A stretch of 64,000 bases of DNA. Source: Pseudomonas alcaliphila JAB1 (GTDB lineage: Bacteria; Pseudomonadota; Gammaproteobacteria; Pseudomonadales; Pseudomonadaceae). A program made the position numbers and the translations under genes. Under the pieces are notes generated by a model that did no database searches, was not told where the DNA came from, and saw nothing but the letters and a program-made list of their open reading frames with translations. The stretch lies in the NCBI RefSeq assembly GCF_001941865.1, contig NZ_CP016162.1, forward strand, positions 3,409,501 through 3,473,500. Direction: 5' to 3'. Shown here piece by piece: positions 1 to 64,000 of this stretch (its first letter is position 1; each line of letters starts with the position of its first letter).

Positions 1-1936
<1,936 letters not shown>

Positions 1937-2032
1937 TCAAAATTAACAAGATAATGATCAAAACTAGCAATAGATGTTGGCAGCGCGGCTCGACCGACCT
2001 AACCTGCACCGCAACCAAACCGAAAAAAACCA

Positions 2033-3055
2033 ATGCGCCTACTGATCACCCTTCTGCTCGCGCTCGCACTGCTGACCGGTCTTGGCAGCTACGCCCACTG
2101 GATCGCGCAGCGTCCCAGCAGCCATTACCTGTCCGACCTGCGCAGCCAGGTCGCACTCGATATCGGCGAGCCCGGCACACGCGGCAACCTGCTGGGCATC
2201 CAGCCGGAACTGTTCGCCGCCGACTATCAGAGCCTCGCGCGCCTGCGCCTGAAGCTGGCCGCCTACCTGGATCATGCCCGCGAGCAGGGCATGCTCAACG
2301 AACGTACCGTCGTCGTGCTGCCCGAACATATCGGCACCTGGCTGCTCGCCGTCGGCGAGAAGGAAGAGCTCTACCGCGCCACCGAGCGCCGTCAGGCCAT
2401 GCACTGGCTGGCGGCGAGCAATCCACTGGATTTTCTCGGCGCACTGCTCAGTGCTGGAAGCGACGCGCGCCTGGACGACGCCATGTTGCGTACCAAGGCC
2501 AAGACCATGGCGCGCGACTATCAGCAGCTGTTTGGCGATCTGGCCCGCGATTACCAGATCACCCTGGTTGCAGGCTCGATCGTTCTGCCCGAGCCCCGCG
2601 TGGAACGGGGCCGCCTCGAAGTCGGTCGCGGGCCGCTGTACAACGTCAGCCTGGTATTCGATCAGGCCGGTAACCCGCAGGGCCAGCCGCAACGCCACGC
2701 CTTCAGTGCCGGCGCACTCGCCACCAGAGCGCCGGAGGCCCTGCAGGTGCTGGAGACCCCGGCAGGCCGGCTTGGCGTACTGCTAGGCGGCACTATCGAA
2801 CAGTTCCAGGCGAAGGCAATCGATGGCGAAGCAGTAGAGCTGCTGGCCATGCCCAGCGATCTGGATGGCCTGACGGACGACACCGACTTCACCGAACAGC
2901 TGCAGGCCCACGGCATTCGTGCGGGAGTGAAAGTCCATCTGCGCGGCCGATTGTGGGAGCGTAGCGGTCAGTCCCAGGCGCTCGCCTTCGATGCCGGACG
3001 CAGCGAACGAGGCGCCAGCGAGCGCGGCGCGCAACTGATCAATCTATGGCTATAA
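2033..3055 (+). CDS. Nitrilase/carbon-nitrogen hydrolase family protein
   Basis: A 340-residue protein with an N-terminal hydrophobic segment (residues 1-24) that is either an uncleaved membrane anchor or a signal peptide, so the domain should face the periplasm. The rest resembles the carbon-nitrogen hydrolase fold, with a VVLPEHIGTW segment (candidate catalytic Glu) and a later LAMPSDLDG region. I cannot see a clear catalytic Cys in the usual nitrilase position, so activity is uncertain. Its last 10 bases overlap the start of the AraC regulator, indicating co-transcription and translational coupling. The substrate is unknown. Confidence 0.7.
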   Translation: MRLLITLLLALALLTGLGSYAHWIAQRPSSHYLSDLRSQVALDIGEPGTRGNLLGIQPELFAADYQSLARLRLKLAAYLDHAREQGMLNERTVVVLPEHIGTWLLAVGEKEELYRATERRQAMHWLAASNPLDFLGALLSAGSDARLDDAMLRTKAKTMARDYQQLFGDLARDYQITLVAGSIVLPEPRVERGRLEVGRGPLYNVSLVFDQAGNPQGQPQRHAFSAGALATRAPEALQVLETPAGRLGVLLGGTIEQFQAKAIDGEAVELLAMPSDLDGLTDDTDFTEQLQAHGIRAGVKVHLRGRLWERSGQSQALAFDAGRSERGASERGAQLINLWL

Positions 3056-4089
3056 AAGCATCACGCGTTCGCCTCGGCGATCTCTCCGTCGGCTTCACTC
3101 AGGCGCTGGCCGACGCATTGCGCGAACAGGGTCAGCGCCCCGAACCCCTGCTCGAGCAATTTGGCCTGGATGCCGCACGCCTGAACGAGCCGCGCGCACG
3201 CCTGTCGATTCCGCGCTTCATGCGCCTTGGCCATAGCGCCATTGCCCTGTGCGACAACCCCGCCCTGGGCCTGGACATGGGCCGTCACAGCCGCCTCAGC
3301 CAGGTTGGCCTGGCCGGCATCTGCGCCGCGCAGGCGCCTGATCTGCGCGAAGCGGCACGCACCCTGACCCGCTTCGAGCCGTTGTACGCCGCCAACTATC
3401 GCGGCCGTTCGGGCCTCAGCGAGGATGCGCGCGGCGCCTGGCTGCATTTCTATTCCATCAGCCCCTACAACGCCTACAACCGTTTCGTGGTGGACTCGGT
3501 GCTGGCCGGCTGGCAGACCAACCTGAGCCAGGTGGTCGACCGATCCATCACCGCGGAAAAGGTCGAGATCGAATTTCCTGCACCGGACTACGGCGAACGC
3601 TACGAAGCGCTGTTCGGCTGCCCCGTCGAGTTCAGCGCTGGCGCTAATCGCCTGCGCCTGAGCAGCGAAACCCTGGCCCTGCGCAACCCACAGCATTGCC
3701 CAGGCACCTGGCGGCACCTGCTGGAGCTGTGCGAACGCGAACTGGAACAGCTGACCCGCACACGCAGCCTGCGCGAACGGGTCATCCAACTGCTCGGCCC
3801 GCTGTTGCACGGCCACGAGCCGGATCTGCAGGAAGTGGCGCGCAGCCTGCACCTGCCGAGCTGGACGCTGCGGCGCAAGCTGGCCGAGGAAGGCACGCAG
3901 TTTCGCACCATCCTCAACGACACTCGCCGCGACCTGGCCACGGCCTATATCCGCGATACCGAACTGGCCTTCGGCGAGATCGCCTACCTGCTCGGCTTCG
4001 CCTCGGCCGAAGCCTTCCAGCGCGCCTTCAAGCGCTGGCTCGGGCAAACACCCGGCGACTACCGCCGCGCGCAACGCAGAGCGGGCTGA
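3046..4089 (+). CDS. AraC-family transcriptional regulator
   Basis: A 347-residue regulator with an N-terminal arabinose-binding-like domain of the OruR/ArgR type (about residues 20-200) and a C-terminal double helix-turn-helix AraC domain (about 235-340). The DNA-binding part contains the typical second-helix signature FGEIAYLLGFASAEAFQRAF. It overlaps the nitrilase-fold gene by 10 bases and is co-directional with it. The target genes are unknown; the divergent fadH is a reasonable candidate because the three genes keep this arrangement in other pseudomonads, as I recall. Confidence 0.9.
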   Translation: MAIKASRVRLGDLSVGFTQALADALREQGQRPEPLLEQFGLDAARLNEPRARLSIPRFMRLGHSAIALCDNPALGLDMGRHSRLSQVGLAGICAAQAPDLREAARTLTRFEPLYAANYRGRSGLSEDARGAWLHFYSISPYNAYNRFVVDSVLAGWQTNLSQVVDRSITAEKVEIEFPAPDYGERYEALFGCPVEFSAGANRLRLSSETLALRNPQHCPGTWRHLLELCERELEQLTRTRSLRERVIQLLGPLLHGHEPDLQEVARSLHLPSWTLRRKLAEEGTQFRTILNDTRRDLATAYIRDTELAFGEIAYLLGFASAEAFQRAFKRWLGQTPGDYRRAQRRAG

Positions 4090-4212
4090 TCGCACGGCAA
4101 CCTTGATCGTCAAGCTCTTGCAACTTAGAATCCTTTTCATCCGCGTTTGCGGTCGCTTCTTACTCCTTTCATTCCGTGCCGGCCCACCGCGCGCGCCAAC
4201 GACCCCGCGAAC

Positions 4213-5409
4213 ATGTCCAAGAAATCCCGCTCCAGACTCTGGTTTCTCGTCCACAGCTGGCTGGCCCTACCGGTCTGGTTCTTCCTGCTGATCATCTGTG
4301 TCACCGGCACCCTGGCCACGGTCAGCCAGGAGATCGTCTGGCTGGCCAACCCGGACGTACGCGCCAGCAAGCCGTCCGATGATGCGCAGCGCCTGAGCTT
4401 CGGCCAGGTACTGGAAGCGATCAATCGCGCCGAGCCCGAGCTGATCGTGCAGTCCATCGGCCGCCCGGACGAAGATCACTTCGCCCTCACCGCGCGCGTC
4501 AGCTATCCCGACGGCAGCTCGCCGTTGCTGTACGTCAACCCCTATAGCGGGGCGATCCAGGGGGTCAGCCCGGAGTTCGACTTCCGCCAGTTCACCCGCG
4601 CCCTGCATGGCTGGTGGCTGGTGCCGTTCACCAATGGCTACAGCTGGGGCTGGTACCTGGTGTCGCTGATGGGTCTGCCGATGCTGCTGTCGCTGATCAC
4701 CGGCCTGGTGGTCTACAAGAAGTTCTGGAAAGGCTTCTTCAGCCCACGCCTGCGCATAGGCCAGGGCGCGCGCATCTTCTGGGGCGACTTCCACCGCCTC
4801 TCCGGCATCTGGTCGATCTGGTTCATCGCGGTCATTTCCATCACCGGCATCTGGTTCCTGATCCAGGCGATTCTCGGCGATACCCACGTGTCGATCTCCA
4901 CCGAAGGCGTACCGCCAGTGGTGGCGCGCGAGGAAGTGCCGCTAGCGCCGAGCGCTGCCGAAGTGCCGCGCATCAGCCTGGACGCCGCCGTGCTCAAGGC
5001 CACCGACGTCATCCCGGGCCTGGAGCCAAGTTTCGTCAGCCTGCCGGGCTATGCCTACGGCCATTATTCGGTCTGGGGCCGCGGCTGGTATCCGCTGATG
5101 TTCCAGTCCGCCTCGATCAACCCCTACAACGGCGACATCGACGCTACCCGCCTGCTCAGCGACCGCTCGGGCCTGGAGTTCGTCACCGAGTCCATGCGGC
5201 CGCTGCACACCGGCGACTTCGGTGGCCTGTGGGTCAAATTGCTGTGGTTCATCTTCGGCCTGCTGCTGAGCATGATGGTGCTCAGCGGCCTGCTGATCTG
5301 GACCAAGCGCACCGCCCAGGCCACGGTCGCTGCGGTCAAGCGGCCGGCACGCGCCGCCAAGCCGGCCCCGATCGTCGCCACCCGTGAAATCTCGGAGAGC
5401 CGCCCATGA
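4213..5409 (+). CDS. PepSY-associated transmembrane protein
   Basis: A 398-residue inner-membrane protein of the PepSY_TM family. One TM helix lies near residues 15-35, a periplasmic PepSY-like stretch follows, then paired TM helices (about 145-170 and 200-225), a second periplasmic segment (about 230-340) and a C-terminal TM. Family members occur in metal and siderophore uptake clusters, where some act in electron transfer or reduction. The ATG at 4213 is preferred over an upstream in-frame one at 4147 because MSKKSRSRLW leads directly into the first TM. It is the first gene of an eight-gene operon and overlaps the next gene by four bases (ATGA). I saw no obvious Zur or Fur palindrome upstream. 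Confidence 0.85.
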   Translation: MSKKSRSRLWFLVHSWLALPVWFFLLIICVTGTLATVSQEIVWLANPDVRASKPSDDAQRLSFGQVLEAINRAEPELIVQSIGRPDEDHFALTARVSYPDGSSPLLYVNPYSGAIQGVSPEFDFRQFTRALHGWWLVPFTNGYSWGWYLVSLMGLPMLLSLITGLVVYKKFWKGFFSPRLRIGQGARIFWGDFHRLSGIWSIWFIAVISITGIWFLIQAILGDTHVSISTEGVPPVVAREEVPLAPSAAEVPRISLDAAVLKATDVIPGLEPSFVSLPGYAYGHYSVWGRGWYPLMFQSASINPYNGDIDATRLLSDRSGLEFVTESMRPLHTGDFGGLWVKLLWFIFGLLLSMMVLSGLLIWTKRTAQATVAAVKRPARAAKPAPIVATREISESRP

Positions 5410-5942
5410 GCAAGGCCGCAACCGCCCCGTCCGCTCTGGGCCGTTTCTGGTACAGGTGGCGCTTCCACCTCAATGTGCTGCTGGTGCTGATCCCCCTGGG
5501 CTTCATGCCCAAGTATTTCCAGGATGTCGCGCTGTTCCGCGGCGACAGCGGCCTCGGCGAGCGTGAGTTCGGCGAGGTCCAGGTCGGCCCCTGGAGCCTG
5601 CGCCTGGCCGAGTTTCGCAACCAGCCGCCGCAACTGGAAGGCCCGGCCGGCTATATGAAGAGTTTCAACGCCGCGCTGTGCCAGGCGTGCATCAGCCAGG
5701 TCAAGGTGGTCTACCTGCGCATCGGCAAGCCGCGCAACCTGCGCGCCGCCGGCGGGTTGTTCTTCGGCAGCCCCTACCGCATGGGCACGAGCATTCCCGT
5801 ACCGCCACGCACCAAGCCCGACGCCGAGTTGTGGATCACCGCCGAGGGCTGGGACGGCACGGTGCATCAGGCATCCATTCCCCTAGCCGAGGCTTCGCCC
5901 GCCACCATCGCCTGGCTGAAACAACAAGGAGGCAAACCATGA
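5406..5942 (+). CDS. Uncharacterised membrane-anchored protein of the metal-import operon
   Basis: 178 residues with one N-terminal TM helix (about residues 18-40) and a C-terminal domain predicted to be periplasmic. A CQAC pair sits near residue 96 within ALCQACISQVKV and could bind metal or form a disulfide. I recognise no named domain. It starts inside the stop of the PepSY gene (ATGA) and its own stop overlaps the next ATG, so it is translationally coupled on both sides. The operon context suggests a role in metal acquisition or reduction at the inner membrane. Confidence 0.75.
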   Translation: MSKAATAPSALGRFWYRWRFHLNVLLVLIPLGFMPKYFQDVALFRGDSGLGEREFGEVQVGPWSLRLAEFRNQPPQLEGPAGYMKSFNAALCQACISQVKVVYLRIGKPRNLRAAGGLFFGSPYRMGTSIPVPPRTKPDAELWITAEGWDGTVHQASIPLAEASPATIAWLKQQGGKP

Positions 5943-6259
5943 CCCAAAGCGCCCGCATCGGTCTGCTGATGCTCTGCACCGGCCTGTCCCCTCTGGCTCT
6001 CGCGCACAATCCGATCTGCGAATGCGAGGAGCACGGCAGCGGGGAAATCGTCTGCACCGGCGGCTTCTCCGACGGCAGCGGCGCCCCCGGCGTGACCCTC
6101 GACGTGATCAGCTACGAAGAAGAGGTGCTGGTGCCCGGTAAGCTCGGCGACGACTCCAGGCTCAGCTTCAAGCGCCCGGACGGCGAGTTCTACGTGCTGT
6201 TCGACGCCGGCCCCGGCCACGTCGTGGAAATCGACCACACGGAAATCGCCAGCCAATGA
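5939..6259 (+). CDS. Small secreted Cys-rich protein of the metal-import operon
   Basis: A 106-residue protein with a Sec signal peptide (residues 1-22, ending LALA before HNP). The mature N-terminus carries a dense potential metal-binding patch, HNPICECEEHGSGEIVCTG, with three Cys and two His within about 20 residues. The remainder looks like a small beta-rich domain (VTLDVISYEEEVLVPGKL). Overlapping start and stop codons on both sides tie it to the operon. A periplasmic metal chaperone or sensor role is inference only. I know no characterised homologue. Confidence 0.72.
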   Translation: MTQSARIGLLMLCTGLSPLALAHNPICECEEHGSGEIVCTGGFSDGSGAPGVTLDVISYEEEVLVPGKLGDDSRLSFKRPDGEFYVLFDAGPGHVVEIDHTEIASQ

Positions 6260-6822
6260 CCACCCAAGTGGTACGCCCGGCCGGCGCCGGGCATGAAAGC
6301 CTGTGGGTGGCCGTCCTCAGCCTGGCGATCATCCTGCTGGCCGCGACAGTCATCAGCCTGCGTAGCGAGAGCCACGCGGAAGAAAGCGTCGCCGCCCACC
6401 AGATAGATGCCCGCCGTGATCTCAACGCCGCCGAGCAAGGCATCCATACCGAATTGGTGGTGGCCTTCGACGAGATTCTCATGCTGCAGGACGAACTGCA
6501 GGCGCTGCCCGAGCCGCAGCAACTGGCCGAAGAAGGCATTCCGCCCTTCACCAACGACGCCAGCACCGCCACCCGTGGCCACCACGCCTGGCAACTGCTG
6601 CAGGTCGGTGATGACCATGCCTACCAGGGCCTGAGCGGCGACAGTGCCGTCGCCGGCTCCTTCCTGCTGCTGCCGAGCGCAGCGGGTGCCGACATCTGGC
6701 TCAACCGCGCCCACGATGCCGCTGCCCCGCACAACCTGCATGCCGATGCCCTGATCGCCGCCGGCTGGCGCCAGGTCGCCAGCCAATACGACGCCGGCGT
6801 CACCCGCCAGCACCGCCACTGA
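6256..6822 (+). CDS. Membrane-anchored protein, DUF6162-like
   Basis: 188 residues. A single N-terminal TM helix (about residues 17-37) is followed by a helical periplasmic domain that starts with a His-containing charged stretch (ESHAEESVAAHQ). It resembles proteins labelled DUF6162 that sit in metal ABC transporter operons; that label is from memory. Its ATG overlaps the preceding stop (ATGA), and the binding protein starts 17 bases after its own stop. Function is unknown. Confidence 0.7.
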   Translation: MTTQVVRPAGAGHESLWVAVLSLAIILLAATVISLRSESHAEESVAAHQIDARRDLNAAEQGIHTELVVAFDEILMLQDELQALPEPQQLAEEGIPPFTNDASTATRGHHAWQLLQVGDDHAYQGLSGDSAVAGSFLLLPSAAGADIWLNRAHDAAAPHNLHADALIAAGWRQVASQYDAGVTRQHRH

Positions 6823-6839
6823 ATATCGGGAACCCTTTC

Positions 6840-7766
6840 ATGCCCTCTCGCTTCGTCTCCCGCCGCCTGCTGGCCAGCCTGCTGCTGAGCCTGGGCGCCG
6901 CCCTCGCCCCCGTGCTCGCCAGCGCCGACAACCACCGCCTGCGCATTGGCATCACTCTGCACCCCTACTACAGCTACGTCAGCAATATCGTCGGCGACCG
7001 CGCCGAGGTGGTGCCGCTGATCCCGGCCGGCTTCAACCCGCACGCCTACGAGCCGCGCGCCGAGGACATCAAGCGCATCGGCGGTCTCGACGTGGTGGTA
7101 CTCAACGGCGTCGGCCACGATGACTTCGCCGACCGCATGATCGCCGCCAGCGAGAAGCCGGACGTTCCTGTGATCGAAGCCAACGCCCGCGTGCCCCTGC
7201 TCGCCGCCACCGGCCAGGCTGCACGCGGTGCCGGCAAAGTGGTCAACCCGCACACCTTCCTCTCCATCAGCGCCTCCATCGCGCAGATCAACAACATCGC
7301 CCGCGAACTGGGCAAGCTCGACCCGGACAACGCCAAGTTCTACAGCCAGAACGCCCGCGCCTATGGCAAGCGCCTGCGCGGCCTGCGCGCCGAAGCGCTG
7401 GGCAAGCTGACCGACACCAAGGGCAGCGAGCTGCGCGTGGCCACCATCCACGCTGCCTACGACTACTTGCTGCGCGAGTTCGGCCTGGAGGTCACCGCAG
7501 TGGTCGAGCCGGCCCACGGTATCGAACCGAGCCCCAGCCAACTGAAGAAGACCATCGACCAGCTCAAGGAACTGGACGTGCAGGTGATCTTCTCGGAGAT
7601 GGACTTCCCCTCCAGCTACGTCGACACCATCCATCGTGAATCCGGCGTGAAGATCTACCCGCTGACCCATATTTCCTATGGCGAGTACACCGCCAAGAAA
7701 TACGAAGAGGAGATGGCCCGCAACCTCGACACCGTGGTACGCGCCATTCAGGACGAAGGCGTATGA
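6840..7766 (+). CDS. Metal ABC transporter periplasmic binding protein (cluster A-I, zinc-type)
   Basis: A 308-residue periplasmic solute-binding protein of the ZnuA/TroA family. It has a signal peptide (residues 1-29, ending LASA). Likely ligands are H68 (NPHAYEP), H138 (NPHTF), H204 (IHAAYDY) and an acidic residue near 253-255 (FSEMDF). A His rather than Glu at the third position favours zinc over manganese by family precedent. It lacks the long His-rich loop of E. coli ZnuA. The ATPase gene starts four bases before its stop. Zinc specificity is inference. Confidence 0.88.
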   Translation: MPSRFVSRRLLASLLLSLGAALAPVLASADNHRLRIGITLHPYYSYVSNIVGDRAEVVPLIPAGFNPHAYEPRAEDIKRIGGLDVVVLNGVGHDDFADRMIAASEKPDVPVIEANARVPLLAATGQAARGAGKVVNPHTFLSISASIAQINNIARELGKLDPDNAKFYSQNARAYGKRLRGLRAEALGKLTDTKGSELRVATIHAAYDYLLREFGLEVTAVVEPAHGIEPSPSQLKKTIDQLKELDVQVIFSEMDFPSSYVDTIHRESGVKIYPLTHISYGEYTAKKYEEEMARNLDTVVRAIQDEGV

Positions 7767-8515
7767 CCGTCCTCGAAACCGCACCGCCGCACCTGCTGGG
7801 CCCTGGCATCGAATTCGCCGGCGTCGACCTCAACCTCGGCCGCACGCGGATTCTCGACAAGGTCAGCTTCCAGGTGCGCGCCGGCAGCGTGCACGCCCTG
7901 GTCGGCCCCAACGGCGGCGGCAAGAGCTCGCTGATCAAGACCCTGCTCGGGCAGATGCCGCACCAGGGCGAGCTACGCCTGCACTGGCCGGCCGCCCCCG
8001 GCACCATCGGCTACGTGCCGCAGGCGCTGGAGTTCGACCGCGGCCTGCCGATGACGGTGGACGATTTCATGGCTGCCATGTGCCAGCGCCGTCCGGCCTT
8101 CCTCGGCCTGTCGCGACGCCACGCGCCGGCCATCGAACAGGCGCTGGCACGGGTCGGCATGCTCGATAAGCGCAAGCGGCGCATGGGCGCGTTGTCCGGC
8201 GGTGAGCGCCAGCGCGTGCTACTGGCCCAGGGCCTGGTACCCGAGGCGCAACTGCTGGTGCTCGACGAACCGATGTCGGCGCTGGACGAGCCCGGCGTGC
8301 AGGTGTTCGAGCAACTGCTGCGCGACTGGCGCCAGGCCGGCACCACGGTGCTGTGGATCGAGCACGACCTGCAAGCCGTCGGCCGCCTGGCCGACCGCGT
8401 CACCGGGCTCAACCGCCGCGTGCTGTTCGACGACTCACCGCAGCAGGTGCTGACCCCCGAGCGCCTGCTCGAACTGTTCTCCAGCCATCCGCGCCCGCAA
8501 GAGGCCTCGTCATGA
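7763..8515 (+). CDS. Metal ABC transporter ATP-binding protein
   Basis: A 250-residue cytoplasmic ATPase of the ZnuC/MntB type. The Walker A loop is GPNGGGKSS, the ABC signature is LSGGERQR and Walker B is LLVLDEP, followed by an H-loop in WIEHDL. The length is normal for the family. It is coupled by four-base overlaps to the binding-protein gene upstream and the permease gene downstream, so the importer is complete and co-translated. Confidence 0.94.
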   Translation: MTVLETAPPHLLGPGIEFAGVDLNLGRTRILDKVSFQVRAGSVHALVGPNGGGKSSLIKTLLGQMPHQGELRLHWPAAPGTIGYVPQALEFDRGLPMTVDDFMAAMCQRRPAFLGLSRRHAPAIEQALARVGMLDKRKRRMGALSGGERQRVLLAQGLVPEAQLLVLDEPMSALDEPGVQVFEQLLRDWRQAGTTVLWIEHDLQAVGRLADRVTGLNRRVLFDDSPQQVLTPERLLELFSSHPRPQEASS

Positions 8516-9411
8516 GTTTCGAAGACATCCGCCTGGCGATACAGGCCTGGGCCAGCGCCGGCTATTTGCCCGAGGCTCTGGCCTACGGTTTCGTGGTCAA
8601 CGCCCTGCTCGCCGGCCTGCTGATCGGCCCGGTGCTCGGCGGCCTCGGCACCCTGGTGGTGGTCAAGCGCTTCGCCTTCTTCTCCGAGGCGGTCGGCCAC
8701 GCCGCGCTGACCGGTGTGGCCATCGGCATCCTGCTCGGCGAACCCTACACCGGCCCCTACGGCAGCTTGTTCGGCTACTGCCTGCTGTTCGGCATCCTGC
8801 TCAACTACCTGCGTAACCGCACCGGCCTGGCGCCGGACACCCTGATCGGCGTGTTCCTCTCGGTGTCGCTGGCGGTCGGCGCCAGCCTGCTGCTGGTGCT
8901 CGCCGGCAAGATCAACATCCATATCCTGGAGAATGTGCTGTTTGGCTCGGTGCTGACGGTCAATGCCCAGGACCTGGCGGTGCTAGCGCTGGTCTCGCTG
9001 CTGGTGCTGGGCCTGGCGCTGCCGCTGTACAACCGCATCATGCTGGCCAGCTTCAACCCGCAGCTGGCCAGCGTGCGCGGCGTCGCGGTGAAACCGCTGG
9101 ACTACCTGTTCGTGATGCTGGTGTCGCTGGTCACCGTGGCCGCGGTCAAGGTCATCGGCGCCATCCTGGTCGGCGCCCTGCTGGTGATCCCGGCGGCCGC
9201 CGCACGCCTGCTCAGCCAATCACTGAAGGGCTTCTTCTGGCTGTCGGTACTGATCGCCACGTGCAGCACCCTGGCCGGCATCTTTCTGCCAATCGTTTGG
9301 GATCTGCCGATCCCCTCCGGTGCCGCGATCATCATGATCGCTGGCCTCACCTTCGCCCTCGCCGCCATCGCCCGCGGCACACTGCCTAGCCTGAAAGGGA
9401 ACCTGGGATGA
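8512..9411 (+). CDS. Metal ABC transporter permease
   Basis: A 299-residue polytopic inner-membrane protein of the ABC-3 (ZnuB) family with about eight hydrophobic segments. The LVGALLVIPAAAARLL stretch near residues 220-235 is the typical permease motif contacting the ATPase. It starts at the ATGA overlap with the ATPase gene and ends overlapping the next ATG. Together with the two preceding genes it forms a complete metal importer. Confidence 0.93.
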   Translation: MSFEDIRLAIQAWASAGYLPEALAYGFVVNALLAGLLIGPVLGGLGTLVVVKRFAFFSEAVGHAALTGVAIGILLGEPYTGPYGSLFGYCLLFGILLNYLRNRTGLAPDTLIGVFLSVSLAVGASLLLVLAGKINIHILENVLFGSVLTVNAQDLAVLALVSLLVLGLALPLYNRIMLASFNPQLASVRGVAVKPLDYLFVMLVSLVTVAAVKVIGAILVGALLVIPAAAARLLSQSLKGFFWLSVLIATCSTLAGIFLPIVWDLPIPSGAAIIMIAGLTFALAAIARGTLPSLKGNLG

Positions 9412-10295
9412 CCCTGCAACGCCTGAGCCTCGCCCTCGCCGCCTGCGCCCTGCTCGCCGGCCCGCTGCACGCCGAAACACAGCCCGTGCGCATTCTCGCC
9501 AGCCTGCCGATCACCTATGGTCTCGGCGCCAGCCTGCTCGACGGCAGCGCCGTGCAGCTGCAACGCGCCGCTCCGGCCAATCTGCCGGCCAGCCGCCAGC
9601 CCTCGTACTTCGCCGGCCGCGGCGCGGGAGCACTGGACAAAGCCGCGCGCGACGCCGACGCGGTGATCGTCCTGCGTTCGCTGTGGCCGGACGACCCGCT
9701 CTACCCGCTGGCGCGGCGCAGCAATATCCGCATCGTCGAAGTCGACGGCGCGCGCCCGGTGGATGGCGCCCTGCCCGGCATCGCCCTGCGCAACGACGGC
9801 GGTGACGCCCTGGCCAGCCAGCCCTGGCTCAACATCAACAACCTGGGGCGCATGGCCGATGTGATCGCCGCCGACCTGAGCCGCCTAGCGCCGGAGGCCA
9901 AACCGCAGATCGAGGCCAACCTGGCGACGCTCAAGCAGCGCCTGCTCAAACTCAGCGCCGCCAGCGAAAGCCGCCTGGCCGAACTGGACAACCTCAGCGT
10001 GGCCAGCCTGTCGGATCACTTCGACTACCTGATCGACGGCCTCAACCTCGACCTTGTCGAGCTGAGCGTGGCGACGGACGCCGAATGGACCGCCGAAAAC
10101 CTGGCGCTGCTCAGCGCCGAACTGCGGGACAACGACGTCGCTGCCGTACTGACCCAGCGTAAGCCGCCAGCCGATCTGGCCAAGGCGATCAGCGATGGCG
10201 GCAGCCGCCTGGTGCTGATCGAAGACAATCAGGACACCCCCATCGCCGGGCTGGAAGCGGCCATCGGCCAGGTGCTAGACGCCCTGTCGCCCTGA
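9408..10295 (+). CDS. Second, degenerate cluster A-I metal-binding-protein homologue
   Basis: A 295-residue secreted protein (signal peptide 1-22, LHA before ETQ). Its layout recalls a ZnuA-type binding protein: a long central linker helix (ANLATLKQRLLKL) and a second lobe beginning SDHFDYLIDGL. The positions that normally supply ligands are changed. The NPHxYEP equivalent reads SYFAGRG and the second-His region reads QPWLNINN. It therefore probably does not bind metal in the classic site and may be a structural partner, chaperone or sensor for the importer. It is the last gene of the operon. Family placement is moderately sure; function is inference. Confidence 0.68.
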   Translation: MTLQRLSLALAACALLAGPLHAETQPVRILASLPITYGLGASLLDGSAVQLQRAAPANLPASRQPSYFAGRGAGALDKAARDADAVIVLRSLWPDDPLYPLARRSNIRIVEVDGARPVDGALPGIALRNDGGDALASQPWLNINNLGRMADVIAADLSRLAPEAKPQIEANLATLKQRLLKLSAASESRLAELDNLSVASLSDHFDYLIDGLNLDLVELSVATDAEWTAENLALLSAELRDNDVAAVLTQRKPPADLAKAISDGGSRLVLIEDNQDTPIAGLEAAIGQVLDALSP

Positions 10296-10326
10296 GCGAA
10301 GCTCAACGTCTCTGCCCAGGGCCTGG

Positions 10327-10387
10327 GTAGCCCGCATGAAATCCGGGAATGCCGACAATGCCGTGCCCCGGATTGCATCCGGGCTAC
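10327..10387. repeat. REP-like palindrome (GTAGCCCGG family)
   Basis: Inverted repeat with outer arms GTAGCCCG and CGGGCTAC enclosing related inner arms. The same unit occurs at 13851-13871 and 27491-27541. It follows the stop of the metal operon and could act as a transcript-end hairpin. Confidence 0.75.
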
Positions 10388-10466
10388 GAGCGCGAGCGGC
10401 AGCCGCTTGAGCAGCGCCTCATCCGGATCGGACCATCGACGAGCGCAGCGCGCTCTGGACAGGCCC

Positions 10467-10553
10467 TTACAGCTCGGTAGCGTCCTCGGCACCATCCACT
10501 GCGCCTTGCTCAAGGGCGCTCAGTTCCAGCAGTTCTTCCTGATAATCATCCAT
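10467..10553 (-). CDS. Putative 28-residue acidic small protein
   Basis: A short ORF starting MDDYQEELLEL and ending at TAA. It has a purine-rich stretch (GGGAGA) about 8 bases upstream of the ATG. The product is strongly acidic. I have an impression of similar MDDYQEELLE small proteins in other pseudomonads but cannot confirm it. No function is proposed. Confidence 0.5.
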   Translation of the reverse strand: MDDYQEELLELSALEQGAVDGAEDATEL

Positions 10554-10788
10554 TACTCGATTCTCCCGCATGACCCGTTCAACGACGAATAAAACGCATG
10601 CCCATCAGGCTAGAACGGCGGGGTGACAGCAATATGACGAAAAGTCGCGGGCAGGTGAAATGGCCATCGACACTCACTAGGAACAGGCGCCGCCTGCGCA
10701 GGAGAGGCTTTAGCCGCGATGACAAGCACGCAAAGCTCGCCGCCTGAGCATCTGCCACAGCGAAGCAGATGCACAAACGACGGCCAAT
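10554..10788. other. Intergenic stretch with no recognised gene
   Basis: Between the small ORF and the tRNA terminator I see no convincing coding region. A single GGCTTTAGCCGCGATG motif near 10708 matches part of the palindrome at 22473-22530, suggesting a half-copy of that repeat. Confidence 0.5.
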
Positions 10789-10822
10789 AAAAAACCCGCT
10801 GATCTCGCGATCAGCGGGTTTC
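10789..10822 (-). terminator. Rho-independent terminator of the tRNA operon
   Basis: Read on the minus strand, a perfect AACCCGCTGATC/GATCAGCGGGTT stem with a short loop is followed by a run of T. It lies immediately downstream of the distal tRNA-Asp. Confidence 0.9.
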
Positions 10823-10827
10823 ATATA

Positions 10828-10904
10828 TGGCGCAGCGGACGGGACTCGAACCCGCGACCCCCGGCGTGACAGGCCGGTATTCTAACCGACTGAACTACCG
10901 CTGC
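10828..10904 (-). tRNA. tRNA-Asp (GTC), distal copy
   Basis: A 77-base tRNA with encoded CCA. The acceptor stem is GCAGCGG/CCGCTGC, the anticodon loop contains GTC and the T-arm has GGTTCGAGTCC. It appears identical to the copy at 11013-11089 and is third in the Val-Asp-Asp operon read on the minus strand. Confidence 0.97.
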
Positions 10905-11012
10905 GTGTCGGTTGGACTTTCGTCCAGAAAACTCTTTAAGCGTTACTGCATCTGATGGCGTCTTTGCGGACTCTGCCATCTCAAACCGATGAAACATCGA
11001 TCTGGGAAATAA

Positions 11013-11089
11013 TGGCGCAGCGGACGGGACTCGAACCCGCGACCCCCGGCGTGACAGGCCGGTATTCTAACCGACTGAACTACCGCTGC
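11013..11089 (-). tRNA. tRNA-Asp (GTC), proximal copy
   Basis: A 77-base tRNA with encoded CCA and GTC anticodon, matching the downstream copy. The spacer contains a repeated CTTTCGTCC-type stretch also found near the other tRNA, consistent with tandem duplication of a tRNA plus spacer unit. Confidence 0.97.
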
Positions 11090-11124
11090 GCGTCGGTGGA
11101 CTTTCGTCCTTCTCTCTAAGGCTA

Positions 11125-11200
11125 TGGTGGGTGATGACGGGATCGAACCGCCGACCCTCTGCTTGTAAGGCAGATGCTCTCCCGGCTGAGCTAATCACCC
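11125..11200 (-). tRNA. tRNA-Val (TAC)
   Basis: A 76-base tRNA with acceptor GGGTGAT/ATCACCC, discriminator A and encoded CCA. The anticodon loop CTTACAA places TAC as anticodon. It is the first gene of the tRNA operon. Confidence 0.97.
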
Positions 11201-11221
11201 ATGTGCCTTAGCGAGGCGCGC

Positions 11222-11250
11222 ACTTTATGCAGGCGGCAATGCTAAGTCAA
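11222..11250 (-). promoter_or_regulatory. Sigma-70 promoter of the tRNA-Val/Asp/Asp operon
   Basis: On the minus strand a TTGACT -35 (11245-11250) and TAAAGT -10 (11222-11227) are separated by 17 bases. The predicted start lies about 15 bases before the mature tRNA-Val. A GC-rich GCGCG stretch after the -10 fits a stringent-type discriminator. Confidence 0.8.
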
Positions 11251-11328
11251 CACCCTGCTTGAATTTTTTCTGAAAAAGTCGGGATCACCGGCTAATGCCA
11301 GTCAGTTAAACGTCGCCACTGCGAATGC

Positions 11329-11401
11329 GTAGGAGCGGCGCCCCGCCGCGAACCGGGGCGATGCGCAATTGAAAGGCTTCGCCCTGGGGCGGGGCTCCTA
11401 C
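11329..11401. repeat. Palindromic repeat (GTAGGAGC family)
   Basis: Outer arms GTAGGAGC and GCTCCTAC enclose GGCGCCCCGCCGCG-like and GGGGCGGGG arms. A closely related copy in the opposite arrangement lies at 54171-54242. It sits between the tRNA promoter and the marR-like gene. Confidence 0.75.
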
Positions 11402-11453
11402 GAAAGGCCGCTTTGGCAGCCTTATCTGATCGACATTAGGGTCACCACCCACC

Positions 11454-11927
11454 TCATTCCATCTCCCCGCACAACTCGGCCGCGCGCAGCAGAGCAGCAG
11501 TGAGGCTGTGGCGCTCCCAATCGGCCAGCGCAGCGAAACGCTGGTTGAATTCCGGCGGCATCAACGACGGCGCCTGCTGAATCAGCTCACGCCCGGCAGC
11601 GCTGATCAGCAGCCATTGACGACGACGGTCCTGATCATCGCGCTGGCGCTGCAGTAGGCCACGCTCTTCCAGGCGATCGAGCATGCCGGACAGCGTCGCA
11701 GCGGTCAGGCTGACGCGGCTGCTGAGCACGCTGGCGGTCAGGCGCGCTTCACTGGCCAGCACCTGCAGGATCATCAACTGCATTGGCGTCAGCCCACCGA
11801 AGCGGGCCAGGCGCTTGGCGTGCACCTCCCCCGCCTGCTGCAAACGCCGCAGGGCCTGAAACAGGGGCATCTCGAAGGCCATGACAGATGACAAATCTAT
11901 TTCAACAGGAACTTTTTTATCACTCAT
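11454..11927 (-). CDS. MarR-family transcriptional regulator
   Basis: A 157-residue winged-helix regulator. The HTH and wing are visible at about residues 60-110 (LTAATLSGMLDRLEERGLLQR, then a QDRRRQWL wing). The start at 11925-11927 (MSDKKVPVE) fits the family length. The gene is divergent from the NAGGN operon with about 108 bases between starts, so it may control that operon, itself or both. The ligand is unknown. Confidence 0.88.
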   Translation of the reverse strand: MSDKKVPVEIDLSSVMAFEMPLFQALRRLQQAGEVHAKRLARFGGLTPMQLMILQVLASEARLTASVLSSRVSLTAATLSGMLDRLEERGLLQRQRDDQDRRRQWLLISAAGRELIQQAPSLMPPEFNQRFAALADWERHSLTAALLRAAELCGEME

Positions 11928-11946
11928 AAGCACCAATAAATGACAA

Positions 11947-11982
11947 CCAAAACTTTGACATGAAAGCATTATTTTGTTTTGG
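11947..11982. promoter_or_regulatory. Candidate operator dyad between marR-like gene and NAGGN operon
   Basis: A CCAAAAC/GTTTTGG inverted pair spans 36 bases in the AT-rich divergent intergenic region and includes a TTGACA hexamer. It is a plausible MarR operator or promoter element, but the arms are far apart for MarR. Low confidence. Confidence 0.3.
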
Positions 11983-12035
11983 TGTAAAAGGCTCGACCAC
12001 GAGCCACTCCCCAACGGCAACACCGGTAAGGAACT

Positions 12036-13805
12036 ATGTGCGGAATAGCTGGAGAACTTCGTTTTGATCGACGCCCCGCGGACCTGGCGGCAGTCGAACG
12101 CATCACCCACCACCTGGCCCCTCGCGGCCCCGACGCCCACGGCTTCCACAGCCAGGGCCCCATCGCCCTGGGCCATCGCCGGCTGAAGATCATGGATCTG
12201 GCCGAAGCCTCGGGCCAGCCGATGATCGACAGCGATCTCGGCCTGTCCATGGTGTTCAACGGCGCCATCTACAACTACCCCGAGCTACGCGCCGAGCTGG
12301 AGGCGCTGGGTTATCGCTTCTTCTCCGGCGGCGACACCGAGGTGCTGCTCAAGGGCTACCACGCCTGGGGCGAAAAGCTGCTGCCCAAACTCAACGGCAT
12401 GTTCGCCTTCGCCGTCTGGGAGCGCGACACGCAAAGCATGTTCATCGCCCGCGACCGTCTCGGCGTCAAACCCCTGTATCTGTCGCGTACCGGCGAGCGC
12501 CTGCGCTTCGCCTCGTCGCTGCCGGCCCTGCTGCAAGGCGGCGATATCGCCAAGACGCTGGATGCCGTCGCCCTCAACCATTACCTGAATTTTCATGCCG
12601 TGGTACCGGCACCGCGCACCATTCTGGCGGGCGTGGAGAAACTGCCACCGGCCACCTGGATGCGCATCGACGCCGACGGCAAGGTCGAGCAGAAAACCTG
12701 GTGGACACTGCAATTCGGCCCGCAAGGCGATGAAGCCGGCTACGGCCTGGAAGAGTGGCGCGATCACGTGCTGCATACCATGCGCGAAGCCGTGGCGATC
12801 CGTCAGCGCGCGGCCGTGGACGTAGGCGTGCTGCTCTCCGGTGGCGTCGATTCGAGCATGCTGGTCGGCCTGCTGCGCGAAGCCGGCGTGGACAACCTGC
12901 TGACCTTCTCCATCGGTTTCCAGGATGCCGGCGGCGAGCGCGGCGACGAGTTCCAGTATTCGGACCTGATCGCCCAGCGCTTTGGCACTCAGCACCACCA
13001 GTTACGCATCGGCGAGCACGAGATTCTCGACCAGCTACCGCAAGCCTTCCGCGCCATGAGCGAGCCGATGGTCAGCCACGACTGCATCGCCTTCTATCTG
13101 CTCTCACGTGAAGTGGCCAAGCACTGCAAGGTGGTGCAGAGCGGCCAGGGCGCCGACGAACTGTTCGCCGGCTACCACTGGTACCCGCAGGTCGAAGGCG
13201 CCAAGGATGCCTTCGCCGCCTATCGCGCCGCCTTCTTCGATCGCGAACACGACGAATATGCGGCCTGCGTACAGCCTGCCTGGCTGACCGGTGACATGGC
13301 CGGCGACTTCGTGCGCGAACACTTCGCCATGCCCGGTGCCAGTGCTGCGGTAGACAAGGCGCTGCGCCTGGACAGCACGGTGATGCTGGTCGACGACCCG
13401 GTCAAGCGCGTGGACAACATGACCATGGCCTGGGGCCTGGAGGCGCGCACGCCGTTCCTCGACTATCGCGTGGCCGAACTGTCGGCGCGCATTCCCGCGC
13501 AGTTCAAGCTACCTGACGGCGGTAAATATGTGCTCAAGGAAGCGGCGCGCAAGGTCATCCCCAGCGAAGTGATCGACCGGCCCAAGGGCTACTTCCCGGT
13601 GCCGGGTCTCAAGCATCTGGAAGGCGCCACCTTGGGTTGGGTACGCGACCTGCTGCTCGACCCCAGCCAGGATCGCGGCCTGTTCAACCCGACCATGCTC
13701 GATCAGTTGCTGACCAACCCGCAAAGCCAGCTGACCCCGCTACGCGGGTCCAAGCTGTGGCAACTGGCGGCGCTCAACCTGTGGCTGAGCGAACAGGGCC
13801 TGTAA
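12036..13805 (+). CDS. N-acetylglutaminylglutamine amidotransferase (asparagine synthase-like)
   Basis: A 589-residue class II glutamine amidotransferase fused to an asparagine-synthetase domain. MCGIAG supplies the N-terminal Cys2 nucleophile, with glutaminase signatures such as RGPDAHG and FNGAIYNY. The PPi loop LSGGVDSS lies near residue 270. In the NAGGN osmoprotectant pathway it amidates the acetylated glutamyl dipeptide, giving N-acetylglutaminylglutamine amide. The next two genes complete the NAGGN set, which distinguishes it from asparagine synthetase AsnB. It is divergent from the MarR-like regulator. Confidence 0.9.
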   Translation: MCGIAGELRFDRRPADLAAVERITHHLAPRGPDAHGFHSQGPIALGHRRLKIMDLAEASGQPMIDSDLGLSMVFNGAIYNYPELRAELEALGYRFFSGGDTEVLLKGYHAWGEKLLPKLNGMFAFAVWERDTQSMFIARDRLGVKPLYLSRTGERLRFASSLPALLQGGDIAKTLDAVALNHYLNFHAVVPAPRTILAGVEKLPPATWMRIDADGKVEQKTWWTLQFGPQGDEAGYGLEEWRDHVLHTMREAVAIRQRAAVDVGVLLSGGVDSSMLVGLLREAGVDNLLTFSIGFQDAGGERGDEFQYSDLIAQRFGTQHHQLRIGEHEILDQLPQAFRAMSEPMVSHDCIAFYLLSREVAKHCKVVQSGQGADELFAGYHWYPQVEGAKDAFAAYRAAFFDREHDEYAACVQPAWLTGDMAGDFVREHFAMPGASAAVDKALRLDSTVMLVDDPVKRVDNMTMAWGLEARTPFLDYRVAELSARIPAQFKLPDGGKYVLKEAARKVIPSEVIDRPKGYFPVPGLKHLEGATLGWVRDLLLDPSQDRGLFNPTMLDQLLTNPQSQLTPLRGSKLWQLAALNLWLSEQGL

Positions 13806-13850
13806 CTCACGTGGAGCGGCCCTCGGGCCGCTCCTGCAGGATCAATGGTC

Positions 13851-13871
13851 GTAGCCCGGATACACTCCGGG
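13851..13871. repeat. Partial REP-like palindrome (GTAGCCCGG family)
   Basis: A single GTAGCCCGGAT...TCCGGG unit of the family at 10327 and 27491. It follows a GGAGCGGCC/GGGCCGCTCC hairpin at about 13812-13834 in the gap between the two NAGGN synthesis genes. Confidence 0.6.
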
Positions 13872-13937
13872 ATTTGTCGCGACTCAATGACGATCCGGCT
13901 CAGACCGGACGTAGTGAACACGGACAGGGACTATTCC

Positions 13938-15677
13938 ATGCGCTCCACTGCCTTCAATCAACGCCTGCTGCGCGGCCAGACACCCTCCTACGAGCGTCTG
14001 CAGGCACGCCTGGCCGAGGATCACAGCAGCCAGCCCAGTCAACCGCAAGCCATCCATTGCGGCTGGGGCCGCCTGCTGATCGGCCATACCTACCCCGACG
14101 CCGCGGCACTGGCCGAATCCCTGCTGGGCGAACAGCCCGGCGAGCGCGATATCGCGCTTTACGTGGCCGCCCCGCATCAGGTGCTGGCGCATGCACCGCA
14201 GCAACTGTTTCTCGACCCCTCCGACACCCTGCGCCTGTGGTTTACCGACTACCGCCCGGCGCGTCGCAGCTTCCGTGGTTTCCGTATTCGCCGAGCGCAG
14301 AACGACGCCGACTGGCAGGCGATCAACTGCCTGTACCAGACCCGCGGCATGCTGCCGATCGCCCCGGCCAAACTCACCCCCTACAACGAGGGCGGCCCGA
14401 CCTACTGGCTGGCCGAGGACGAAGACAGCGGCGCGGTGATCGGCAGCGTCATGGGCCTCAACCACCAACGCGCCTTCCGTGACCCGGAAAACGGCAGCAG
14501 CCTCTGGTGTCTGGCGGTCGACCCGCAGTGCAGCCGCCCGGGCGTCGGCGAGGTGCTGGTCCGTCATCTGATCGAGCACGGCATGAGCCGTGGCCTGAGC
14601 TACCTCGACCTGTCGGTGCTGCACGACAACCAGCAGGCCAAGAAGCTCTACGCCAAGCTGGGATTTCGCGAGCTGCAGACCTTCAGCCTCAAGCGCAAGA
14701 ACGGCATCAACCAGCCGCTGTTCCTCGGCCCTGGCCCGCAGGCCGAGCTCAACCCTTACGCGCGTATCATCGTCGACGAGGCGCTGCGCCGCGGCATCGA
14801 AGTGCAGGTGGACGACGCCGAGGCCGGGCTGTTCACCCTCAGCCACGGCGGCCGGCGCATCCGTTGCCGCGAATCGCTGTGCGACCTGACCAGCGCGGTG
14901 AGCATGACCCTGTGCCAGGACAAACGCCTGACCCATCGCGCCCTGTCGCGCGCCGACCTCAGCGTGCCGGCGCAGCGCCTGGCCGGCAGTGCCGAAGACA
15001 ACGCCACCTTCCTCGCCGAACACGGCTCGCTGGTGGTCAAGCCGGTCGATGGCGAACAGGGCCAGGGAGTGGCAGTTGATCTGCGCACACCGGGCGAAGT
15101 GCAGGAAGCCATCGAGCGTGCCCGCGTGTTCGACCAGCGCGTGCTGCTGGAGAGTTATCACGAAGGTCACGACCTGCGCGTGCTGGTGATCGGCTACGAG
15201 GTGGTGGCCGCGGCCATCCGCCGCCCGGCCGAAATCATTGGCGATGGCCGCCACAGCATCGGCAAGCTGATCGATGCGCAGAGCCGTCGGCGCCAGGCCG
15301 CCACCGGCGGCGAAAGTCGCATCCCCAAGGACGCCGAAACCCTGCGCACCCTGCACGGTGCCGGCCTCGACTACGACAGCGTGCTGCCCGCCGGTGAGCG
15401 CCTGGCCGTGCGCAAGACCGCCAACCTGCACACCGGCGGTACCCTGGAGGATGTAACCGCGATCCTCCATCCGGCCCTGCGTGACGCCGCCATCAAGGCT
15501 GCGCGCGCGCTGGAAATACCCGTGGTCGGCCTCGACCTGCTGGTGCCCGCCGCCGACCAGCCGCAGTACGTGTTCATCGAAGCCAACGAGCGCGCCGGCC
15601 TGGCCAACCACGAACCGCAGCCAACCGCCGAGCGCTTCGTCGATCTGCTGTTCCCGCTCAGCCAGAGGCCGAGCTGA
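13938..15677 (+). CDS. ngg: N-acetylglutaminylglutamine synthetase (GNAT plus ATP-grasp fusion)
   Basis: A 579-residue bifunctional enzyme. The N-terminal region carries a GNAT acetyltransferase (about residues 110-260, with CSRPGVGEVLVRHLIEHGM as the acetyl-CoA loop). The C-terminal half is a cyanophycin/glutathione synthetase-like ATP-grasp ligase (about 280-579; LVVKPVDGEQGQGVAV, then FIEANERAGLANHE). It makes the N-acetylated glutamine dipeptide backbone of the compatible solute NAGGN. The ATG at 13938 is chosen because upstream in-frame sequence is REP DNA. It is second in the NAGGN operon. Confidence 0.9.
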   Translation: MRSTAFNQRLLRGQTPSYERLQARLAEDHSSQPSQPQAIHCGWGRLLIGHTYPDAAALAESLLGEQPGERDIALYVAAPHQVLAHAPQQLFLDPSDTLRLWFTDYRPARRSFRGFRIRRAQNDADWQAINCLYQTRGMLPIAPAKLTPYNEGGPTYWLAEDEDSGAVIGSVMGLNHQRAFRDPENGSSLWCLAVDPQCSRPGVGEVLVRHLIEHGMSRGLSYLDLSVLHDNQQAKKLYAKLGFRELQTFSLKRKNGINQPLFLGPGPQAELNPYARIIVDEALRRGIEVQVDDAEAGLFTLSHGGRRIRCRESLCDLTSAVSMTLCQDKRLTHRALSRADLSVPAQRLAGSAEDNATFLAEHGSLVVKPVDGEQGQGVAVDLRTPGEVQEAIERARVFDQRVLLESYHEGHDLRVLVIGYEVVAAAIRRPAEIIGDGRHSIGKLIDAQSRRRQAATGGESRIPKDAETLRTLHGAGLDYDSVLPAGERLAVRKTANLHTGGTLEDVTAILHPALRDAAIKAARALEIPVVGLDLLVPAADQPQYVFIEANERAGLANHEPQPTAERFVDLLFPLSQRPS

Positions 15678-15678
15678 T

Positions 15679-15717
15679 CCCTCTCCCCCGGCCCTCTCCC
15701 ACATGCGGGAGAGGGGA
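15679..15717. repeat. CTCTCCC/GGGAGAG palindrome
   Basis: Short inverted repeat (CCCTCTCCC...GGGAGAGGG) between the NAGGN synthetase and peptidase genes. It is a potential intergenic mRNA hairpin without a T-tract. Confidence 0.6.
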
Positions 15718-15740
15718 AAACCCAACGCCGAGGAGCTTGC

Positions 15741-16940
15741 ATGCAACAACTACCCGAACCCGATCTCGACTACATGCAGAAGGTGCTGCTGGAGATGCTT
15801 GCCATCCCTAGCCCCACCGGTTTCACCGACACTATCGTGCGCTACGTCGCCGAGCGTCTCGAAGAGCTGGAAATCCCCTTCGAGCTGACCCGCCGCGGCA
15901 CCATCCGCGCCACCCTGCGCGGGCGTCAGAGCGAGTACGAACGTTTCGACCGTGCCGTTTCCGTGCACCTGGACACCATTGGCGCCATCGTCCGCGAGAT
16001 CAAGGACAACGGACGTCTCGGCCTGGCGCCGGTAGGCTGCTGGTCGAGTCGTTTCGCCGAAGGCAGCCGTGTCAGCCTGTTCACCGACAACGGCGTGATT
16101 CGCGGCAGCGTGCTGCCGCTGATGGCCTCGGGGCACGCCTTCAACACCGCCGTCGACACCATGCCGGTAAGCTGGGATCACGTCGAACTGCGCCTGGACG
16201 CCTACTGCGCCACCCGTGCCGATTGCGATTCGTTGGGCGTTTGCGTCGGTGATTTCGTCGCCTTCGATCCGCTGCCGGAGTTTTCCGAAAGCGGCCATAT
16301 CAGCGCCCGTCACCTCGACGACAAGGCTGGCGTCGCCGCGCTGCTGGCGTCACTCAAGGCGATTCGTGATCACGGCCTGCAACCGATGATCGACTGCCAC
16401 CCGCTGTTCACCATCACCGAAGAGGTCGGCTCCGGCGCTGCTGCCGCCCTGCCCTGGGATGTCAGTGAGTTCGTCGGCATCGACATCGCTCCGGTGGCGC
16501 CAGGCCAGCAGTCCAGCGAGCACGCCGTCAGCGTGGCCATGCAGGACTCCGGTGGCCCCTATGACTATCACCTGTCACGCCAGTTGCTGCGCCTGGCGGC
16601 CGAACAGGAAGTACCGGTACGCCGCGACCTGTTTCGCTACTACCACAGCGACGCGCAATCGGCGGTCACCGCCGGCCATGACATTCGCACGGCACTGCTG
16701 GCCTTCGGCTGCGACGCGACGCATGGCTATGAACGCACCCATATCGACAGCCTAAAGGCCCTCAGCCGCCTGCTCACCGCCTACATGATGAGCCCGCCGG
16801 TATTCGCCAGTGACGCCCAGCCGGCACAGGGTTCGCTGGAGCGCTTCAGCCATCAGCTGGAGCACGATGCGCAGATGGAAAGCGATACCCGCGTCCCACC
16901 GGTGGACAGCCTGGTCGGGCAACATGATCGGGACGCTTGA
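15741..16940 (+). CDS. NAGGN-system M42-type metallopeptidase
   Basis: A 399-residue M42/M20-like di-metal aminopeptidase. Visible metal and catalytic segments are VHLDTIGA (about residues 74-81), HLDDKAG (about 192-198), TEEVGSG and DIAPV. Members encoded beside NAGGN synthesis genes are annotated as osmoprotectant NAGGN-system peptidases, probably hydrolysing the dipeptide when osmolarity falls. The gene follows the synthetase after a 63-base gap containing a hairpin, so expression may be tuned separately. Confidence 0.88.
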   Translation: MQQLPEPDLDYMQKVLLEMLAIPSPTGFTDTIVRYVAERLEELEIPFELTRRGTIRATLRGRQSEYERFDRAVSVHLDTIGAIVREIKDNGRLGLAPVGCWSSRFAEGSRVSLFTDNGVIRGSVLPLMASGHAFNTAVDTMPVSWDHVELRLDAYCATRADCDSLGVCVGDFVAFDPLPEFSESGHISARHLDDKAGVAALLASLKAIRDHGLQPMIDCHPLFTITEEVGSGAAAALPWDVSEFVGIDIAPVAPGQQSSEHAVSVAMQDSGGPYDYHLSRQLLRLAAEQEVPVRRDLFRYYHSDAQSAVTAGHDIRTALLAFGCDATHGYERTHIDSLKALSRLLTAYMMSPPVFASDAQPAQGSLERFSHQLEHDAQMESDTRVPPVDSLVGQHDRDA

Positions 16941-16981
16941 AGGCTTCGGCGCATAAAGGCAAAGTGACGCAAAAGGACGAC

Positions 16982-17008
16982 AGGGGAGCATCAGCTCCCC
17001 TTTTTCTG
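16982..17008 (+). terminator. Rho-independent terminator of the NAGGN operon
   Basis: AGGGGAGC and GCTCCCCT form the stem around an ATCA loop, followed by TTTT. It lies about 40 bases after the peptidase stop. Confidence 0.88.
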
Positions 17009-17098
17009 GCCTGCAGTCAGTGGCCAACCTTCGGGCCGTCGCCAAGCGACGTTGAACATGACTCCCGGCCATTTCCCATGGCCCTCTGAGGTTCACGG

Positions 17099-19849
17099 AT
17101 GCCTCGCCTTTGTCTGGCCTTATTGCTGTTCTGGCTCGCCTGCCCAAGTTGGGCCCTTACACCTGCGCCGCTGGATAGCGACGACCTGCGCCTATCCCTG
17201 GGCCCGTACACCGGTTATTACGAAGACGTGGACGGCACCCTCAGCGTCGAGCAGGTGCGAGCCCTGGATGACGATGCTTTCCGCAAACCCGGCGGCGAGC
17301 ACGCCAACCTTGGCAAGAATGCATCCGTATGGTGGTTCAAGGCTCGCCTGGCCAATACGCTGGAGCATGAGCTGGGTGGCTATCTCGAAGTCAACTATCC
17401 GCTGCTCGATCGCCTCCAGGTTCACCTGATCGGCCCCGACGGCAAGCACCTGCAACAGGAAAGCGGCGACAGCTTCGCTTTCTCCCAGCGACCGGTACAG
17501 GTACGCAACTTCTGGTTTCCCATGCAGCTGGAGCCTGGCGTCAACACCCTGCTGATCCGCGTGGAAACCAGCAGCACGGTGTTCGTGCCGCTGTTCTTCG
17601 CCACCTACGGTGCCAGCGCGGCGGCGCAGGAGAACCTGATGGGCTTCAACGGCGCGTTCTACGGCGTGCTGTTCGCCATGTTCTGCTACAACCTGTTCCT
17701 CTACCTGTCGCTGCGCGAATCGGCCTATCTCTGGTACCTGGCCTACAACCTCAACGTCGGTCTGCTCGCGGCCTGCTTCGACGGCATGCTGTTCAAGTTG
17801 CTACCCGAGCACGTGGCCTTTCAGTCGGTCAGCATCTACATCCTGATGTACGTGCACTGCCTCACGGCGATCCAGTTCAGCCGCCATTTCCTGCATGCAC
17901 GCCAGTATTTCCCGCGTCTGAACACCGGCCTGCGCCTGCTGATGCTGATCTGCGTCGGCTGTCTGCTGTCGGTGCCGCTGATCGGCTTCGCCGCCTGGAA
18001 CATCCTGGCCAGCGTTACCGTGTCCCTGGTTTCGCTGATCCTGCTGCTGACCGGCATCTACGTGTGGCGTCGCGGCGTGCGTTATGGCTCCTACTACACC
18101 CTGGCCTGGGCCATCCTGCTGTTCGCCTTCATCCAGGCCACCACCGGCTCGCTGGGCCTGGAAGTGTTCGGCGTATTCGGCGCCACGGTGGTGAAGATCG
18201 GCGTGACCATCGAGCTGATCACCCTGTCCATCGGTCTTGCCGACCGCATCAACCTGCTCAAGGAAGAAGGCTTCCAGTCGCGTCGTGCGGCCGAGCAAGC
18301 CGCCTTCGAGAACCAGGCCAAGAGTCGCTTCCTGGCCAAGATGAGCCACGAAATTCGCACCCCGCTCAACGGCGTGCTGGGCATGCTGCAGCTGCTGCGC
18401 GAAACGCCTCTGGATCGCAGCCAGCGCTTCTACGTCGACACCATTTCCAGCTCCGGTAGCTCGTTGATGGCGGTGATCAACGACATCCTCGACTACGCCC
18501 GTATCGAATCCGGCAAGCTCAGCCTGGAGCAGATCGAGTTCGATCTTGAAGAGATGATTTCCGAAACGCTCAGCCTGTTCACCGGTCAGGCCCTGGAAAA
18601 ACGCCTGCGCCTCTACGTCAGCCTGGAAAACGGCGTACCCCGGCGCATTCAGGGTGATCCGACGCGGCTCAAGCAGGTGCTGATGAACCTGCTCAGCAAC
18701 GCCCTGAAGTTCACCGCCGAAGGCCATGTCGCGGTCAGCGTCAGCCGCCGCAGTGACAGCCATGGCAGGCCGCATCTGGTGATCGCCGTCAGCGACAGTG
18801 GCATCGGCATCAGCGAGCAGGCACTGGCGCAATTGTTCGAATCCTTCGCCCAGGGTGATTCCAGCACCACCCGCCGTTATGGCGGCAGCGGTCTGGGGCT
18901 GGCCATCAGCAAGGAACTGGTGGAAATGATGGGCGGTAGAATCGAAGTGCAGAGCACCCTGGGCCAGGGCACCCGCTTCGCCTTCGACATGCCGCTGCTG
19001 GCCGAACAGGAAACCCCCGACGAGCTCAGCCGCATGCTCGCCGGACGCACCGCCCTGCTCGCCTCGCTCGACGGCCTTGGTCTGGATGCCATGAGCCGCC
19101 TGCTCGGACGCTGGGGCATGCGTACCGAGCGCTGCCAGACGCCGGAGCGCCTGCAGGACTACCTGGAGGATTTCGCCGCGCCGCCGCTGCTGGTGCTGAT
19201 GGCGCCCTGGCCAGGTGGCGTCAACCACTGGCTTGACTCACTCAGGCCCAAGCTGCAGGCGCAGCAGCGCGTGCTGCTGGTCTGCCCGCCCGAGGCCTGC
19301 CAGCAACTGCCAGCGAGCCACGAACTACGCCTGCAACACCTGGCCCAGCCAGTGGCGATCAACGCACTGCGCCAGGCCTTGAACGGGCTGTATGAAGAAC
19401 CCAGAGCACAGGTACATCAGTTGGTCAGAGAAATACGCAGCGACAACAGCGAAGCCCCCTGCATTCTGGTGGCGGAGGACAACCCGGTGAACCAACTGGT
19501 GGTTCAGGGCTTTTTGAAAAAACGTGGCTACAGCGTGCGCTTGGTCACCGACGGCCAGGCAGCGGTGGATGAATACAGTCGTGACCCGGCTGCCGTGCAC
19601 TTGATCCTGATGGACTGCGAGATGCCGGTGATGGACGGCTTCGAAGCCACCCGGCAGATCCGCCGCCTGGAGCGCAGCCAGCAACTCGCCGCCGTGCCCA
19701 TCATCGCGCTGACCGCGCATATCCTCGAAGAGCACCGCCAACACGGCCTGGACGCCGGCATGGACGATTTCCTCGGCAAACCGCTGGACAGTGGCCTGCT
19801 CTACAGCACCCTGGAACGTCACCTCAAGCGGCCCGGCATGGTGCACTGA
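17099..19849 (+). CDS. 7TMR-DISM hybrid sensor histidine kinase/response regulator
   Basis: A 916-residue inner-membrane hybrid kinase. Order: signal peptide (1-19), periplasmic 7TMR-DISM extracellular domain (about 30-165), seven TM helices (about 175-385), HisKA with H417 in [11 protein letters not shown], HATPase (about 525-640; DSGIGI and GGSGLGLAI), a poorly conserved pseudo-receiver-like region (about 655-765), and a REC domain (about 790-905) with phospho-acceptor D839 in [11 protein letters not shown]. There is no Hpt domain. RetS and LadS of P. aeruginosa share this input architecture. Its position after the NAGGN operon suggests, but does not show, an osmotic signalling link. Confidence 0.92.
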
Positions 19850-19912
19850 GGGAGCTCGCAGCAGGGCGCCCTCTGGCTCTATCATGGGCACCAATAACTG
19901 GAGTCACTCGTT

Positions 19913-20164
19913 GTGCTGATCCCCGCTGAGCTGCTGCAAGCCGACACCCTCACCGCCCTGATCGAAGACTTCGTCACCCGCGACGGTACCGATAACGGCG
20001 ATGAAACCCCGCTGGAAACCCGCGTGCAGCGCGTACGCCGCGCCCTGGACAAGGGCGAGGCGGTTATCGTCTTCGACCCTGACAGCCAGCAATGCCAACT
20101 GGCGATGAAGCGTGACGTACCCAAGGAATGGCTGGAGGCCTTGCAGCAATCGCTCAGTGATTGA
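19913..20164 (+). CDS. YheU-family protein
   Basis: An 83-residue protein starting with GTG, preceded by a GGAG site. The sequence LIPAELLQADTL...FVTRDGTDNG is typical of the UPF0270/YheU family, whose function is unknown. Its stop overlaps the convergent Tag-like gene by 11 bases. Confidence 0.85.
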   Translation: MLIPAELLQADTLTALIEDFVTRDGTDNGDETPLETRVQRVRRALDKGEAVIVFDPDSQQCQLAMKRDVPKEWLEALQQSLSD

Positions 20165-20825
20165 CCGTGTGCGCCAGCATCACCGATAGCTGACACAGCG
20201 GCCGCCCGCTCTCGGCCTGCCACTGGTTGAAGGCAGCCTGCACTGCGGCCAGGTCTTTCAGACTGGTCGGCGCCTTGTCGATCACGCCCTGCGCCTTGAG
20301 CGCGGCGACCATGTCATCGGTAGGGACGAAGGTGTCCTTGCCCACCATGCGCAGAAAGCGCGGTGCAGACAATCCACCCAGCTGGCTGCCGTGCTTGGCC
20401 AGGTATTTCCACAAGCCGACGATATCGCTTACCGGCCAATCGGCGATCAGGGTGCCGAAGCTGCCTTTTTCACGACGCACATCGAGGATGAACTGGGCAT
20501 TGCGCGGCACGCTTTTGAGCTTGCCCAGGTGGCGAATCAGCCGCGCATCCTGCATCAGGTTCTCCAGGCGCTCGGCGCCCATCAGCACCACCTTCTCCGG
20601 GTCGAAGCCGAAGAACACTTCCTCGAACGCCGGCCACTTGGCGTCCACCAGGCTGTGCTTGAGGCCGGCGCGAAAGATGCGCAGGCTGATCAGCGACAGA
20701 TAACGATCATCGCTCAGCGCCCGCAGCTCAGCATCGCTGCGCGGCTGCGGCAGCATGGCCTCCAGCGCCTTGGCCGAGCCGAAACGGTTGAGGCAGAACT
20801 CGTGCAGCCACTTGTAATCACGCAT
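20154..20825 (-). CDS. DNA-3-methyladenine glycosylase I-like protein
   Basis: A 223-residue helical protein resembling the Adenine_glyco (Tag) family, with RIFRAGLKH, QDARLIRHLGKL and VGLWKYLAKHG segments. In E. coli Tag the first segment is LEGQQAGLSW, whose Glu recognises 3-methyladenine; here that position is Arg49. The four Cys/His zinc ligands of Tag are also not evident. It is probably a divergent subfamily with altered or lost glycosylase activity. It converges on the yheU-like gene with an 11-base overlap. Confidence 0.78.
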   Translation of the reverse strand: MRDYKWLHEFCLNRFGSAKALEAMLPQPRSDAELRALSDDRYLSLISLRIFRAGLKHSLVDAKWPAFEEVFFGFDPEKVVLMGAERLENLMQDARLIRHLGKLKSVPRNAQFILDVRREKGSFGTLIADWPVSDIVGLWKYLAKHGSQLGGLSAPRFLRMVGKDTFVPTDDMVAALKAQGVIDKAPTSLKDLAAVQAAFNQWQAESGRPLCQLSVMLAHTVNH

Positions 20826-20906
20826 GAATCGAACCCTTCATGAAACGGATGACGAAGCCTGCACGCAGCACGCCGAACACTCAAGTCCCACAGCGGTGAC
20901 GTGCAC

Positions 20907-20959
20907 GTAGGGCGGGTGCAACCCGCCAATCCAGGACTGGCGGGTTACACCCGCCCTAC
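20907..20959. repeat. GTAGGGCGGG palindrome overlapping the DAHP synthase stop
   Basis: Arms GTAGGGCGGGTG and CACCCGCCCTAC flank an inner GGCGGGTT-type pair. The TAG stop of the DAHP synthase gene (20956-20958 on the minus strand) is the first TAG of this repeat, so the element abuts the coding end exactly. Confidence 0.78.
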
Positions 20960-22020
20960 CCGCGCAAACGCGCGGCGGCCTGACGCAGCGCAGCCTCGGT
21001 ACCGCTCCAGCCCAGGCAGCCATCGGTGATCGACACGCCATAACGCAGCTCGCCGGAAAGCGCCTGGCAACCGTCGAACAGGTGGCTCTCCAGCATCACC
21101 CCGCGCAGGCTGGCATCCCCGGCCAGGCGCTGCTCGATCACGCTCTCCAGCACCGCCGGTTGACGCAAAGGGTCCTTGCCGCTGTTGGCATGGCTGCAGT
21201 CGACCATGATGCGCGGTGCGATACCCTGACGCTGCAACGCCTCACGTGCGGCGGCGACGCTGACGGCATCGTGGTTCGGCGCGCCGTGGCCACCGCGCAG
21301 CACCAGATGGGTGTCCGGGTTGCCCGCGGTGTGCAGCAACGCCGGGTGGCCGAGATCATCGATGCCGAAATGCTGATGCGGGTGCGCCGCCGAGCGCATG
21401 GCGTCACAGGCGATGCCGACGCTGCCGTCGGTGCCGTTCTTGAAGCCCACCGGCAGATCCAGGCCGCTGACCATCTCGCGATGCACCTGCGACTCGCTGG
21501 TGCGTGCACCGATGGCCGCCCAGCCAAGCAGGTCGTCGAAGTAACCGGCGGCCATCGGCTGCAACAGCTCGGTGGCCAGCGGCAGGCCGCGAGCGAGGAT
21601 ATCCAGCATCAGTTGCCGCGACTGTCGCAAGCCTTCGGCCATGTCGCCACTGCCATCGAGATGCGGATCGTACAGCAGCCCCTTCCAGCCCACGGTGGTG
21701 CGCGGTTTCTCCACGTAGGCGCGCATCACCAGCAGCAGTTGGTCGTCGACCTGCGGGGCCAGCTCGGCCAGGCGCTCGGCGTATTCGAGGGCGCTGGTAC
21801 GGTCATGCAGGGAACAGGGGCCGACCACCACCAGCAGGCGCGAGTCGCGGCCATCGAGCACGGCGCGAATGGCGTCACGGTCAGCGGCAATACGTTCGGC
21901 AAGTGCGGCGGGCAACGGCAGGCGCTGGCGCAAGACGGCGGGGCTGGGCAGCGGCTGGGCGCTGCGGCGGGCGATGGTGGTAACGGTGGAAGCGAGTTGA
22001 GCAGAGACGGAAGCATTCAT
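20956..22020 (-). CDS. Class I 3-deoxy-7-phosphoheptulonate (DAHP) synthase
   Basis: A 354-residue AroF/G/H-type enzyme that condenses phosphoenolpyruvate and erythrose-4-phosphate at the entry to aromatic amino acid synthesis. Motifs include VVGPCSLHD (about 64-72), YVEKPRTTVGWKG (about 99-111), GFKNGTDGS (about 192-200) and MVDCSHANSGK. Allosteric specificity (Tyr, Phe or Trp) cannot be read reliably here. An AAGGAA site precedes the start. Upstream lie two aromatic-rich mini-ORFs and a terminator, suggesting attenuation. Confidence 0.93.
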   Translation of the reverse strand: MNASVSAQLASTVTTIARRSAQPLPSPAVLRQRLPLPAALAERIAADRDAIRAVLDGRDSRLLVVVGPCSLHDRTSALEYAERLAELAPQVDDQLLLVMRAYVEKPRTTVGWKGLLYDPHLDGSGDMAEGLRQSRQLMLDILARGLPLATELLQPMAAGYFDDLLGWAAIGARTSESQVHREMVSGLDLPVGFKNGTDGSVGIACDAMRSAAHPHQHFGIDDLGHPALLHTAGNPDTHLVLRGGHGAPNHDAVSVAAAREALQRQGIAPRIMVDCSHANSGKDPLRQPAVLESVIEQRLAGDASLRGVMLESHLFDGCQALSGELRYGVSITDGCLGWSGTEAALRQAAARLRG

Positions 22021-22064
22021 GATCTGGCGGTTCCTTGGCCGGCGCGGTCGATGCCGCGGCGGCG

Positions 22065-22154
22065 CTAACTGAGTGTTCGTTGCAAAGGTGTCAGGGCGGT
22101 GGTGACGCTGCTAAATCGCCAGTCGTAGCGGTAGTTGCGGTAATAACGGTTCAT
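22065..22154 (-). CDS. Putative leader peptide 2 of the DAHP synthase gene
   Basis: A 29-codon ORF with GAGGA seven bases before its ATG. Within the first 14 codons lie four Tyr, one Trp and one Phe (YYRNYRYDWRF). It lies between the terminator at 22195-22232 and the DAHP synthase start, ending 44 bases before that start. It may gate translation of the downstream gene by stalling at aromatic codons. No U-tract terminator follows it, so a purely transcriptional role is less likely. Confidence 0.6.
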   Translation of the reverse strand: MNRYYRNYRYDWRFSSVTTALTPLQRTLS

Positions 22155-22194
22155 CTGTGAGTCCTCGATCTGTGGCCGTTTTTCGGCCGGAAAA

Positions 22195-22232
22195 AACAAA
22201 ACCCCCGGTCGGGTTGCCGACCGGGGGTTTTC
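22195..22232 (-). terminator. Strong intrinsic terminator/attenuator upstream of DAHP synthase
   Basis: On the minus strand, a CCCCCGGTCGG/CCGACCGGGGG stem with a CAAC loop is followed by TTTTGTTTTTT. It begins about 53 bases after the stop of the first aromatic-rich mini-ORF and precedes the DAHP synthase transcription unit. Position and strength fit an attenuator. I could not define a convincing antiterminator pairing by eye. Confidence 0.85.
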
Positions 22233-22283
22233 TGGAAAACGTCTCTGGTGGCGACCCTGGTGTCTCAGGCCGCCTGTGGGGTA

Positions 22284-22415
22284 TCAGGCGCGCCTGTGGC
22301 TAAACCAATACCCAAAGAAATAATACGCTGCCGACACAAGCACCTGCGCACAAGCCAACGCGGCGCGCGAGGCACCGGCTTGCAACATGGACAGGAGGTT
22401 GAGGCTGACGGACAT
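22284..22415 (-). CDS. Putative leader peptide 1 of the DAHP synthase gene (aromatic codon cluster)
   Basis: A 43-codon ORF with a GGAG ribosome site six bases before the ATG. Near its end is the codon run YYFFGYWF (22302-22325), three Tyr, three Phe and one Trp in eight codons, followed by SHRRA and a stop. A strong terminator lies about 53 bases downstream. This is the classic layout of a biosynthetic attenuator leader whose ribosome pauses when charged aromatic tRNAs are scarce. A small hydrophobic membrane protein is the alternative reading. Confidence 0.65.
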   Translation of the reverse strand: MSVSLNLLSMLQAGASRAALACAQVLVSAAYYFFGYWFSHRRA

Positions 22416-22439
22416 GGAATTCTCCAAAGCGATGGCCGA

Positions 22440-22469
22440 ACCATACTCCAGGCCTTTGCGGCCTGGCAA
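22440..22469 (-). promoter_or_regulatory. Candidate promoter for the DAHP synthase leader
   Basis: On the minus strand TTGCCA (22464-22469) and TATGGT (22440-22445) are separated by 18 bases. A start near 22433 would leave a short 5' end before leader ORF 1. The spacer contains an AGGCC...GGCCT palindrome. Confidence 0.45.
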
Positions 22470-22472
22470 GCG

Positions 22473-22530
22473 TCGCGGCTAAAGCCCCTCCCACATGCGA
22501 CGCAAACCGTGGGAGGGGCTTTAGCCGCGA
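22473..22530. repeat. Palindrome CGCGGCTAAAGCCCCTCCCA, likely terminator after ttcA
   Basis: Long inverted repeat with arms CGCGGCTAAAGCCCCTCCCA and its complement. It lies between the ttcA stop and the DAHP leader promoter and probably separates the two transcripts. A half-copy is seen near 10708. Confidence 0.75.
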
Positions 22531-22534
22531 TGGC

Positions 22535-23359
22535 TTACAGGCTCATCACGTCGAGGAAGCGCGGCGTGGCGCTGTCGTCGATCTTCAGGCTCTTGAAGTC
22601 GAACAGGTTGCGGTCGGCCAGCTGCGAGGGGTGCACGTTCTGCAACGCGCGGAACATGATCTCGACGCGGCCAGGGCTCTTGCGCTCCCACTCCTGCAGC
22701 ATCTCCTTGACCACCTGACGCTGCAGGTTCTCCTGCGAACCACAGAGGTTGCACGGGATGATCGGAAACTCCTTGAGCTGGCTGTAGGCCTCGATATCGG
22801 CCTCGGCGCAGTACGCCAGCGGACGAATCACCACGTTGCGGCCGTCATCGGACAGCAGCTTGGGCGGCATGGCCTTGAGCGTGCCGCCGTAGAACATGTT
22901 GAGGAAGAAGGTTTCCAGGATGTCGTCGCGATGATGCCCCAGCGCCATCTTGGTCGCGCCGATCTCGTCGGCGTAGGTGTACAGGGTGCCACGACGCAGA
23001 CGCGAGCACAGCGAACAGGTGGTCTTGCCCTCGGGGATCTTCTCCTTGACCACCGAATAAGTGTCCTTCTCGATGATGTGGTACGCCACGCCGATGGATT
23101 CCAGGTAGGCCGGCAGCACGTGCTCGGGGAAGCCGGGCTGCTTCTGGTCCATGTTCACCGCGACGATCTCGAACTTGATCGGCGCCACCTTCTGCAGGTA
23201 CAGCAGCACGTCGAGCATGGTGTAGCTGTCCTTGCCGCCGGACAGGCAGACCATCACCTTGTCGCCATCCTCGATCATGTTGAAGTCGGTGATGGCTTCG
23301 CCGGCCAGGCGGCGAATGCGCTTCTGCAGTTTGTTCTGGTTGACCGAAAGGGTGCCCAT
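22535..23359 (-). CDS. ttcA: tRNA 2-thiocytidine(32) synthetase
   Basis: A 274-residue ATP- and Fe-S-dependent enzyme that thiolates cytidine 32 in certain tRNAs. The PP-loop is LSGGKDS (about residue 41-47). The cluster cysteines are CSLC (about 116-119) and PCNLC near 205. The start [10 protein letters not shown] (ATG at 23357-23359) is preferred over upstream in-frame ATGs because it matches the usual family N-terminus and length in Pseudomonas. It is monocistronic and divergent from the J-domain gene. Confidence 0.95.
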
Positions 23360-23460
23360 GGTGCGTCGAAATCCGAGGGAGTGGGAACGAAAGCGCGACA
23401 TTTTACGCACAATGGCGCCGCGCCCCTACCCCACCGACAACTAAATGCTAGTCTCGGCCG

Positions 23461-24054
23461 ATGAACGACGACCTCGACCCCAATCTGGACCTCACCGAGC
23501 AGGTACTGCAACTGCTGCAGGCAGCACCGGACGGCATTGCCGAATACACCCTGATCCAGCAATTGAAAGACCGCCACAGCGGCCATGTTCCCAATCTACC
23601 CCTGGCGGACAAGCTGGTGCTGTTTCGCACTCATTTTCTGCTGTTCAACGCGCTTTATCGCCTGCGTGAACGGCTATGGCAGGAGCAAACGCACCTGCTC
23701 GAGATCAGCCCGCTGTGCATCCGCCTGCAGCCCTATCAGCCAGGCAACGCGGCACTCAGTGAACGCGACGCACTGCGTGACTACTATCTGGACATGAAAA
23801 ACCTGGAGGGCACCGACGAACGCGACGTCGAGCGTCTACTGACCAGCTTCTGGACACGCATGCAGGGCGGCGAAGAGAAGCAGGCTGCACTCGAGTTGTT
23901 CGAACTGGCCAACGAACGGACGCTCGATCTGCCACGAATCAAGCTGCGCTACCGACAAATGGTCAGCGCACATCATCCGGACCGAGGCGGCAGCACAGAG
24001 CGGTTGCAGTCGATAAACCTGGCCATGGAAATTCTTGAGCGCTATTACCGCTGA
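23461..24054 (+). CDS. DnaJ-related protein with C-terminal J-domain
   Basis: A 197-residue cytoplasmic protein with an N-terminal DNAJ-related domain (about residues 8-130) and a C-terminal J-domain. The latter shows the HPD motif in SAHHPDRGG near residue 172, the site that stimulates the ATPase of DnaK-type chaperones. A C-terminal position for the J-domain is unusual among J-proteins but typical of this family. The client is unknown. Confidence 0.85.
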   Translation: MNDDLDPNLDLTEQVLQLLQAAPDGIAEYTLIQQLKDRHSGHVPNLPLADKLVLFRTHFLLFNALYRLRERLWQEQTHLLEISPLCIRLQPYQPGNAALSERDALRDYYLDMKNLEGTDERDVERLLTSFWTRMQGGEEKQAALELFELANERTLDLPRIKLRYRQMVSAHHPDRGGSTERLQSINLAMEILERYYR

Positions 24055-24221
24055 CTTCTAGAGAGCGATTTGCTCTAAAGCCAGACATCACGCCTGCTTC
24101 AGGCCCTGCCTATACTGCGACATAAGGTCGCATAGATTTCGGCCTGACACCCGGTGGCGCTGTACACGCGTGCCGGGCGTTCGCTGGGGGGCGACCGTCA
24201 TAAAAAGAGGAGGTGTCTGGC

Positions 24222-24821
24222 ATGATCCACCACGTTTGGGGGCTCTTCACCCATCCCGATCAAGAATGGCAAGAAATCCGTGGCGAGGAAGAATCCATCA
24301 GCCACATGTACCTGACCCATGTGCTGATTCTTGCGGCAATTCCCGCTATTTCAGCCTACATCGGCACCACCCAGGTTGGCTGGGCGATTGGTGACCGAGC
24401 TCCGGTAATGCTCACCGAAGGCAGTGCGATGGTGATGACCATCATGTCCTACCTGGCGATGCTCGCTGGCGTAGCCGTAATGGGCGCCTTCATCCACTGG
24501 ATGGCACGTACCTACGACGCCAATCCCAGCCTGACCCAGTGCGTCGTATTCGCGGCCTACACCGCCACCCCGCTGTTCATCGGAGGTCTCGCAGCGCTCT
24601 ATCCGCATCTGTGGCTGGGCATGGTCGTGGGCACGGTCGCGATCTGCTACACCGTTTATCTGCTCTATGTCGGCATACCGACCTTCATGAACATTCCTGA
24701 AGACGAAGGCTTCATGTTCTCCAGTTCCGTACTGGCGGTCGGCCTGGTCGTGCTGGTAGCGATGATCGCCAGCTCGGTCATTCTCTGGGGCATGGGCATC
24801 GGCCCGGTCTACACCAGCTGA
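24222..24821 (+). CDS. Yip1-family inner-membrane protein (first of tandem pair)
   Basis: A 199-residue protein with an amphipathic N-terminus (HVWGLFTHPDQEWQEIR) and five hydrophobic segments typical of the Yip1 fold. AGGAGG ten bases upstream fixes the ATG at 24222. The gene at 24954 encodes a related protein with the same N-terminal pattern, so this is a tandem duplication. Function is unknown in bacteria. Confidence 0.85.
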   Translation: MIHHVWGLFTHPDQEWQEIRGEEESISHMYLTHVLILAAIPAISAYIGTTQVGWAIGDRAPVMLTEGSAMVMTIMSYLAMLAGVAVMGAFIHWMARTYDANPSLTQCVVFAAYTATPLFIGGLAALYPHLWLGMVVGTVAICYTVYLLYVGIPTFMNIPEDEGFMFSSSVLAVGLVVLVAMIASSVILWGMGIGPVYTS

Positions 24822-24843
24822 TAGTCACTAGCAGCTAGCCCAC

Positions 24844-24867
24844 AGGCCGCCTTCGGGCGGCCTTTTC
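24844..24867 (+). terminator. Rho-independent terminator between the two Yip1 genes
   Basis: AGGCCGCC/GGCGGCCT stem with a TTCG tetraloop followed by TTTT. It separates the tandem Yip1-type genes into probable independent transcripts. Confidence 0.88.
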
Positions 24868-24953
24868 GTTGCCATGCGCCAGAAAATTTGGGTTGAACCC
24901 TACGCGGCTACGACTGCCCGAGATTTAAAGGCAGTCAAGCGGATGGTCACACC

Positions 24954-25616
24954 ATGTATGCGAACCTCTATACCCTTCTCACCCGCCCGGATCGTGCCTG
25001 GACGGCCATTCGCCAGGACGAGGAACGCAACAGCGCCAGTTACCTGCCTTACCTGCTGCTTTTCAGCCTGTTGCCGGCAGTTTGCCTGTTCATCGGCACC
25101 CATTGGGTCGGCTGGAGCCTGGTAGACGAAGAGCGCATTCGCCTGGAGGTCGCAAGTGCCCTACAACTGAGCGGGCTGCTGTATCTGGCTACGCTGGTCG
25201 GCGTTTTCATCATGGGCTACTTCCTGCGCTACATGTCGCGCACCTTCGAGGCCAGGCCCACCTTCAACCAGTGCATCGGCTTCATCGCCTATGCCTGCAC
25301 GCCCTTCTTCCTGGCCGGTATCGCCGCGCTCTACCCCACACGCTGGCTGGCAATCAGCGTGCTGCTGCTCGCCTGTGCCCATGCCGCCTACCTGATCTAT
25401 GTCGGGCTGCCACGCTTCATGCGCATCGACAACCAGCAGGGTTTCCTCTACGCCTCCTCAATGATTGGCGTGGGGCTGCTGGTAATCGTCACCATTCTGG
25501 TCAGCATGATCCTGTTCTGGACCTACACCCTGGAGCCGGAGTATCAGCGCACGGTGCAGCAGGACCAGAGCCGCGGCACGCAGGAACAGCGAATGCAGGC
25601 GCCAGGGGACGAGTGA
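24954..25616 (+). CDS. Yip1-family inner-membrane protein (second of tandem pair)
   Basis: A 220-residue paralogue of the preceding gene: N-terminus LYTLLTRPDRAWTAIRQDE, five TM segments and conserved CIGFIAYACTPFF and YLIYVGLPRFM stretches. A charged C-terminal tail (QDQSRGTQEQ) distinguishes it from the first copy. It lies upstream of the sprT-like gene. Function is unknown. Confidence 0.85.
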   Translation: MYANLYTLLTRPDRAWTAIRQDEERNSASYLPYLLLFSLLPAVCLFIGTHWVGWSLVDEERIRLEVASALQLSGLLYLATLVGVFIMGYFLRYMSRTFEARPTFNQCIGFIAYACTPFFLAGIAALYPTRWLAISVLLLACAHAAYLIYVGLPRFMRIDNQQGFLYASSMIGVGLLVIVTILVSMILFWTYTLEPEYQRTVQQDQSRGTQEQRMQAPGDE

Positions 25617-25677
25617 TACCTGCGCTGGCTGTCGGCTTGCGGCATAATTCACGCTCAGCCTGCACCAGCGCCTGTCC

Positions 25678-26172
25678 ATGCCCGAACAGATTCACGCCCG
25701 CGTCGAAGCCTGCTACCAGCAGGCCGAAACCTTCTTCAAGCAACGCTTTGCCCGCCCCGAGATCAGCTTCAAGCTGCGCGGGCAGAAGGCCGGTGTCGCG
25801 CACCTGACGGAAAACAAGCTGCGCTTCAACCTGCAGCTGTACCGGGCCAACCAGGAAGACTTCCTGCGCCAGACGGTACCGCACGAAGTCGCCCACATGG
25901 TCGCCCATCAGCTGTTCGGCCCACGTATTCAGCCGCATGGCGAGGAATGGCAGTTGATCATGCGCGGCGTCTACGAGCTGCCGCCGCATCGCTGCCACAG
26001 CTACGAAGTCGAGCGGCGCAAGGTCAGTCGCTTCATCTATCGTTGTAGCTGCGCGGATGGCGAGTTCCCCTTCTCGGCCCAGCGTCACGCCCTGGTCGCC
26101 AAGGGCCGCCGCTACTACTGCCGGCGTTGCAAGGTGACGCTGACCTTCAGTGGTGAGCAGCGTCAGGAGTGA
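25678..26172 (+). CDS. SprT-like zinc metalloprotease
   Basis: A 164-residue cytoplasmic protein with the HExxH zinc site HEVAHMVAHQ near residue 70. A C-terminal zinc ribbon is formed by CSCADG and YYCRRCK. The SprT fold is shared with the DNA-protein crosslink protease Spartan, but the bacterial role is not settled. Length and domain order are normal. Confidence 0.9.
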   Translation: MPEQIHARVEACYQQAETFFKQRFARPEISFKLRGQKAGVAHLTENKLRFNLQLYRANQEDFLRQTVPHEVAHMVAHQLFGPRIQPHGEEWQLIMRGVYELPPHRCHSYEVERRKVSRFIYRCSCADGEFPFSAQRHALVAKGRRYYCRRCKVTLTFSGEQRQE

Positions 26173-26196
26173 TGAGGGAAGCTCCATAACGCCTCG

Positions 26197-26255
26197 GTGC
26201 GCGCGGCGCACCCTACGCCCGTATCGAAGTCTCGTAGGGTGCGCTGTGCGCAGCG
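26197..26255. repeat. GTAGGGTGCGC palindrome
   Basis: Inverted repeat with arms GCGCACCCTAC and GTAGGGTGCGC between convergent sprT-like and CaiB genes. A related unit lies at 54034-54135. Confidence 0.7.
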
Positions 26256-26282
26256 ACGTTGCCAGACAGTGAGCCGTTCGAC

Positions 26283-27464
26283 TCAACCCAGCGCCCCAGC
26301 CCTCCTCAACGCCGCGATCTGTTCGGCGTCATAACCCAGCTCTGTCAATACTTCGGCGGTATGCGCGCCAACTGCCGCCCCGACGTGCCGTGGTGGCGGC
26401 AGCCCTTCGGAGAACTTCAGCGGGCAAGCCAGTTGCGACTGCGCAGGCAGCCCCTCACGCGGCACCTCGACGACCAGCCCGCGAGACTTGATCTGCGGAT
26501 GCTGCACCGCTTCGGACAGCGGCAACATGGGTTCGACGCAGGCATCAAGCTCAGCGAAGACTTCGCACCATTGCGCAAAATCACGCTTCTCGAACTCGAT
26601 CTCGATCTCGCGCTTGAGCGCGCTTTGATCCTCGGGCCTCTGCGACAGGCCGCGTGCTGCCAGTTCGGGGCGGCCAATGGCGGCGCAGAACTGCTGCATG
26701 AACTGTGGTTCCAGGCTGCCGACAGAGAACCAGCGACCGTCGCGCGTGCGGTAGTAGTCGTAGAAGCTGCCGCCATTGAGCGCCTGGTTTTCCATGCCAG
26801 GCTCAACGCCGGCACCGAGGTAACCAGCGCCCGCCATGCCATGTAGGCTGAACGCGCAGTCGGTCATGCTCACGTCGACCTGCTGCCCCACGCCGGTTGC
26901 CTGGCGCTGCACCACAGCTGCGAGCAGGCCGATCACGCCATGCAGCGAGCCGCCCGCCAGGTCGGCCAACTGTACGCCGAGCGGCAACGGGCCGCTGTCG
27001 CGACGCCCGGTGTAGCTGGCGATACCGGCCAGCGCCAAGTAGTTGATGTCGTGCCCGGCGCGATCACGATAAGGCCCACTCTGGCCGTAACCGGTGATCG
27101 ACACGTAGATCAGCCGTGGATTGATCGACTTGAGTGCCTCGTAACCGACGCCCAGCTTGTCCATCACACCGGGTCGAAACTGCTCGAGCACGATGTCGTA
27201 CTCGCTGACCAGCTGCTTGACCACCTCCACCGCTTCGGGCCGCTTGAGATCGAGGGCGATGCTGCGTTTGTTGCGGTTGAGGTAGGCGTGACTGGTGGAG
27301 GTTCCGCCATCGTGCGGCGGCAGCACGCGCACCAGATCCATACGCGTGGGCGACTCTACCCGCAGCACCTCGGCGCCCATGTCGGCGAGCAGCAGCGAGG
27401 CGAACGGCCCCGGCAGCAGGGTGGAGAAGTCGAGAATTTTCAGCGAAGACAGTGGGCCGGACAT
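26283..27464 (-). CDS. CaiB/BaiF family CoA-transferase (family III)
   Basis: A 393-residue enzyme that moves CoA between carboxylic acids, or racemises 2-methylacyl-CoA in some family members. The N-terminus LKILDFSTLLPGPFASLLLADMGAEVLRVE is typical, and the Asp in GHDINYLALAG is the expected catalytic residue. The ATG at 27462-27464 gives the standard family start. It is the last gene of the acyl-CoA cluster, separated from the ligase gene by a REP element. Substrate unknown. Confidence 0.9.
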   Translation of the reverse strand: MSGPLSSLKILDFSTLLPGPFASLLLADMGAEVLRVESPTRMDLVRVLPPHDGGTSTSHAYLNRNKRSIALDLKRPEAVEVVKQLVSEYDIVLEQFRPGVMDKLGVGYEALKSINPRLIYVSITGYGQSGPYRDRAGHDINYLALAGIASYTGRRDSGPLPLGVQLADLAGGSLHGVIGLLAAVVQRQATGVGQQVDVSMTDCAFSLHGMAGAGYLGAGVEPGMENQALNGGSFYDYYRTRDGRWFSVGSLEPQFMQQFCAAIGRPELAARGLSQRPEDQSALKREIEIEFEKRDFAQWCEVFAELDACVEPMLPLSEAVQHPQIKSRGLVVEVPREGLPAQSQLACPLKFSEGLPPPRHVGAAVGAHTAEVLTELGYDAEQIAALRRAGALG

Positions 27465-27490
27465 GGTGACTCCCGATTTGCTTGTTTGAC

Positions 27491-27541
27491 GTAGCCCGGA
27501 TGCAATCCGGGATTGCACTTCCCGGATTGCATCCGGGCTAC
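27491..27541. repeat. REP-like palindrome pair (GTAGCCCGG family)
   Basis: Two inverted units (GTAGCCCGGATGCAATCCGG and its complement) lie between the CoA-transferase and acyl-CoA ligase genes. This is the most complete copy of the family in the window and could stabilise the upstream ligase mRNA. Confidence 0.82.
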
Positions 27542-27544
27542 GGA

Positions 27545-29176
27545 TTAACGCTCCCAGACGACGACCTCATCACTAGACAGGCTGGCCAGCGCCTCCAGCA
27601 CATTGCGGCGGATCTTCATGGTCGGCGTCATGCTGCCGTTATCCACCGTCCAGGCCTCGCTGACCAGGTAGAAATGGCTGACACGTTCGTGCGCCTCCAG
27701 CCGTTGATTGACTGCATGCAGATGCTCGGCAAGTGACTGGCCGAGCAACTCGCGCGGTTGCTGGCGGGCGGCTGGCGACAGCTCGATCAGCGCCAACGGT
27801 TGATCCAGGTTGCTGCCCATCAGGCACACCTGCTCGACCCAATGACTCTTGGCGATCTCGCCCTCGATGGGCGCTGGCGCGACGTATTTGCCCTTGCTGG
27901 TCTTGAAGATGTCCTTGACCCGCCCGGTGATATGCAGGTAGCCCGCCTCGTCCAGCTGGCAGCGGTCACCGGTGTGCAACCAGCCATCCTTGAGCGTCTC
28001 GGCGGTCTTCTCCGGCTCACGGTAATAACCCTGCATCAGCGTCTCGCTGCGCAGCAGGATCTCGCCGCTGGCGTCGATGCGCACCTCCAGATGCGGCATC
28101 GGTCTGCCCACGGTACCGAAGCGCACCTGCCCGGGGCGATTGAAACAACCGTAGGCGAAGTGCTCGGTCATGCCGTAACCCTCGCAAATGGTCATGCCCA
28201 GGCGCCGGTACCACTCCAGCAGCCCGGTGGAAATCGCCGCCGCACCGGACACCAGCACGCGCGCACGATCCAGCCCCAACCCCGCCCGCACCTTGCGCGC
28301 CACCAGCCGCCCCAGCAGCGGGATACGCAGCAGGCGCTCGAGCTTGTGCGCCGGCAACTTCTCCAGCACACCCTGCTGAAAGCGCGTCCACAACCGTGGC
28401 ACCGAGAAGAACACGGTGGGACGCACCTGGCGCAGGTCGCTGGCGAAGGTCTCCAGCGACTCGACGAAGGCCACCGGTGCGCCGCAGTAGAGGCTGTTGA
28501 ATTCGACCAGGAAGCGCTCGGCGGCATGCGACAGCGGCAGGTAGGAGAAGAACTGATCCTGCGGCGTCATGTTCAACTCCGCCGTGGCGTTGGCCGCAGA
28601 GAACGCCATGGCGTGGGCCGAGAGCATCACGCCCTTGGGCTGCCCGGTCGTGCCGGAGGTATAGAGGATCGACAGCAGATCCTCGCCGCGTTGCAGATGC
28701 GCGCCGAGCAGCGGCTCATGCGTCGCCAGCAAGGCCTGCCATTGATGCTCGGCGGGCATGGTCGGATAGGGCATGGCGATGCGGGTGATATGCGCCGCGA
28801 TACCGGTGGCCAGCTTGTCCGGCTCATCCAGCTTGCCAACCAGGATTACCTTGCAGCCCGCGTGCTCCAGCACATAGGCGATCTGTTCTGGCGCCTGCAG
28901 CGGATACAGCGGCACGCTGACCAGCCCGGCGTGCTGGATCGCCAGGTCGCTGATAAACCATTCGGCGCAGTTCTTCGCCAGCAGCGCAACGCGCTCGCCC
29001 GGCACGCAGCCCAGCGCCAGCAGCGCGCTGGCCAGGCGGCGCGCCTGCTCGTCGACCTGGCGCCAGGTGAAGTCATGCCACACGCCATTGACCGGCTGAC
29101 GCAGCCAGACGGCATCGGGTTGCCGATCCAGCCAGTGGTTGAAGCGTTGCAGCGGCAGTTGCAGTGGTTCGGTCAT
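27545..29176 (-). CDS. AMP-dependent acyl-CoA synthetase
   Basis: A 543-residue adenylate-forming ligase activating a carboxylic acid to its CoA thioester. The AMP-binding motif LYTSGTTGQPKGV lies near residue 172, followed by YGMTEHF and the hinge TGDRCQLDEAGYLHITGR. It resembles long-chain fatty acyl-CoA ligases but is shorter than FadD. It should supply the CoA ester used by the acyl-CoA dehydrogenase in the same cluster. The substrate cannot be deduced. Confidence 0.9.
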   Translation of the reverse strand: MTEPLQLPLQRFNHWLDRQPDAVWLRQPVNGVWHDFTWRQVDEQARRLASALLALGCVPGERVALLAKNCAEWFISDLAIQHAGLVSVPLYPLQAPEQIAYVLEHAGCKVILVGKLDEPDKLATGIAAHITRIAMPYPTMPAEHQWQALLATHEPLLGAHLQRGEDLLSILYTSGTTGQPKGVMLSAHAMAFSAANATAELNMTPQDQFFSYLPLSHAAERFLVEFNSLYCGAPVAFVESLETFASDLRQVRPTVFFSVPRLWTRFQQGVLEKLPAHKLERLLRIPLLGRLVARKVRAGLGLDRARVLVSGAAAISTGLLEWYRRLGMTICEGYGMTEHFAYGCFNRPGQVRFGTVGRPMPHLEVRIDASGEILLRSETLMQGYYREPEKTAETLKDGWLHTGDRCQLDEAGYLHITGRVKDIFKTSKGKYVAPAPIEGEIAKSHWVEQVCLMGSNLDQPLALIELSPAARQQPRELLGQSLAEHLHAVNQRLEAHERVSHFYLVSEAWTVDNGSMTPTMKIRRNVLEALASLSSDEVVVWER

Positions 29177-29259
29177 CGCGGCGCACCTGTTGTCGGTTGT
29201 TGTGCGGGGCCAGCGGTAGATCCCGGCACCGCGCCGGGGGTGTATCGATCAGTCGGACA

Positions 29260-30081
29260 TTACAGGCCGAACACCCGGCGGGCGTTACCGTACAGAAATT
29301 GTGCCTCCACCTCGGTGGCCAGACCGAGTTCCTTGACCTGGGCCATGCAGCGGCTCAGGGACAGTTGGGGGAAGTTGCTGCCGAACAGCACCTTGTGCGC
29401 GCCATAGCTCTGCATGTACTGCAGCAGCTGTGCAGGGTAATAACGGGGCAGATAGGCCGAGGTGTCGATGAAGACGTTATCGTGCTTCCAGGCCACGCCG
29501 ATCATCTCGTCCGTCCAGGGATGGCCAATATGCCCGGCGACGATGCGCAGCTCCGGGAAGTCCAACGCCACCTCGTCCAGATAGGGTACCGGTCGCCCGG
29601 TTTCCGACGGCAGCAGCGGGCCGGTATGGCCAACCTGAGTGCAGAAGGGAATGTCCAGCTCGATGCACTTCACGTACAGCGGGTAGTAGCGCCGGTCGTT
29701 CGGCGGCAACTTCCACAGCCAGGGCACGATGCGCAGTGCCTTGCAGCCCAGCTCGTGCACGGCCCGCTCCAGCTCGCGCACGGCGGCCATCGGCTTACTC
29801 AGATCGACCGTGGCCACGCCGACGAAGCGCTCGGGAAAGGCCCGGGTAAACTTGGCGATCTCATCGTTGCTGAACACCCAGCCCTCGGGGCGACACCAGG
29901 CGGCCAGCATCAGCTTGTCGAAGCCCGCCTCGTCCATCTGTGCAATGGTCTCCTCGGGGCCGAGTCGCACATCCAGCAGGTGCGCACTGCCGGACTTCTC
30001 GAACAGCCGCGCCACCTCCGGCATGCGCTCGCGCAGCTGGCCACCGGCGGGCTGAGCCCATGCGTCAATCGCAAGATTCAT
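29260..30081 (-). CDS. Amidohydrolase-2 family protein lacking key metal ligands
   Basis: A 273-residue TIM-barrel protein of the amidohydrolase-2 (ACMSD-like) family. The N-terminal HxH metal motif is replaced by DAWAQP (residues 6-11). The late Asp of the usual FGSDYP motif is Asn236 (FGSNFP). The QVGHTG and GHIGHPW histidines remain. Classic metal-dependent hydrolysis is therefore doubtful; a decarboxylase-like, lyase or non-catalytic role is possible. The ATG at 30079-30081 is chosen because upstream residues are a low-complexity readthrough. It lies between ligase and dehydrogenase genes in one operon. Confidence 0.8.
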   Translation of the reverse strand: MNLAIDAWAQPAGGQLRERMPEVARLFEKSGSAHLLDVRLGPEETIAQMDEAGFDKLMLAAWCRPEGWVFSNDEIAKFTRAFPERFVGVATVDLSKPMAAVRELERAVHELGCKALRIVPWLWKLPPNDRRYYPLYVKCIELDIPFCTQVGHTGPLLPSETGRPVPYLDEVALDFPELRIVAGHIGHPWTDEMIGVAWKHDNVFIDTSAYLPRYYPAQLLQYMQSYGAHKVLFGSNFPQLSLSRCMAQVKELGLATEVEAQFLYGNARRVFGL

Positions 30082-30104
30082 ATCCACTCTCCGTCGAACG
30101 GCCG

Positions 30105-31244
30105 CTACAGCTTCATGCCGCGACTGATGATTTCCTTCATGATCTCCGAGGTGCCGGCGAAGATGCGCTGGATGCGCGCGTTCGCGTACATCTTGCAGAT
30201 CGGGTATTCCCACATGTAGCCCCAGCCGCCATGCAGCTGCACCCCCTCGTCGACCACCTTGCAGAGCAGCTCGGTGGTAAACAGTTTGGCCTCTGCGGCG
30301 ACCTCTGCACTGAGCTTCTTCTGGTTGTGGTCGAACACGCAGCGGTCGGTGAACACCTGGGCCACGTCGATCTGTGTACGCATCTCAGCCAGCTTGAAGC
30401 GGGTGTTCTGGAAATGCGCCACCGGACGGCCGAAGGCCTGGCGTTCCTTGACGTACTCGATGGTGGTCTGCAATGCCGCCTCGGCGCCGGCCACCGCGCC
30501 ACAGGCGTTGGTCAGACGCTCCTGAGCGAGCATGTTCATCAGATAGAAGAAGCCGCCCTTGGCATCGCCCAGCAGATTGTCCTTGGGCACCTTGACGTCA
30601 TTGAAAAACAGCTCGGCGGTATCCTGGCTGTGCATGCCGAGTTTCTTCAGCTTCTTGCCGCGCTCGAAACCGGGCATGCCGCGCTCCACCAGAAACAGGC
30701 CCATGGCGTGCTTGTTGGCCGGGTCGGTCTTGGCCGCGACGATCACCACATCGGCCAGATAGCCATTGGAGATGAACACCTTGGAGCCGTTGAGCAGCCA
30801 GTGATCGCCCTTGTCCACCGCCGTGGTGCGCATGCCGGCCAGGTCAGAGCCAGCGGAAGGCTCGGTCATCGCCACCGCCAGGATGGTTTCACCACTGATG
30901 ATGCCCGGCAGCAGCCGCGCCTTCTGCTCGGCATTACCGTACTCGGCGATATAGGGGCCGCACAGCGCCGAGTGCAGCGGAATCATGAACCCCGGTTCGT
31001 TGATGCGCGCCAGCTCCTCGCACATGATCTGCTCGTAGCGAAAATCCTTGAGCCCCGCGCCGCCGTACTCCTCGTCCGCCCAGGGCAGCAGAAAACCCAT
31101 CTCGCCAGCCTTGCGCCACACGCTGCGATCCACCACCCCAGCCTCTTCCCAGGCCTCCTGATGCGGCACCACCTCTTTATCGAGAAACGCAGCGAAGGCG
31201 TCGCGGAACAGGTTGTGCTCGGTGTCGAAATGGTTGCGTTGCAT
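30105..31244 (-). CDS. Acyl-CoA dehydrogenase
   Basis: A 379-residue FAD enzyme that introduces the alpha,beta double bond in an acyl-CoA. Motifs include AVAMTEPSAGSDL (about 130-142), the CGAVAGAEAALQTTIEYVKERQAFGRP stretch and a C-terminal IFAGTSEIMKEII. Start and length are normal. It is first in a minus-strand operon with the amidohydrolase-like protein (23-base gap), acyl-CoA ligase and CoA-transferase. The divergent AraC regulator starts about 160 bases away. Confidence 0.93.
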   Translation of the reverse strand: MQRNHFDTEHNLFRDAFAAFLDKEVVPHQEAWEEAGVVDRSVWRKAGEMGFLLPWADEEYGGAGLKDFRYEQIMCEELARINEPGFMIPLHSALCGPYIAEYGNAEQKARLLPGIISGETILAVAMTEPSAGSDLAGMRTTAVDKGDHWLLNGSKVFISNGYLADVVIVAAKTDPANKHAMGLFLVERGMPGFERGKKLKKLGMHSQDTAELFFNDVKVPKDNLLGDAKGGFFYLMNMLAQERLTNACGAVAGAEAALQTTIEYVKERQAFGRPVAHFQNTRFKLAEMRTQIDVAQVFTDRCVFDHNQKKLSAEVAAEAKLFTTELLCKVVDEGVQLHGGWGYMWEYPICKMYANARIQRIFAGTSEIMKEIISRGMKL

Positions 31245-31406
31245 GGGGCGGGTCCTCCGCTGTTGTTATGCCCTTGAGGTTAAGGGCCGCCCCGCCGCGC
31301 CTCAATGACCCATGCGCTCGCCGCGGTTGACCCAATCGCTCGGCTGGCTTGCCCTGGCTGGGAGCAACTGCCTACCATCGACCACCCTCGCTTTCGGAAA
31401 CCCAGC

Positions 31407-32405
31407 ATGCGCGAACGCACCATTGCCAGCCACTTCGTCCGCGCCGCCCTGCGCGGTGCGGACCGCCACGGCCTGGCCTGCGACCCGATACTGCGTCAGG
31501 CTGGTATTCAGAGCGCTGTGCTGGTCGAGCCGCGCGCGCGCATCGCCCCAGAGCAATTCGCCCTACTGATGCAACTGCTGTGGGAAGCGCTGGACGACGA
31601 ATACCTGGGCTTCGGCCGCCAGCCGAGCAAACGCGGCACCTTCGCCATGATGGGTCACGCCATCATCCACTGCCGCAGCCTGGAAAAAGCCCTGAGCCGT
31701 GGAGCGATGTTCTACGGCCTGTTCCCCGACGCACCGGGCATCCGCCTGCAACGCGAAGGCGACTGGGCGCGCCTGAGCGTCGATGACAGCACGCTGTGGG
31801 ACCCGGATCATTTTCTGGTCGAAAGCCTGCTGGTGATCTGGCATCGCCTCGGTAGCTGGCTGATCGGCCAACGCATTCGCCTGGAAGAAGCCACCTTCGC
31901 CTACCCCGAACCCGCGCATGCCGCTGAATACGAACTGCTGTTCCCCTGCAGCCGGCGCTTTGCCGCCGGACAAACCAGCCTGCTGTTCCACGCCCGCTAC
32001 CTGGCCATGCCGCTGCTGCAGGACGAACGCACGCTCAAGCAATTCCTCCAGCACTCCCCCGCCGACCTGCTGGCCCGTCCCGACGGCGGCGACAGCCTGA
32101 TCAGCCAGATCCGCCGCCTGCTCGGCCGCGACTGCCGCACCTGGCCGGACCTGGAACAGGTCGCCCAGCACCTGCACACCAGCCCACAAACCCTGCGCCG
32201 CCACCTGCGCGAAGAAGGCACCAGCTTCCAGGAACTCAAGGACCACCTGCGCCGCGACCTCGCCATCTACCACCTGGGCCGCGACGAACTGGCGATTCAG
32301 GACATCGCCGAACAACTCGGCTTCTCCGAACCCTCGGCCTTTCACCGCGCGTTCAAGAAATGGACGGGGCTGACACCGGGGGCGTATCGGGCGCAGGAGG
32401 GGTAA
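31407..32405 (+). CDS. AraC-family regulator divergent from the acyl-CoA operon
   Basis: A 332-residue regulator with an arabinose-binding-type N-terminal domain (about 15-195) and an AraC HTH domain (about 230-330; IQDIAEQLGFSEPSAFHRAFKKW). The ATG at 31407 (MRERTIASHF) is preferred over the upstream in-frame start at 31305, which adds an unconserved-looking tail. Divergence from the acyl-CoA dehydrogenase gene makes it the likely local activator, responding to the substrate or an intermediate. Confidence 0.88.
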   Translation: MRERTIASHFVRAALRGADRHGLACDPILRQAGIQSAVLVEPRARIAPEQFALLMQLLWEALDDEYLGFGRQPSKRGTFAMMGHAIIHCRSLEKALSRGAMFYGLFPDAPGIRLQREGDWARLSVDDSTLWDPDHFLVESLLVIWHRLGSWLIGQRIRLEEATFAYPEPAHAAEYELLFPCSRRFAAGQTSLLFHARYLAMPLLQDERTLKQFLQHSPADLLARPDGGDSLISQIRRLLGRDCRTWPDLEQVAQHLHTSPQTLRRHLREEGTSFQELKDHLRRDLAIYHLGRDELAIQDIAEQLGFSEPSAFHRAFKKWTGLTPGAYRAQEG

Positions 32406-32654
32406 GGCGTATTGCTGTCTGTGCATCGGGCTTCGTGGATGGACAGAGCAGACAGATATGCACTAGGTTCTGACCCAAGCCTGCCGGCAATGCGCCAGAG
32501 CGATAGGCTTGCCGTTCTCCATGTCGTTTTTCTCCCGAGTGCTGTCGCGTTTGCAGCGAGCACTTTCAGGCCAGACAAGGACTTACAGGACGACAAGGAA
32601 GGTTGTGCGACAGGTGTCATGTGGAAATGCGACATAAATGCCGTCGAATTAATA
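32406..32654. other. Boundary between core genome and the cassette island, no gene seen
   Basis: About 250 bases with no convincing gene. The sequence becomes richer in A and T toward the right and ends at the GTTAGCC core site that starts cassette 1. If an integron attI site ever existed it should lie here, but no integrase gene or clear attI is visible. Confidence 0.5.
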
Positions 32655-33236
32655 GTTAGCCACTTAAGGTAAACCACAACATGCCCGTAGAGTTTGCATC
32701 CGAATACGCATCTATAGTGGGGTTGCTATCTGCATTCTCGGCGAGCAGGAACAGCCAAAAAGCTGAAGACGCTCAAAGCTTTATTGAATGGTTAATTAAG
32801 CACAACCATGAAGAATTAGCATTAGAGATCCAGAAAAATCAAAGCACATCTGTTTTTATCAAGGCATTCCTGAATAAAGAAATACCTGAAATCCAATTAA
32901 AACTTGATTCAATTTTAGCTCTTGTTCAAATAGTTACTGAGCGATTACAAGAAAATCCCGAAACCCCACCAGAACAAGACTTGGGGTACCGTTACGCACA
33001 GAGAATCGTTACATTCATGTTTGAGCGATTCAAACACGAAAAATTTAAAATTGAAAATCTTGACTACGCCCTGGAAATTACAAATGACCTAATTCACGGA
33101 CACCTCAAAGAATTTAATACTTACGTACTTGAGGCAATGGTGAGAGAGTGCTTAACGTCGAAAATTTCTGCAACAGAAATTGTTCATAAGCATTGGGACA
33201 GTCTAGTTTCTTAGCTGAGTCGCTCCCATGGCTAAC
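32655..33236 (+). mobile_element. Integron gene cassette 1 (attC interrupted)
   Basis: The unit begins with core site GTTAGCC (32655-32661). Its gene is followed by the inverse core GGCTAAC (33230-33236), the exact reverse complement, as expected for the two ends of one integron cassette. The rest of attC is displaced by IS remnant DNA and resumes at 33478-33548. The content is AT-rich against GC-rich flanks. No integrase is in the window. Confidence 0.72.
32681..33214 (+). CDS. Hypothetical AT-rich cassette protein
   Basis: A 177-residue protein without a recognised domain, predicted cytoplasmic and mostly helical, with many Lys, Asn and Ile and no signal peptide. It starts 20 bases into cassette 1, the usual promoterless arrangement. 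Base composition is far more AT-rich than the chromosome around it, indicating horizontal acquisition. No function is proposed. Confidence 0.75.
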   Translation: MPVEFASEYASIVGLLSAFSASRNSQKAEDAQSFIEWLIKHNHEELALEIQKNQSTSVFIKAFLNKEIPEIQLKLDSILALVQIVTERLQENPETPPEQDLGYRYAQRIVTFMFERFKHEKFKIENLDYALEITNDLIHGHLKEFNTYVLEAMVRECLTSKISATEIVHKHWDSLVS

Positions 33237-33412
33237 AAATAGTGCGCGGTGCCACAGGCTTCCATCACCCACTCGACCGGCTCGGCCTGCTCCTGTATAT
33301 ATAGCCGGAACGCCTCTCGGTTCAGCCGCTTGCGCTGCACCACCTGGCCGAAACGGACACTCTCGGCAACTTGGTAAACGGACTTGGCCAGATCAACAGC
33401 GATGCGCTTCAT
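33237..33412 (-). pseudogene. N-terminal fragment of IS110/IS1111-family transposase
   Basis: The first ~60 codons (MKRIAVDLAKSVYQVAE..., VMEACGTAHY) match the N-terminus of DEDD transposases of the IS110/IS1111 family, where the Asp in AVDLAK is catalytic. The frame runs out of homology at about 33240, exactly where the inverse core and AACAAATAGT of attC1 begin, and then reads to a chance stop at 33203. More than 80 percent of the gene is missing. Confidence 0.82.
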
Positions 33413-33477
33413 AACGACTCTCCCGCTCAGAAAACCTCGACATCTTGGTATAGAACTGTGGTGTGGGGAGAGTCCAT
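33237..33477 (-). mobile_element. Left-end remnant of an IS1111-type element inside attC1
   Basis: It contains the transposase start, its upstream region and a terminal sequence ATGGACTCTCCCCACA read on the minus strand (33462-33477). The same 16 bases occur in the opposite direction at 33905-33920. The rest of the element is deleted. IS1111-attC elements are known to target attC sites in fixed orientation, which fits this placement. Confidence 0.75.
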
Positions 33478-33548
33478 TACAGCATTCAACTCGTTCGCTC
33501 CGCTCACTGCAGACGGGCTAAAGCCCGCCCCTTAACCAAACGTTATGC
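33478..33548 (+). other. 3' part of attC1 (integron recombination site)
   Basis: Starting CAACTCGTTCGCTCCGCTCACTG, it includes GGGCTAAAGCCC and ends in CTTAACCAAACGTTATGC, the form of many Pseudomonas-type attC sites. The final core site GTTATGC (33542-33548) also marks the start of cassette 2. Joined to the AACAAATAGT left part at 33230-33242 it would give a complete attC of normal size. Confidence 0.72.
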
Positions 33549-33904
33549 ATAAACAAGGAAGGAGTCAGTATGGCAAATAGTTGGAATATCCCAAGCTGGC
33601 TTGAAAAAGAGGTCCGCGCACGGGACAAGAATTGTGTTTATTGCGGCACTGCTTTTACAACCGCTAAGATCTCGAAGAAAACTTGTGCTAGCTGGGAGCA
33701 CATCATAAATGACGCGAAGATCATAACCAGAGAAAACATTGTTCTATGCTGCTGTTCGTGCAACGCAAGCAAAGGACAGAAACAGCTATCAGAATGGCTT
33801 CTTTCAAAATACTGTGCTGATCGTCAAATTACGCGTGAATCAGTAGCACCAATAATCCAGCAGGCATTAGCCAACGGCCTTTAACAACCGCATAACAATA
33901 GTAC
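33543..33904 (+). mobile_element. Integron gene cassette 2 (HNH cassette, attC interrupted)
   Basis: It starts within core site GTTATGC and carries one gene. The inverse core GCATAAC (33890-33896) is the exact reverse complement of its start. After AACAATAGTAC the attC is cut off by the terminal sequence of an IS1111-type element at 33905. The 3' half of this attC is missing from the window. Confidence 0.75.
33570..33884 (+). CDS. HNH endonuclease-like cassette protein
   Basis: A 104-residue protein with the zinc-stabilised HNH layout: CVYCG near residue 23, EHI near residue 43 as the likely first His, and CCCSCNASKG (about 63-72). HNH proteins act as nucleases in defence, mobile DNA or toxin systems; small ones recur in integron cassettes. 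A GGAAGGAG ribosome site precedes the ATG. Composition is AT-rich like cassette 1. Target unknown. Confidence 0.85.
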   Translation: MANSWNIPSWLEKEVRARDKNCVYCGTAFTTAKISKKTCASWEHIINDAKIITRENIVLCCCSCNASKGQKQLSEWLLSKYCADRQITRESVAPIIQQALANGL

Positions 33905-34146
33905 ATGGACTCTCCCCACAAGTAGCGAGCAAAGCCTTGCTTTGGCACCTGTCGCCAGCGCGATTGCATTCGTATATCCGGCCTGTTCTGGGCCTTTGCC
34001 CCTGGCCATTCTGTAGTTCGCGCAGCGGGGGCGAAGCGTTCAATCGATCAGGGCATCACACTTGGTATCGACCTTGTTCCGCTGCAGGACTCGCCTGGTC
34101 CGGCAGCGGATCGCTTCCATACAAGAATCGGAAGAACGTGCCTGAC
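33905..34146 (-). mobile_element. Right-end remnant of an IS1111-type element inside attC2
   Basis: The boundary sequence ATGGACTCTCCCCACA (33905-33920) mirrors the left end at 33462-33477. Behind it lies an AGCAAAGCCTTGCT hairpin and non-coding sequence like the 3' end of such elements. Minus-strand orientation matches the fragment in attC1. No intact transposase is present, and the outer boundary near phoQ is uncertain. Confidence 0.55.
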
Positions 34147-34154
34147 AGCAAGGC

Positions 34155-35537
34155 TCAGTCGTACAACCGCACCCTGAAACAGGCGCCACCCAATTCGGAA
34201 TCTTCCAGACTCAATTCACCGTCGTAGCTTTCGACGATATCTTCCACCACCGCCAGGCCGATGCCCTGCCCCGGGTTCTGCGCATCCAGACGCTCACCGC
34301 GCTGTAGCACCCGCTCACGCTGCTGCTGCGGTACACCGGGGCCGTCGTCCTCGATGGTGATCAGGCAGCCGCCAGCCAGGGGTTGCAGCCTGACGCGTAC
34401 GCGATGCAGGCAGAGGCGGTAAGCGTTCTCCAGCAGGTTGCCGAGCAGCTCCATCAGCGCGCCACGTTCCATGGTGATCTGACTGTGCTCGGGCACTTCC
34501 AGCGTCGCTTCGACACGTTTGTCGCGGTAGACCTTGTCCAGCGAGCGGCACAAACCGTCGAGCACCGGCCAGACCTGCTCGCGATGGCGTACCAGGCCAC
34601 TGCGGCGCAGGCTGGCGCGCTGCAATTGATAGCCAACCTGCTGACTCATGCGTTCGATTTGCGCCTGCATCAGTTGCGCCTGCTCGCGATTCTCGTGCTG
34701 AGCGGCAAGGGTTTCACCTATGCCTTGCAACACGCTGAGTGGTGTTTTCAAGCTGTGGGCAAGATCTTCCAGTGAGTCGCGATAACGCTCGCGCTGACGC
34801 CGCTCGCTGTCGAGCAGGCGGTTGAGGGAATTGGTCAGGCGCAGCAGTTCGCGTGGGTGTTCGTCACTCAGGCGCTGGCGGGTGCCGGCCTCCACCCCAT
34901 CGAGCTCGTCGCTGAGACCACGCAGGCTGCGAAAGCCCCAGGTCAGGCCAAACCAGAGCAGACCCAACAATACCAGCAGGGCGATGCCCAGCCACAGTCG
35001 CAGCTGCCAGGCAAAGCCGTTGAACAGCCCTTGGTATTCGCGCGTCGGCTGCATGGTCACGATGCTCAGCGCAGTCTGGTCGCCGCGCAGCAAATCCACT
35101 TCCACGTCGTATACGAAGTATTCCTGGCCGCTGTCGTCGCGAATGCGGATGAACTCGTGACCGCGACCATCGTAGCGCGGCAGGTAGCGCACCAACTCGT
35201 CGATGGAGGAGCGTGAGCGCCAGATCATCTGGCCTTCACGGTCGAAGATGAAGCCCAGCAGGTGCGAGTCGAGGTTGTCGAATTCCTCGTCAGGCATCTT
35301 GTCCGGCATGTGCAACTGGCCGTCATGGATGCGCGCAGCAGATATCAGTGCAGCCGCATCGGAGGCCAGACGTTTCTCCACGGTCTGCTCCAGGGCCATG
35401 AGAAATACGCCCTGCAGCACGGGCATCAGCAACAGCATGAACAGCATTGCCAGTGCGGCACTGGCCAGCATCAGGCGCAGGCGTAGCGAGCCGAAACGCA
35501 TGCGCAGCTTGCGCAGAACGGCGCGCGTTCGACTCAC
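34155..35537 (-). CDS. phoQ: Sensor histidine kinase PhoQ
   Basis: A 460-residue inner-membrane sensor for divalent cations and cationic peptides. TM1 lies at about residues 20-45, the periplasmic sensor at about 46-170 (acidic PDKMPDEEFDNLDSH stretch), TM2 at about 178-200, then HAMP-like linker, HisKA with the His in LAHSLKTPLS, and HATPase (NLLENAYRL, DDGPGV, GQGIGLAVV). Its start overlaps the phoP stop by four bases. The resemblance to P. aeruginosa PhoQ is strong from memory. IS remnant DNA lies directly behind its stop. Confidence 0.93.
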   Translation of the reverse strand: MSRTRAVLRKLRMRFGSLRLRLMLASAALAMLFMLLLMPVLQGVFLMALEQTVEKRLASDAAALISAARIHDGQLHMPDKMPDEEFDNLDSHLLGFIFDREGQMIWRSRSSIDELVRYLPRYDGRGHEFIRIRDDSGQEYFVYDVEVDLLRGDQTALSIVTMQPTREYQGLFNGFAWQLRLWLGIALLVLLGLLWFGLTWGFRSLRGLSDELDGVEAGTRQRLSDEHPRELLRLTNSLNRLLDSERRQRERYRDSLEDLAHSLKTPLSVLQGIGETLAAQHENREQAQLMQAQIERMSQQVGYQLQRASLRRSGLVRHREQVWPVLDGLCRSLDKVYRDKRVEATLEVPEHSQITMERGALMELLGNLLENAYRLCLHRVRVRLQPLAGGCLITIEDDGPGVPQQQRERVLQRGERLDAQNPGQGIGLAVVEDIVESYDGELSLEDSELGGACFRVRLYD

Positions 35538-36211
35538 TTGCAGCGCTCGTTGAACATGTAGCCCTGGCCGCGCACGGTTTCTATCGGTTTGCCGCCCAGC
35601 ACCGCCTCCAGCTTGCGCCGCAGACGACCAACCAGCACCTCTATGACGTTGGGGTCACGCTCGTCATCGCCCGGATAGAGCTGCTCCATCAGGCGTTCCT
35701 TGGCCACCACCTGCTGGTGATGCAGCATGAGGTACTCGAGGATGCGGTACTCGTAGGCCGTCAGTTGCAGCGACTGCTCATCCACTGTGGCCTGCTTGCG
35801 GTTGAGGTCCAGCACCAGCGAACCTGCCTCGATGGTCGACTTGGTGAACCCGGAGGAGCGTCGCAGCAGCGCGTTCAAGCGTGCTTCCAGCTCTTCGAAC
35901 TGGAACGGCTTGACCACATAGTCGTCGGCGCCGCAGGACAGGCCTTCGACCTTGTCCTGCCAGTTGCCACGCGCGGTGAGGATCAGAATTGGAAAGTTCT
36001 TGTCCTGGCTGCGCAGCTCACGGATCAGGTCGATACCGCTCATACCGGGCAGACCGAGGTCGACCAGGGCCAGGTCATGATTGAAGGACTCAGCTCGGTA
36101 CAGTGCTTCTTCGGCGGTGCGCACGGCATCCACCACATGCCCGTTTTCACTGAGGCGAGTGAACAGATGGTGACGCAGCAACGCCTCATCTTCCACCACC
36201 AGCAATTTCAT
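35534..36211 (-). CDS. phoP: Response regulator PhoP
   Basis: A 225-residue OmpR-type regulator with receiver domain (1-115; acidic pocket EDE, phospho-acceptor D51 in VDLGLPGMSG) and winged-helix DNA-binding domain (about 125-222). It is nearly identical in key stretches to P. aeruginosa PhoP (MKLLVVEDEALLRHH, GNWQDKVEGL). It activates Mg2+-limitation and cationic-peptide resistance genes. It lies about 210 bases behind oprH, with a large inverted repeat in the gap. Confidence 0.96.
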   Translation of the reverse strand: MKLLVVEDEALLRHHLFTRLSENGHVVDAVRTAEEALYRAESFNHDLALVDLGLPGMSGIDLIRELRSQDKNFPILILTARGNWQDKVEGLSCGADDYVVKPFQFEELEARLNALLRRSSGFTKSTIEAGSLVLDLNRKQATVDEQSLQLTAYEYRILEYLMLHHQQVVAKERLMEQLYPGDDERDPNVIEVLVGRLRRKLEAVLGGKPIETVRGQGYMFNERCK

Positions 36212-36239
36212 GAGACTTCCCCTTTTTAAGTTGTACGAA

Positions 36240-36401
36240 GGCCGGGCAAATCAGTCAGCGTGAAAACTACTGCGCTCGGCCATGCTGCGTTAAAACCCGG
36301 CTCAGAATGCTCATTTACAAGTCGTAAACTGCGCTTCTTCGCCGGCTTTTGCCTTGCCTGACCTTCGCTCGCTACGTTTTCACTCGGACTGATGCCCGGC
36401 C
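36240..36401. repeat. Large nested inverted repeat between oprH and phoP
   Basis: Imperfect arms at 36240-36267 (GGCCGGGCAAATCAGTC...GTGAAAAC) and 36376-36401 (GTTTTCACTC...GCCCGGCC). Inside is a second pair, AAACCCGGC and GCCGGCTTT, around CTCATTTACAAG...GTAAACTGCG. It looks like a mobile intergenic repeat or MITE and would fold into a long hairpin in the oprH-phoP transcript. Confidence 0.7.
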
Positions 36402-36420
36402 TGGTAACGCTAAGCCGCCA

Positions 36421-37026
36421 TTAGAAGGCGAAGTTGGCGCCGAGGTAGAGCTGCGAACTGCTATGCAGATCCAGCGACCCGGCCTTGCCCTCACCACGCG
36501 GTGCCATTTCTGTGCTGGCGTTGGTACGCAGGTAACGATAGCCGGCTTCGATCGATGTATTGCTGTTCAGTTCCTGCAGGATACCGGCCTGCAAACCTGC
36601 AGCAAATCCGATGTCGCTGTCACGGGAGAAGCCGCGGCTCTCCTGCTCGAGCTTGACCAGACCGGCGGTTACACCACCGAACAGCTTGGTGTTGTTGCTA
36701 CCCAGCGGGACGAACATGTCGTAGCTGCCGAGCAGATTCTGCTGACGCAGTTTGTAGCCATTGTGACTGTCGGAGACATTCTCGTAAGTCGCGTAGTAGC
36801 GACCATCGGCGGTCTTCTGGCCGGCGCGGACACCCCAGGTGCCCTCGCCATTGATCACTTTGTCCAACTTGGGGTTGCCGAGGTTGGCATTCAGCGCGTT
36901 GGATTTCTGGATGTTGTTGTCAGTCTGACCCCAGGTCAGGCCGACGAAATTGTCGTTGGCCTGGGCAGCGGTTGCGCCCAGGGCCAGGCAGGTAGCGAAT
37001 GCGATACGGTTCAGGGTGATTTTCAT
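36421..37026 (-). CDS. oprH: Outer membrane protein OprH (H1)
   Basis: A 201-residue outer-membrane protein with signal peptide (1-23, AQA before NDN), predicted to form an eight-stranded beta-barrel. Signature stretches DNFVGLTWGQT, RYYATYENVSD and AGYRYLRTNAS agree with P. aeruginosa OprH, which binds LPS and substitutes for Mg2+ under limitation. It is the first gene of oprH-phoP-phoQ, with direct repeats just upstream, so PhoP feedback control is expected. Confidence 0.95.
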   Translation of the reverse strand: MKITLNRIAFATCLALGATAAQANDNFVGLTWGQTDNNIQKSNALNANLGNPKLDKVINGEGTWGVRAGQKTADGRYYATYENVSDSHNGYKLRQQNLLGSYDMFVPLGSNNTKLFGGVTAGLVKLEQESRGFSRDSDIGFAAGLQAGILQELNSNTSIEAGYRYLRTNASTEMAPRGEGKAGSLDLHSSSQLYLGANFAF

Positions 37027-37085
37027 TGAATCGTTCCTCTCGTTGCAGTTTTGATCAACTCGGCAACAAGTCTGCGGGAAGACTA

Positions 37086-37124
37086 CTGAATCCCTCCTGA
37101 ACCCTCCTTGAACCTGCACTGAAC
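37086..37124 (-). promoter_or_regulatory. Four phased PhoP-like half-sites upstream of oprH
   Basis: Read on the minus strand, GTTCAG, GTTCAA, GTTCAG and ATTCAG occur at exactly 11-base intervals (plus coordinates 37119-37124, 37108-37113, 37097-37102, 37086-37091). Pseudomonas PhoP recognises direct TTCAG-type repeats with five-base spacers. One helical turn per repeat would place several PhoP protomers on one DNA face. Confidence 0.75.
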
Positions 37125-37138
37125 GAGCGGCAAACAGC

Positions 37139-38311
37139 CTAGATACGCCGTACCAGAGCGCTGGCGAGGATAAATAACGAGGCCAGAACGCCGAGTAACG
37201 CCAGCCAGCCGGCGTGCTCCCAGACATAACCACCAACGTAGCCCACCAGGCTGGAACCGAGGTAATAGGCACACAGGTACAACGCCGAGGCCTGCGCCTT
37301 GGCCCCCTGCGCATGGATACCTACCTGGCCGCTGGCAACCGCATGAGCCGCGAAGAAACCCAGGGTGAACAGCGCCAGCCCCACCACCGCAGCGCTCAGC
37401 CAGGGCGTAGCGCACAGAGCCACCCCCAGCAGCATCAGACCGATGCCGCCGTGCAACACCTGGCGTGCGCCGAAGCGTGGCACCAGGCGCCCTGCCCAAC
37501 CGGCACTGAAGATGCCCAGCAGGTAGACGGTGAACAACAGGCCGATCACCGTCGCCGACAGGTTGAATGGTTCTCCGGCCAGACGGAAACCGACATAGTT
37601 GAACAGCGCAACGAAGCCGCCCATGAGCAGGAAGGCCAGAGCGAACAGCACGCGCAAGCGCGGGTTGCTCAGGTGCAGGGCGAAATTGCGCAGCAGGCCG
37701 CGCAAGGACAGCGGCTGGGCGGTGAAATGCCGCGACGGCGGCAACAGCCAGAGAAATAGCCCCAACGCCAACAGGCCGAGCCCGGCAATGCCGCCAAGGG
37801 CCCAGGGCCAACCGCCCAGGTCACTGAGCAGACCAGCCAGCAGGCGCCCGAGCAAACCGCCCAGCGCCGTACCGCCGATATACAGCCCCATCGCCGCCGG
37901 TAGCGCTTCGGGGTCGAACTCCTCCCCAACGTAGGCCATGGCCAACGCGGGCAAACCACTCAGCGCCAGCCCCAGCAGCGCGCGCAGGATCAGCAAACTG
38001 CCCCACTCTTCGACCAGTGCGCAGGCGATTCCCAGCATCGCTGCCAAACCCAGCGCCGCAGCCATCACCGGCTTGCGCCCCCAGCTCTCGGCCAGCGCAC
38101 CGGATACCAGCAGGCACAGCGCCAGGCTCAGTGTGCTCAGCGACAACGCCAGGCTGCTGCTGGCCGCAGATACGCGAAAGTGCGCCGCCAGCAAAGGTAG
38201 CAACGGCTGCACGCAGTAGAGCATGGCAAAGGTGGCGAAACCGGCGCAGAACAGCGCCAGGGTGGCGCGCCGATAACCAGCGCTACCACGACTGAGATGG
38301 GAAGCGGACAT
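37139..38311 (-). CDS. MFS transporter
   Basis: A 390-residue major facilitator with 12 predicted TM helices. It resembles the YnfM/arabinose-efflux-like group: LYCVQPLLPLLAAHFRVS near the N-terminus, and the loop 2-3 motif ESWGRKPVM. The C-terminal half contains GFFAAHAVASGQVG. Substrate unknown. It lies upstream of, and in the same direction as, oprH, only 113 bases away, and the PhoP-like repeats occupy that gap. Confidence 0.9.
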   Translation of the reverse strand: MSASHLSRGSAGYRRATLALFCAGFATFAMLYCVQPLLPLLAAHFRVSAASSSLALSLSTLSLALCLLVSGALAESWGRKPVMAAALGLAAMLGIACALVEEWGSLLILRALLGLALSGLPALAMAYVGEEFDPEALPAAMGLYIGGTALGGLLGRLLAGLLSDLGGWPWALGGIAGLGLLALGLFLWLLPPSRHFTAQPLSLRGLLRNFALHLSNPRLRVLFALAFLLMGGFVALFNYVGFRLAGEPFNLSATVIGLLFTVYLLGIFSAGWAGRLVPRFGARQVLHGGIGLMLLGVALCATPWLSAAVVGLALFTLGFFAAHAVASGQVGIHAQGAKAQASALYLCAYYLGSSLVGYVGGYVWEHAGWLALLGVLASLFILASALVRRI

Positions 38312-38464
38312 GGGCAGAACGACTCACGAAACATGGGGCCGGCAATGGATCACGACCCGAAAGCCGATCCGGCGCGCATCCCTGCGAATGAAATCAAGAG
38401 CAAATATTAGCACGCTATCGATAAACCGAGCGCGCCTGCACAGCCTTGGACAATCGACCAAGCC

Positions 38465-38478
38465 TTGATTCAGCTCAA
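38465..38478 (+). promoter_or_regulatory. Anr/FNR-like box upstream of nap operon
   Basis: TTGATTCAGCTCAA differs from the TTGAT-N4-ATCAA consensus at one half-site base. Its centre is about 70 bases before the napE start, a workable position for class II activation by Anr or Dnr under low oxygen. Confidence 0.55.
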
Positions 38479-38542
38479 CGGACTTTGCCCTTACTAAAGT
38501 TAAGGTCTAACCTCAGATACGGAACACAATGGAGCCGAGCGA

Positions 38543-38710
38543 ATGGATACCACGCCCGAGGGCAAAGCCACGAAAGGCAAGGAAACCCGCCTATTCGTCT
38601 TTCTCGTCGTCTGCCTCTTCCCCATCCTTTCGGTCGCGCTGGTCGGCGGCTACGGATTCATCATCTGGTTTATGCAGATGCTGCTGGGCCCACCTGGCCC
38701 ACCCACTTGA
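38543..38710 (+). CDS. napE: Periplasmic nitrate reductase component NapE
   Basis: A 55-residue single-TM protein with a charged N-terminus ([13 protein letters not shown]) and one helix (about 17-48) ending in a Pro/Gly-rich tail. NapE is a small membrane protein found at the head of several nap operons with unclear function. It starts the operon; napD begins 29 bases after its stop. Confidence 0.85.
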
Positions 38711-38739
38711 TCGTTCCTCACCAGACGGAGCCACGGAAC

Positions 38740-39000
38740 ATGGCCGCCTCCCTGCATATCGCCAGCCTGCTGGTACACGTACGCCCCGAACTGCTTGGCG
38801 CGGTGAAGGCCAACCTGCGCCAGCTCGACGACCTCGAACTGCACCAGGAAAGCCCTCAGGGCAAGCTGGTGGTGGTGCTGGAGACCGAGCACGAGCGCCA
38901 CATCCTCGCGCGCATCGAACAGATCAACGCGTTGCCAGGCGTGCTCAATGCCGCTCTGGTTTACCACGAACTCCTCGACACAGAAGGAGACTCAGAATGA
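38740..39000 (+). CDS. napD: NapA maturation chaperone NapD
   Basis: An 86-residue cytoplasmic chaperone that binds the Tat signal peptide of NapA and delays export until cofactor is loaded. [11 protein letters not shown] and a ferredoxin-like alternation fit the family. The ATG at 38740 has a weak GGA upstream. The stop overlaps the napA start by four bases. napF, usually between napE and napD in Pseudomonas, is absent. Confidence 0.9.
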
Positions 39001-41501
39001 AGCTTTCCCGCCGTGAATTCGCCAAAGCCAACGCCGCTGCCATCGCCGCCGCGGCAGCCGGTCTGCCGTTCGTCAGCACTGCCAGCAACCTGATCACCGA
39101 GGCGGACATGACCCGTCTGGACTGGAACAAGGCGCCCTGCCGCTTCTGCGGCACCGGCTGCAGCGTGATGGTCGCCACCCGCGACAACCGCGTGGTGGCC
39201 ACCCACGGCGACGTCAAGGCCGAGGTCAATCGCGGCCTGAACTGCGTCAAGGGCTACTTCCTGTCGAAGATCATGTACGGCGTCGACCGCCTCAACCAAC
39301 CGCTGCTGCGCATGAAAAATGGCGTGTACGACAAGCAGGGTGAATTCCAGCCGGTGAGCTGGGATCAGGCCTTCGACATCATGGAACAGAAGACCAAGGA
39401 GGCGCTGCGCGAGCATGGCCCCGAGGCCGTCGGCATGTTCGGCTCCGGCCAGTGGACGGTGTGGGAAGGCTACGCCGCCAACAAGCTGATGAAAGCCGGC
39501 TTTCGCAGCAACAACATCGACCCCAACGCGCGTCATTGCATGGCCTCGGCGGTGATGGGCTTCATGCGCACCTTCGGCATGGACGAGCCCATGGGCTGCT
39601 ACGACGACATCGAGGCCGCCGACGCCTTCGTGCTATGGGGCTCGAACATGGCCGAGATGCACCCCATCCTCTGGAGCCGGGTCACTGATCGTCGCCTCAG
39701 CCATCCGAACACCAAGGTCGCCGTGCTGTCCACCTTCGAGCACCGCAGCTTCGATCTGGCCGACATCCCGCTGGTGTTCAAACCGCAGACCGATCTGCTG
39801 ATCCTCAACTACATCGCCAACCACATCATCGAAAGCGGTGCGGTGAACAAGGACTTCGTCGGCAAACACACCAAGTTCGCCCGCGGCGCCGACGACATCG
39901 GCTACGGCCTGCGCGCCGACAACCCACTGGAGATGCAGGCCAAGAACGCGGCCAAGGCCAATACCTGGGAGGACATGTCCTTCGAGCAGTTCGCCGCCTT
40001 CGTCAAACCCTACACACTGGAGCGCACCGCCAAGGAAAGCGGCGTGGCGGCCGAGCGCCTCAAGGCCCTGGCCGAGCTGTACGCCGACCCCAAGCGCAAG
40101 GTCATGTCGTTCTGGACCATGGGTTTCAACCAGCACACCCGCGGCGTCTGGGCCAATAACCTGATCTACAACCTGCACCTGCTCACCGGCAAGATCAGCG
40201 AACCGGGCAACAGCCCCTTCTCCCTCACCGGCCAGCCGTCGGCTTGCGGCACCGCGCGCGAAGTGGGCACCTTCTCCCATCGCCTGCCGGCCGACATGCT
40301 GGTGGCCAACCCCAAGCACCGCGCAACCGCCGAGAAGATCTGGAAGCTGCCGGCCGGCACCATCCAGGAAAAACCCGGCTTCCATGCCGTGGAACAGAGC
40401 CGCAAGCTCAAGGACGGCGTGCTCAAGGTCTACTGGACGCAGGTCAGCAATAACATGCAGGCCGGCCCCAACATCATGCAGGAGGTCCTGCCGGGCTGGC
40501 GCAACCCGCAGGCCTTCGTCATCGTCTCCGATGTCTACCCCACCGTCTCGGCCCAGGCTGCCGACCTGATCCTGCCCAGCGCCATGTGGGTGGAGAAGGA
40601 AGGCGCCTACGGCAATGCCGAGCGCCGCACGCAGTTCTGGCACCAACTGGTCAAGGCACCGGGCGAGGCCAAGTCCGACCTGTGGCAACTGGTGGAGTTT
40701 TCCAAGCGCTTTACCACCGACGAAGTCTGGCCTGCCGAACTGCTGGCCAAGGCCCCGAAATACAAGGGCAAGACGCTGTACCAGGTGCTGTTTGCCAACG
40801 GCCAGGTCGACCAGTACCCCCGCGAACAGATCGAGGCTGGCTATGCCAACGACGAAGCCGAGGCCTTTGGCTTTTACCTGCAGAAGGGCTTGTTCGAGGA
40901 ATACGCTCAGTTCGGCCGCGGTCATGCCCATGACCTGGCGCCATTCGACAGCTATCACGCCGAGCGCGGCCTGCGCTGGCCGGTGGTCGATGGCAAGGAG
41001 ACGCGTTGGCGCTATCGCGAGGGCCACGACCCCTACGTGGAAAAAGGCAGCGGCGTGCAGTTCTACGGTTACCCGGACAAGCGCGCGCTGATCTTCGCCC
41101 TGCCCTACGAGCCGCCAGCCGAGGCGCCGGATGACGACTTCCCGTTCTGGCTCAGCACCGGCCGCGTGCTGGAGCACTGGCACACCGGCAGCATGACCCA
41201 GCGTGTCGAGGAGCTGCACGGCGCGGTGCCCGATGCCCTGGTGTACATGCACCCGGACGACGCCAGGGCGCTCAAGGCGCGGCGCGGCAGCGAGGTCAAG
41301 GTGATCAGCCGGCGCGGCGAGATCCGCGCGCGCATCGAAACCCGCGGGCGCAACAAGCCACCGCGCGGCCTGGTCTTCGTGCCCTTCTTCGACGCCAACA
41401 AACTGATCAACAAGGTCACCCTGGACGCCACCGACCCGATCTCCAAGCAGACCGATTACAAGAAGTGTGCGGTGAAGATCGAACTGGTCAGCCTGGCCTG
41501 A
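38997..41501 (+). CDS. napA: Periplasmic nitrate reductase catalytic subunit NapA
   Basis: An 834-residue Mo-bis-MGD enzyme that reduces nitrate to nitrite in the periplasm. A Tat signal (SRREFAK, cleavage near residue 30) is followed by a 4Fe-4S site at C48, C51, C55 and C83. The Mo-ligating Cys is C181 in RHCMAS. The C-terminal molydopterin-dinucleotide domain ends [12 protein letters not shown]. Length matches the family. It receives electrons from NapB and NapC encoded downstream. Confidence 0.97.
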
Positions 41502-41512
41502 GGAGAGCCGTC

Positions 41513-41998
41513 ATGAGCCTGCGTTTCCTGCCTCTGCTACTGCTCGCCGCCTTCGGCCTGGCCATCGCCGGTGAGCTCGATTACCCACTCGACGCCCCCG
41601 CGCCGGACGGCCGCCGCCCCGGCGGCACCCTCAGTCAGACCCTGCCGGCACCGGTGCTGGGCAACGAGGAGAACAAGGACCTGCGCCGCGAGCGCAACTA
41701 CCCGGAACAGCCACCGACCATCCCGCACAGCATTCGCGGCTACCAGGTGGACGCCAACGGCAACAAGTGCCTGACCTGCCACAGCCGCGCCGGTAGCGCC
41801 CGCAGCCAGGCGCCGATGATCAGCATCACCCACTACATGGATCGCGACGGTCAGGCTCTGGCGGCGGTTTCACCACGGCGCTACTTCTGTACCCAGTGCC
41901 ACGTCACCCAGCAGGAGGTCAAACCTCTGGTCGGCAACGCCTTCCGCAATATCGACCAGTTGCTCGGCGACGAAGCAGCCGGCACGGCAAAACCCTGA
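41513..41998 (+). CDS. napB: Di-heme cytochrome c NapB
   Basis: A 161-residue periplasmic protein with a signal peptide (1-19) and two heme sites, CLTCH and CTQCH. It carries electrons from NapC to NapA. The ATG at 41513 follows a GAGGAGAG site, 11 bases after the napA stop. Length and heme spacing are normal. Confidence 0.95.
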
Positions 41999-42009
41999 GG
42001 AGGCCTTTC

Positions 42010-42606
42010 ATGAAGTCGTTAATGGCCCTGCTCAAGGAGTACTGGGGCATCCTGCGCCGCCCAAGCGTGCATTACAGCCTGGGTTTTCTCACGCTTGGCG
42101 GCTTCATCGCCGGCATCATTTTCTGGGGCGGTTTCAACACCGCGCTGGAGGCCACCAATACCGAGCAGTTCTGCATCTCCTGCCATGAGATGCGTGACAA
42201 CGTGTACGTCGAGCTGCAGGACACCATTCACTACAGCAACCGCTCCGGGGTGCGCGCCACCTGCCCGGACTGCCACGTACCGCACCAGTGGACGGACAAG
42301 ATCGCGCGCAAGATGCAGGCGTCGAAGGAGGTCTGGGGCAAGATCTTCGGCACCATCAACACCCGCGACAAGTTCCTCGCCCACCGCCGCGAACTGGCCG
42401 AGCATGAATGGGCACGGCTCAAGGCCAACGATTCGCTGGAATGCCGCAACTGCCACAACTTCGACTACATGGACTTCACCAAACAGAGCCCGCGCGCCCG
42501 GCAGATGCATTCCAGTGCGCTGGCCAGCGGTGAAGCCACCTGCATCGACTGCCACAAGGGCATCGCCCACCAGTTGCCGGACATGAGCGGGGTGCCGGGT
42601 TGGTAA
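42010..42606 (+). CDS. napC: Tetraheme quinol dehydrogenase NapC
   Basis: A 198-residue NapC/NirT-family cytochrome with one N-terminal TM anchor (about residues 24-45) and four CxxCH heme sites (CISCH, CPDCH, CRNCH, CIDCH). It oxidises the membrane quinol pool and passes electrons to NapB. It is the last gene of napEDABC and converges with the thioredoxin-like gene. Confidence 0.96.
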
Positions 42607-42654
42607 GCGCCATGACTTCCCCGCATGGGGTGACAGGGCGCACCCTGCGCGTTT

Positions 42655-43131
42655 CTAGTTCTGGCGCAGTTGCTGCAAATGTTCGAGCAGGCCGGCGGCC
42701 GTCTGCTCACCGACCAGACGCTCACGCAGCTTGCCGTCAGCGTCGACTATATAGGTCACCGGTAGCACGTCATTGCGCGGCAGCTCGAAGCGCGCCGCCG
42801 GGTCCTGCGCCAGCACGGTGAAACGAATGTCGAAACTGTCCGCGGCACGCTTGAGGTCATCGCCCTGCAGGGCATCGAAGTTGACGCCGATCACCCGCGC
42901 CGACTGGGTTTTCAGTTGTTCTTCCAGGGCGTTGAGCTCGGGAATTTCCGTGCGGCACGGCGCACACCACTCAGCCCAATAATTAATGACTAGCCACTGG
43001 CCATCCAGGCTCTCAGCCGTTACCTTTCGTCCATGCTGATCAAGGCCGTAATCTTCGGCACAAGCCGTCAGCAGCAGACCGGCGCAGATACCCATAACAG
43101 CCTTGCCGAAACTCCGGAGCCCTAAGCCCAT
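42655..43131 (-). CDS. TlpA-like thioredoxin-fold lipoprotein
   Basis: A 158-residue protein with a lipoprotein signal (LLLTAC, lipidated Cys near residue 19) and a thioredoxin-like domain with the redox pair WCAPC near residue 58. Such proteins reduce disulfides in the periplasm. GAGGA lies before the ATG at 43129-43131. The divergent PilZ-like gene begins only 30 bases away. Proximity to nap may be coincidental. Confidence 0.85.
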   Translation of the reverse strand: MGLGLRSFGKAVMGICAGLLLTACAEDYGLDQHGRKVTAESLDGQWLVINYWAEWCAPCRTEIPELNALEEQLKTQSARVIGVNFDALQGDDLKRAADSFDIRFTVLAQDPAARFELPRNDVLPVTYIVDADGKLRERLVGEQTAAGLLEHLQQLRQN

Positions 43132-43161
43132 GTACTCGATCCTCGTCCACCCGGGGTTGAT

Positions 43162-44568
43162 ATGACGCTGGATGCCCTGCGCCTGGAAGTACCGGACATC
43201 CGCGAGGACAACAGCGTGTCGCCGGCGGAAATCGTTCAACGACTCGCGGCAGCTCGCCACCTGGAGCCGGAAAATGGCCTGCAACAAGTGCTGGGCCTGT
43301 TGTTTTCGCTCAATCGCAGCGCTCTGACCTTACTGGAAAGGCAGCGTGCGCTGCAAAACTTCAGTGACGAGTACCGCCATTACGCCAGCCTTGCCAATCG
43401 CCAGCATCCGCCAAGCACGCTGTTCGTGCGTTTCTGCGGCGAGTTGGCGATCGGTTTCAAACGCCTGCTGCTGCAAATCCTGCAGGGTCGCCAGCCGTCG
43501 ATGCCACACCTGGCCTGGTGCCTGTACATGGCCCAGCATTTCCTTGCCCAGCAGTTGCTGCGCCACTACCAGCTGTACCAGGAGCCACCTGCAGCGCTCT
43601 GGCGCGACAGCCACTTGCTGTACTGGATCGGCGAGCATCAGCAGTGTCTGGACGAACCAGTGGCGGCGGCCTTCGAGCCGAAACCGGCCAGTACCCTGCG
43701 CGGCCTCTACCAGCAGATGCTGCTCTTGGCCCTGAGCAATCCCTTCCATCTCGATGAAGGCGAATGCCTGACCCTGTTCAGCGCGCTGGCACCTCTGGCG
43801 GCGCTGGCCAGGTTGCAAGCCTGGGACGAGGAAGACGACGCCGAAGGCCCGATAGTTGACCTCAGCGAATCACAGGCCTGCCTGAGTTTCGAACAGCGTA
43901 TCGAAGGCAAAGCTGCCAACCTGCGCCGCTTCGAACTGGGCGCGCTGCTGATCGCGTTGCATGAGCCAGCGCCGCTGCAAAGCATGCAGGAGCGCCAGTT
44001 GCTCGAACGGGTACGCCAGCACTGGCTGGGCCGCCAGCAACGCCGCCATGAACGCGCCGAACTGGACGGACAATGCAGCCTGCTGGTGGGCCTGCCGGCC
44101 ATTCATGCGCAACTGCTGGACAAACTGCCGCAGCGCACCGAGGCGCAGATTCTCGACGCCAGTCCGGGTGGCGCGCGCCTGCTGTGCAACGCCAACGAGG
44201 GCGGACAACTGCAGGTTGGGCAACTGGTTCTGCTGCTTACCAATGGCACACCGACTCTGGCCTTGGTGCGCTGGCGTCATCTCAATAGCGAAGGCTTGCA
44301 CCTCGGGCTGCGCTATCTCAAAGGTCTGCCACGTCCGGTCTGGCTACGACGCGCCCCCAATGCGCAAACTCACCCAGGCGTGCTGCAGAGCACCCCGGCC
44401 CCCGGCAACGGCTGGCACCACGGCCTGTGGCTGCCCAACGGCCAGTTCAGCTCCGGCGAGCACCTCTGGCTGCAACTGGCCAGCGTGCATAACCAAGCGA
44501 TCCTGCCGCTGCCCGAAAGCAACCTGCAGACCTCATCGGTTACCCGTCACCCGCTGCGCCTGGCCTGA
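43162..44568 (+). CDS. Conserved hypothetical protein with possible C-terminal PilZ-like domain
   Basis: A 468-residue cytoplasmic protein. The large N-terminal part is Leu/Gln-rich and helical. The C-terminal third contains EAQILDASPGGARLLC and ALVRWRHLNSEGLHLGLRYL, a pattern like the D/NxSxxG plus beta-strand layout of PilZ domains, though a canonical RxxxR is not evident. It lies close to the divergent thioredoxin-like gene. A c-di-GMP link is speculative. Confidence 0.7.
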   Translation: MTLDALRLEVPDIREDNSVSPAEIVQRLAAARHLEPENGLQQVLGLLFSLNRSALTLLERQRALQNFSDEYRHYASLANRQHPPSTLFVRFCGELAIGFKRLLLQILQGRQPSMPHLAWCLYMAQHFLAQQLLRHYQLYQEPPAALWRDSHLLYWIGEHQQCLDEPVAAAFEPKPASTLRGLYQQMLLLALSNPFHLDEGECLTLFSALAPLAALARLQAWDEEDDAEGPIVDLSESQACLSFEQRIEGKAANLRRFELGALLIALHEPAPLQSMQERQLLERVRQHWLGRQQRRHERAELDGQCSLLVGLPAIHAQLLDKLPQRTEAQILDASPGGARLLCNANEGGQLQVGQLVLLLTNGTPTLALVRWRHLNSEGLHLGLRYLKGLPRPVWLRRAPNAQTHPGVLQSTPAPGNGWHHGLWLPNGQFSSGEHLWLQLASVHNQAILPLPESNLQTSSVTRHPLRLA

Positions 44569-44682
44569 TATGCGAAACTGCGACTCCAGTCACGCGGCCT
44601 GTCCGCCGAGTGCACAGTTTCGCCAGCAGGTGGCTGCTTATAATTCCTGGCACTCAAGTCTCACCCAGCCTGGAATTTCACC

Positions 44683-45075
44683 ATGTCCCAAGCGCAAGAC
44701 AAGCTGATTGGCTCCGTGCCCTCGCGCATCGTCGACGTCGCTCACCTGCTGGTCACGCCCTACGAGGGCCGCGTAGCCGAATACAACGTCGCCACCTGGC
44801 TGCAACTGCCGGGGCTGGCCAATCTGCCGGTGTCGCTGCTGGTGAGTTACCGCGACGGGGACAAGCGTCGCGAGGTCAATGTCGACCACGGCAAGGTCAA
44901 TGCCCATGGCAAGATCCTGCTCTCCGGGATCGCTCGCATGCCAGTACGACTGAAGATCGAAGACATGCAGGTGCGCCTGCGCTCTGCGGTGCCGGCGCAG
45001 AGCCTGGTAGTCGAGGAGTTCTTCGTTCAGGCCGTCGAATTGGCCAATAGCGAGAGCCGCCAGGCCATGGCCTGA
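44683..45075 (+). CDS. Conserved hypothetical protein
   Basis: A 130-residue cytoplasmic protein without a signal peptide or TM segment, beginning MSQAQDKLIGSVPSRIVD. It appears beta-rich in the middle (VSLLVSYRDGDKRREVNVDHG) with a helical C-terminus. I do not recognise a domain. It stands alone with a short upstream gap. Confidence 0.7.
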   Translation: MSQAQDKLIGSVPSRIVDVAHLLVTPYEGRVAEYNVATWLQLPGLANLPVSLLVSYRDGDKRREVNVDHGKVNAHGKILLSGIARMPVRLKIEDMQVRLRSAVPAQSLVVEEFFVQAVELANSESRQAMA

Positions 45076-45123
45076 ACCACAACTGCAACATCGAACCCCG
45101 CGCATCGACGCGGGGTTTTGCTT

Positions 45124-45324
45124 TCAGCCGGAGGAAACTCCAGGGCTGGGCGCGGCCTGCGGACTTGAATCGTCAGCGTCTGGCTGCAGGTTTTCAGCAG
45201 CCACATGCTCGAGCAGCGACTCCGGCCAGCGTGCGAAGTGCAGCCCGGTGATTCGATTGAGCCGCGTCAGCGCTTCCTGCGGATCGCGTCGATGAAGGTG
45301 GATTACCCTGTTTTTTACCGTCAT
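45124..45324 (-). CDS. Small hypothetical protein
   Basis: A 66-residue protein starting MTVKNRVIHLHRRDPQE, basic at the N-terminus and acidic/Pro-rich at the C-terminus. The ATG at 45322 is preferred over a longer upstream start because the extension is low in quality. Coding evidence is moderate. No function is proposed. Confidence 0.5.
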   Translation of the reverse strand: MTVKNRVIHLHRRDPQEALTRLNRITGLHFARWPESLLEHVAAENLQPDADDSSPQAAPSPGVSSG

Positions 45325-45546
45325 TACTGCCTGCGTCCTCAGCGATCCCTGCCCTGCTGGCAGTTCGATAGCAACTGACCTTGCAGTTGCTAGAAGCGTG
45401 CCAGACCTTCTGTAACGCATTCATTGACGCCTGCCCCTGCGCCCAGATCACAGCAGGCCTGGGCGACGCCTGAAACTGACGTTTTTTGTCACCCCTTTTC
45501 GGCGCCCTCTCTCATTCACCTCGCCCACAATGTCGCGCAAGTTTGC

Positions 45547-46764
45547 TCAGCCCTTCCCCGGTAACCAATCCGCCAGACTGACTCCGAACTGCTCCTCGCG
45601 CTCCGCTTGCAGGCGCTCCAGTCCCTCGCGCAATGCCGGATACCAGGGTTCGTCGAGCTGAGCGGGCAGTTGCGACAGAGTCGGCAACGGCCAAGGGCTG
45701 CACTCGAGCAACTGATGCAGGGAAAAATTGTGCAGATCACGGCATAGCACCCAGCCGCCGCCGCCGGCCTTGCAAGCCAGGTGCTCACGCTCGAGAAAGT
45801 CCATCACCTGGTTCCACTCGTCTTCCGGCAAACGCCAGCCAGCGCGCTGCATATCGCCGTAATGCAGGGCTTCGCCCTTCTGCTGGCGCTTGAGCAACAG
45901 GCGCAACACCACCAGCAGAACCAGTCCCTTGGGGATGGGTTCGCGACGCCAGTGCCGTGGTTGCGAGAGGCCGTACACCAGCTCGGCACCCAGCAGCACA
46001 ATCAACCAGGACAGATAGATCCACACCAGAAACAGCGGCACCGTGGCGAAGGCGCCGTAGATCAGGTGATAACCGGGAAACAGACGCACGTAGAGGCCGA
46101 ACAGCGCCTTGGCCACTTCGAACAGCACGGCGCTGAACAAGCCGCCCAGCACCGCATGACGCAAGGGCACCCGAGTATTGGGGACCGCCGCATAGAGCAA
46201 GGTGAAGGCCGCGATGCTCGATAGCAGCGGCGTGAAGGCAAGCAGCGTCTTGGCGCCGACCACTGCATCTGGCCCGGAAATCAGCGACAGCGAGGCGATA
46301 TAGGTACTGACCGCAAAACCTGCACCCAGTAACAAAGGTCCGAGGCTGAGAATCGCCCAGTACAGCAGGAAACTGGACATGCCGCGGCGCGGCTGGCGCA
46401 CCCGCCAGATCACGTTGAAGGTCTTTTCGATGGTTACCAGCATGAGGAAGGCGGTGACGGCCAGCAGCCCCACGCCAAACCAGGTCAACTGCCGCGCCTG
46501 GGTGGTGAACTCACGCAGATATTCCTGCACCGTCTCGCCAGTGGAAGGTACGAAATTGTTGAAGATGAACCCCTGGATTTCCTCGCCCACGCCCTTGAAC
46601 GCCGGAATCGCCGACAGCATGGCGAAGGTCACGGTCATCATCGGCACCACGGCGAACAGGGTGGTGTAGGTCAACGCTGCCGCGTTGCCCGCGCCACGGT
46701 TCTCCACGAAACGCTTACAGAGACTCAGCCAGAACCCCAGCCAGTCCTTTAAACGATGCAGCAT
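45547..46764 (-). CDS. YihY/UPF0761-family inner-membrane protein
   Basis: A 405-residue protein with about six TM helices in the first 280 residues ([25 protein letters not shown] start) and a cytoplasmic winged-helix-like C-terminal domain. Members were once named ribonuclease BN, but that assignment was wrong for E. coli; function is unknown. It is divergent from arsC. Confidence 0.9.
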
Positions 46765-46906
46765 GACCTCTCCTTAGCCCTCAAACCTAAACAGACAGAC
46801 AATACGCCGCGTAAAAAGGTCGCAGCAAAGCTGCCTCAGCGGTTTGCGTGCATCCGCGCATCAGGCGGTTAGAATAGCCGCCACTTCAAGCCGGATGCGA
46901 GCCACC

Positions 46907-47853
<947 letters not shown>

Positions 47854-47855
47854 AC

Positions 47856-48263
47856 GTGGCCCGAGCGAAGAAGCCCCTGCCCAGCCTTGAATGGCTGGAG
47901 CCACGGGTCAAACTCAGTCGAGCACTGAGCCTGTTCAGCTTTATCGCCCTGCTGACCCTGCTGCTGGTGTGGAACCTGGCCTTCGCCGATCTGCATGGCG
48001 CGCGGGTCGGCGTGGTGCTGGCCATTCAACTGTTGCCACTGGCGCTACTCGCCCCCGGCATGTTGCTAGGCAACGCCCGTGCCCATGCCTGGACCTGTTT
48101 CGTCGTCAACATCTACTTCATCCAGGGCGTACTGGCCGCCATCGACCCGGCGCGCGCACTGTTCGGAGCGTTGGAGGCGGTGATCAGCTTCGGCCTGTTC
48201 TGCACGGCCCTGCTCTACACCCGCTGGCGCTTTCAGTACGACCGTAAACTCGCAGGTGAATAA
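47856..48263 (+). CDS. DUF2069 membrane protein
   Basis: A 135-residue inner-membrane protein with four hydrophobic segments. It begins with GTG (VARAKKPLPS) just two bases after the wrbA stop, so it is translationally coupled. DUF2069 proteins accompany wrbA in gammaproteobacteria; function is unknown. Confidence 0.85.
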   Translation: MARAKKPLPSLEWLEPRVKLSRALSLFSFIALLTLLLVWNLAFADLHGARVGVVLAIQLLPLALLAPGMLLGNARAHAWTCFVVNIYFIQGVLAAIDPARALFGALEAVISFGLFCTALLYTRWRFQYDRKLAGE

Positions 48264-48273
48264 ACGTCCTGAT

Positions 48274-48340
48274 GTGGGAGCGAGCTCTGCTCGCGAAGCT
48301 CTTGTGCAGCTAAAAATTCGCGAGCAGAGCTCGCTCCTAC
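48274..48340. repeat. GTGGGAGCGAGCTCTGC palindrome between convergent genes
   Basis: Inverted arms GAGCGAGCTCTGCTCGCGAA and its complement separated by about 19 bases. It lies between the convergent DUF2069 and hda genes and probably ends both transcripts. This family is common in Pseudomonas intergenic space. Confidence 0.75.
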
Positions 48341-48359
48341 ATATGAGCTCCCGAAACAG

Positions 48360-49064
48360 TTACCAGCCCAGGGTTTCCTTGAGAAAGGGAATGGTCAGCT
48401 TGCGCTGGGCTTGTAGCGAGGCCTGATCCAGGCGTTCCAGCAGCTCGAACAACGCGCTCATGCTGCGTTCGCCACGGGTGAGGATGAAGCGGCCGACCTC
48501 ATCGCTCATCTGCAGGCCACGACGCGAGGCGCGCAGCTGCAGGGCGCGCAGCTTGTCCTCGTCGGACAGTTCATGCAGCTGGAAGACCAGCGCCAGGGTC
48601 AATCGCGACTTCAGATCGGGCAGTTGAATGGGCAGCTCACGCGGCGACATGGTGCCTGCCAGCAAAAGACGCCGGCCGCTGTCACGCAGACGGTTGAACA
48701 GGTGGAACAAACCCTCTTCCCAGTCGCTGCGGCCAGCTACTGCATCGAGATCATCGAGGCAGACCAGCTCGCACAGCTCAAGGTTGTCGAGCAGCTCCGG
48801 GCCGTGCTGCACCACTTCGCTGAGCGGCAGATACACCACCGCTTCGCCACGCTGCTCGAAACGCAGGCAGGCAGCTTGCAGCAAGTGGCTGCGCCCTACG
48901 CCCTCAGCGCCCCACAGATAGATCAGGCTTTCCGTCCAGCCGGCATCGGCCTCGCACAGACGCTCGACATAGCCCAGGGCCGCGGCATTGGCGCCGGGGT
49001 AGTAGTTGGCGAAGGTGGCGTCATCACGCAGACGCACCCCCAGAGGCAGCTGGATAGGTTTCAT
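48360..49064 (-). CDS. hda: DnaA regulatory inactivator Hda
   Basis: A 234-residue AAA+ protein that, bound to the beta clamp, stimulates hydrolysis of DnaA-ATP and limits re-initiation. The N-terminal clamp-binding motif is QLPLGV (residues 5-10). The P-loop region reads GAEGVGRSHLL, with Arg in place of the Walker Lys as in E. coli Hda. Walker B is LVCLDDLDA. Its start overlaps the stop of the AI-2E transporter gene. Confidence 0.93.
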   Translation of the reverse strand: MKPIQLPLGVRLRDDATFANYYPGANAAALGYVERLCEADAGWTESLIYLWGAEGVGRSHLLQAACLRFEQRGEAVVYLPLSEVVQHGPELLDNLELCELVCLDDLDAVAGRSDWEEGLFHLFNRLRDSGRRLLLAGTMSPRELPIQLPDLKSRLTLALVFQLHELSDEDKLRALQLRASRRGLQMSDEVGRFILTRGERSMSALFELLERLDQASLQAQRKLTIPFLKETLGW

Positions 49065-50152
49065 GCAGGGCTCGGCGGTTCGTCGGAACCGCTGTTGGAC
49101 TCTCCGTAAAGACCGGAAAGTTTATACAAATCATGGGCATGGCGCAGCAGAACCATGATCACCGCGGCCACCGGCAGGGCCAGCAGCACGCCGGTGAAGC
49201 CAAACAGCTGGCCGCCAGCGAGGATGGCGAAGATCACCGCCACCGGATGCAGGCCGATGCGATCGCCCACCAGCATGGGCGTGAGGACCATGCCTTCGAG
49301 CAACTGGCCGATCATGAACACCACGCCGATGCCGATCAGCGGATAGGGTTCGAGACCGAACTGGAACAGCGCAGCGGTCAACGCTGCACCGATACCGACG
49401 ATAAAGCCCATGTAGGGCACGATGCTCGCCAGTCCCGCCAGCACACCGATCAGCAATCCCAGCTCCAAGCCCACCAGCATCAGGCCAGCGGAATAGATGA
49501 CGCTCAGTGCCAGCATCACCAGCAATTGGCCGCGCAGGAAGGCGCCCAGTACTTCATGACATTCGCCCGCCAGCTTGACCACCAGCCCCTCGCGCTGGCG
49601 CGGCAGCAGGCGGCGCACCCGCTCGACCAGCACATCCCAGTCGCGCATCAGGTAGAAGCTCACCACCGGAATCAGCAGCAGGTTGCCCAGCCAGGCCAGC
49701 AGCGCCAGGCCTGAAGAAGTCGCCTGAGCCAGCACCGCCTTGAGCACGTCGGTGGTCTTGCCGATGTTGTCGGTAAAGACCTGCTTGAGCTGATCGACCT
49801 GCAGCAGATCATTCTGCAGGCCCAGGTGCGACTGCGACCAGGGCAAGGCCGTGCCCTGCAGCCAGTCGAGCATCTCCGGCGCCAGTTGATACAGGCGCAC
49901 CAGTTGCCGCCCCAGCATGGGCACCAATACCAGCAGCAGGATCAGCAACAGCAGCGAGAACAGCGTGAACACCACCACCACACCGCCGGTGCGCGACAGG
50001 CGATGCCGCTCGAGACGGTCGACCAGCGGGTCCCCCAGGTAGGCCAGCAGGATGCCGATCAGGAACGGGGAAAGAATCGGGTGTAGCAGGTACAGCAGCC
50101 AGCCGAGCAGAAACAGCCCAGCCATCCATAGCCAACGGGTGGAATCGGTCAT
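49061..50152 (-). CDS. AI-2E/PerM-family transporter
   Basis: A 363-residue inner-membrane protein with about eight TM helices. It has the typical family N-terminus (LLHPILSPFLIGILLAYLGDPLVDRLE) and GLASIVPYMGFIVGI near residue 240. Substrates vary in the family and cannot be assigned. Its stop overlaps the hda start (four bases), so the two are co-transcribed. Confidence 0.9.
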   Translation of the reverse strand: MTDSTRWLWMAGLFLLGWLLYLLHPILSPFLIGILLAYLGDPLVDRLERHRLSRTGGVVVVFTLFSLLLLILLLVLVPMLGRQLVRLYQLAPEMLDWLQGTALPWSQSHLGLQNDLLQVDQLKQVFTDNIGKTTDVLKAVLAQATSSGLALLAWLGNLLLIPVVSFYLMRDWDVLVERVRRLLPRQREGLVVKLAGECHEVLGAFLRGQLLVMLALSVIYSAGLMLVGLELGLLIGVLAGLASIVPYMGFIVGIGAALTAALFQFGLEPYPLIGIGVVFMIGQLLEGMVLTPMLVGDRIGLHPVAVIFAILAGGQLFGFTGVLLALPVAAVIMVLLRHAHDLYKLSGLYGESNSGSDEPPSPA

Positions 50153-50225
50153 GCTCGCGTCCTCGATGCGAAACGGCGCCAGGAAGGCGCCGCGTAACTG
50201 GGCTGTGGTCTAGCCGGCGCCAATT

Positions 50226-51266
50226 CTACCAGCGAAAGCGCAACTGATCGGTGCGCGGTTTCACCTGAGGAGCCTCGGTTGCACCCGTTTCAGAAGCCTC
50301 TACCGGCGCTGCGGCGTCGAGCGGCTCGCTGACTTCCTGCAACTGCCCCAGTGCCAGCTGCGCGCGCAGCTGCTCCGGGCTGGCGCTGACCTGATAGACC
50401 AGGCGCTGGCCGTCGATCTCCTGCAAACGTGCAGCGAAGGGTTCGAGCAAACGCTCCAGCGCCGCGAAACGCCCCAGGTCGGCGCCCTCGATGACCAACG
50501 TCAGGCTCTGCGCCGCGCCGGGCTTGACGACGAAACGCGGCGCCAGGCGCTCGGCCACGGCCAACAGCACTGCATCAGCCAGCGCCGCCTGATCGGCGGC
50601 CTCAGCCTTGCCCTGCTCACGCTCGTCGCCCAGCCACAGGCGCCAGGTTGCCTGCCAGTTGCCGCCGCTTTCGGTCGCCTGCACGGCCAGCAAGGCATCG
50701 GCGCCGTAGCGCTCGGAGGCCTCACGCAGCGCCTGTGGATCGTTGGCCAGCAGCGTATCGGCATTGCCCAGCGCCTGCTCGCTGAGGTCCGCCAGGGGCA
50801 GACGCAGCGGCAGACCACGATGCTGAGCAGCATCGCGCAGCAGTGCCGATGCACTCTGGCTTTCACCAACCAGTTGGCTGCCTTCCGGCGACTCGTTGAG
50901 CCACCAGGTCAGGATGGCCGGACGATTGGCGCCCCACAAAGCCAGGCCAGCCTGGCGCAGTTGCTGATCGGTACTGGCCGGATCGAACTCGACCAACAGC
51001 GCGTCGCCTTCATAACCGTACTGGCTGACGATCTGTTGCGGGTCCTTGCGCAGGCCTTCCAAGCCGGCGCTCTGCAGCGCCTTGGCATCACCGGTCAAAC
51101 GCAGCACCAGGGTCTGCAGGGCCTTCTGCATGGCCGCGTCGCGGCTTTCCGGCTGTTGATCCGCCACCGGTTCACGCACCTGATAAAGACCGGTAACCGG
51201 CGCGGCCAGTGCTGGCAGGCTCAGGAGCGACAGACAGAAGAACAGCAGGCGGATGGGCAAACGCAT
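50226..51266 (-). CDS. DUF2066 periplasmic protein
   Basis: A 346-residue secreted protein with signal peptide (1-20, LALA before APV). The N-terminal part VTGLYQVREPVADQQPESRDAAMQKAL is characteristic of DUF2066. The C-terminus is low-complexity (EPLDAAAPVEASETGATEAP). It is the first gene of the minus-strand DUF2066, AI-2E, hda set and is divergent from purM. Function unknown. Confidence 0.85.
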   Translation of the reverse strand: MRLPIRLLFFCLSLLSLPALAAPVTGLYQVREPVADQQPESRDAAMQKALQTLVLRLTGDAKALQSAGLEGLRKDPQQIVSQYGYEGDALLVEFDPASTDQQLRQAGLALWGANRPAILTWWLNESPEGSQLVGESQSASALLRDAAQHRGLPLRLPLADLSEQALGNADTLLANDPQALREASERYGADALLAVQATESGGNWQATWRLWLGDEREQGKAEAADQAALADAVLLAVAERLAPRFVVKPGAAQSLTLVIEGADLGRFAALERLLEPFAARLQEIDGQRLVYQVSASPEQLRAQLALGQLQEVSEPLDAAAPVEASETGATEAPQVKPRTDQLRFRW

Positions 51267-51512
51267 TGGGTGGACTCTCGCAAGGGATGGCCGCACGGCG
51301 GGCAGGCACAAAGGCCTATACCTTAAACAGCCGCTCAAGCCCCGGCAACCAGAGCCAGCGCCTGCGACGAAGCGCATGCACGCGAGTGGCCGCTGCCGGG
51401 CAAGCCTGATAAAATCGCGCGCCTTCGCCAGCCGGTACGCGCGCCGGGCTCCTTGGATGAGCCCGCGCCACGTCGGCGCCTACACGAACTCCCCATCCAA
51501 AGGCCCGGATCT

Positions 51513-52571
51513 ATGAGCAAGCAACCCGCCATCAGCTACAAGGACGCAGGCGTCGACATCGATGCCGGTGAAGCCCTGGTCGAACGCATCAAAGGCGTCG
51601 CCAAGCGCACTGCGCGTCCGGAAGTCATGGGTGGCCTGGGCGGCTTCGGCGCCCTGTGCGAGATCCCGGCCGGCTACAAGCAGCCCGTACTGGTGTCCGG
51701 CACCGACGGCGTCGGCACCAAACTGCGCCTGGCACTGAACCTGAACAAGCACGACAGCATCGGCCAGGACCTGGTCGCCATGTGCGTCAACGACCTGGTG
51801 GTGTGCGGCGCCGAGCCGCTGTTCTTCCTCGACTACTACGCCACCGGCAAGCTCAACGTCGACGTCGCCGCCACCGTGGTCACCGGCATTGGCGCCGGTT
51901 GCGAGCTGGCTGGCTGCTCCCTGGTCGGTGGTGAAACCGCGGAAATGCCGGGCATGTACGAAGGCGAAGACTACGACCTGGCCGGCTTCTGCGTTGGCGT
52001 GGTGGAAAAGAGCGAAATCATCGACGGCTCCAAGGTCATCACTGGCGACGCGCTGATCGCCCTGCCCTCCTCCGGCCCGCACTCCAACGGCTACTCGCTG
52101 ATCCGCAAGATCATCGAAGTCTCCGGCGCCGACATCGAGCAGGTGCAACTGGATGGCAAGGCCCTGACCGACCTGCTGATGGCGCCGACCCGTATCTACG
52201 TCAAGCCGCTGCTCAAGCTGATCAAGGACACCGGTGCGGTCAAGGCCATGGCCCACATCACCGGCGGCGGCCTGCTGGACAACATCCCGCGTGTGCTGCC
52301 GCAAGGCGCCCAGGCAGTGATCGACGTGGCCAGCTGGAATCGTCCGGCGGTGTTCGACTGGCTGCAGGAACAAGGCAACGTCGACGAACATGAAATGCAC
52401 CGCGTGCTGAACTGCGGCGTCGGCATGGTCATCTGCGTCGCTCAGGATCAGGTCGAAACCGCCCTGGCCAGCCTGCGCGCCAGCGGCGAGCAACCTTGGG
52501 TCATCGGCCAGATCACCGAAGCGGCAGAAGGTGCAGCCCAGGTTCAGCTGAACAACCTGAAAGCCCACTGA
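51513..52571 (+). CDS. purM: Phosphoribosylformylglycinamidine cyclo-ligase
   Basis: A 352-residue AIR synthetase, fifth step of purine synthesis. The start [17 protein letters not shown], the [12 protein letters not shown] motif (near residue 66) and [11 protein letters not shown] (near 142) are diagnostic. Its stop shares a base with the purN start (TGATG), so the two are translationally coupled. Confidence 0.97.
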
Positions 52572-53215
52572 TGCCCTGCAATGTCGTCGTCCTGATCTCC
52601 GGGTCAGGCAGCAATCTGCAAGCGCTGATCGACAGCGTCGCCCACGACGGCAATCCGGCCCGCATCGCCGCGGTCATCTGCAACCGCGCCGGTGCCTACG
52701 GCCTGGAGCGGGCGAAACAGGCCGGGATCACCACCGAACTGCTTGATCACAAGCAGTTCGACGGCCGCGAAGCCTTCGATGCCGCCCTGATCCAGGCCAT
52801 CGATGCCCACCAGCCTGACCTGGTGGTACTGGCCGGTTTCATGCGCATCCTCACGCCTGGCTTCGTTCAGCACTATTCAGGCCGCCTGCTCAATATCCAC
52901 CCGTCACTGCTGCCCAAGCACAAAGGCCTGCACACTCATCAACGAGCTATCGAAGCCGGCGACAGCGAACACGGCTGCAGCGTGCACTTCGTGACAGAGG
53001 AACTCGATGGTGGCCCTCTGGTCGTACAAGCTGTGTTGCCAGTCATGGCAGACGACACGGCCGAAAGCCTTGCGCGCCGCGTGCATCAGCAGGAACACCA
53101 GATCTATCCTCTGGCTGTACGCTGGTTTGCCGAAGGCCGCTTGCGTCTTGGCGCTCAAGGCGCAATGCTGGATGGCCTGCCGCTGCCCGCCAGCGGCCAC
53201 CTGATTCGAACCTAG
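52571..53215 (+). CDS. purN: Phosphoribosylglycinamide formyltransferase 1
   Basis: A 214-residue folate-dependent GAR transformylase. ISGSGSNLQALID binds the phosphate; the catalytic triad motif NIHPSLLPKHKG lies near residue 108, and the Asp in EELDGGPLV near 146. It is coupled to purM and precedes the DUF3108 gene by eight bases. Confidence 0.97.
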   Translation: MPCNVVVLISGSGSNLQALIDSVAHDGNPARIAAVICNRAGAYGLERAKQAGITTELLDHKQFDGREAFDAALIQAIDAHQPDLVVLAGFMRILTPGFVQHYSGRLLNIHPSLLPKHKGLHTHQRAIEAGDSEHGCSVHFVTEELDGGPLVVQAVLPVMADDTAESLARRVHQQEHQIYPLAVRWFAEGRLRLGAQGAMLDGLPLPASGHLIRT

Positions 53216-53223
53216 GAGACTCT

Positions 53224-53940
53224 ATGCGTCGCGCCCTGCTGTTCGCCCTGACACTGTTCAGCCTGCCCGCCCTTGCCGAGGATCTGCAGCCTTTCTCCGC
53301 CAGCTACACCGCGGACTGGAAGCAGCTGCCGGTCAGTGGTAGCGCCGAGCGCAGCCTCAAGCGCGAAGACGACGGCCGCTGGACCCTCAACTTCGAAGCC
53401 TCGATGCTGGTCGCCGGCCTCACCGAAGAGAGCACCTTCCGCGTCGACAACGGTGCCCTGCTGCCGCTGACCTACCGCCTCAACCGTAGCGGCCTGGGCA
53501 AAGGCAAGAAGGTCGAGCAGGATTTCGACTGGGAACAGAAGCAGGTCATCGGCACCGACCGTGGCGACGCCGTACGCCTCCCGCTCAATCGCGGCCTGCT
53601 GGACAAGTCGACCTACCAGGTCGCCCTGCAACAGGACGTCGCCGCCGGCAAGAAGAGCGTGAGCTATCAGGTGGTCGACGGTGACGAAATCGAAACCTAC
53701 GACTTCCGTGTGCTGGGCGAAGAAGTGGTGCGCACCAAGGCTGGCCTGATCGACGCGATCAAGGTCGAGCGCGTGCGTGACCCCACGCAAAGCACCCGCA
53801 AGACCGTACTGTGGTTCGCCAAGGACTGGGGCCACCTGCTAGTGCGCCTGCATCAGGTGGAGACCGACGGCAAGGAATACCAGATCATGCTCAAGGAAGG
53901 TACTGTCGCCGGCAAGTCGGTGGAAGGTCGTCGCGACTGA
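53224..53940 (+). CDS. DUF3108 periplasmic protein
   Basis: A 238-residue protein with a signal peptide (1-19, ALA before EDL). The mature part is beta-rich (PFSASYTADWKQLPVSGSAER) and fits DUF3108, which commonly follows purN in Pseudomonas. Function unknown. It is third in the purMN operon and is followed by a terminator. Confidence 0.88.
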   Translation: MRRALLFALTLFSLPALAEDLQPFSASYTADWKQLPVSGSAERSLKREDDGRWTLNFEASMLVAGLTEESTFRVDNGALLPLTYRLNRSGLGKGKKVEQDFDWEQKQVIGTDRGDAVRLPLNRGLLDKSTYQVALQQDVAAGKKSVSYQVVDGDEIETYDFRVLGEEVVRTKAGLIDAIKVERVRDPTQSTRKTVLWFAKDWGHLLVRLHQVETDGKEYQIMLKEGTVAGKSVEGRRD

Positions 53941-53953
53941 TCTGCAACCAAAT

Positions 53954-53982
53954 AAAAAACCGGGCCATTGCCCGGTTTTTTA
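53954..53982 (+). terminator. Rho-independent terminator of purMN-DUF3108
   Basis: AAAAAACCGGGC and GCCCGGTTTTTT around a CATT loop. The A-rich and T-rich flanks make it bidirectional in principle. Confidence 0.92.
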
Positions 53983-54033
53983 TTGACCGCCGTAAACGCT
54001 GACAGACAGCGCCAGCCCTGGCCTCTCAATTAC

Positions 54034-54135
54034 GTAGGGTGCGCCGTGTGTTCAGCCGGGGGACATAGGTGCGCACCAAAGAGGTAGCTCCGGCATTTCG
54101 GTGCGCACAGCCTGGGCGGCCCCGCGACACCCTAC
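54034..54135. repeat. GTAGGGTGCGC-type long palindrome
   Basis: Outer arms GTAGGGTGCGC and CACCCTAC enclose a second pair (GGTGCGCACC and GGTGCGCACA). It is related to 26197-26255 and occupies the gap between DUF3108 and amt. Confidence 0.65.
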
Positions 54136-54170
54136 GAAGGCTGATCCAAAACCAGACAAAGCGACCTTTC

Positions 54171-54242
54171 GTAGGAGCCCCGCCTCGGGGCGAAGCTTTC
54201 GAGCTGGCGCCGCACCGGTTCGCGGCGGGGCGCCGCTCCTAC
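54171..54242. repeat. Palindromic repeat (GTAGGAGC family), second copy
   Basis: GTAGGAGCCCCGCC...GGCGGGGCGCCGCTCCTAC, the inverted-orientation relative of 11329-11401. With the adjacent repeat it fills the 300-base gap upstream of the amt stop; I see no gene there. Confidence 0.75.
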
Positions 54243-54297
54243 TATTCGACGCATCCTTGCCTGTTCCGGGCGCTGGCTGGCAGCACCCGGTAATAGC

Positions 54298-55506
54298 TCA
54301 ATCCTGACTCACCGCGCCGATCTTGTGGATCGACAGGTCGGCGCCGTTGTATTCCTCTTCCTGACTCAGGCGAATGCCCAGCGACGCCTTGAGCAGGCCG
54401 TACACCACGAAGCCACCGACCAGCGCGACCACCACGCCCAGCGCAGTGCCGATCACCTGGCTGGCCAGGCTGACGCCACCCAGGCCACCGAATGCTTCAA
54501 GGCCGAAGATGCCGCAGGCAATGCCACCCCAGATGCCGCACAGGCCATGCAGCGGCCAGACGCCGAGCACGTCATCGATCTTCCACTTCACCTGAGTCGC
54601 GGTGAATGCCCAGACGAATAGCGCACCGGCAATCGCGCCAGTGACCAGGGCGCCAATCGGATGCATCAGGTCCGAGCCGGCGCATATCGCTACTAGGCCG
54701 GCGAGCGGGCCGTTGTGCAGAAAGCCTGGGTCATTGCGCCCCACCAGCAGCGCGGCGACGGTGCCACCGACCATGGCCATCAGCGAGTTGACCGCCACCA
54801 GGCCACTGACGCCCTCGAGCGTCTGCGCACTCATCACGTTGAAGCCGAACCAGCCGATGATCAGGATCCACGAGCCCAGCGCCAGGAATGGAATGTTCGA
54901 CGGCGCCATGGCCACCAGCTTGCCGTCGCGATAGCGACCATTGCGGCGCCCCAGCAGCAGCACCGCGCCGAACGCCAACCAGCCGCCCATGGCATGCACC
55001 ACCACCGAACCGGCGAAGTCATGAAAGCCCGCGCCGAAACGAGTCTCGAGCCAGGCCTGGAAGCCGTAGTTGCCGTTCCAGATCATGCCTTCGAAGAAGG
55101 GATAGACGAACGCCACGATCAATGCAGTGGCACATAGCTGCGGGCCGAACTTGGCGCGCTCGGCGATACCACCGGAGATGATTGCCGGAATCGCCGCGGC
55201 GAAGGTCAGCAGGAAGAAGAACTTCACCAGACCGTACCCGTGGTTCTCCGTCAGCACCGCCGCCGGCTCGAAGAAGTTGATGCCGTAGGCGATCCAGTAG
55301 CCGATGAAGAAATACGCCAGGGCGGAAATGGCGAAATCCGAAAGAATCTTCGATAGCGCATTGACCTGGTTTTTCTGCCGCACCGTTCCCACTTCGAGGA
55401 AGGCAAACCCGGCGTGCATGGCCAGGACCATGATTGCACCGAGCAGGATGAACAGGGTATTGGAGCCGTGGATCAGCGTGGCCACGGCACTGTTGATGTT
55501 TTCCAT
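54298..55506 (-). CDS. Ammonium transporter (Amt/MEP/Rh family)
   Basis: A 402-residue inner-membrane ammonium channel with about 11 TM helices. The pore histidines are in VVHAMGG and WPLHGLCG, and the external gate region includes GTLFILLG-type helix 1 and EVGTVRQKNQVN. The ATG at 55504-55506 gives MENINSAVATL, without a cleavable signal. No glnK lies beside it, unlike the usual glnK-amtB pair. The long upstream gap may hold an NtrC-dependent promoter, which I could not fix. Confidence 0.93.
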   Translation of the reverse strand: MENINSAVATLIHGSNTLFILLGAIMVLAMHAGFAFLEVGTVRQKNQVNALSKILSDFAISALAYFFIGYWIAYGINFFEPAAVLTENHGYGLVKFFFLLTFAAAIPAIISGGIAERAKFGPQLCATALIVAFVYPFFEGMIWNGNYGFQAWLETRFGAGFHDFAGSVVVHAMGGWLAFGAVLLLGRRNGRYRDGKLVAMAPSNIPFLALGSWILIIGWFGFNVMSAQTLEGVSGLVAVNSLMAMVGGTVAALLVGRNDPGFLHNGPLAGLVAICAGSDLMHPIGALVTGAIAGALFVWAFTATQVKWKIDDVLGVWPLHGLCGIWGGIACGIFGLEAFGGLGGVSLASQVIGTALGVVVALVGGFVVYGLLKASLGIRLSQEEEYNGADLSIHKIGAVSQD

Positions 55507-55877
55507 CGAGAAAGAAAACTCCGGAGGCAGAAAAAAAGCACCAAACGAAGGCACAAAACCGAAGATACGCACCACAATGCAGCCAGCACATGCAGCGCGC
55601 CCTCGAAAAGTGCCGTTTGGCGGCCCCAAAATGGCGCCACCAAAGATCGACTGACCGATGCTTATTTCTTGTTAATCAAATGGTTATGCGCGAAATTGAC
55701 CATCCTGAGCTGCATCGAGAAGGCCTCATCACAGGGCATTTCGCGACCTTCGCGCACCAGCAAAAGGCAATCGCTATACCAAACACCAAACCGGTCACTT
55801 CACGACTATTCTTGCGGAACCCTCACGCTGCAGAGCACTCGTAAACAGTACATACCCAACGCAGAGGACTGCTCACC
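55507..55877. other. Divergent intergenic region between amt and the YqjD-like gene
   Basis: About 370 bases without a credible gene. Candidate GG-N10-GC spacings for sigma-54 occur but none match TGGCAC-N5-TTGCA well. A locally AT-rich stretch sits at 55655-55700. Confidence 0.5.
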
Positions 55878-56195
55878 ATGCCACGCAAAGCCGCTACTCC
55901 AAGCACCAAGGACGCCCTGCTGGATGAATTCCAGGCTCTGGTCAGCGACACCGAGAAGCTCCTGCAACATTCCGCCAGCCTGGCTGGTGAACAGGCCGAA
56001 GCGCTGCGCGATGACATTCGCAGCAGTCTTGACCGTGCCCGTGACACCTTGCACAAAGCCGAGTCCGGCCTGCGCGAACAGGGCAAGATCGCCGTCGACG
56101 CCACCGAGGATTACGTGCACAAACACCCGTGGCAGGCGCTCGGCCTGTCGGCCGCTATCGGCCTGGTGCTCGGCCTGCTGATCAGCCGCCGTTGA
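55878..56195 (+). CDS. DUF883/YqjD-ElaB family protein
   Basis: A 105-residue protein with a helical coiled N-terminal region and a single C-terminal TM (WQALGLSAAIGLVLGLLISRR) with glycine zipper spacing. YqjD/ElaB proteins are tail-anchored, ribosome-associated, stationary-phase proteins in E. coli. It starts a three-gene set with YqjE- and YqjK-like proteins. Confidence 0.9.
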   Translation: MPRKAATPSTKDALLDEFQALVSDTEKLLQHSASLAGEQAEALRDDIRSSLDRARDTLHKAESGLREQGKIAVDATEDYVHKHPWQALGLSAAIGLVLGLLISRR

Positions 56196-56203
56196 CAGCG
56201 CCC

Positions 56204-56563
56204 ATGTCCAACGGCCCCTCGCCACGGCGCCTGGGAGCAGCCCTGTTGGGCCTGCTCCAGGGCCACGTGGCGCTGCTGGCCCATGAGCTCGAAGACCAAC
56301 GCGACCAGGCACTGCGTGCGCTGCTCCTTGGCGGTCTGTGCCTGGCCTTCGCCCTGCTCCTGCTGATAGGTCTGTCCGCTCTGCTGCTGATCGTCTACTG
56401 GGATACGCACCGCCTGGCAGTCGCCACCGGCCTGTGCCTGTTCTACGGCTTCGGTCTGCTCGGTTGCGGCGCCTGGCTGCTGACCAGTCTGCGCAACGCC
56501 GAGCCGCCGTTCAGCGCCAGCCTTGAAGAACTGCAACGTGACCGCGAGCAACTGCTGCCATGA
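56204..56563 (+). CDS. YqjE-like/phage holin-family membrane protein
   Basis: A 119-residue protein with two TM helices (about 39-66 and 72-95) after an amphipathic start. The ATG at 56204 lies eight bases after the preceding stop, and its own stop overlaps the next start. YqjE-type proteins pair with YqjD; the holin name reflects topology only. Confidence 0.85.
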   Translation: MSNGPSPRRLGAALLGLLQGHVALLAHELEDQRDQALRALLLGGLCLAFALLLLIGLSALLLIVYWDTHRLAVATGLCLFYGFGLLGCGAWLLTSLRNAEPPFSASLEELQRDREQLLP

Positions 56564-56877
56564 CGCCGACCCTGCCTCCAGGCGCCTCGCGCCGTGAACT
56601 TCGTAAAGCCGTGCTGCGCATGCGCCTGGAAATGCATCGCCAGGAACTGCGTCATGAAATCCTGCAGATCACTCATCCACTGCAACAGGTACGCGAGTAC
56701 GGGCAGCGGCTGCGCAAGGGCAACGCACCATTTCTGCTCACTGGCGGGGTGCTGGCTCTGGCCGGGCTGCTTGGCCGCAAACGCGGCTGGCGCCGCTGGC
56801 TGCGCCTGGCGTTGATCGTCATGCCGCTGCTGCGGCGCGCGCAACAGGGTACGCGCGGGCGCTCACCTTTGGTCTAG
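56560..56877 (+). CDS. YqjK-like basic protein
   Basis: A 105-residue Arg-rich protein (RRELRKAVLRMRLEMHRQELRHE) with a short hydrophobic stretch (FLLTGGVLALAGLLG) and a basic C-terminus. It is coupled by ATGA to the YqjE-like gene. This is consistent with the third member of a yqjDEK-type operon. Confidence 0.8.
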   Translation: MTPTLPPGASRRELRKAVLRMRLEMHRQELRHEILQITHPLQQVREYGQRLRKGNAPFLLTGGVLALAGLLGRKRGWRRWLRLALIVMPLLRRAQQGTRGRSPLV

Positions 56878-56961
56878 ACCTGGGCTGGCCGCGATCTTGC
56901 TAGGTTGAGCCACTCTGCCACCATCTGGTGGCTCAACCGCTGAGCGCTAAGGAAATCCCAG

Positions 56962-58125
56962 GTGATCGACGGACTGCCTTTTGCCGTCTTCCAACCCTTT
57001 ATCGACACCGCCACCGGCCGCATCGCAGGCGTCGAGGCCTTGGCGCGACTACGCGATGCCGAGGGCCAGGTGCGCTCGGCCGGGCCGCTGTTCGCCGACC
57101 CGAAAACACCGCCAGCAGCCCTGCGCCGCCTCGACCGCCAGGTACGCGAGGATGCCCTGCAGCGCTTCCACCAGGCTCCGGCGGACTGGTTCCTGAGCCT
57201 GAACATTTCACCACGCTGGATCAGCCGCCTGCGCCCGGCGCAGCCACTGCCCAGCCTGATTCAACTGCAGCGCAGCGGTATCGACCCTGCGCGCATCGTC
57301 TTCGAGATCACCGAGCTGGGCGGTGCCAGCCAGCGCTTACCCGACGTGGTGGCGCGCTACCGCGACGCTGGCGCGCGCATCGCTATCGACGATTTCGGCG
57401 CTGGCTATTCGCAGCTCGACCGCGTGCTGGCACTGCAACCGGACATCCTCAAGCTGGACATGCGCCTGTTCCAGGAAGCCGCTCGCGGCGGCCCTAGCGG
57501 CGAAGTGGTCAAGGCGCTGGCCCAGATGGCCGAAAAGACCGGTTGCTGGATCATCGCCGAAGGGGTGGAAACCGAAGCCGAGTTGAACTTCGCCCTGGAG
57601 TGCGGCGCCCGTTACGTCCAGGGGTTCCTGTTCGCCAGGCCGGAGGAGGAACTGTTCGCCAGCGACGCCTTCGTCGGCCGTTTCGCGCGCCTGCGTGACA
57701 GCTACGTACAGCAGAAACTCGCCGAGCGCGCGCGCCTGGTCAGCCTGCGCCAGCAACTGGCCGAATTGATGTCCGAACTCCGCTTCTGGGCCGAAAGCGG
57801 CGCCCCGGCAACGAGCCTTGAGGCGCCGGACAACTATCCCTGGCTGTTGCGCATCTATCAGTGCGACCGCCACGGCACCCAGCTCACACCCAACCTGCAG
57901 TGGCGCCAGAACATCTGGCAGGCCGATGACCGCTACCTTGGGCATAACTGGTCATGGCGCCCCTACTTCTATCAACTGCTGGCCGAAGGCTGGGAAGAGC
58001 GGCGCCTGACGCTCTCCACCACCTACCGCGACGCCACCACCAACCAGTACTGCCTGACCGCCGGGCAGTTCATCGACAATGGTCGTCGCCTGCTGCTGGT
58101 GGACATCGACGCCGCCGGTTTCTGA
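56962..58125 (+). CDS. EAL-domain c-di-GMP phosphodiesterase with C-terminal sensor-like domain
   Basis: A 387-residue cytoplasmic protein starting at GTG after AAGGA. The EAL domain (about 5-240) keeps the catalytic set: GVEALAR, SLNIS, FEITE, IAIDDFGAGYS, LKLD, AEGVETEAE and VQGFLFARP, so hydrolysis of c-di-GMP is likely. The C-terminal 130 residues (NIWQADDRYLGHNWSWRPYFYQLL...) resemble the YkuI-type PAS/cache-like domain, a possible ligand sensor. Confidence 0.9.
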   Translation: MIDGLPFAVFQPFIDTATGRIAGVEALARLRDAEGQVRSAGPLFADPKTPPAALRRLDRQVREDALQRFHQAPADWFLSLNISPRWISRLRPAQPLPSLIQLQRSGIDPARIVFEITELGGASQRLPDVVARYRDAGARIAIDDFGAGYSQLDRVLALQPDILKLDMRLFQEAARGGPSGEVVKALAQMAEKTGCWIIAEGVETEAELNFALECGARYVQGFLFARPEEELFASDAFVGRFARLRDSYVQQKLAERARLVSLRQQLAELMSELRFWAESGAPATSLEAPDNYPWLLRIYQCDRHGTQLTPNLQWRQNIWQADDRYLGHNWSWRPYFYQLLAEGWEERRLTLSTTYRDATTNQYCLTAGQFIDNGRRLLLVDIDAAGF

Positions 58126-58280
58126 GTACGCAGCTAGGCTTAGCAACAGGCCATTGGACTTCTCTCGGCACAGTCGAACGAGGCGCGCCTCGAGCCAGGC
58201 GTTTCTCGGATACATCCGTGCCCACAGAAGCCTCGCGCCGAACGGCTGAATGATCTGCCCCAGTCTTCGAGGCTGTGCTT

Positions 58281-59183
58281 ATGCTCTGGCTAGCCCTGCG
58301 CCTACTCACCCTACTGCTGCTCAGCGCCAGTGTGCTGGCCGCCGCGTCCCCGACCTACCACGACGACATCGCTCCGCTACTGGCCAACCGCTGCCTGGTT
58401 TGCCACAGCGGCGCGCAGGCCCCGCTGGGCCTGCGCCTGAACAGTCTGGAGAATCTGTTGCGCGGCAGCCAGCGCGGGCCGGTGGTCCACGCTGGCGATG
58501 CTGCCGGCAGCGAGCTGCTGCGCCGCCTGACGGGCAGCAGCCAACCGCGCATGCCACTGAGCGGCCCGCCCTTTCTCGAAGCCGCCGAGATCGCCATGGT
58601 CGAACGCTGGATAAACGCCGGCCTGCCAGCAGGCAACGAAAGCATGACCCGGCCTGCCGCCGCCGTCCCAAGCCTCGACGAGGTGGTCGACTACCGCCAC
58701 GTCGAAGCCATTCTGCTGCGCCGCTGCGCTACCTGCCATTCCGCCAGCGGCTTGATGGGCGCGGCTCCCGAGGGTTATCTGCTGTCGAGTTACGCAGCGA
58801 CCCTGGCCAGCGGCGAGCGCGCCCGCGTGGTGCCCGGCAACCCTGCAGCCAGCGAGCTGGTGCGGCGTATTCGCGGCCAGGCGCGACCGCGCATGCCGTA
58901 CGACGGCCCGCCCTATCTCACCGATGCGGAAATCGACCTGATCGTGGCCTGGATCGAACAAGGCGCACGCGATGCTGCCGGGCAGCCAGCAACCGTGCCG
59001 GTGGGCGCCCGAGTACGTCTGCATGGCCGCCTGGATGATGCCGGCAGGCTGGACGGTCTGGCGCTACTGATCGACGCGCGCACGCGCCTGGACGATGCGC
59101 CGCACCCCGGCGCCTACGTGCAGGTACGCGGCCGCCTCGATGCCGGCGGCCGTGTGCAAGTAGAACGTCTACGCCTGCGCTAA
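58281..59183 (+). CDS. Secreted di-heme c-type cytochrome-like protein
   Basis: A 300-residue protein with a signal peptide (about 1-20) and two similar halves, each with a CxxCH heme site (CLVCH, CATCH) followed by an RMPxxGPP stretch. This resembles Planctomycete-type cytochrome c domains. The ATG at 58281 is preferred over the GTG at 58275 because GAGG is then spaced by eight bases. The end overlaps the convergent SCO gene by 15 bases. It may pass electrons to or from the nearby multicopper oxidase. Confidence 0.82.
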   Translation: MLWLALRLLTLLLLSASVLAAASPTYHDDIAPLLANRCLVCHSGAQAPLGLRLNSLENLLRGSQRGPVVHAGDAAGSELLRRLTGSSQPRMPLSGPPFLEAAEIAMVERWINAGLPAGNESMTRPAAAVPSLDEVVDYRHVEAILLRRCATCHSASGLMGAAPEGYLLSSYAATLASGERARVVPGNPAASELVRRIRGQARPRMPYDGPPYLTDAEIDLIVAWIEQGARDAAGQPATVPVGARVRLHGRLDDAGRLDGLALLIDARTRLDDAPHPGAYVQVRGRLDAGGRVQVERLRLR

Positions 59184-59831
59184 CTGCTCGGCAGGTGCCT
59201 CACTCGGGCGATAGGCGGTGTGCACCACCTTGCTGTCGACATGATTGATGGTGGACAGTATCTGCGCGGCATCAGTCAGCGACGGCGCCATGGTCCAGCG
59301 GTCCAGGGCGTCGTTGCCGATGCGCAGCATGCCGGTATGGCTCAGATCGTTGAGGTCCACCACCGGGTCGACGTCATAGAAACCCAGGGCGCGGCGCAGT
59401 TGTTCGATATCGGCGCGCGCGCCGGTGAGAAACTGCCAGCCGGGACCGATATGATGACGCCCGACGTACTCGCGCAAACGCTCGGGGCTGTCCAGCTCCG
59501 GCTGCAGCGTCAGCGAATACAGGTGCACATCGCGCCCGGCGCGCTCGCCGAGCATCTCCTGCACCAGACGCAGGTTGGCGGTGGTAGCCGGACAACTGTT
59601 GCTGCACTGGGCATACATCATATTGATCGCCACCACCTTGCCACGCACCAGGTCGTCGTAGAAGCGCACTTCACGCCCCTCGTGGGTCAGCAGCGGGACA
59701 TTGGGAAAGCGTGTACCGCCCACCCCGGCCAGCGGCGCAGCCGGTTGCTGCACGCTGCTGCCCGAGCGCCAGGCGGCCCAGCCGAACGCAGCGACGCCCA
59801 GCCCTGCCAGTACCTTTCTTCGCGTATTCAT
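59169..59831 (-). CDS. SCO1/SenC-like copper chaperone protein
   Basis: A 220-residue thioredoxin-fold protein with an N-terminal RR-containing signal or anchor (MNTRRKVLAG). The metal and redox site is CSNSC near residue 77, with a later His in SHTGM. SCO proteins deliver copper to oxidases. It follows the multicopper oxidase by 18 bases in the same operon, so delivering copper to that enzyme is an attractive inference. Confidence 0.85.
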   Translation of the reverse strand: MNTRRKVLAGLGVAAFGWAAWRSGSSVQQPAAPLAGVGGTRFPNVPLLTHEGREVRFYDDLVRGKVVAINMMYAQCSNSCPATTANLRLVQEMLGERAGRDVHLYSLTLQPELDSPERLREYVGRHHIGPGWQFLTGARADIEQLRRALGFYDVDPVVDLNDLSHTGMLRIGNDALDRWTMAPSLTDAAQILSTINHVDSKVVHTAYRPSEAPAEQLAQA

Positions 59832-59849
59832 GGCAAACCTCCGGCTGGC

Positions 59850-61658
59850 TCAGACGATGTCAAAACGCAGCATCATGGCGTGGTCTTCGTGGATCAGGTT
59901 GTGGCAGTGCATCACGTACTTGCCCTTGTAGTCGCGAAAACGTATCAGCACGCGAAGGACAGTACGATCAGTGATATTGAATACGTCCTTGCGTCCCTTC
60001 TCATGCGCAGCAATCGCCACATTCCTGCCATCGGTGGTCTTGCTCAGCAGACGGCCCTCCTCGAAATGGATATGGACGGGGTGATCCCAGCCGTCATCCA
60101 CGCTGTACAGCTCCCAGATCTCCATGGCCCCCATGGGCACCAGGGCGCGCGGAGTATTGAGATTGATGAACTGCCCATTGATCGCCCACATGTTCTGTCG
60201 GCGCTCGAAGAGGAACTTGCGCACCGGCAGCGCCGCCAGTTGGGCGGTCGTCGGCAGCGGCGGCAGCGGCCGCAGATTGGCCGGCACCTGGCTCAGGTCC
60301 TGCTCCGGCGGCTCGCGGTCGACCACTATCTTCAACACCCAGTCGCCGGGTGCCACCACCTGATAGGGCCGGCGGGTGTCCTCAGGGCGATGGGTCAGGC
60401 GGTTGGCCAGGTACAGCTCGGTGCCCACCGGGTAGCGCGAAAAATCCACCACGATATCGGCCCGCTCGGCCACCCCCAGGCGCACGTTGGTCTGATTGAG
60501 CAGCGGCTTGTCCAGCAGGTTGCCGTCGTTGGCGATGTAGGTGAAGGGCTGGATCACGTTGTTCGGCCGCACCAGGTAGAACTGGTAGAAGCGGCTCGGC
60601 CCACCGTTGAGCAGACGCAGGCGGTACTTGCGCCGAGCCACCCGCAGCACCGGCTGGATCTTGCCGTTGACTATGGTCTTGTCGCCGAGGATGCCCTCGG
60701 GGCTGACCTGGTCGTAGTAGAGCATGCCGTTGGGGTCAAAACGCCGGTCGCAGAAGCTCAGCGGGTAATCGTAGGGGTGACTGGGCAGACGCAGGGCAGC
60801 CGGGTTGGGGTCCTTCTCGTTGCCCGAGTCGAGATGATCGAACAGCAGGAAGAAACCCATCAGCCCGCGGACGATGTTGGGCGCGGTGAAGTCCAGGGTA
60901 TGGTCGTGGTAGAACAGGGTGCCAAGGGCTTCGCGGTAGTCGCCGATGCCGTTCTGCAGCTCGTCGTAGCCAGCGTAGATGTTGGAGTAAAGGTGGTCCT
61001 TGAAACCGCCTGGCGCAGTCAGGTTGGGCCCGGCCTTGGTGGTGCTGTAGTAGTCGCCGGGAAAGCCGTCACTCTCCGACCCGATGTGGGCGTTGTGCAG
61101 GTGGGTGCTGATCTCCGGCGTACCGAAGCCGGTGTGGTTGGCCGGCAGGTCGTTGTAGATGCGGCAGATCAGCGGATGGCCATAGTGCGAGTGCACCACC
61201 GGGCTGAGCACGGACAAATCCGGATATGCGGCCTGATAGGTCCACACCGGTTGCGGCGGATAGGCCGGGTTGAACACCCAGCCCTCGCGCTGCGCCGCAT
61301 GCAGCTCGTAGTGCTCGGCCTGTGGGCCGAACTGGGCCCAGCGCTGATGCGCCGGCCGCCCGGCCTCGCCGGCGGCGGTGTTGGCCAGCTCGGTAGGCGG
61401 AGGATTGAGCGTACTGCCGTAGAGCAGCGGCGGCTCGTTGGGCAGGAACTCCTGCCAGGCAATGGTCGGCGGGCTGGGCGGTACAACTGCCTCGCTGCGA
61501 CTGGGCGCCAGGATCAGCGGCGCCGCGGCCAGCGCCGCACTACCTTGAAGAAAACTGCGCCGTGATAGCTGCCCGGGCGGCGCCAGCTCCCCATCAACGG
61601 GGCACACAGTGCCCTGTGCCTCGGTCGGACCCGCACTGGGTGATATAGGTGGTTTCAT
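59850..61658 (-). CDS. CotA/phenoxazinone-synthase-like multicopper oxidase
   Basis: A 602-residue secreted laccase-type oxidase. A Tat signal (LSRRSFLQG, about residues 33-41) and a long N-terminal leader are visible. Copper ligands occur in THLHNAH, FYHDHTLD, HPVHIHFE and HCHNLIHEDHAMM, covering the trinuclear and type 1 sites. The ATG at 61656-61658 (MKPPISPS) avoids 40 unlikely upstream residues. Possible substrates include phenols, metals or bilirubin-like compounds. It is paired with a SCO protein. Confidence 0.92.
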   Translation of the reverse strand: MKPPISPSAGPTEAQGTVCPVDGELAPPGQLSRRSFLQGSAALAAAPLILAPSRSEAVVPPSPPTIAWQEFLPNEPPLLYGSTLNPPPTELANTAAGEAGRPAHQRWAQFGPQAEHYELHAAQREGWVFNPAYPPQPVWTYQAAYPDLSVLSPVVHSHYGHPLICRIYNDLPANHTGFGTPEISTHLHNAHIGSESDGFPGDYYSTTKAGPNLTAPGGFKDHLYSNIYAGYDELQNGIGDYREALGTLFYHDHTLDFTAPNIVRGLMGFFLLFDHLDSGNEKDPNPAALRLPSHPYDYPLSFCDRRFDPNGMLYYDQVSPEGILGDKTIVNGKIQPVLRVARRKYRLRLLNGGPSRFYQFYLVRPNNVIQPFTYIANDGNLLDKPLLNQTNVRLGVAERADIVVDFSRYPVGTELYLANRLTHRPEDTRRPYQVVAPGDWVLKIVVDREPPEQDLSQVPANLRPLPPLPTTAQLAALPVRKFLFERRQNMWAINGQFINLNTPRALVPMGAMEIWELYSVDDGWDHPVHIHFEEGRLLSKTTDGRNVAIAAHEKGRKDVFNITDRTVLRVLIRFRDYKGKYVMHCHNLIHEDHAMMLRFDIV

Positions 61659-62218
61659 GCTGCATCTCCCCGACGCCCGACTGTCGCTCCTGCGTGCATG
61701 CGTTAACCCGCACACGGACGATATACGCACGTCGTCTGAAAAACGGTCGACTCGACTGAGGCCTCCAGGCCGAGACAACTACCAACGACCAGACAGCCCA
61801 TAGGGCCAGCACGCCAGAGCGAGTCGACTCGGCTCCAGCAAGGTCGGTGCACGGGAAATAGGCAGATGAACAATGAAGGCGTGGCAGCTGCGCCTCGCTG
61901 ATACGGGGTGCATGGTCCGGCACAATGGCAAGCTGTCCATGACGTTCTCCCTAGCAACCTCTACTGCCGGTATGCGGTGCCCTCTCCTTCACCACACACC
62001 GTCAAATAACAAGCAACCACAGGTATCACTTAAACTCGCCAATCGAAAACAGTCAAATACATGTCACTTTTTATAAACAACTCCAATATAATCGATAAGT
62101 ATATGCAAAAAAGCCAATTTATTGACTAACCCATTAATCATCATCCTTGCCTCGGGTTGCGCAGCGCTGCGCGAACGCCGAAGCTAGGAGGCCTGGATCA
62201 ACCTGGCGAGGATCGGCC
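61659..62218. other. Long intergenic region upstream of dgt, partly AT-rich
   Basis: About 560 bases without a convincing gene. The part at about 61980-62140 is distinctly AT-rich compared with the window, with several TATA-like blocks. It should contain the divergent promoters for the oxidase operon and dgt; I could not assign them. Confidence 0.5.
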
Positions 62219-63550
62219 TTGGATTGGCACACCCTGCTCACCCGCGAACGTCTCGGTAAACCTGCGCCCAGCTCTGCAGAGCTGGGACGCAGTCCCTTCC
62301 ACAAGGATCATGACCGCATCATCTTCTCCGGTGCCTTCCGCCGCCTGGGACGCAAGACCCAGGTGCACCCGGTGTCGAGCAACGACCATATCCACACCCG
62401 CCTGACCCACTCCCTGGAAGTCAGCTGCGTCGGCCGTTCGCTGGCCATGCGCGTTGGCGAGATGTTGCGTGACGACCTGCCCCACTGGTGCACGCCGAGC
62501 GACCTGGGCATGGTGGTGCAGTCCGCCTGCCTGGCCCATGACATAGGCAACCCGCCGTTCGGCCACTCCGGCGAAGACGCCATTCGCCACTGGTTTCAGC
62601 AAGCCGCCGGACGCGGCTGGCTGGATGCGATGAGCGATGCCGAACGCGGCGATTTTCTCAATTTCGAAGGTAACGCCCAGGGTTTTCGCGTGCTCACCCA
62701 GCTGGAGTACCACCAGTTCGACGGCGGCACACGGCTGACCTACGCCACCCTCGGCACCTACCTCAAGTACCCCTGGACGGCCCGCCACGCGGACGCACAG
62801 GGCTACAAGAAACACAAGTTCGGCTGCTACCAGAGCGAGCTGCCACTGCTCGAACAGATCGCCGCCAAGCTCGAACTGCCGCAACTGGAAACGCAGCGCT
62901 GGGCGCGTCACCCGCTGGTCTATCTGATGGAAGCGGCGGACGACATCTGCTACGGCCTGATCGACCTGGAAGACGGCGTGGAAATGGAGCTGCTCGACTA
63001 CACCGAAGTCGAGGCGCTGCTGCTCGATCTGGTAGGCGATGACCTGCCGGAGACCTATCGCCAGCTCGGCCCCAAGGACTCGCGCCGGCGCAAACTGGCG
63101 ATCCTGCGCGGCAAGGCCATCGAACACCTGACCAACGCGGCTGCCAGCGCCTTCGTCGAACAGCAGCAGGCCCTGCTGGACGGCGGCCTGCAGGGCGATC
63201 TGGTCGAACACATGCATGGCGCCGCCAAGCACTGTGTGCAGAGCGCGAAGTCACTGGCGCGCGAGAAGATCTTCCACGACAAGCGCAAGACGTTGCATGA
63301 GATCGGCGCCTATACCACGCTGGAAATCCTCCTCAACGCCTTCTGCGGTGTGGCACTGGAGCTGCACAGTGGGCGTGCGCTGTCGTTCAAGCACCGGCGT
63401 ATTCTCGATCTACTCAGCTACTACGCGCCTGAACCGGGTTGGCCCCTGTATCGCTCGTTCATGCGGGTGATCGACTTCATCGCCGGCATGACGGACAGCT
63501 ACGCTACGGAAATGGCGAGGGAAATGACGGGCCGTTCGAGCCCGATCTGA
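62219..63550 (+). CDS. dgt: Deoxyguanosinetriphosphate triphosphohydrolase
   Basis: A 443-residue HD-domain dNTPase. The metal residues are in [10 protein letters not shown] and [15 protein letters not shown] (about 60-115). It releases triphosphate from dGTP and affects dNTP pools and phage sensitivity. I place the start at TTG 62219 (then [10 protein letters not shown]) because AGGA lies six bases upstream and the upstream frame also opens with a non-ATG codon and looks like junk. The gene follows a long AT-rich gap. Confidence 0.93.
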
Positions 63551-63562
63551 CGAAAAGAGCGC

Positions 63563-64000
63563 ATGAAGAACCTGATTCGCAACAGTTTCACCTGGCATGC
63601 CGGCCCGCCGGCCTGGGGGCCGGCCGTGGTCGCCGGGCTGGGTTGTGCCTTGCCGCTGGTGCTCGGCCTGTTCACCGCTCACAGTGGTTTTCTCTGGGCC
63701 TCGGCTGGCGCCTTTCAGGCCGCTCAGGCCAATCCGCTGCATCGCTTCGGCATGCTGCGCATGCTGCTGCTCACCGGCCTCGGTGCCTGCAGCGCCGGCC
63801 TGGGTTTCTGGGCCGCCAGCCACCCGCTGATCAGCCTGGGCATTTTCGCTGCTTTCGGCCTGCTGCTGGCCTGGCTGCAACGCTTCGGCAGCGAAGCCGG
63901 CAAGCTGGGTATCGGTCTGTGCATCTGCCTGTGCCTCGGCCAAGGACAATTCGGCATCGGCAACCTGCACAACCCTTATGCGGTGGCCATGCTGTTCATT
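63563..64000 (+). CDS. FUSC-family (YccS/YhcK-like) membrane protein, cut by window edge
   Basis: The first 146 residues only. It opens with a short cytoplasmic stretch followed by at least four TM helices (WGPAVVAGLGCALPLVLGLF; LLTGLGACSAGLGFWA). This fits the N-terminal membrane half of fusaric-acid-resistance-type proteins. It starts 12 bases after the dgt stop and may be co-transcribed. The missing C-terminus prevents a firmer call. Confidence 0.75.
   Translation, partial: MKNLIRNSFTWHAGPPAWGPAVVAGLGCALPLVLGLFTAHSGFLWASAGAFQAAQANPLHRFGMLRMLLLTGLGACSAGLGFWAASHPLISLGIFAAFGLLLAWLQRFGSEAGKLGIGLCICLCLGQGQFGIGNLHNPYAVAMLFI

Follow-up and report, generated by a model that had tools for sequence, protein, structure and literature searches.

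Two aromatic-rich leader peptides in tandem upstream of a DAHP synthase gene in Pseudomonas, the first of them part of the sRNA P15 locus

In Pseudomonas alcaliphila JAB1 a DAHP synthase gene is preceded by two short reading frames rich in Tyr, Phe and Trp codons, ORF1 and ORF2, with an intrinsic terminator between them. This tandem aromatic leader is real and deeply conserved. The ORF1 region is organised like a six-segment, his-type ribosome-mediated transcription attenuator, and the two leaders probably act in series, with ORF1 gating transcription and ORF2 gating translation.

Layout of the locus

The window, that is, the whole stretch of DNA analysed, comprises 64,000 nt (GCF_001941865.1, contig NZ_CP016162.1, 3,409,501-3,473,500 of the forward strand) from P. 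alcaliphila JAB1 (GTDB lineage Bacteria; Pseudomonadota; Gammaproteobacteria; Pseudomonadales; Pseudomonadaceae). A sequence-only reading had proposed the order of candidate promoter, two ORFs with ribosome sites and DAHP synthase, and this order is confirmed by the coordinates and by a TIGR00034 match. In the direction of transcription the features are as follows.

22440..22469, minus strand: candidate sigma-70-like promoter, TTGCCA-18-TATGGT (9/12; 1 found, 0.5 expected)
22421..22425, minus strand: ORF1 ribosome site GGAGA, 5 nt upstream of the ATG (sequence)
22284..22415, minus strand: ORF1, first leader peptide, 43 codons, ATG at 22415, TGA at 22284, end YYFFGYWFSHRRA (ORF list; kept in relatives)
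22302..22325, minus strand: ORF1 control codons YYFFGYWF (sequence)
22202..22326, minus strand: match to Rfam P15 (RF00627), 103.7 bits, gathering score 70
22305..22313, minus strand: segment 1, GGGTATTGG (Rfam consensus structure and one computed fold)
22279..22296, minus strand: segment 2, CAGGCGCGCCTG for helix 2:3 and CCTGATACCC for helix 1:2 (folding, permutation tests)
22266..22276, minus strand: segment 3, CAGGCGGCCTG (folding, permutation tests)
22250..22258, minus strand: segment 4, AGGGTCGCC, partner of segment 3 or, as GGGT, of terminator arm 5 (folding, permutation tests)
22198..22231, minus strand: intrinsic terminator, segments 5:6, 15 pairs and a T-run, overlapping the P15 match
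22162..22166, minus strand: ORF2 ribosome site GAGGA, 7 nt upstream of the ATG (sequence)
22065..22154, minus strand: ORF2, second leader peptide, 29 codons, YYRNYRYDWRF, ATG at 22154, TAG at 22065 (ORF list, relatives)
22110..22121, minus strand: near-invariant TGG-CGA-TTT-AGC of ORF2 (comparison of loci)
22117..22122, minus strand: CTGGCG in ORF2, complementary to CGCCAG next to the DAHP synthase ribosome site (folding)
22077..22079, minus strand: second conserved in-frame CGA codon of ORF2 (166/166 loci, partly redundant)
22038..22063, minus strand: hairpin H3, between the ORF2 stop and the DAHP synthase ribosome site (shuffle z scores)
22024..22036, minus strand: DAHP synthase ribosome site AAGGA and adjoining CGCCAG (sequence, folding)
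20956..22020, minus strand: DAHP synthase gene, aroFGH type, 354 aa (TIGR00034, 427.7 bits, cut-off 173.2)

Of the interval 20956-22469, which also covers the enzyme gene, 22021-22469 is the leader proper. ORF1, on the minus strand, ends in AAYYFFGYWFSHRRA. The best promoter-like pair upstream of ORF1 scores a mean of 7.02 in 100 related loci versus 2.83 in shuffles, and scores of at least 9 are reached in 12 of these 100 loci versus 7 of 500 shuffles. The strong terminator claimed earlier stands as to its pairs, its T-run and its overlap with P15; with 2 terminator-like sites found for 1.5 expected, a generic scan alone does not set it above chance. Hairpin H3 has a z score below -1 in 72 of 73 unique Pseudomonas-type sequences (mononucleotide shuffles).

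Both ORFs are aromatic-rich, as had been claimed: when the window's 737 ORFs of 15-80 codons (both strands) are ranked by aromatic density, ORF1 stands alone at the top (7/10 residues) and ORF2 is tied second (5/10). The 700 nt upstream of a DAHP synthase paralog (53% identity) contain no aromatic leader ORF like these, the best reaching 3/10.

Conservation of the tandem arrangement

The P15 covariance model of Rfam detects P15 in 361 of 398 genus genomes, and ORF1, terminator and ORF2 follow each other at bounded spacing in 287 of 396, with no case of a reversed-pattern control among the matches listed. Loss of the aromatic codons or reading frames in relatives would have spoken against the leaders; Pseudomonas and Halomonadaceae-type loci retain both ORFs. 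ORF1 was located by a search for TGGTTTA plus a terminator, which left 11 of 111 sequences unlocated, and all 100 located sequences have an in-frame ATG and a Shine-Dalgarno match of at least 3 bases (a lenient test). A second, similar search missed ORF1 in 40 of 221 sequences; in 38 of these an ORF lies upstream in which 4 or more residues out of 10 are aromatic. The codon preceding the ORF1 Trp is TAT in 95 and TAC in 5 of 100 loci; the one following it is TTT in all 100, but this TTT is imposed by the search pattern, and TTT in ORF1 and ORF2 generally is partly fixed in this way. ORF2 recurs ahead of orthologous DAHP synthases in 106 of 111 sequences examined, while four Salinicola loci have ORF1 and lack the ORF2 core.

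The sets of loci overlap, since those added later partly repeat species of the first set; Pseudomonas-type loci are mostly fluorescens-type relatives, and 30 of the P15 loci (L083-L112) are those with the highest scores. A second genomic TGGCGATTTASC site (L113) falls inside a coding region and was discarded.

The same conservation bears on what P15 is. Rfam files it as an sRNA, and the available part of PMC2375449 credits its detection to Livny et al.; that P15 is mainly a trans-acting small RNA with an incidental short ORF is nevertheless very unlikely, as it precedes the DAHP synthase gene with its ORF and alternative helices conserved, and a trans role is already doubted in the accessible text of Livny 2008 (PMC2527527). 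A trans role of the terminated P15 RNA as a by-product may exist. The same portion of Livny 2008 (PMC2527527) proposes a riboswitch from synteny with a TPP riboswitch. A riboswitch or T-box in place of leader-peptide control is highly improbable, given the conserved reading frames and aromatic codons. Above the gathering score, the Rfam search of the window returns P15, three tRNAs and nothing else. At E up to 1, the region 21900-22540 has 15 matches, and neither a riboswitch nor a T-box is among them; His_leader is present below threshold (23.2 bits, cut-off 49).

ORF1 as a putative transcription attenuator

ORF1 has a start, a ribosome site and a terminator before the structural gene, and its control codons (22302-22325) overlap segment 1. 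Ensemble folding was carried out on RNA cut before the 3' arm of the terminator, with a ribosome placed at given codons. In the window, the expected pairs in helices 2:3, 3:4 and 4:5 are 11.0, 0.2 and 3.3 when the ribosome sits on the Tyr preceding Trp, 8.7, 0.5 and 3.0 when it sits on Trp, and 0.0, 8.0 and 0.6 when it is at the ORF1 stop. Among 91 Pseudomonas-type loci, helix 2:3 exceeds 3:4 in 87 with the ribosome on Trp, in 81 on the Tyr before it, in 61 on the second Tyr and in none on Ser or stop. The ribosome-free leader of the window is mixed (4.4 expected pairs for 2:3 and 5.5 for 3:4), and its minimum-energy fold contains 2:3; without a ribosome, 2:3 is preferred in 12 of the 91 loci.

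Covarying stems had been suggested as a check, and helices 2:3 and 3:4 do co-evolve and are mutually exclusive. Native helix 2:3 beats 2000 of 2000 partner permutations in each of three sets (90, 32 and 122 unique sequences), as does 3:4 in the sets of 90 and 122; within Halomonadaceae-type loci 3:4 has no native advantage (830/2000 permutations). These permutation tests used 181 of 227 records, 40 not being located by the pattern and 6 having been set aside beforehand. Helix 4:5 is short: its mean expected pairs are 3.2 with the ribosome on Trp versus 0.1 at the stop, and the native pairs are no better than partner swaps (-7.64 versus -7.99). Attenuation at ORF1 is thus well supported in silico by mutually exclusive, co-evolving helices.

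Conserved core and CGA codons of ORF2

The CGA of the aromatic core of ORF2 is found in 165 of 166 loci under a search that allowed any CGN; CGA makes up 68 of the 674 remaining Arg codons within ORF2. In 47 unique fluorescens-type ORF2s, pN/pS is 0.54 over the 14 codons before Trp; that of the ORF2 tail is 0.80. The first ORF2 pattern failed in 16 of 76 Halomonadaceae-type loci, of which 14 were read at the model match and 2 (L153, L154) at the locus centre; CGATTTA is kept in all 16, and L196 has GGG for TGG. An order-wide search with model R1 gave a tally of 11/293, which applies to the pseudoknot form only, because R1 was derived from sequences that have the pseudoknot and does not detect the ORF2 of the window.

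In the window, ttcA neighbours the leader locus. According to the part of PMC5372741 available, 2-thiocytidine 32 blocks CGA wobble. A functional tie to ttcA was set aside and is kept as a lead only: by tblastn of 1500-nt flanks, ttcA lies at just 5 of 80 named loci besides the window, so its linkage to the leader is not seen as conserved.

A pseudoknot in relatives and the anatomy of the enzyme start

A covarying H-type pseudoknot, starting 9 nt past the TTT of the ORF2 core, lies behind WRF in loci of the fluorescens/putida and Halomonadaceae types; the window clade is without it. In an alignment (A3) of 48 sequences picked by eye for diversity, 96.6% of cells are paired and 17 are double-change cells, versus 4.9 in shuffles (0/500). 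With the partner shifted by +3, double-change cells number 22, above the structure's own 17, but only 49% of cells are paired. Cobetia-type loci, in which both helices are replaced, are outside this count. An alternative RNAalifold pairing of CGATTT with GGTGGC was not adopted, since it would account for the invariance only in loci that have the pseudoknot.

A spacing of 9 nt between TTT and pseudoknot is usual for programmed frameshift sites. There is almost no chance, however, that CGA-TTT and the pseudoknot form such a site fusing ORF2 to DAHP synthase. The core-to-start distances are 101, 108, 157, 158 and 159 nt, the window clade does without the pseudoknot, and the fusion was rejected because the frame of the enzyme relative to ORF2 varies among loci.

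In the window clade, CTGGCG within ORF2 is predicted by folding to base-pair with CGCCAG, which adjoins the ribosome site of the enzyme. With a ribosome on the ORF2 Trp, the predicted accessibility of the window's Shine-Dalgarno-to-ATG stretch rises from 0.46 to 0.65; the enzyme's Shine-Dalgarno as such does not become more accessible (0.60 to 0.51). In 12 of the 24 loci that lack a pseudoknot, among them that of the window, none of 30 spacer shuffles matches this gain, and in three of the 24 (L016, L021, L030) 26 of 30 shuffles equal or exceed it. The gain is not genus-wide: most fluorescens-type loci show hardly any or no gain. Among Halomonadaceae-type loci, 50 of 69 have the ORF2 stop -17 to +11 nt from the DAHP synthase ATG, 10 of these being 4-nt overlaps.

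From this clade-specific anatomy, with no single genus-wide structure, we infer a role of ORF2 at the level of translation. Under direct coupling, a stall on ORF2 could lower rather than raise enzyme synthesis. The earlier suggestion of control at both levels stands well in silico for transcription at ORF1; for translation it is supported by ORF2 structures that differ among clades, none of which spans the genus.

Alternatively, ORF1 is the sole regulator and ORF2 a passive spacer, translated only to keep Rho off the read-through RNA and to pass ribosomes on to DAHP synthase. Such an arrangement would suit the position of ORF2 near the enzyme start in Halomonadaceae-type loci, the Salinicola loci that manage without ORF2, and the fact that no one structure joins ORF2 to the enzyme's ribosome site throughout the genus. 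We consider it unlikely, since a spacer would hardly be expected to retain its aromatic cluster, the near-invariant TGG-CGA-TTT-A, a pair of in-frame CGA codons and a covarying pseudoknot.

Proposed mechanism

The reading we favour, two leaders in series, would work as follows. The locus's own promoter would give a leader transcript carrying both leader peptides. With charged tRNA-Tyr, tRNA-Phe and tRNA-Trp ample, the ribosome would reach the end of ORF1, helix 3:4 would form and the terminator 5:6 would halt transcription, leaving the terminated leader transcript as the short P15 RNA. Under a shortage of aromatic tRNA, the ribosome would wait at the Tyr, Phe and Trp codons of ORF1 and cover segment 1; segment 2 would then pair with segment 3, and the freed segment 4 would capture terminator arm 5, allowing RNA polymerase to read through.

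Read-through RNA would expose ORF2. In the window clade, CTGGCG at the Trp-Arg codons of ORF2 would be paired with CGCCAG next to the enzyme's Shine-Dalgarno, and a ribosome delayed on YYRNYRYDWRF would uncover CGCCAG and favour translation of DAHP synthase. In other clades the pseudoknot behind WRF, or in Halomonadaceae-type loci an ORF2 that ends at the enzyme start, might take this part; there the sign of the effect is presumed.

More tentatively, and with some doubt on our side, ORF2 might represent a new class of translation-level leader that forms a two-step AND gate with ORF1. The pseudoknot, or the ribosome-site pairing of the window clade, would meet the ribosome at Trp-CGA-Phe, with the second CGA near the stop. 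The gate would sense both aromatic tRNA charging and CGA decoding capacity (the I34/s2C32 state of tRNA-Arg), and would pass or withhold ribosomes from DAHP synthase, in the order transcription, then translation.

If true, the proposal gives a function to the orphan Pseudomonas sRNA P15, long filed, shows how entry into the aromatic pathway is controlled in Pseudomonas and Halomonadaceae-type bacteria, and provides a natural example in which two serial leader peptides act at two levels. The leader also allows direct tests of two points: whether a leader that mixes Tyr, Phe and Trp codons senses all three amino acids, and why the rare codon CGA is fixed twice in a short peptide.

Comparison with known systems

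The P15 identity of ORF1 plus terminator, the pseudoknot and the fixed CGA codons were absent from the sequence-only reading. In the available portions of the open-licence literature on leaders, P15, PA1750 and ttcA/CGA (including PMC2375449, PMC4263517, PMC2965389 and PMC11066159), no paper was found that interprets this leader, or P15, as an attenuator with an aromatic leader peptide. The main text, as available, of a P. aeruginosa 3'-end mapping study (PMC8297930) does not mention PA1750, aroF or P15. The end of ORF1 and the terminator of the window form a full-length match to Pseudomonas sRNA P15 (RF00627, 103.7 bits); what Rfam files as an sRNA gene is read here as the probable terminated product of a leader-peptide attenuator. 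In Corynebacterium glutamicum, the part of PMC4046766 available proposes an aromatic Phe-Tyr-Phe leader peptide before the DAHP synthase gene aroF, a likeness to the Pseudomonas leader in a different phylum, and that part mentions no second ORF.

The leaders of the his, trp and phe operons of enteric bacteria act by ribosome-mediated transcription attenuation, and that of his has six segments. The Pseudomonas leader resembles them in its leader ORF with cognate codons, its intrinsic terminator and its mutually exclusive helices, with six segments as in his. Unlike them, it mixes Tyr, Phe and Trp codons in one run ahead of a common-pathway enzyme and has a second leader ORF 3' of the terminator. 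In erm-type translational attenuators, a ribosome delayed in the leader ORF frees a downstream ribosome site. ORF2 as read here would work in the same way, except that the signal would be uncharged aromatic tRNA rather than a drug, and that it would act in series with a transcriptional attenuator.

Organization of the locus

The sequence-only reading had proposed a promoter, two aromatic-rich leader ORFs, a terminator and a DAHP synthase gene, and every one of these elements was found on the minus strand. The features of the locus are as follows.

22535-23410, minus strand (end at 22535): ttcA (PRK10696, 493.5 bits)
22473-22531, 3' of ttcA: long inverted repeat GCGGCTAAAGCCCCTCCC ... GGGAGGGGCTTTAGCCGC, resembling a terminator or repeat element
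Between the inverted repeat and ORF1, minus strand: promoter-like TTGCCA-18-TATGGT
22415-22284, minus strand: ORF1, the first leader peptide
22231-22198, minus strand: strong intrinsic terminator
22154-22065, minus strand: ORF2, the second leader peptide
Between ORF2 and DAHP synthase, minus strand: short GC hairpin
22020-20956, minus strand: DAHP synthase

Ranked by aromatic density among the window's 737 ORFs of 15-80 codons (both strands), ORF1 comes first and ORF2 is tied for second. The gene at 20154-20825, 3' of DAHP synthase, resembles DNA-3-methyladenine glycosylase I only distantly (41.7 bits vs a cut-off of 232.5), and a relative occurs in the flank of 8 of the 80 named DAHP synthase loci. 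Three consecutive tRNA genes lie on the minus strand at 10831-11200.

Conservation of the two leaders and the P15 match

The tandem-leader arrangement is real and deeply conserved, and had for the most part been read correctly. Conservation was assessed in 111 sequences, namely the 80 named DAHP synthase loci, the 30 best-scoring further P15 loci and the window. At its C-terminus, ORF1 nearly always has an aromatic run that includes GYWF or a similar motif (AYWF, WYWF, SYWF), exceptions including YGYF in three loci (L077, L210, L212); its N-terminal half drifts among loci, as expected of a leader peptide. ORF2 was found in 106 of the 111 sequences and not located in the other five, the truncated L068 and the Salinicola leaders L069, L071, L072 and L074, which keep ORF1 and the terminator. 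The ORF1 core, terminator and ORF2 core occur with bounded spacing in 287 of 396 genus genomes; the reversed-order control pattern was absent from the matches listed.

A pseudoknot-type ORF2 is present in 11 of 293 genomes order-wide (4 from the same genus, 7 from family f36) and in 145 of 201 f36 genomes. We infer that f36 is Halomonadaceae, since named Halomonas, Chromohalobacter, Cobetia and Halotalea loci bear the same element, and f36-like loci are labelled Halomonadaceae-type.

Positions 22326-22202 are assigned by Rfam to P15 (RF00627; 103.7 bits, gathering score 70), whose detection is credited to Livny et al. (PMC2375449). P15 was detected at E <=0.001 in 361 of 398 genus genomes, 360 of them above the cut-off. 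Of the 20 listed among the 37 genomes that gave no such match, 19 measure <=5.5 Mb. Literature searches on leaders and on P15 yielded no account of P15 as a leader-peptide attenuator; by our searches, the leader was partly known before as an RNA, but apparently not as an attenuator.

ORF1 as a probable transcription attenuator

The ORF1/terminator RNA can be divided into segments 1-6, with 2:3, 3:4 and 4:5 as alternative helices and 5:6 as the terminator. Ensemble folding was carried out on RNA ended just 5' of the terminator 3' arm, and a ribosome was mimicked by hiding all RNA up to 13 nt from the first base of the A-site codon.

Expected base pairs in the window by ribosome position (2:3, 3:4, 4:5)
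Second Tyr: 11.0, 0.2, 3.2
Tyr before Trp: 11.0, 0.2, 3.3
Trp: 8.7, 0.5, 3.0
Last Phe: 4.9, 3.8, 2.0
Ser: 0.2, 7.9, 0.4
Stop: 0.0, 8.0, 0.6

The ribosome-free window is in a mixed state (4.4 pairs for 2:3, 5.5 for 3:4), with 2:3 present in the minimum-energy fold. Helix 2:3 outweighs 3:4 in 61 of 91 Pseudomonas-type loci when the ribosome sits on the second Tyr, in 81 on the Tyr before Trp and in 87 on Trp, in none on Ser or at the stop, and in 12 when ribosome-free.

Native partners of helix 2:3 beat 2000/2000 permutations in each of three sets of unique sequences (90 Pseudomonas-type, 32 Halomonadaceae-type and the 122 combined), indicating that this helix co-evolves; examples of co-varying partners are GGTGTGCC with GGCACACC, GGCGTGCC with GGCACGCC and GGGCTGGCCTGAT with ATCAGGCGGCCC. 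Helix 3:4 has a native advantage in the 90 Pseudomonas-type and 122 combined sequences, and none within Halomonadaceae-type loci (830/2000). Helix 4:5 is short, and its native pairs are no better than swapped ones. Given the modelled helix switching by ribosome position and the co-evolving helices, the attenuation mechanism predicted for ORF1 from its anatomy is well supported, its last step (4:5) being the least so.

ORF2 and the start of DAHP synthase

The predicted translation of ORF2 is supported by its ribosome site, frame, pN/pS and overlaps in Halomonadaceae-type loci. In 47 unique fluorescens-type sequences, pN/pS is 0.54 over the 14 codons before Trp and 0.80 in the tail, where the pseudoknot is also located.

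The ORF2 arrangement takes three forms: a pseudoknot, putative direct coupling and predicted ribosome-site pairing. In Halomonadaceae-type loci, as in Pseudomonas of the fluorescens and putida types, an H-type pseudoknot lies within ORF2, 9 nt past the Phe codon, its stem CGGTCGG/CCGACCG interleaved with GCCACC/GGTGGC. In 48 chosen sequences, 96.6% of its cells are paired, vs 24-49% on a sliding partner, and 17 cells are double changes, vs 4.9 in shuffles (0/500), although a +3 slide yields more (22), with 49% paired. Cobetia-type loci have both stems swapped for other complementary sequence, CCTGCCTC/GGGGCAGG and GTCACC/GGTGAC.

Of 70 Halomonadaceae-type loci examined, 69 have an assigned enzyme start, and in 50 of these the ORF2 stop falls between -17 and +11 nt relative to the ATG; 10 loci show a 4-base overlap of ORF2 and the enzyme gene. 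Judged from this gene arrangement, the putative mechanism here is direct translational coupling.

The window's clade has no pseudoknot, and its ORF2 stops 44 nt upstream of the enzyme. The gap hairpin has z < -1 in 72 of 73 unique Pseudomonas-type sequences. The stretch CTGGCG spanning the Trp-Arg codons is predicted to pair with CGCCAG between the Shine-Dalgarno and the ATG. With a ribosome on Trp, accessibility in the window rises from 0.46 to 0.65 from Shine-Dalgarno to ATG, and falls from 0.60 to 0.51 for the Shine-Dalgarno alone. Among 24 pseudoknot-free loci, the gain is matched by 0/30 spacer shuffles in 12, and 26/30 shuffles equal or exceed it in 3. The effect is slight in most fluorescens-type loci; it is seen in three loci of putida type (L020, L027, L067), computed without a shuffle control.

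Fixed CGA codons and ttcA

TGG-CGA-TTT-A of ORF2 (within 22110-22121 in the window) is nearly invariant at the nucleotide level, even in loci without the pseudoknot, and L196, where Trp is gone, retains the CGA stretch. The Arg codon after Trp is CGA in 165 of 166 partly redundant loci, and all 166 have a second in-frame CGA among the last 18 ORF2 codons (22077-22079 in the window); CGA makes up 68 of 674 other Arg codons inside ORF2 and 5.0% of Arg codons in DAHP synthase genes. Bacteria are described as typically decoding CGA with a single inosine tRNA-Arg (PMC11066159), and in E. coli 2-thiocytidine at position 32 reportedly prevents CGA wobble (PMC5372741). TtcA is, by NCBIfam name, the tRNA 2-thiocytidine 32 synthetase; ttcA adjoins the CGA-bearing leader upstream in the window, and lies next to the leader in only 5 of the 80 named loci. 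As a guess, the conserved CGA might reflect a codon-level pause.

Comparison with known leaders

The his leader follows a six-segment attenuation scheme, and predicted helix switching in ORF1 is of the same scheme, the Rfam His_leader match, at 23.2 bits, falling under its cut-off of 49. In Corynebacterium glutamicum, an aromatic leader has been proposed ahead of DAHP synthase (PMC4046766), which gives one precedent. Relative to these, the new features are a transcriptional and, apparently, a translational leader in series, one form of the latter carrying a pseudoknot, together with CGA codons that are fixed.
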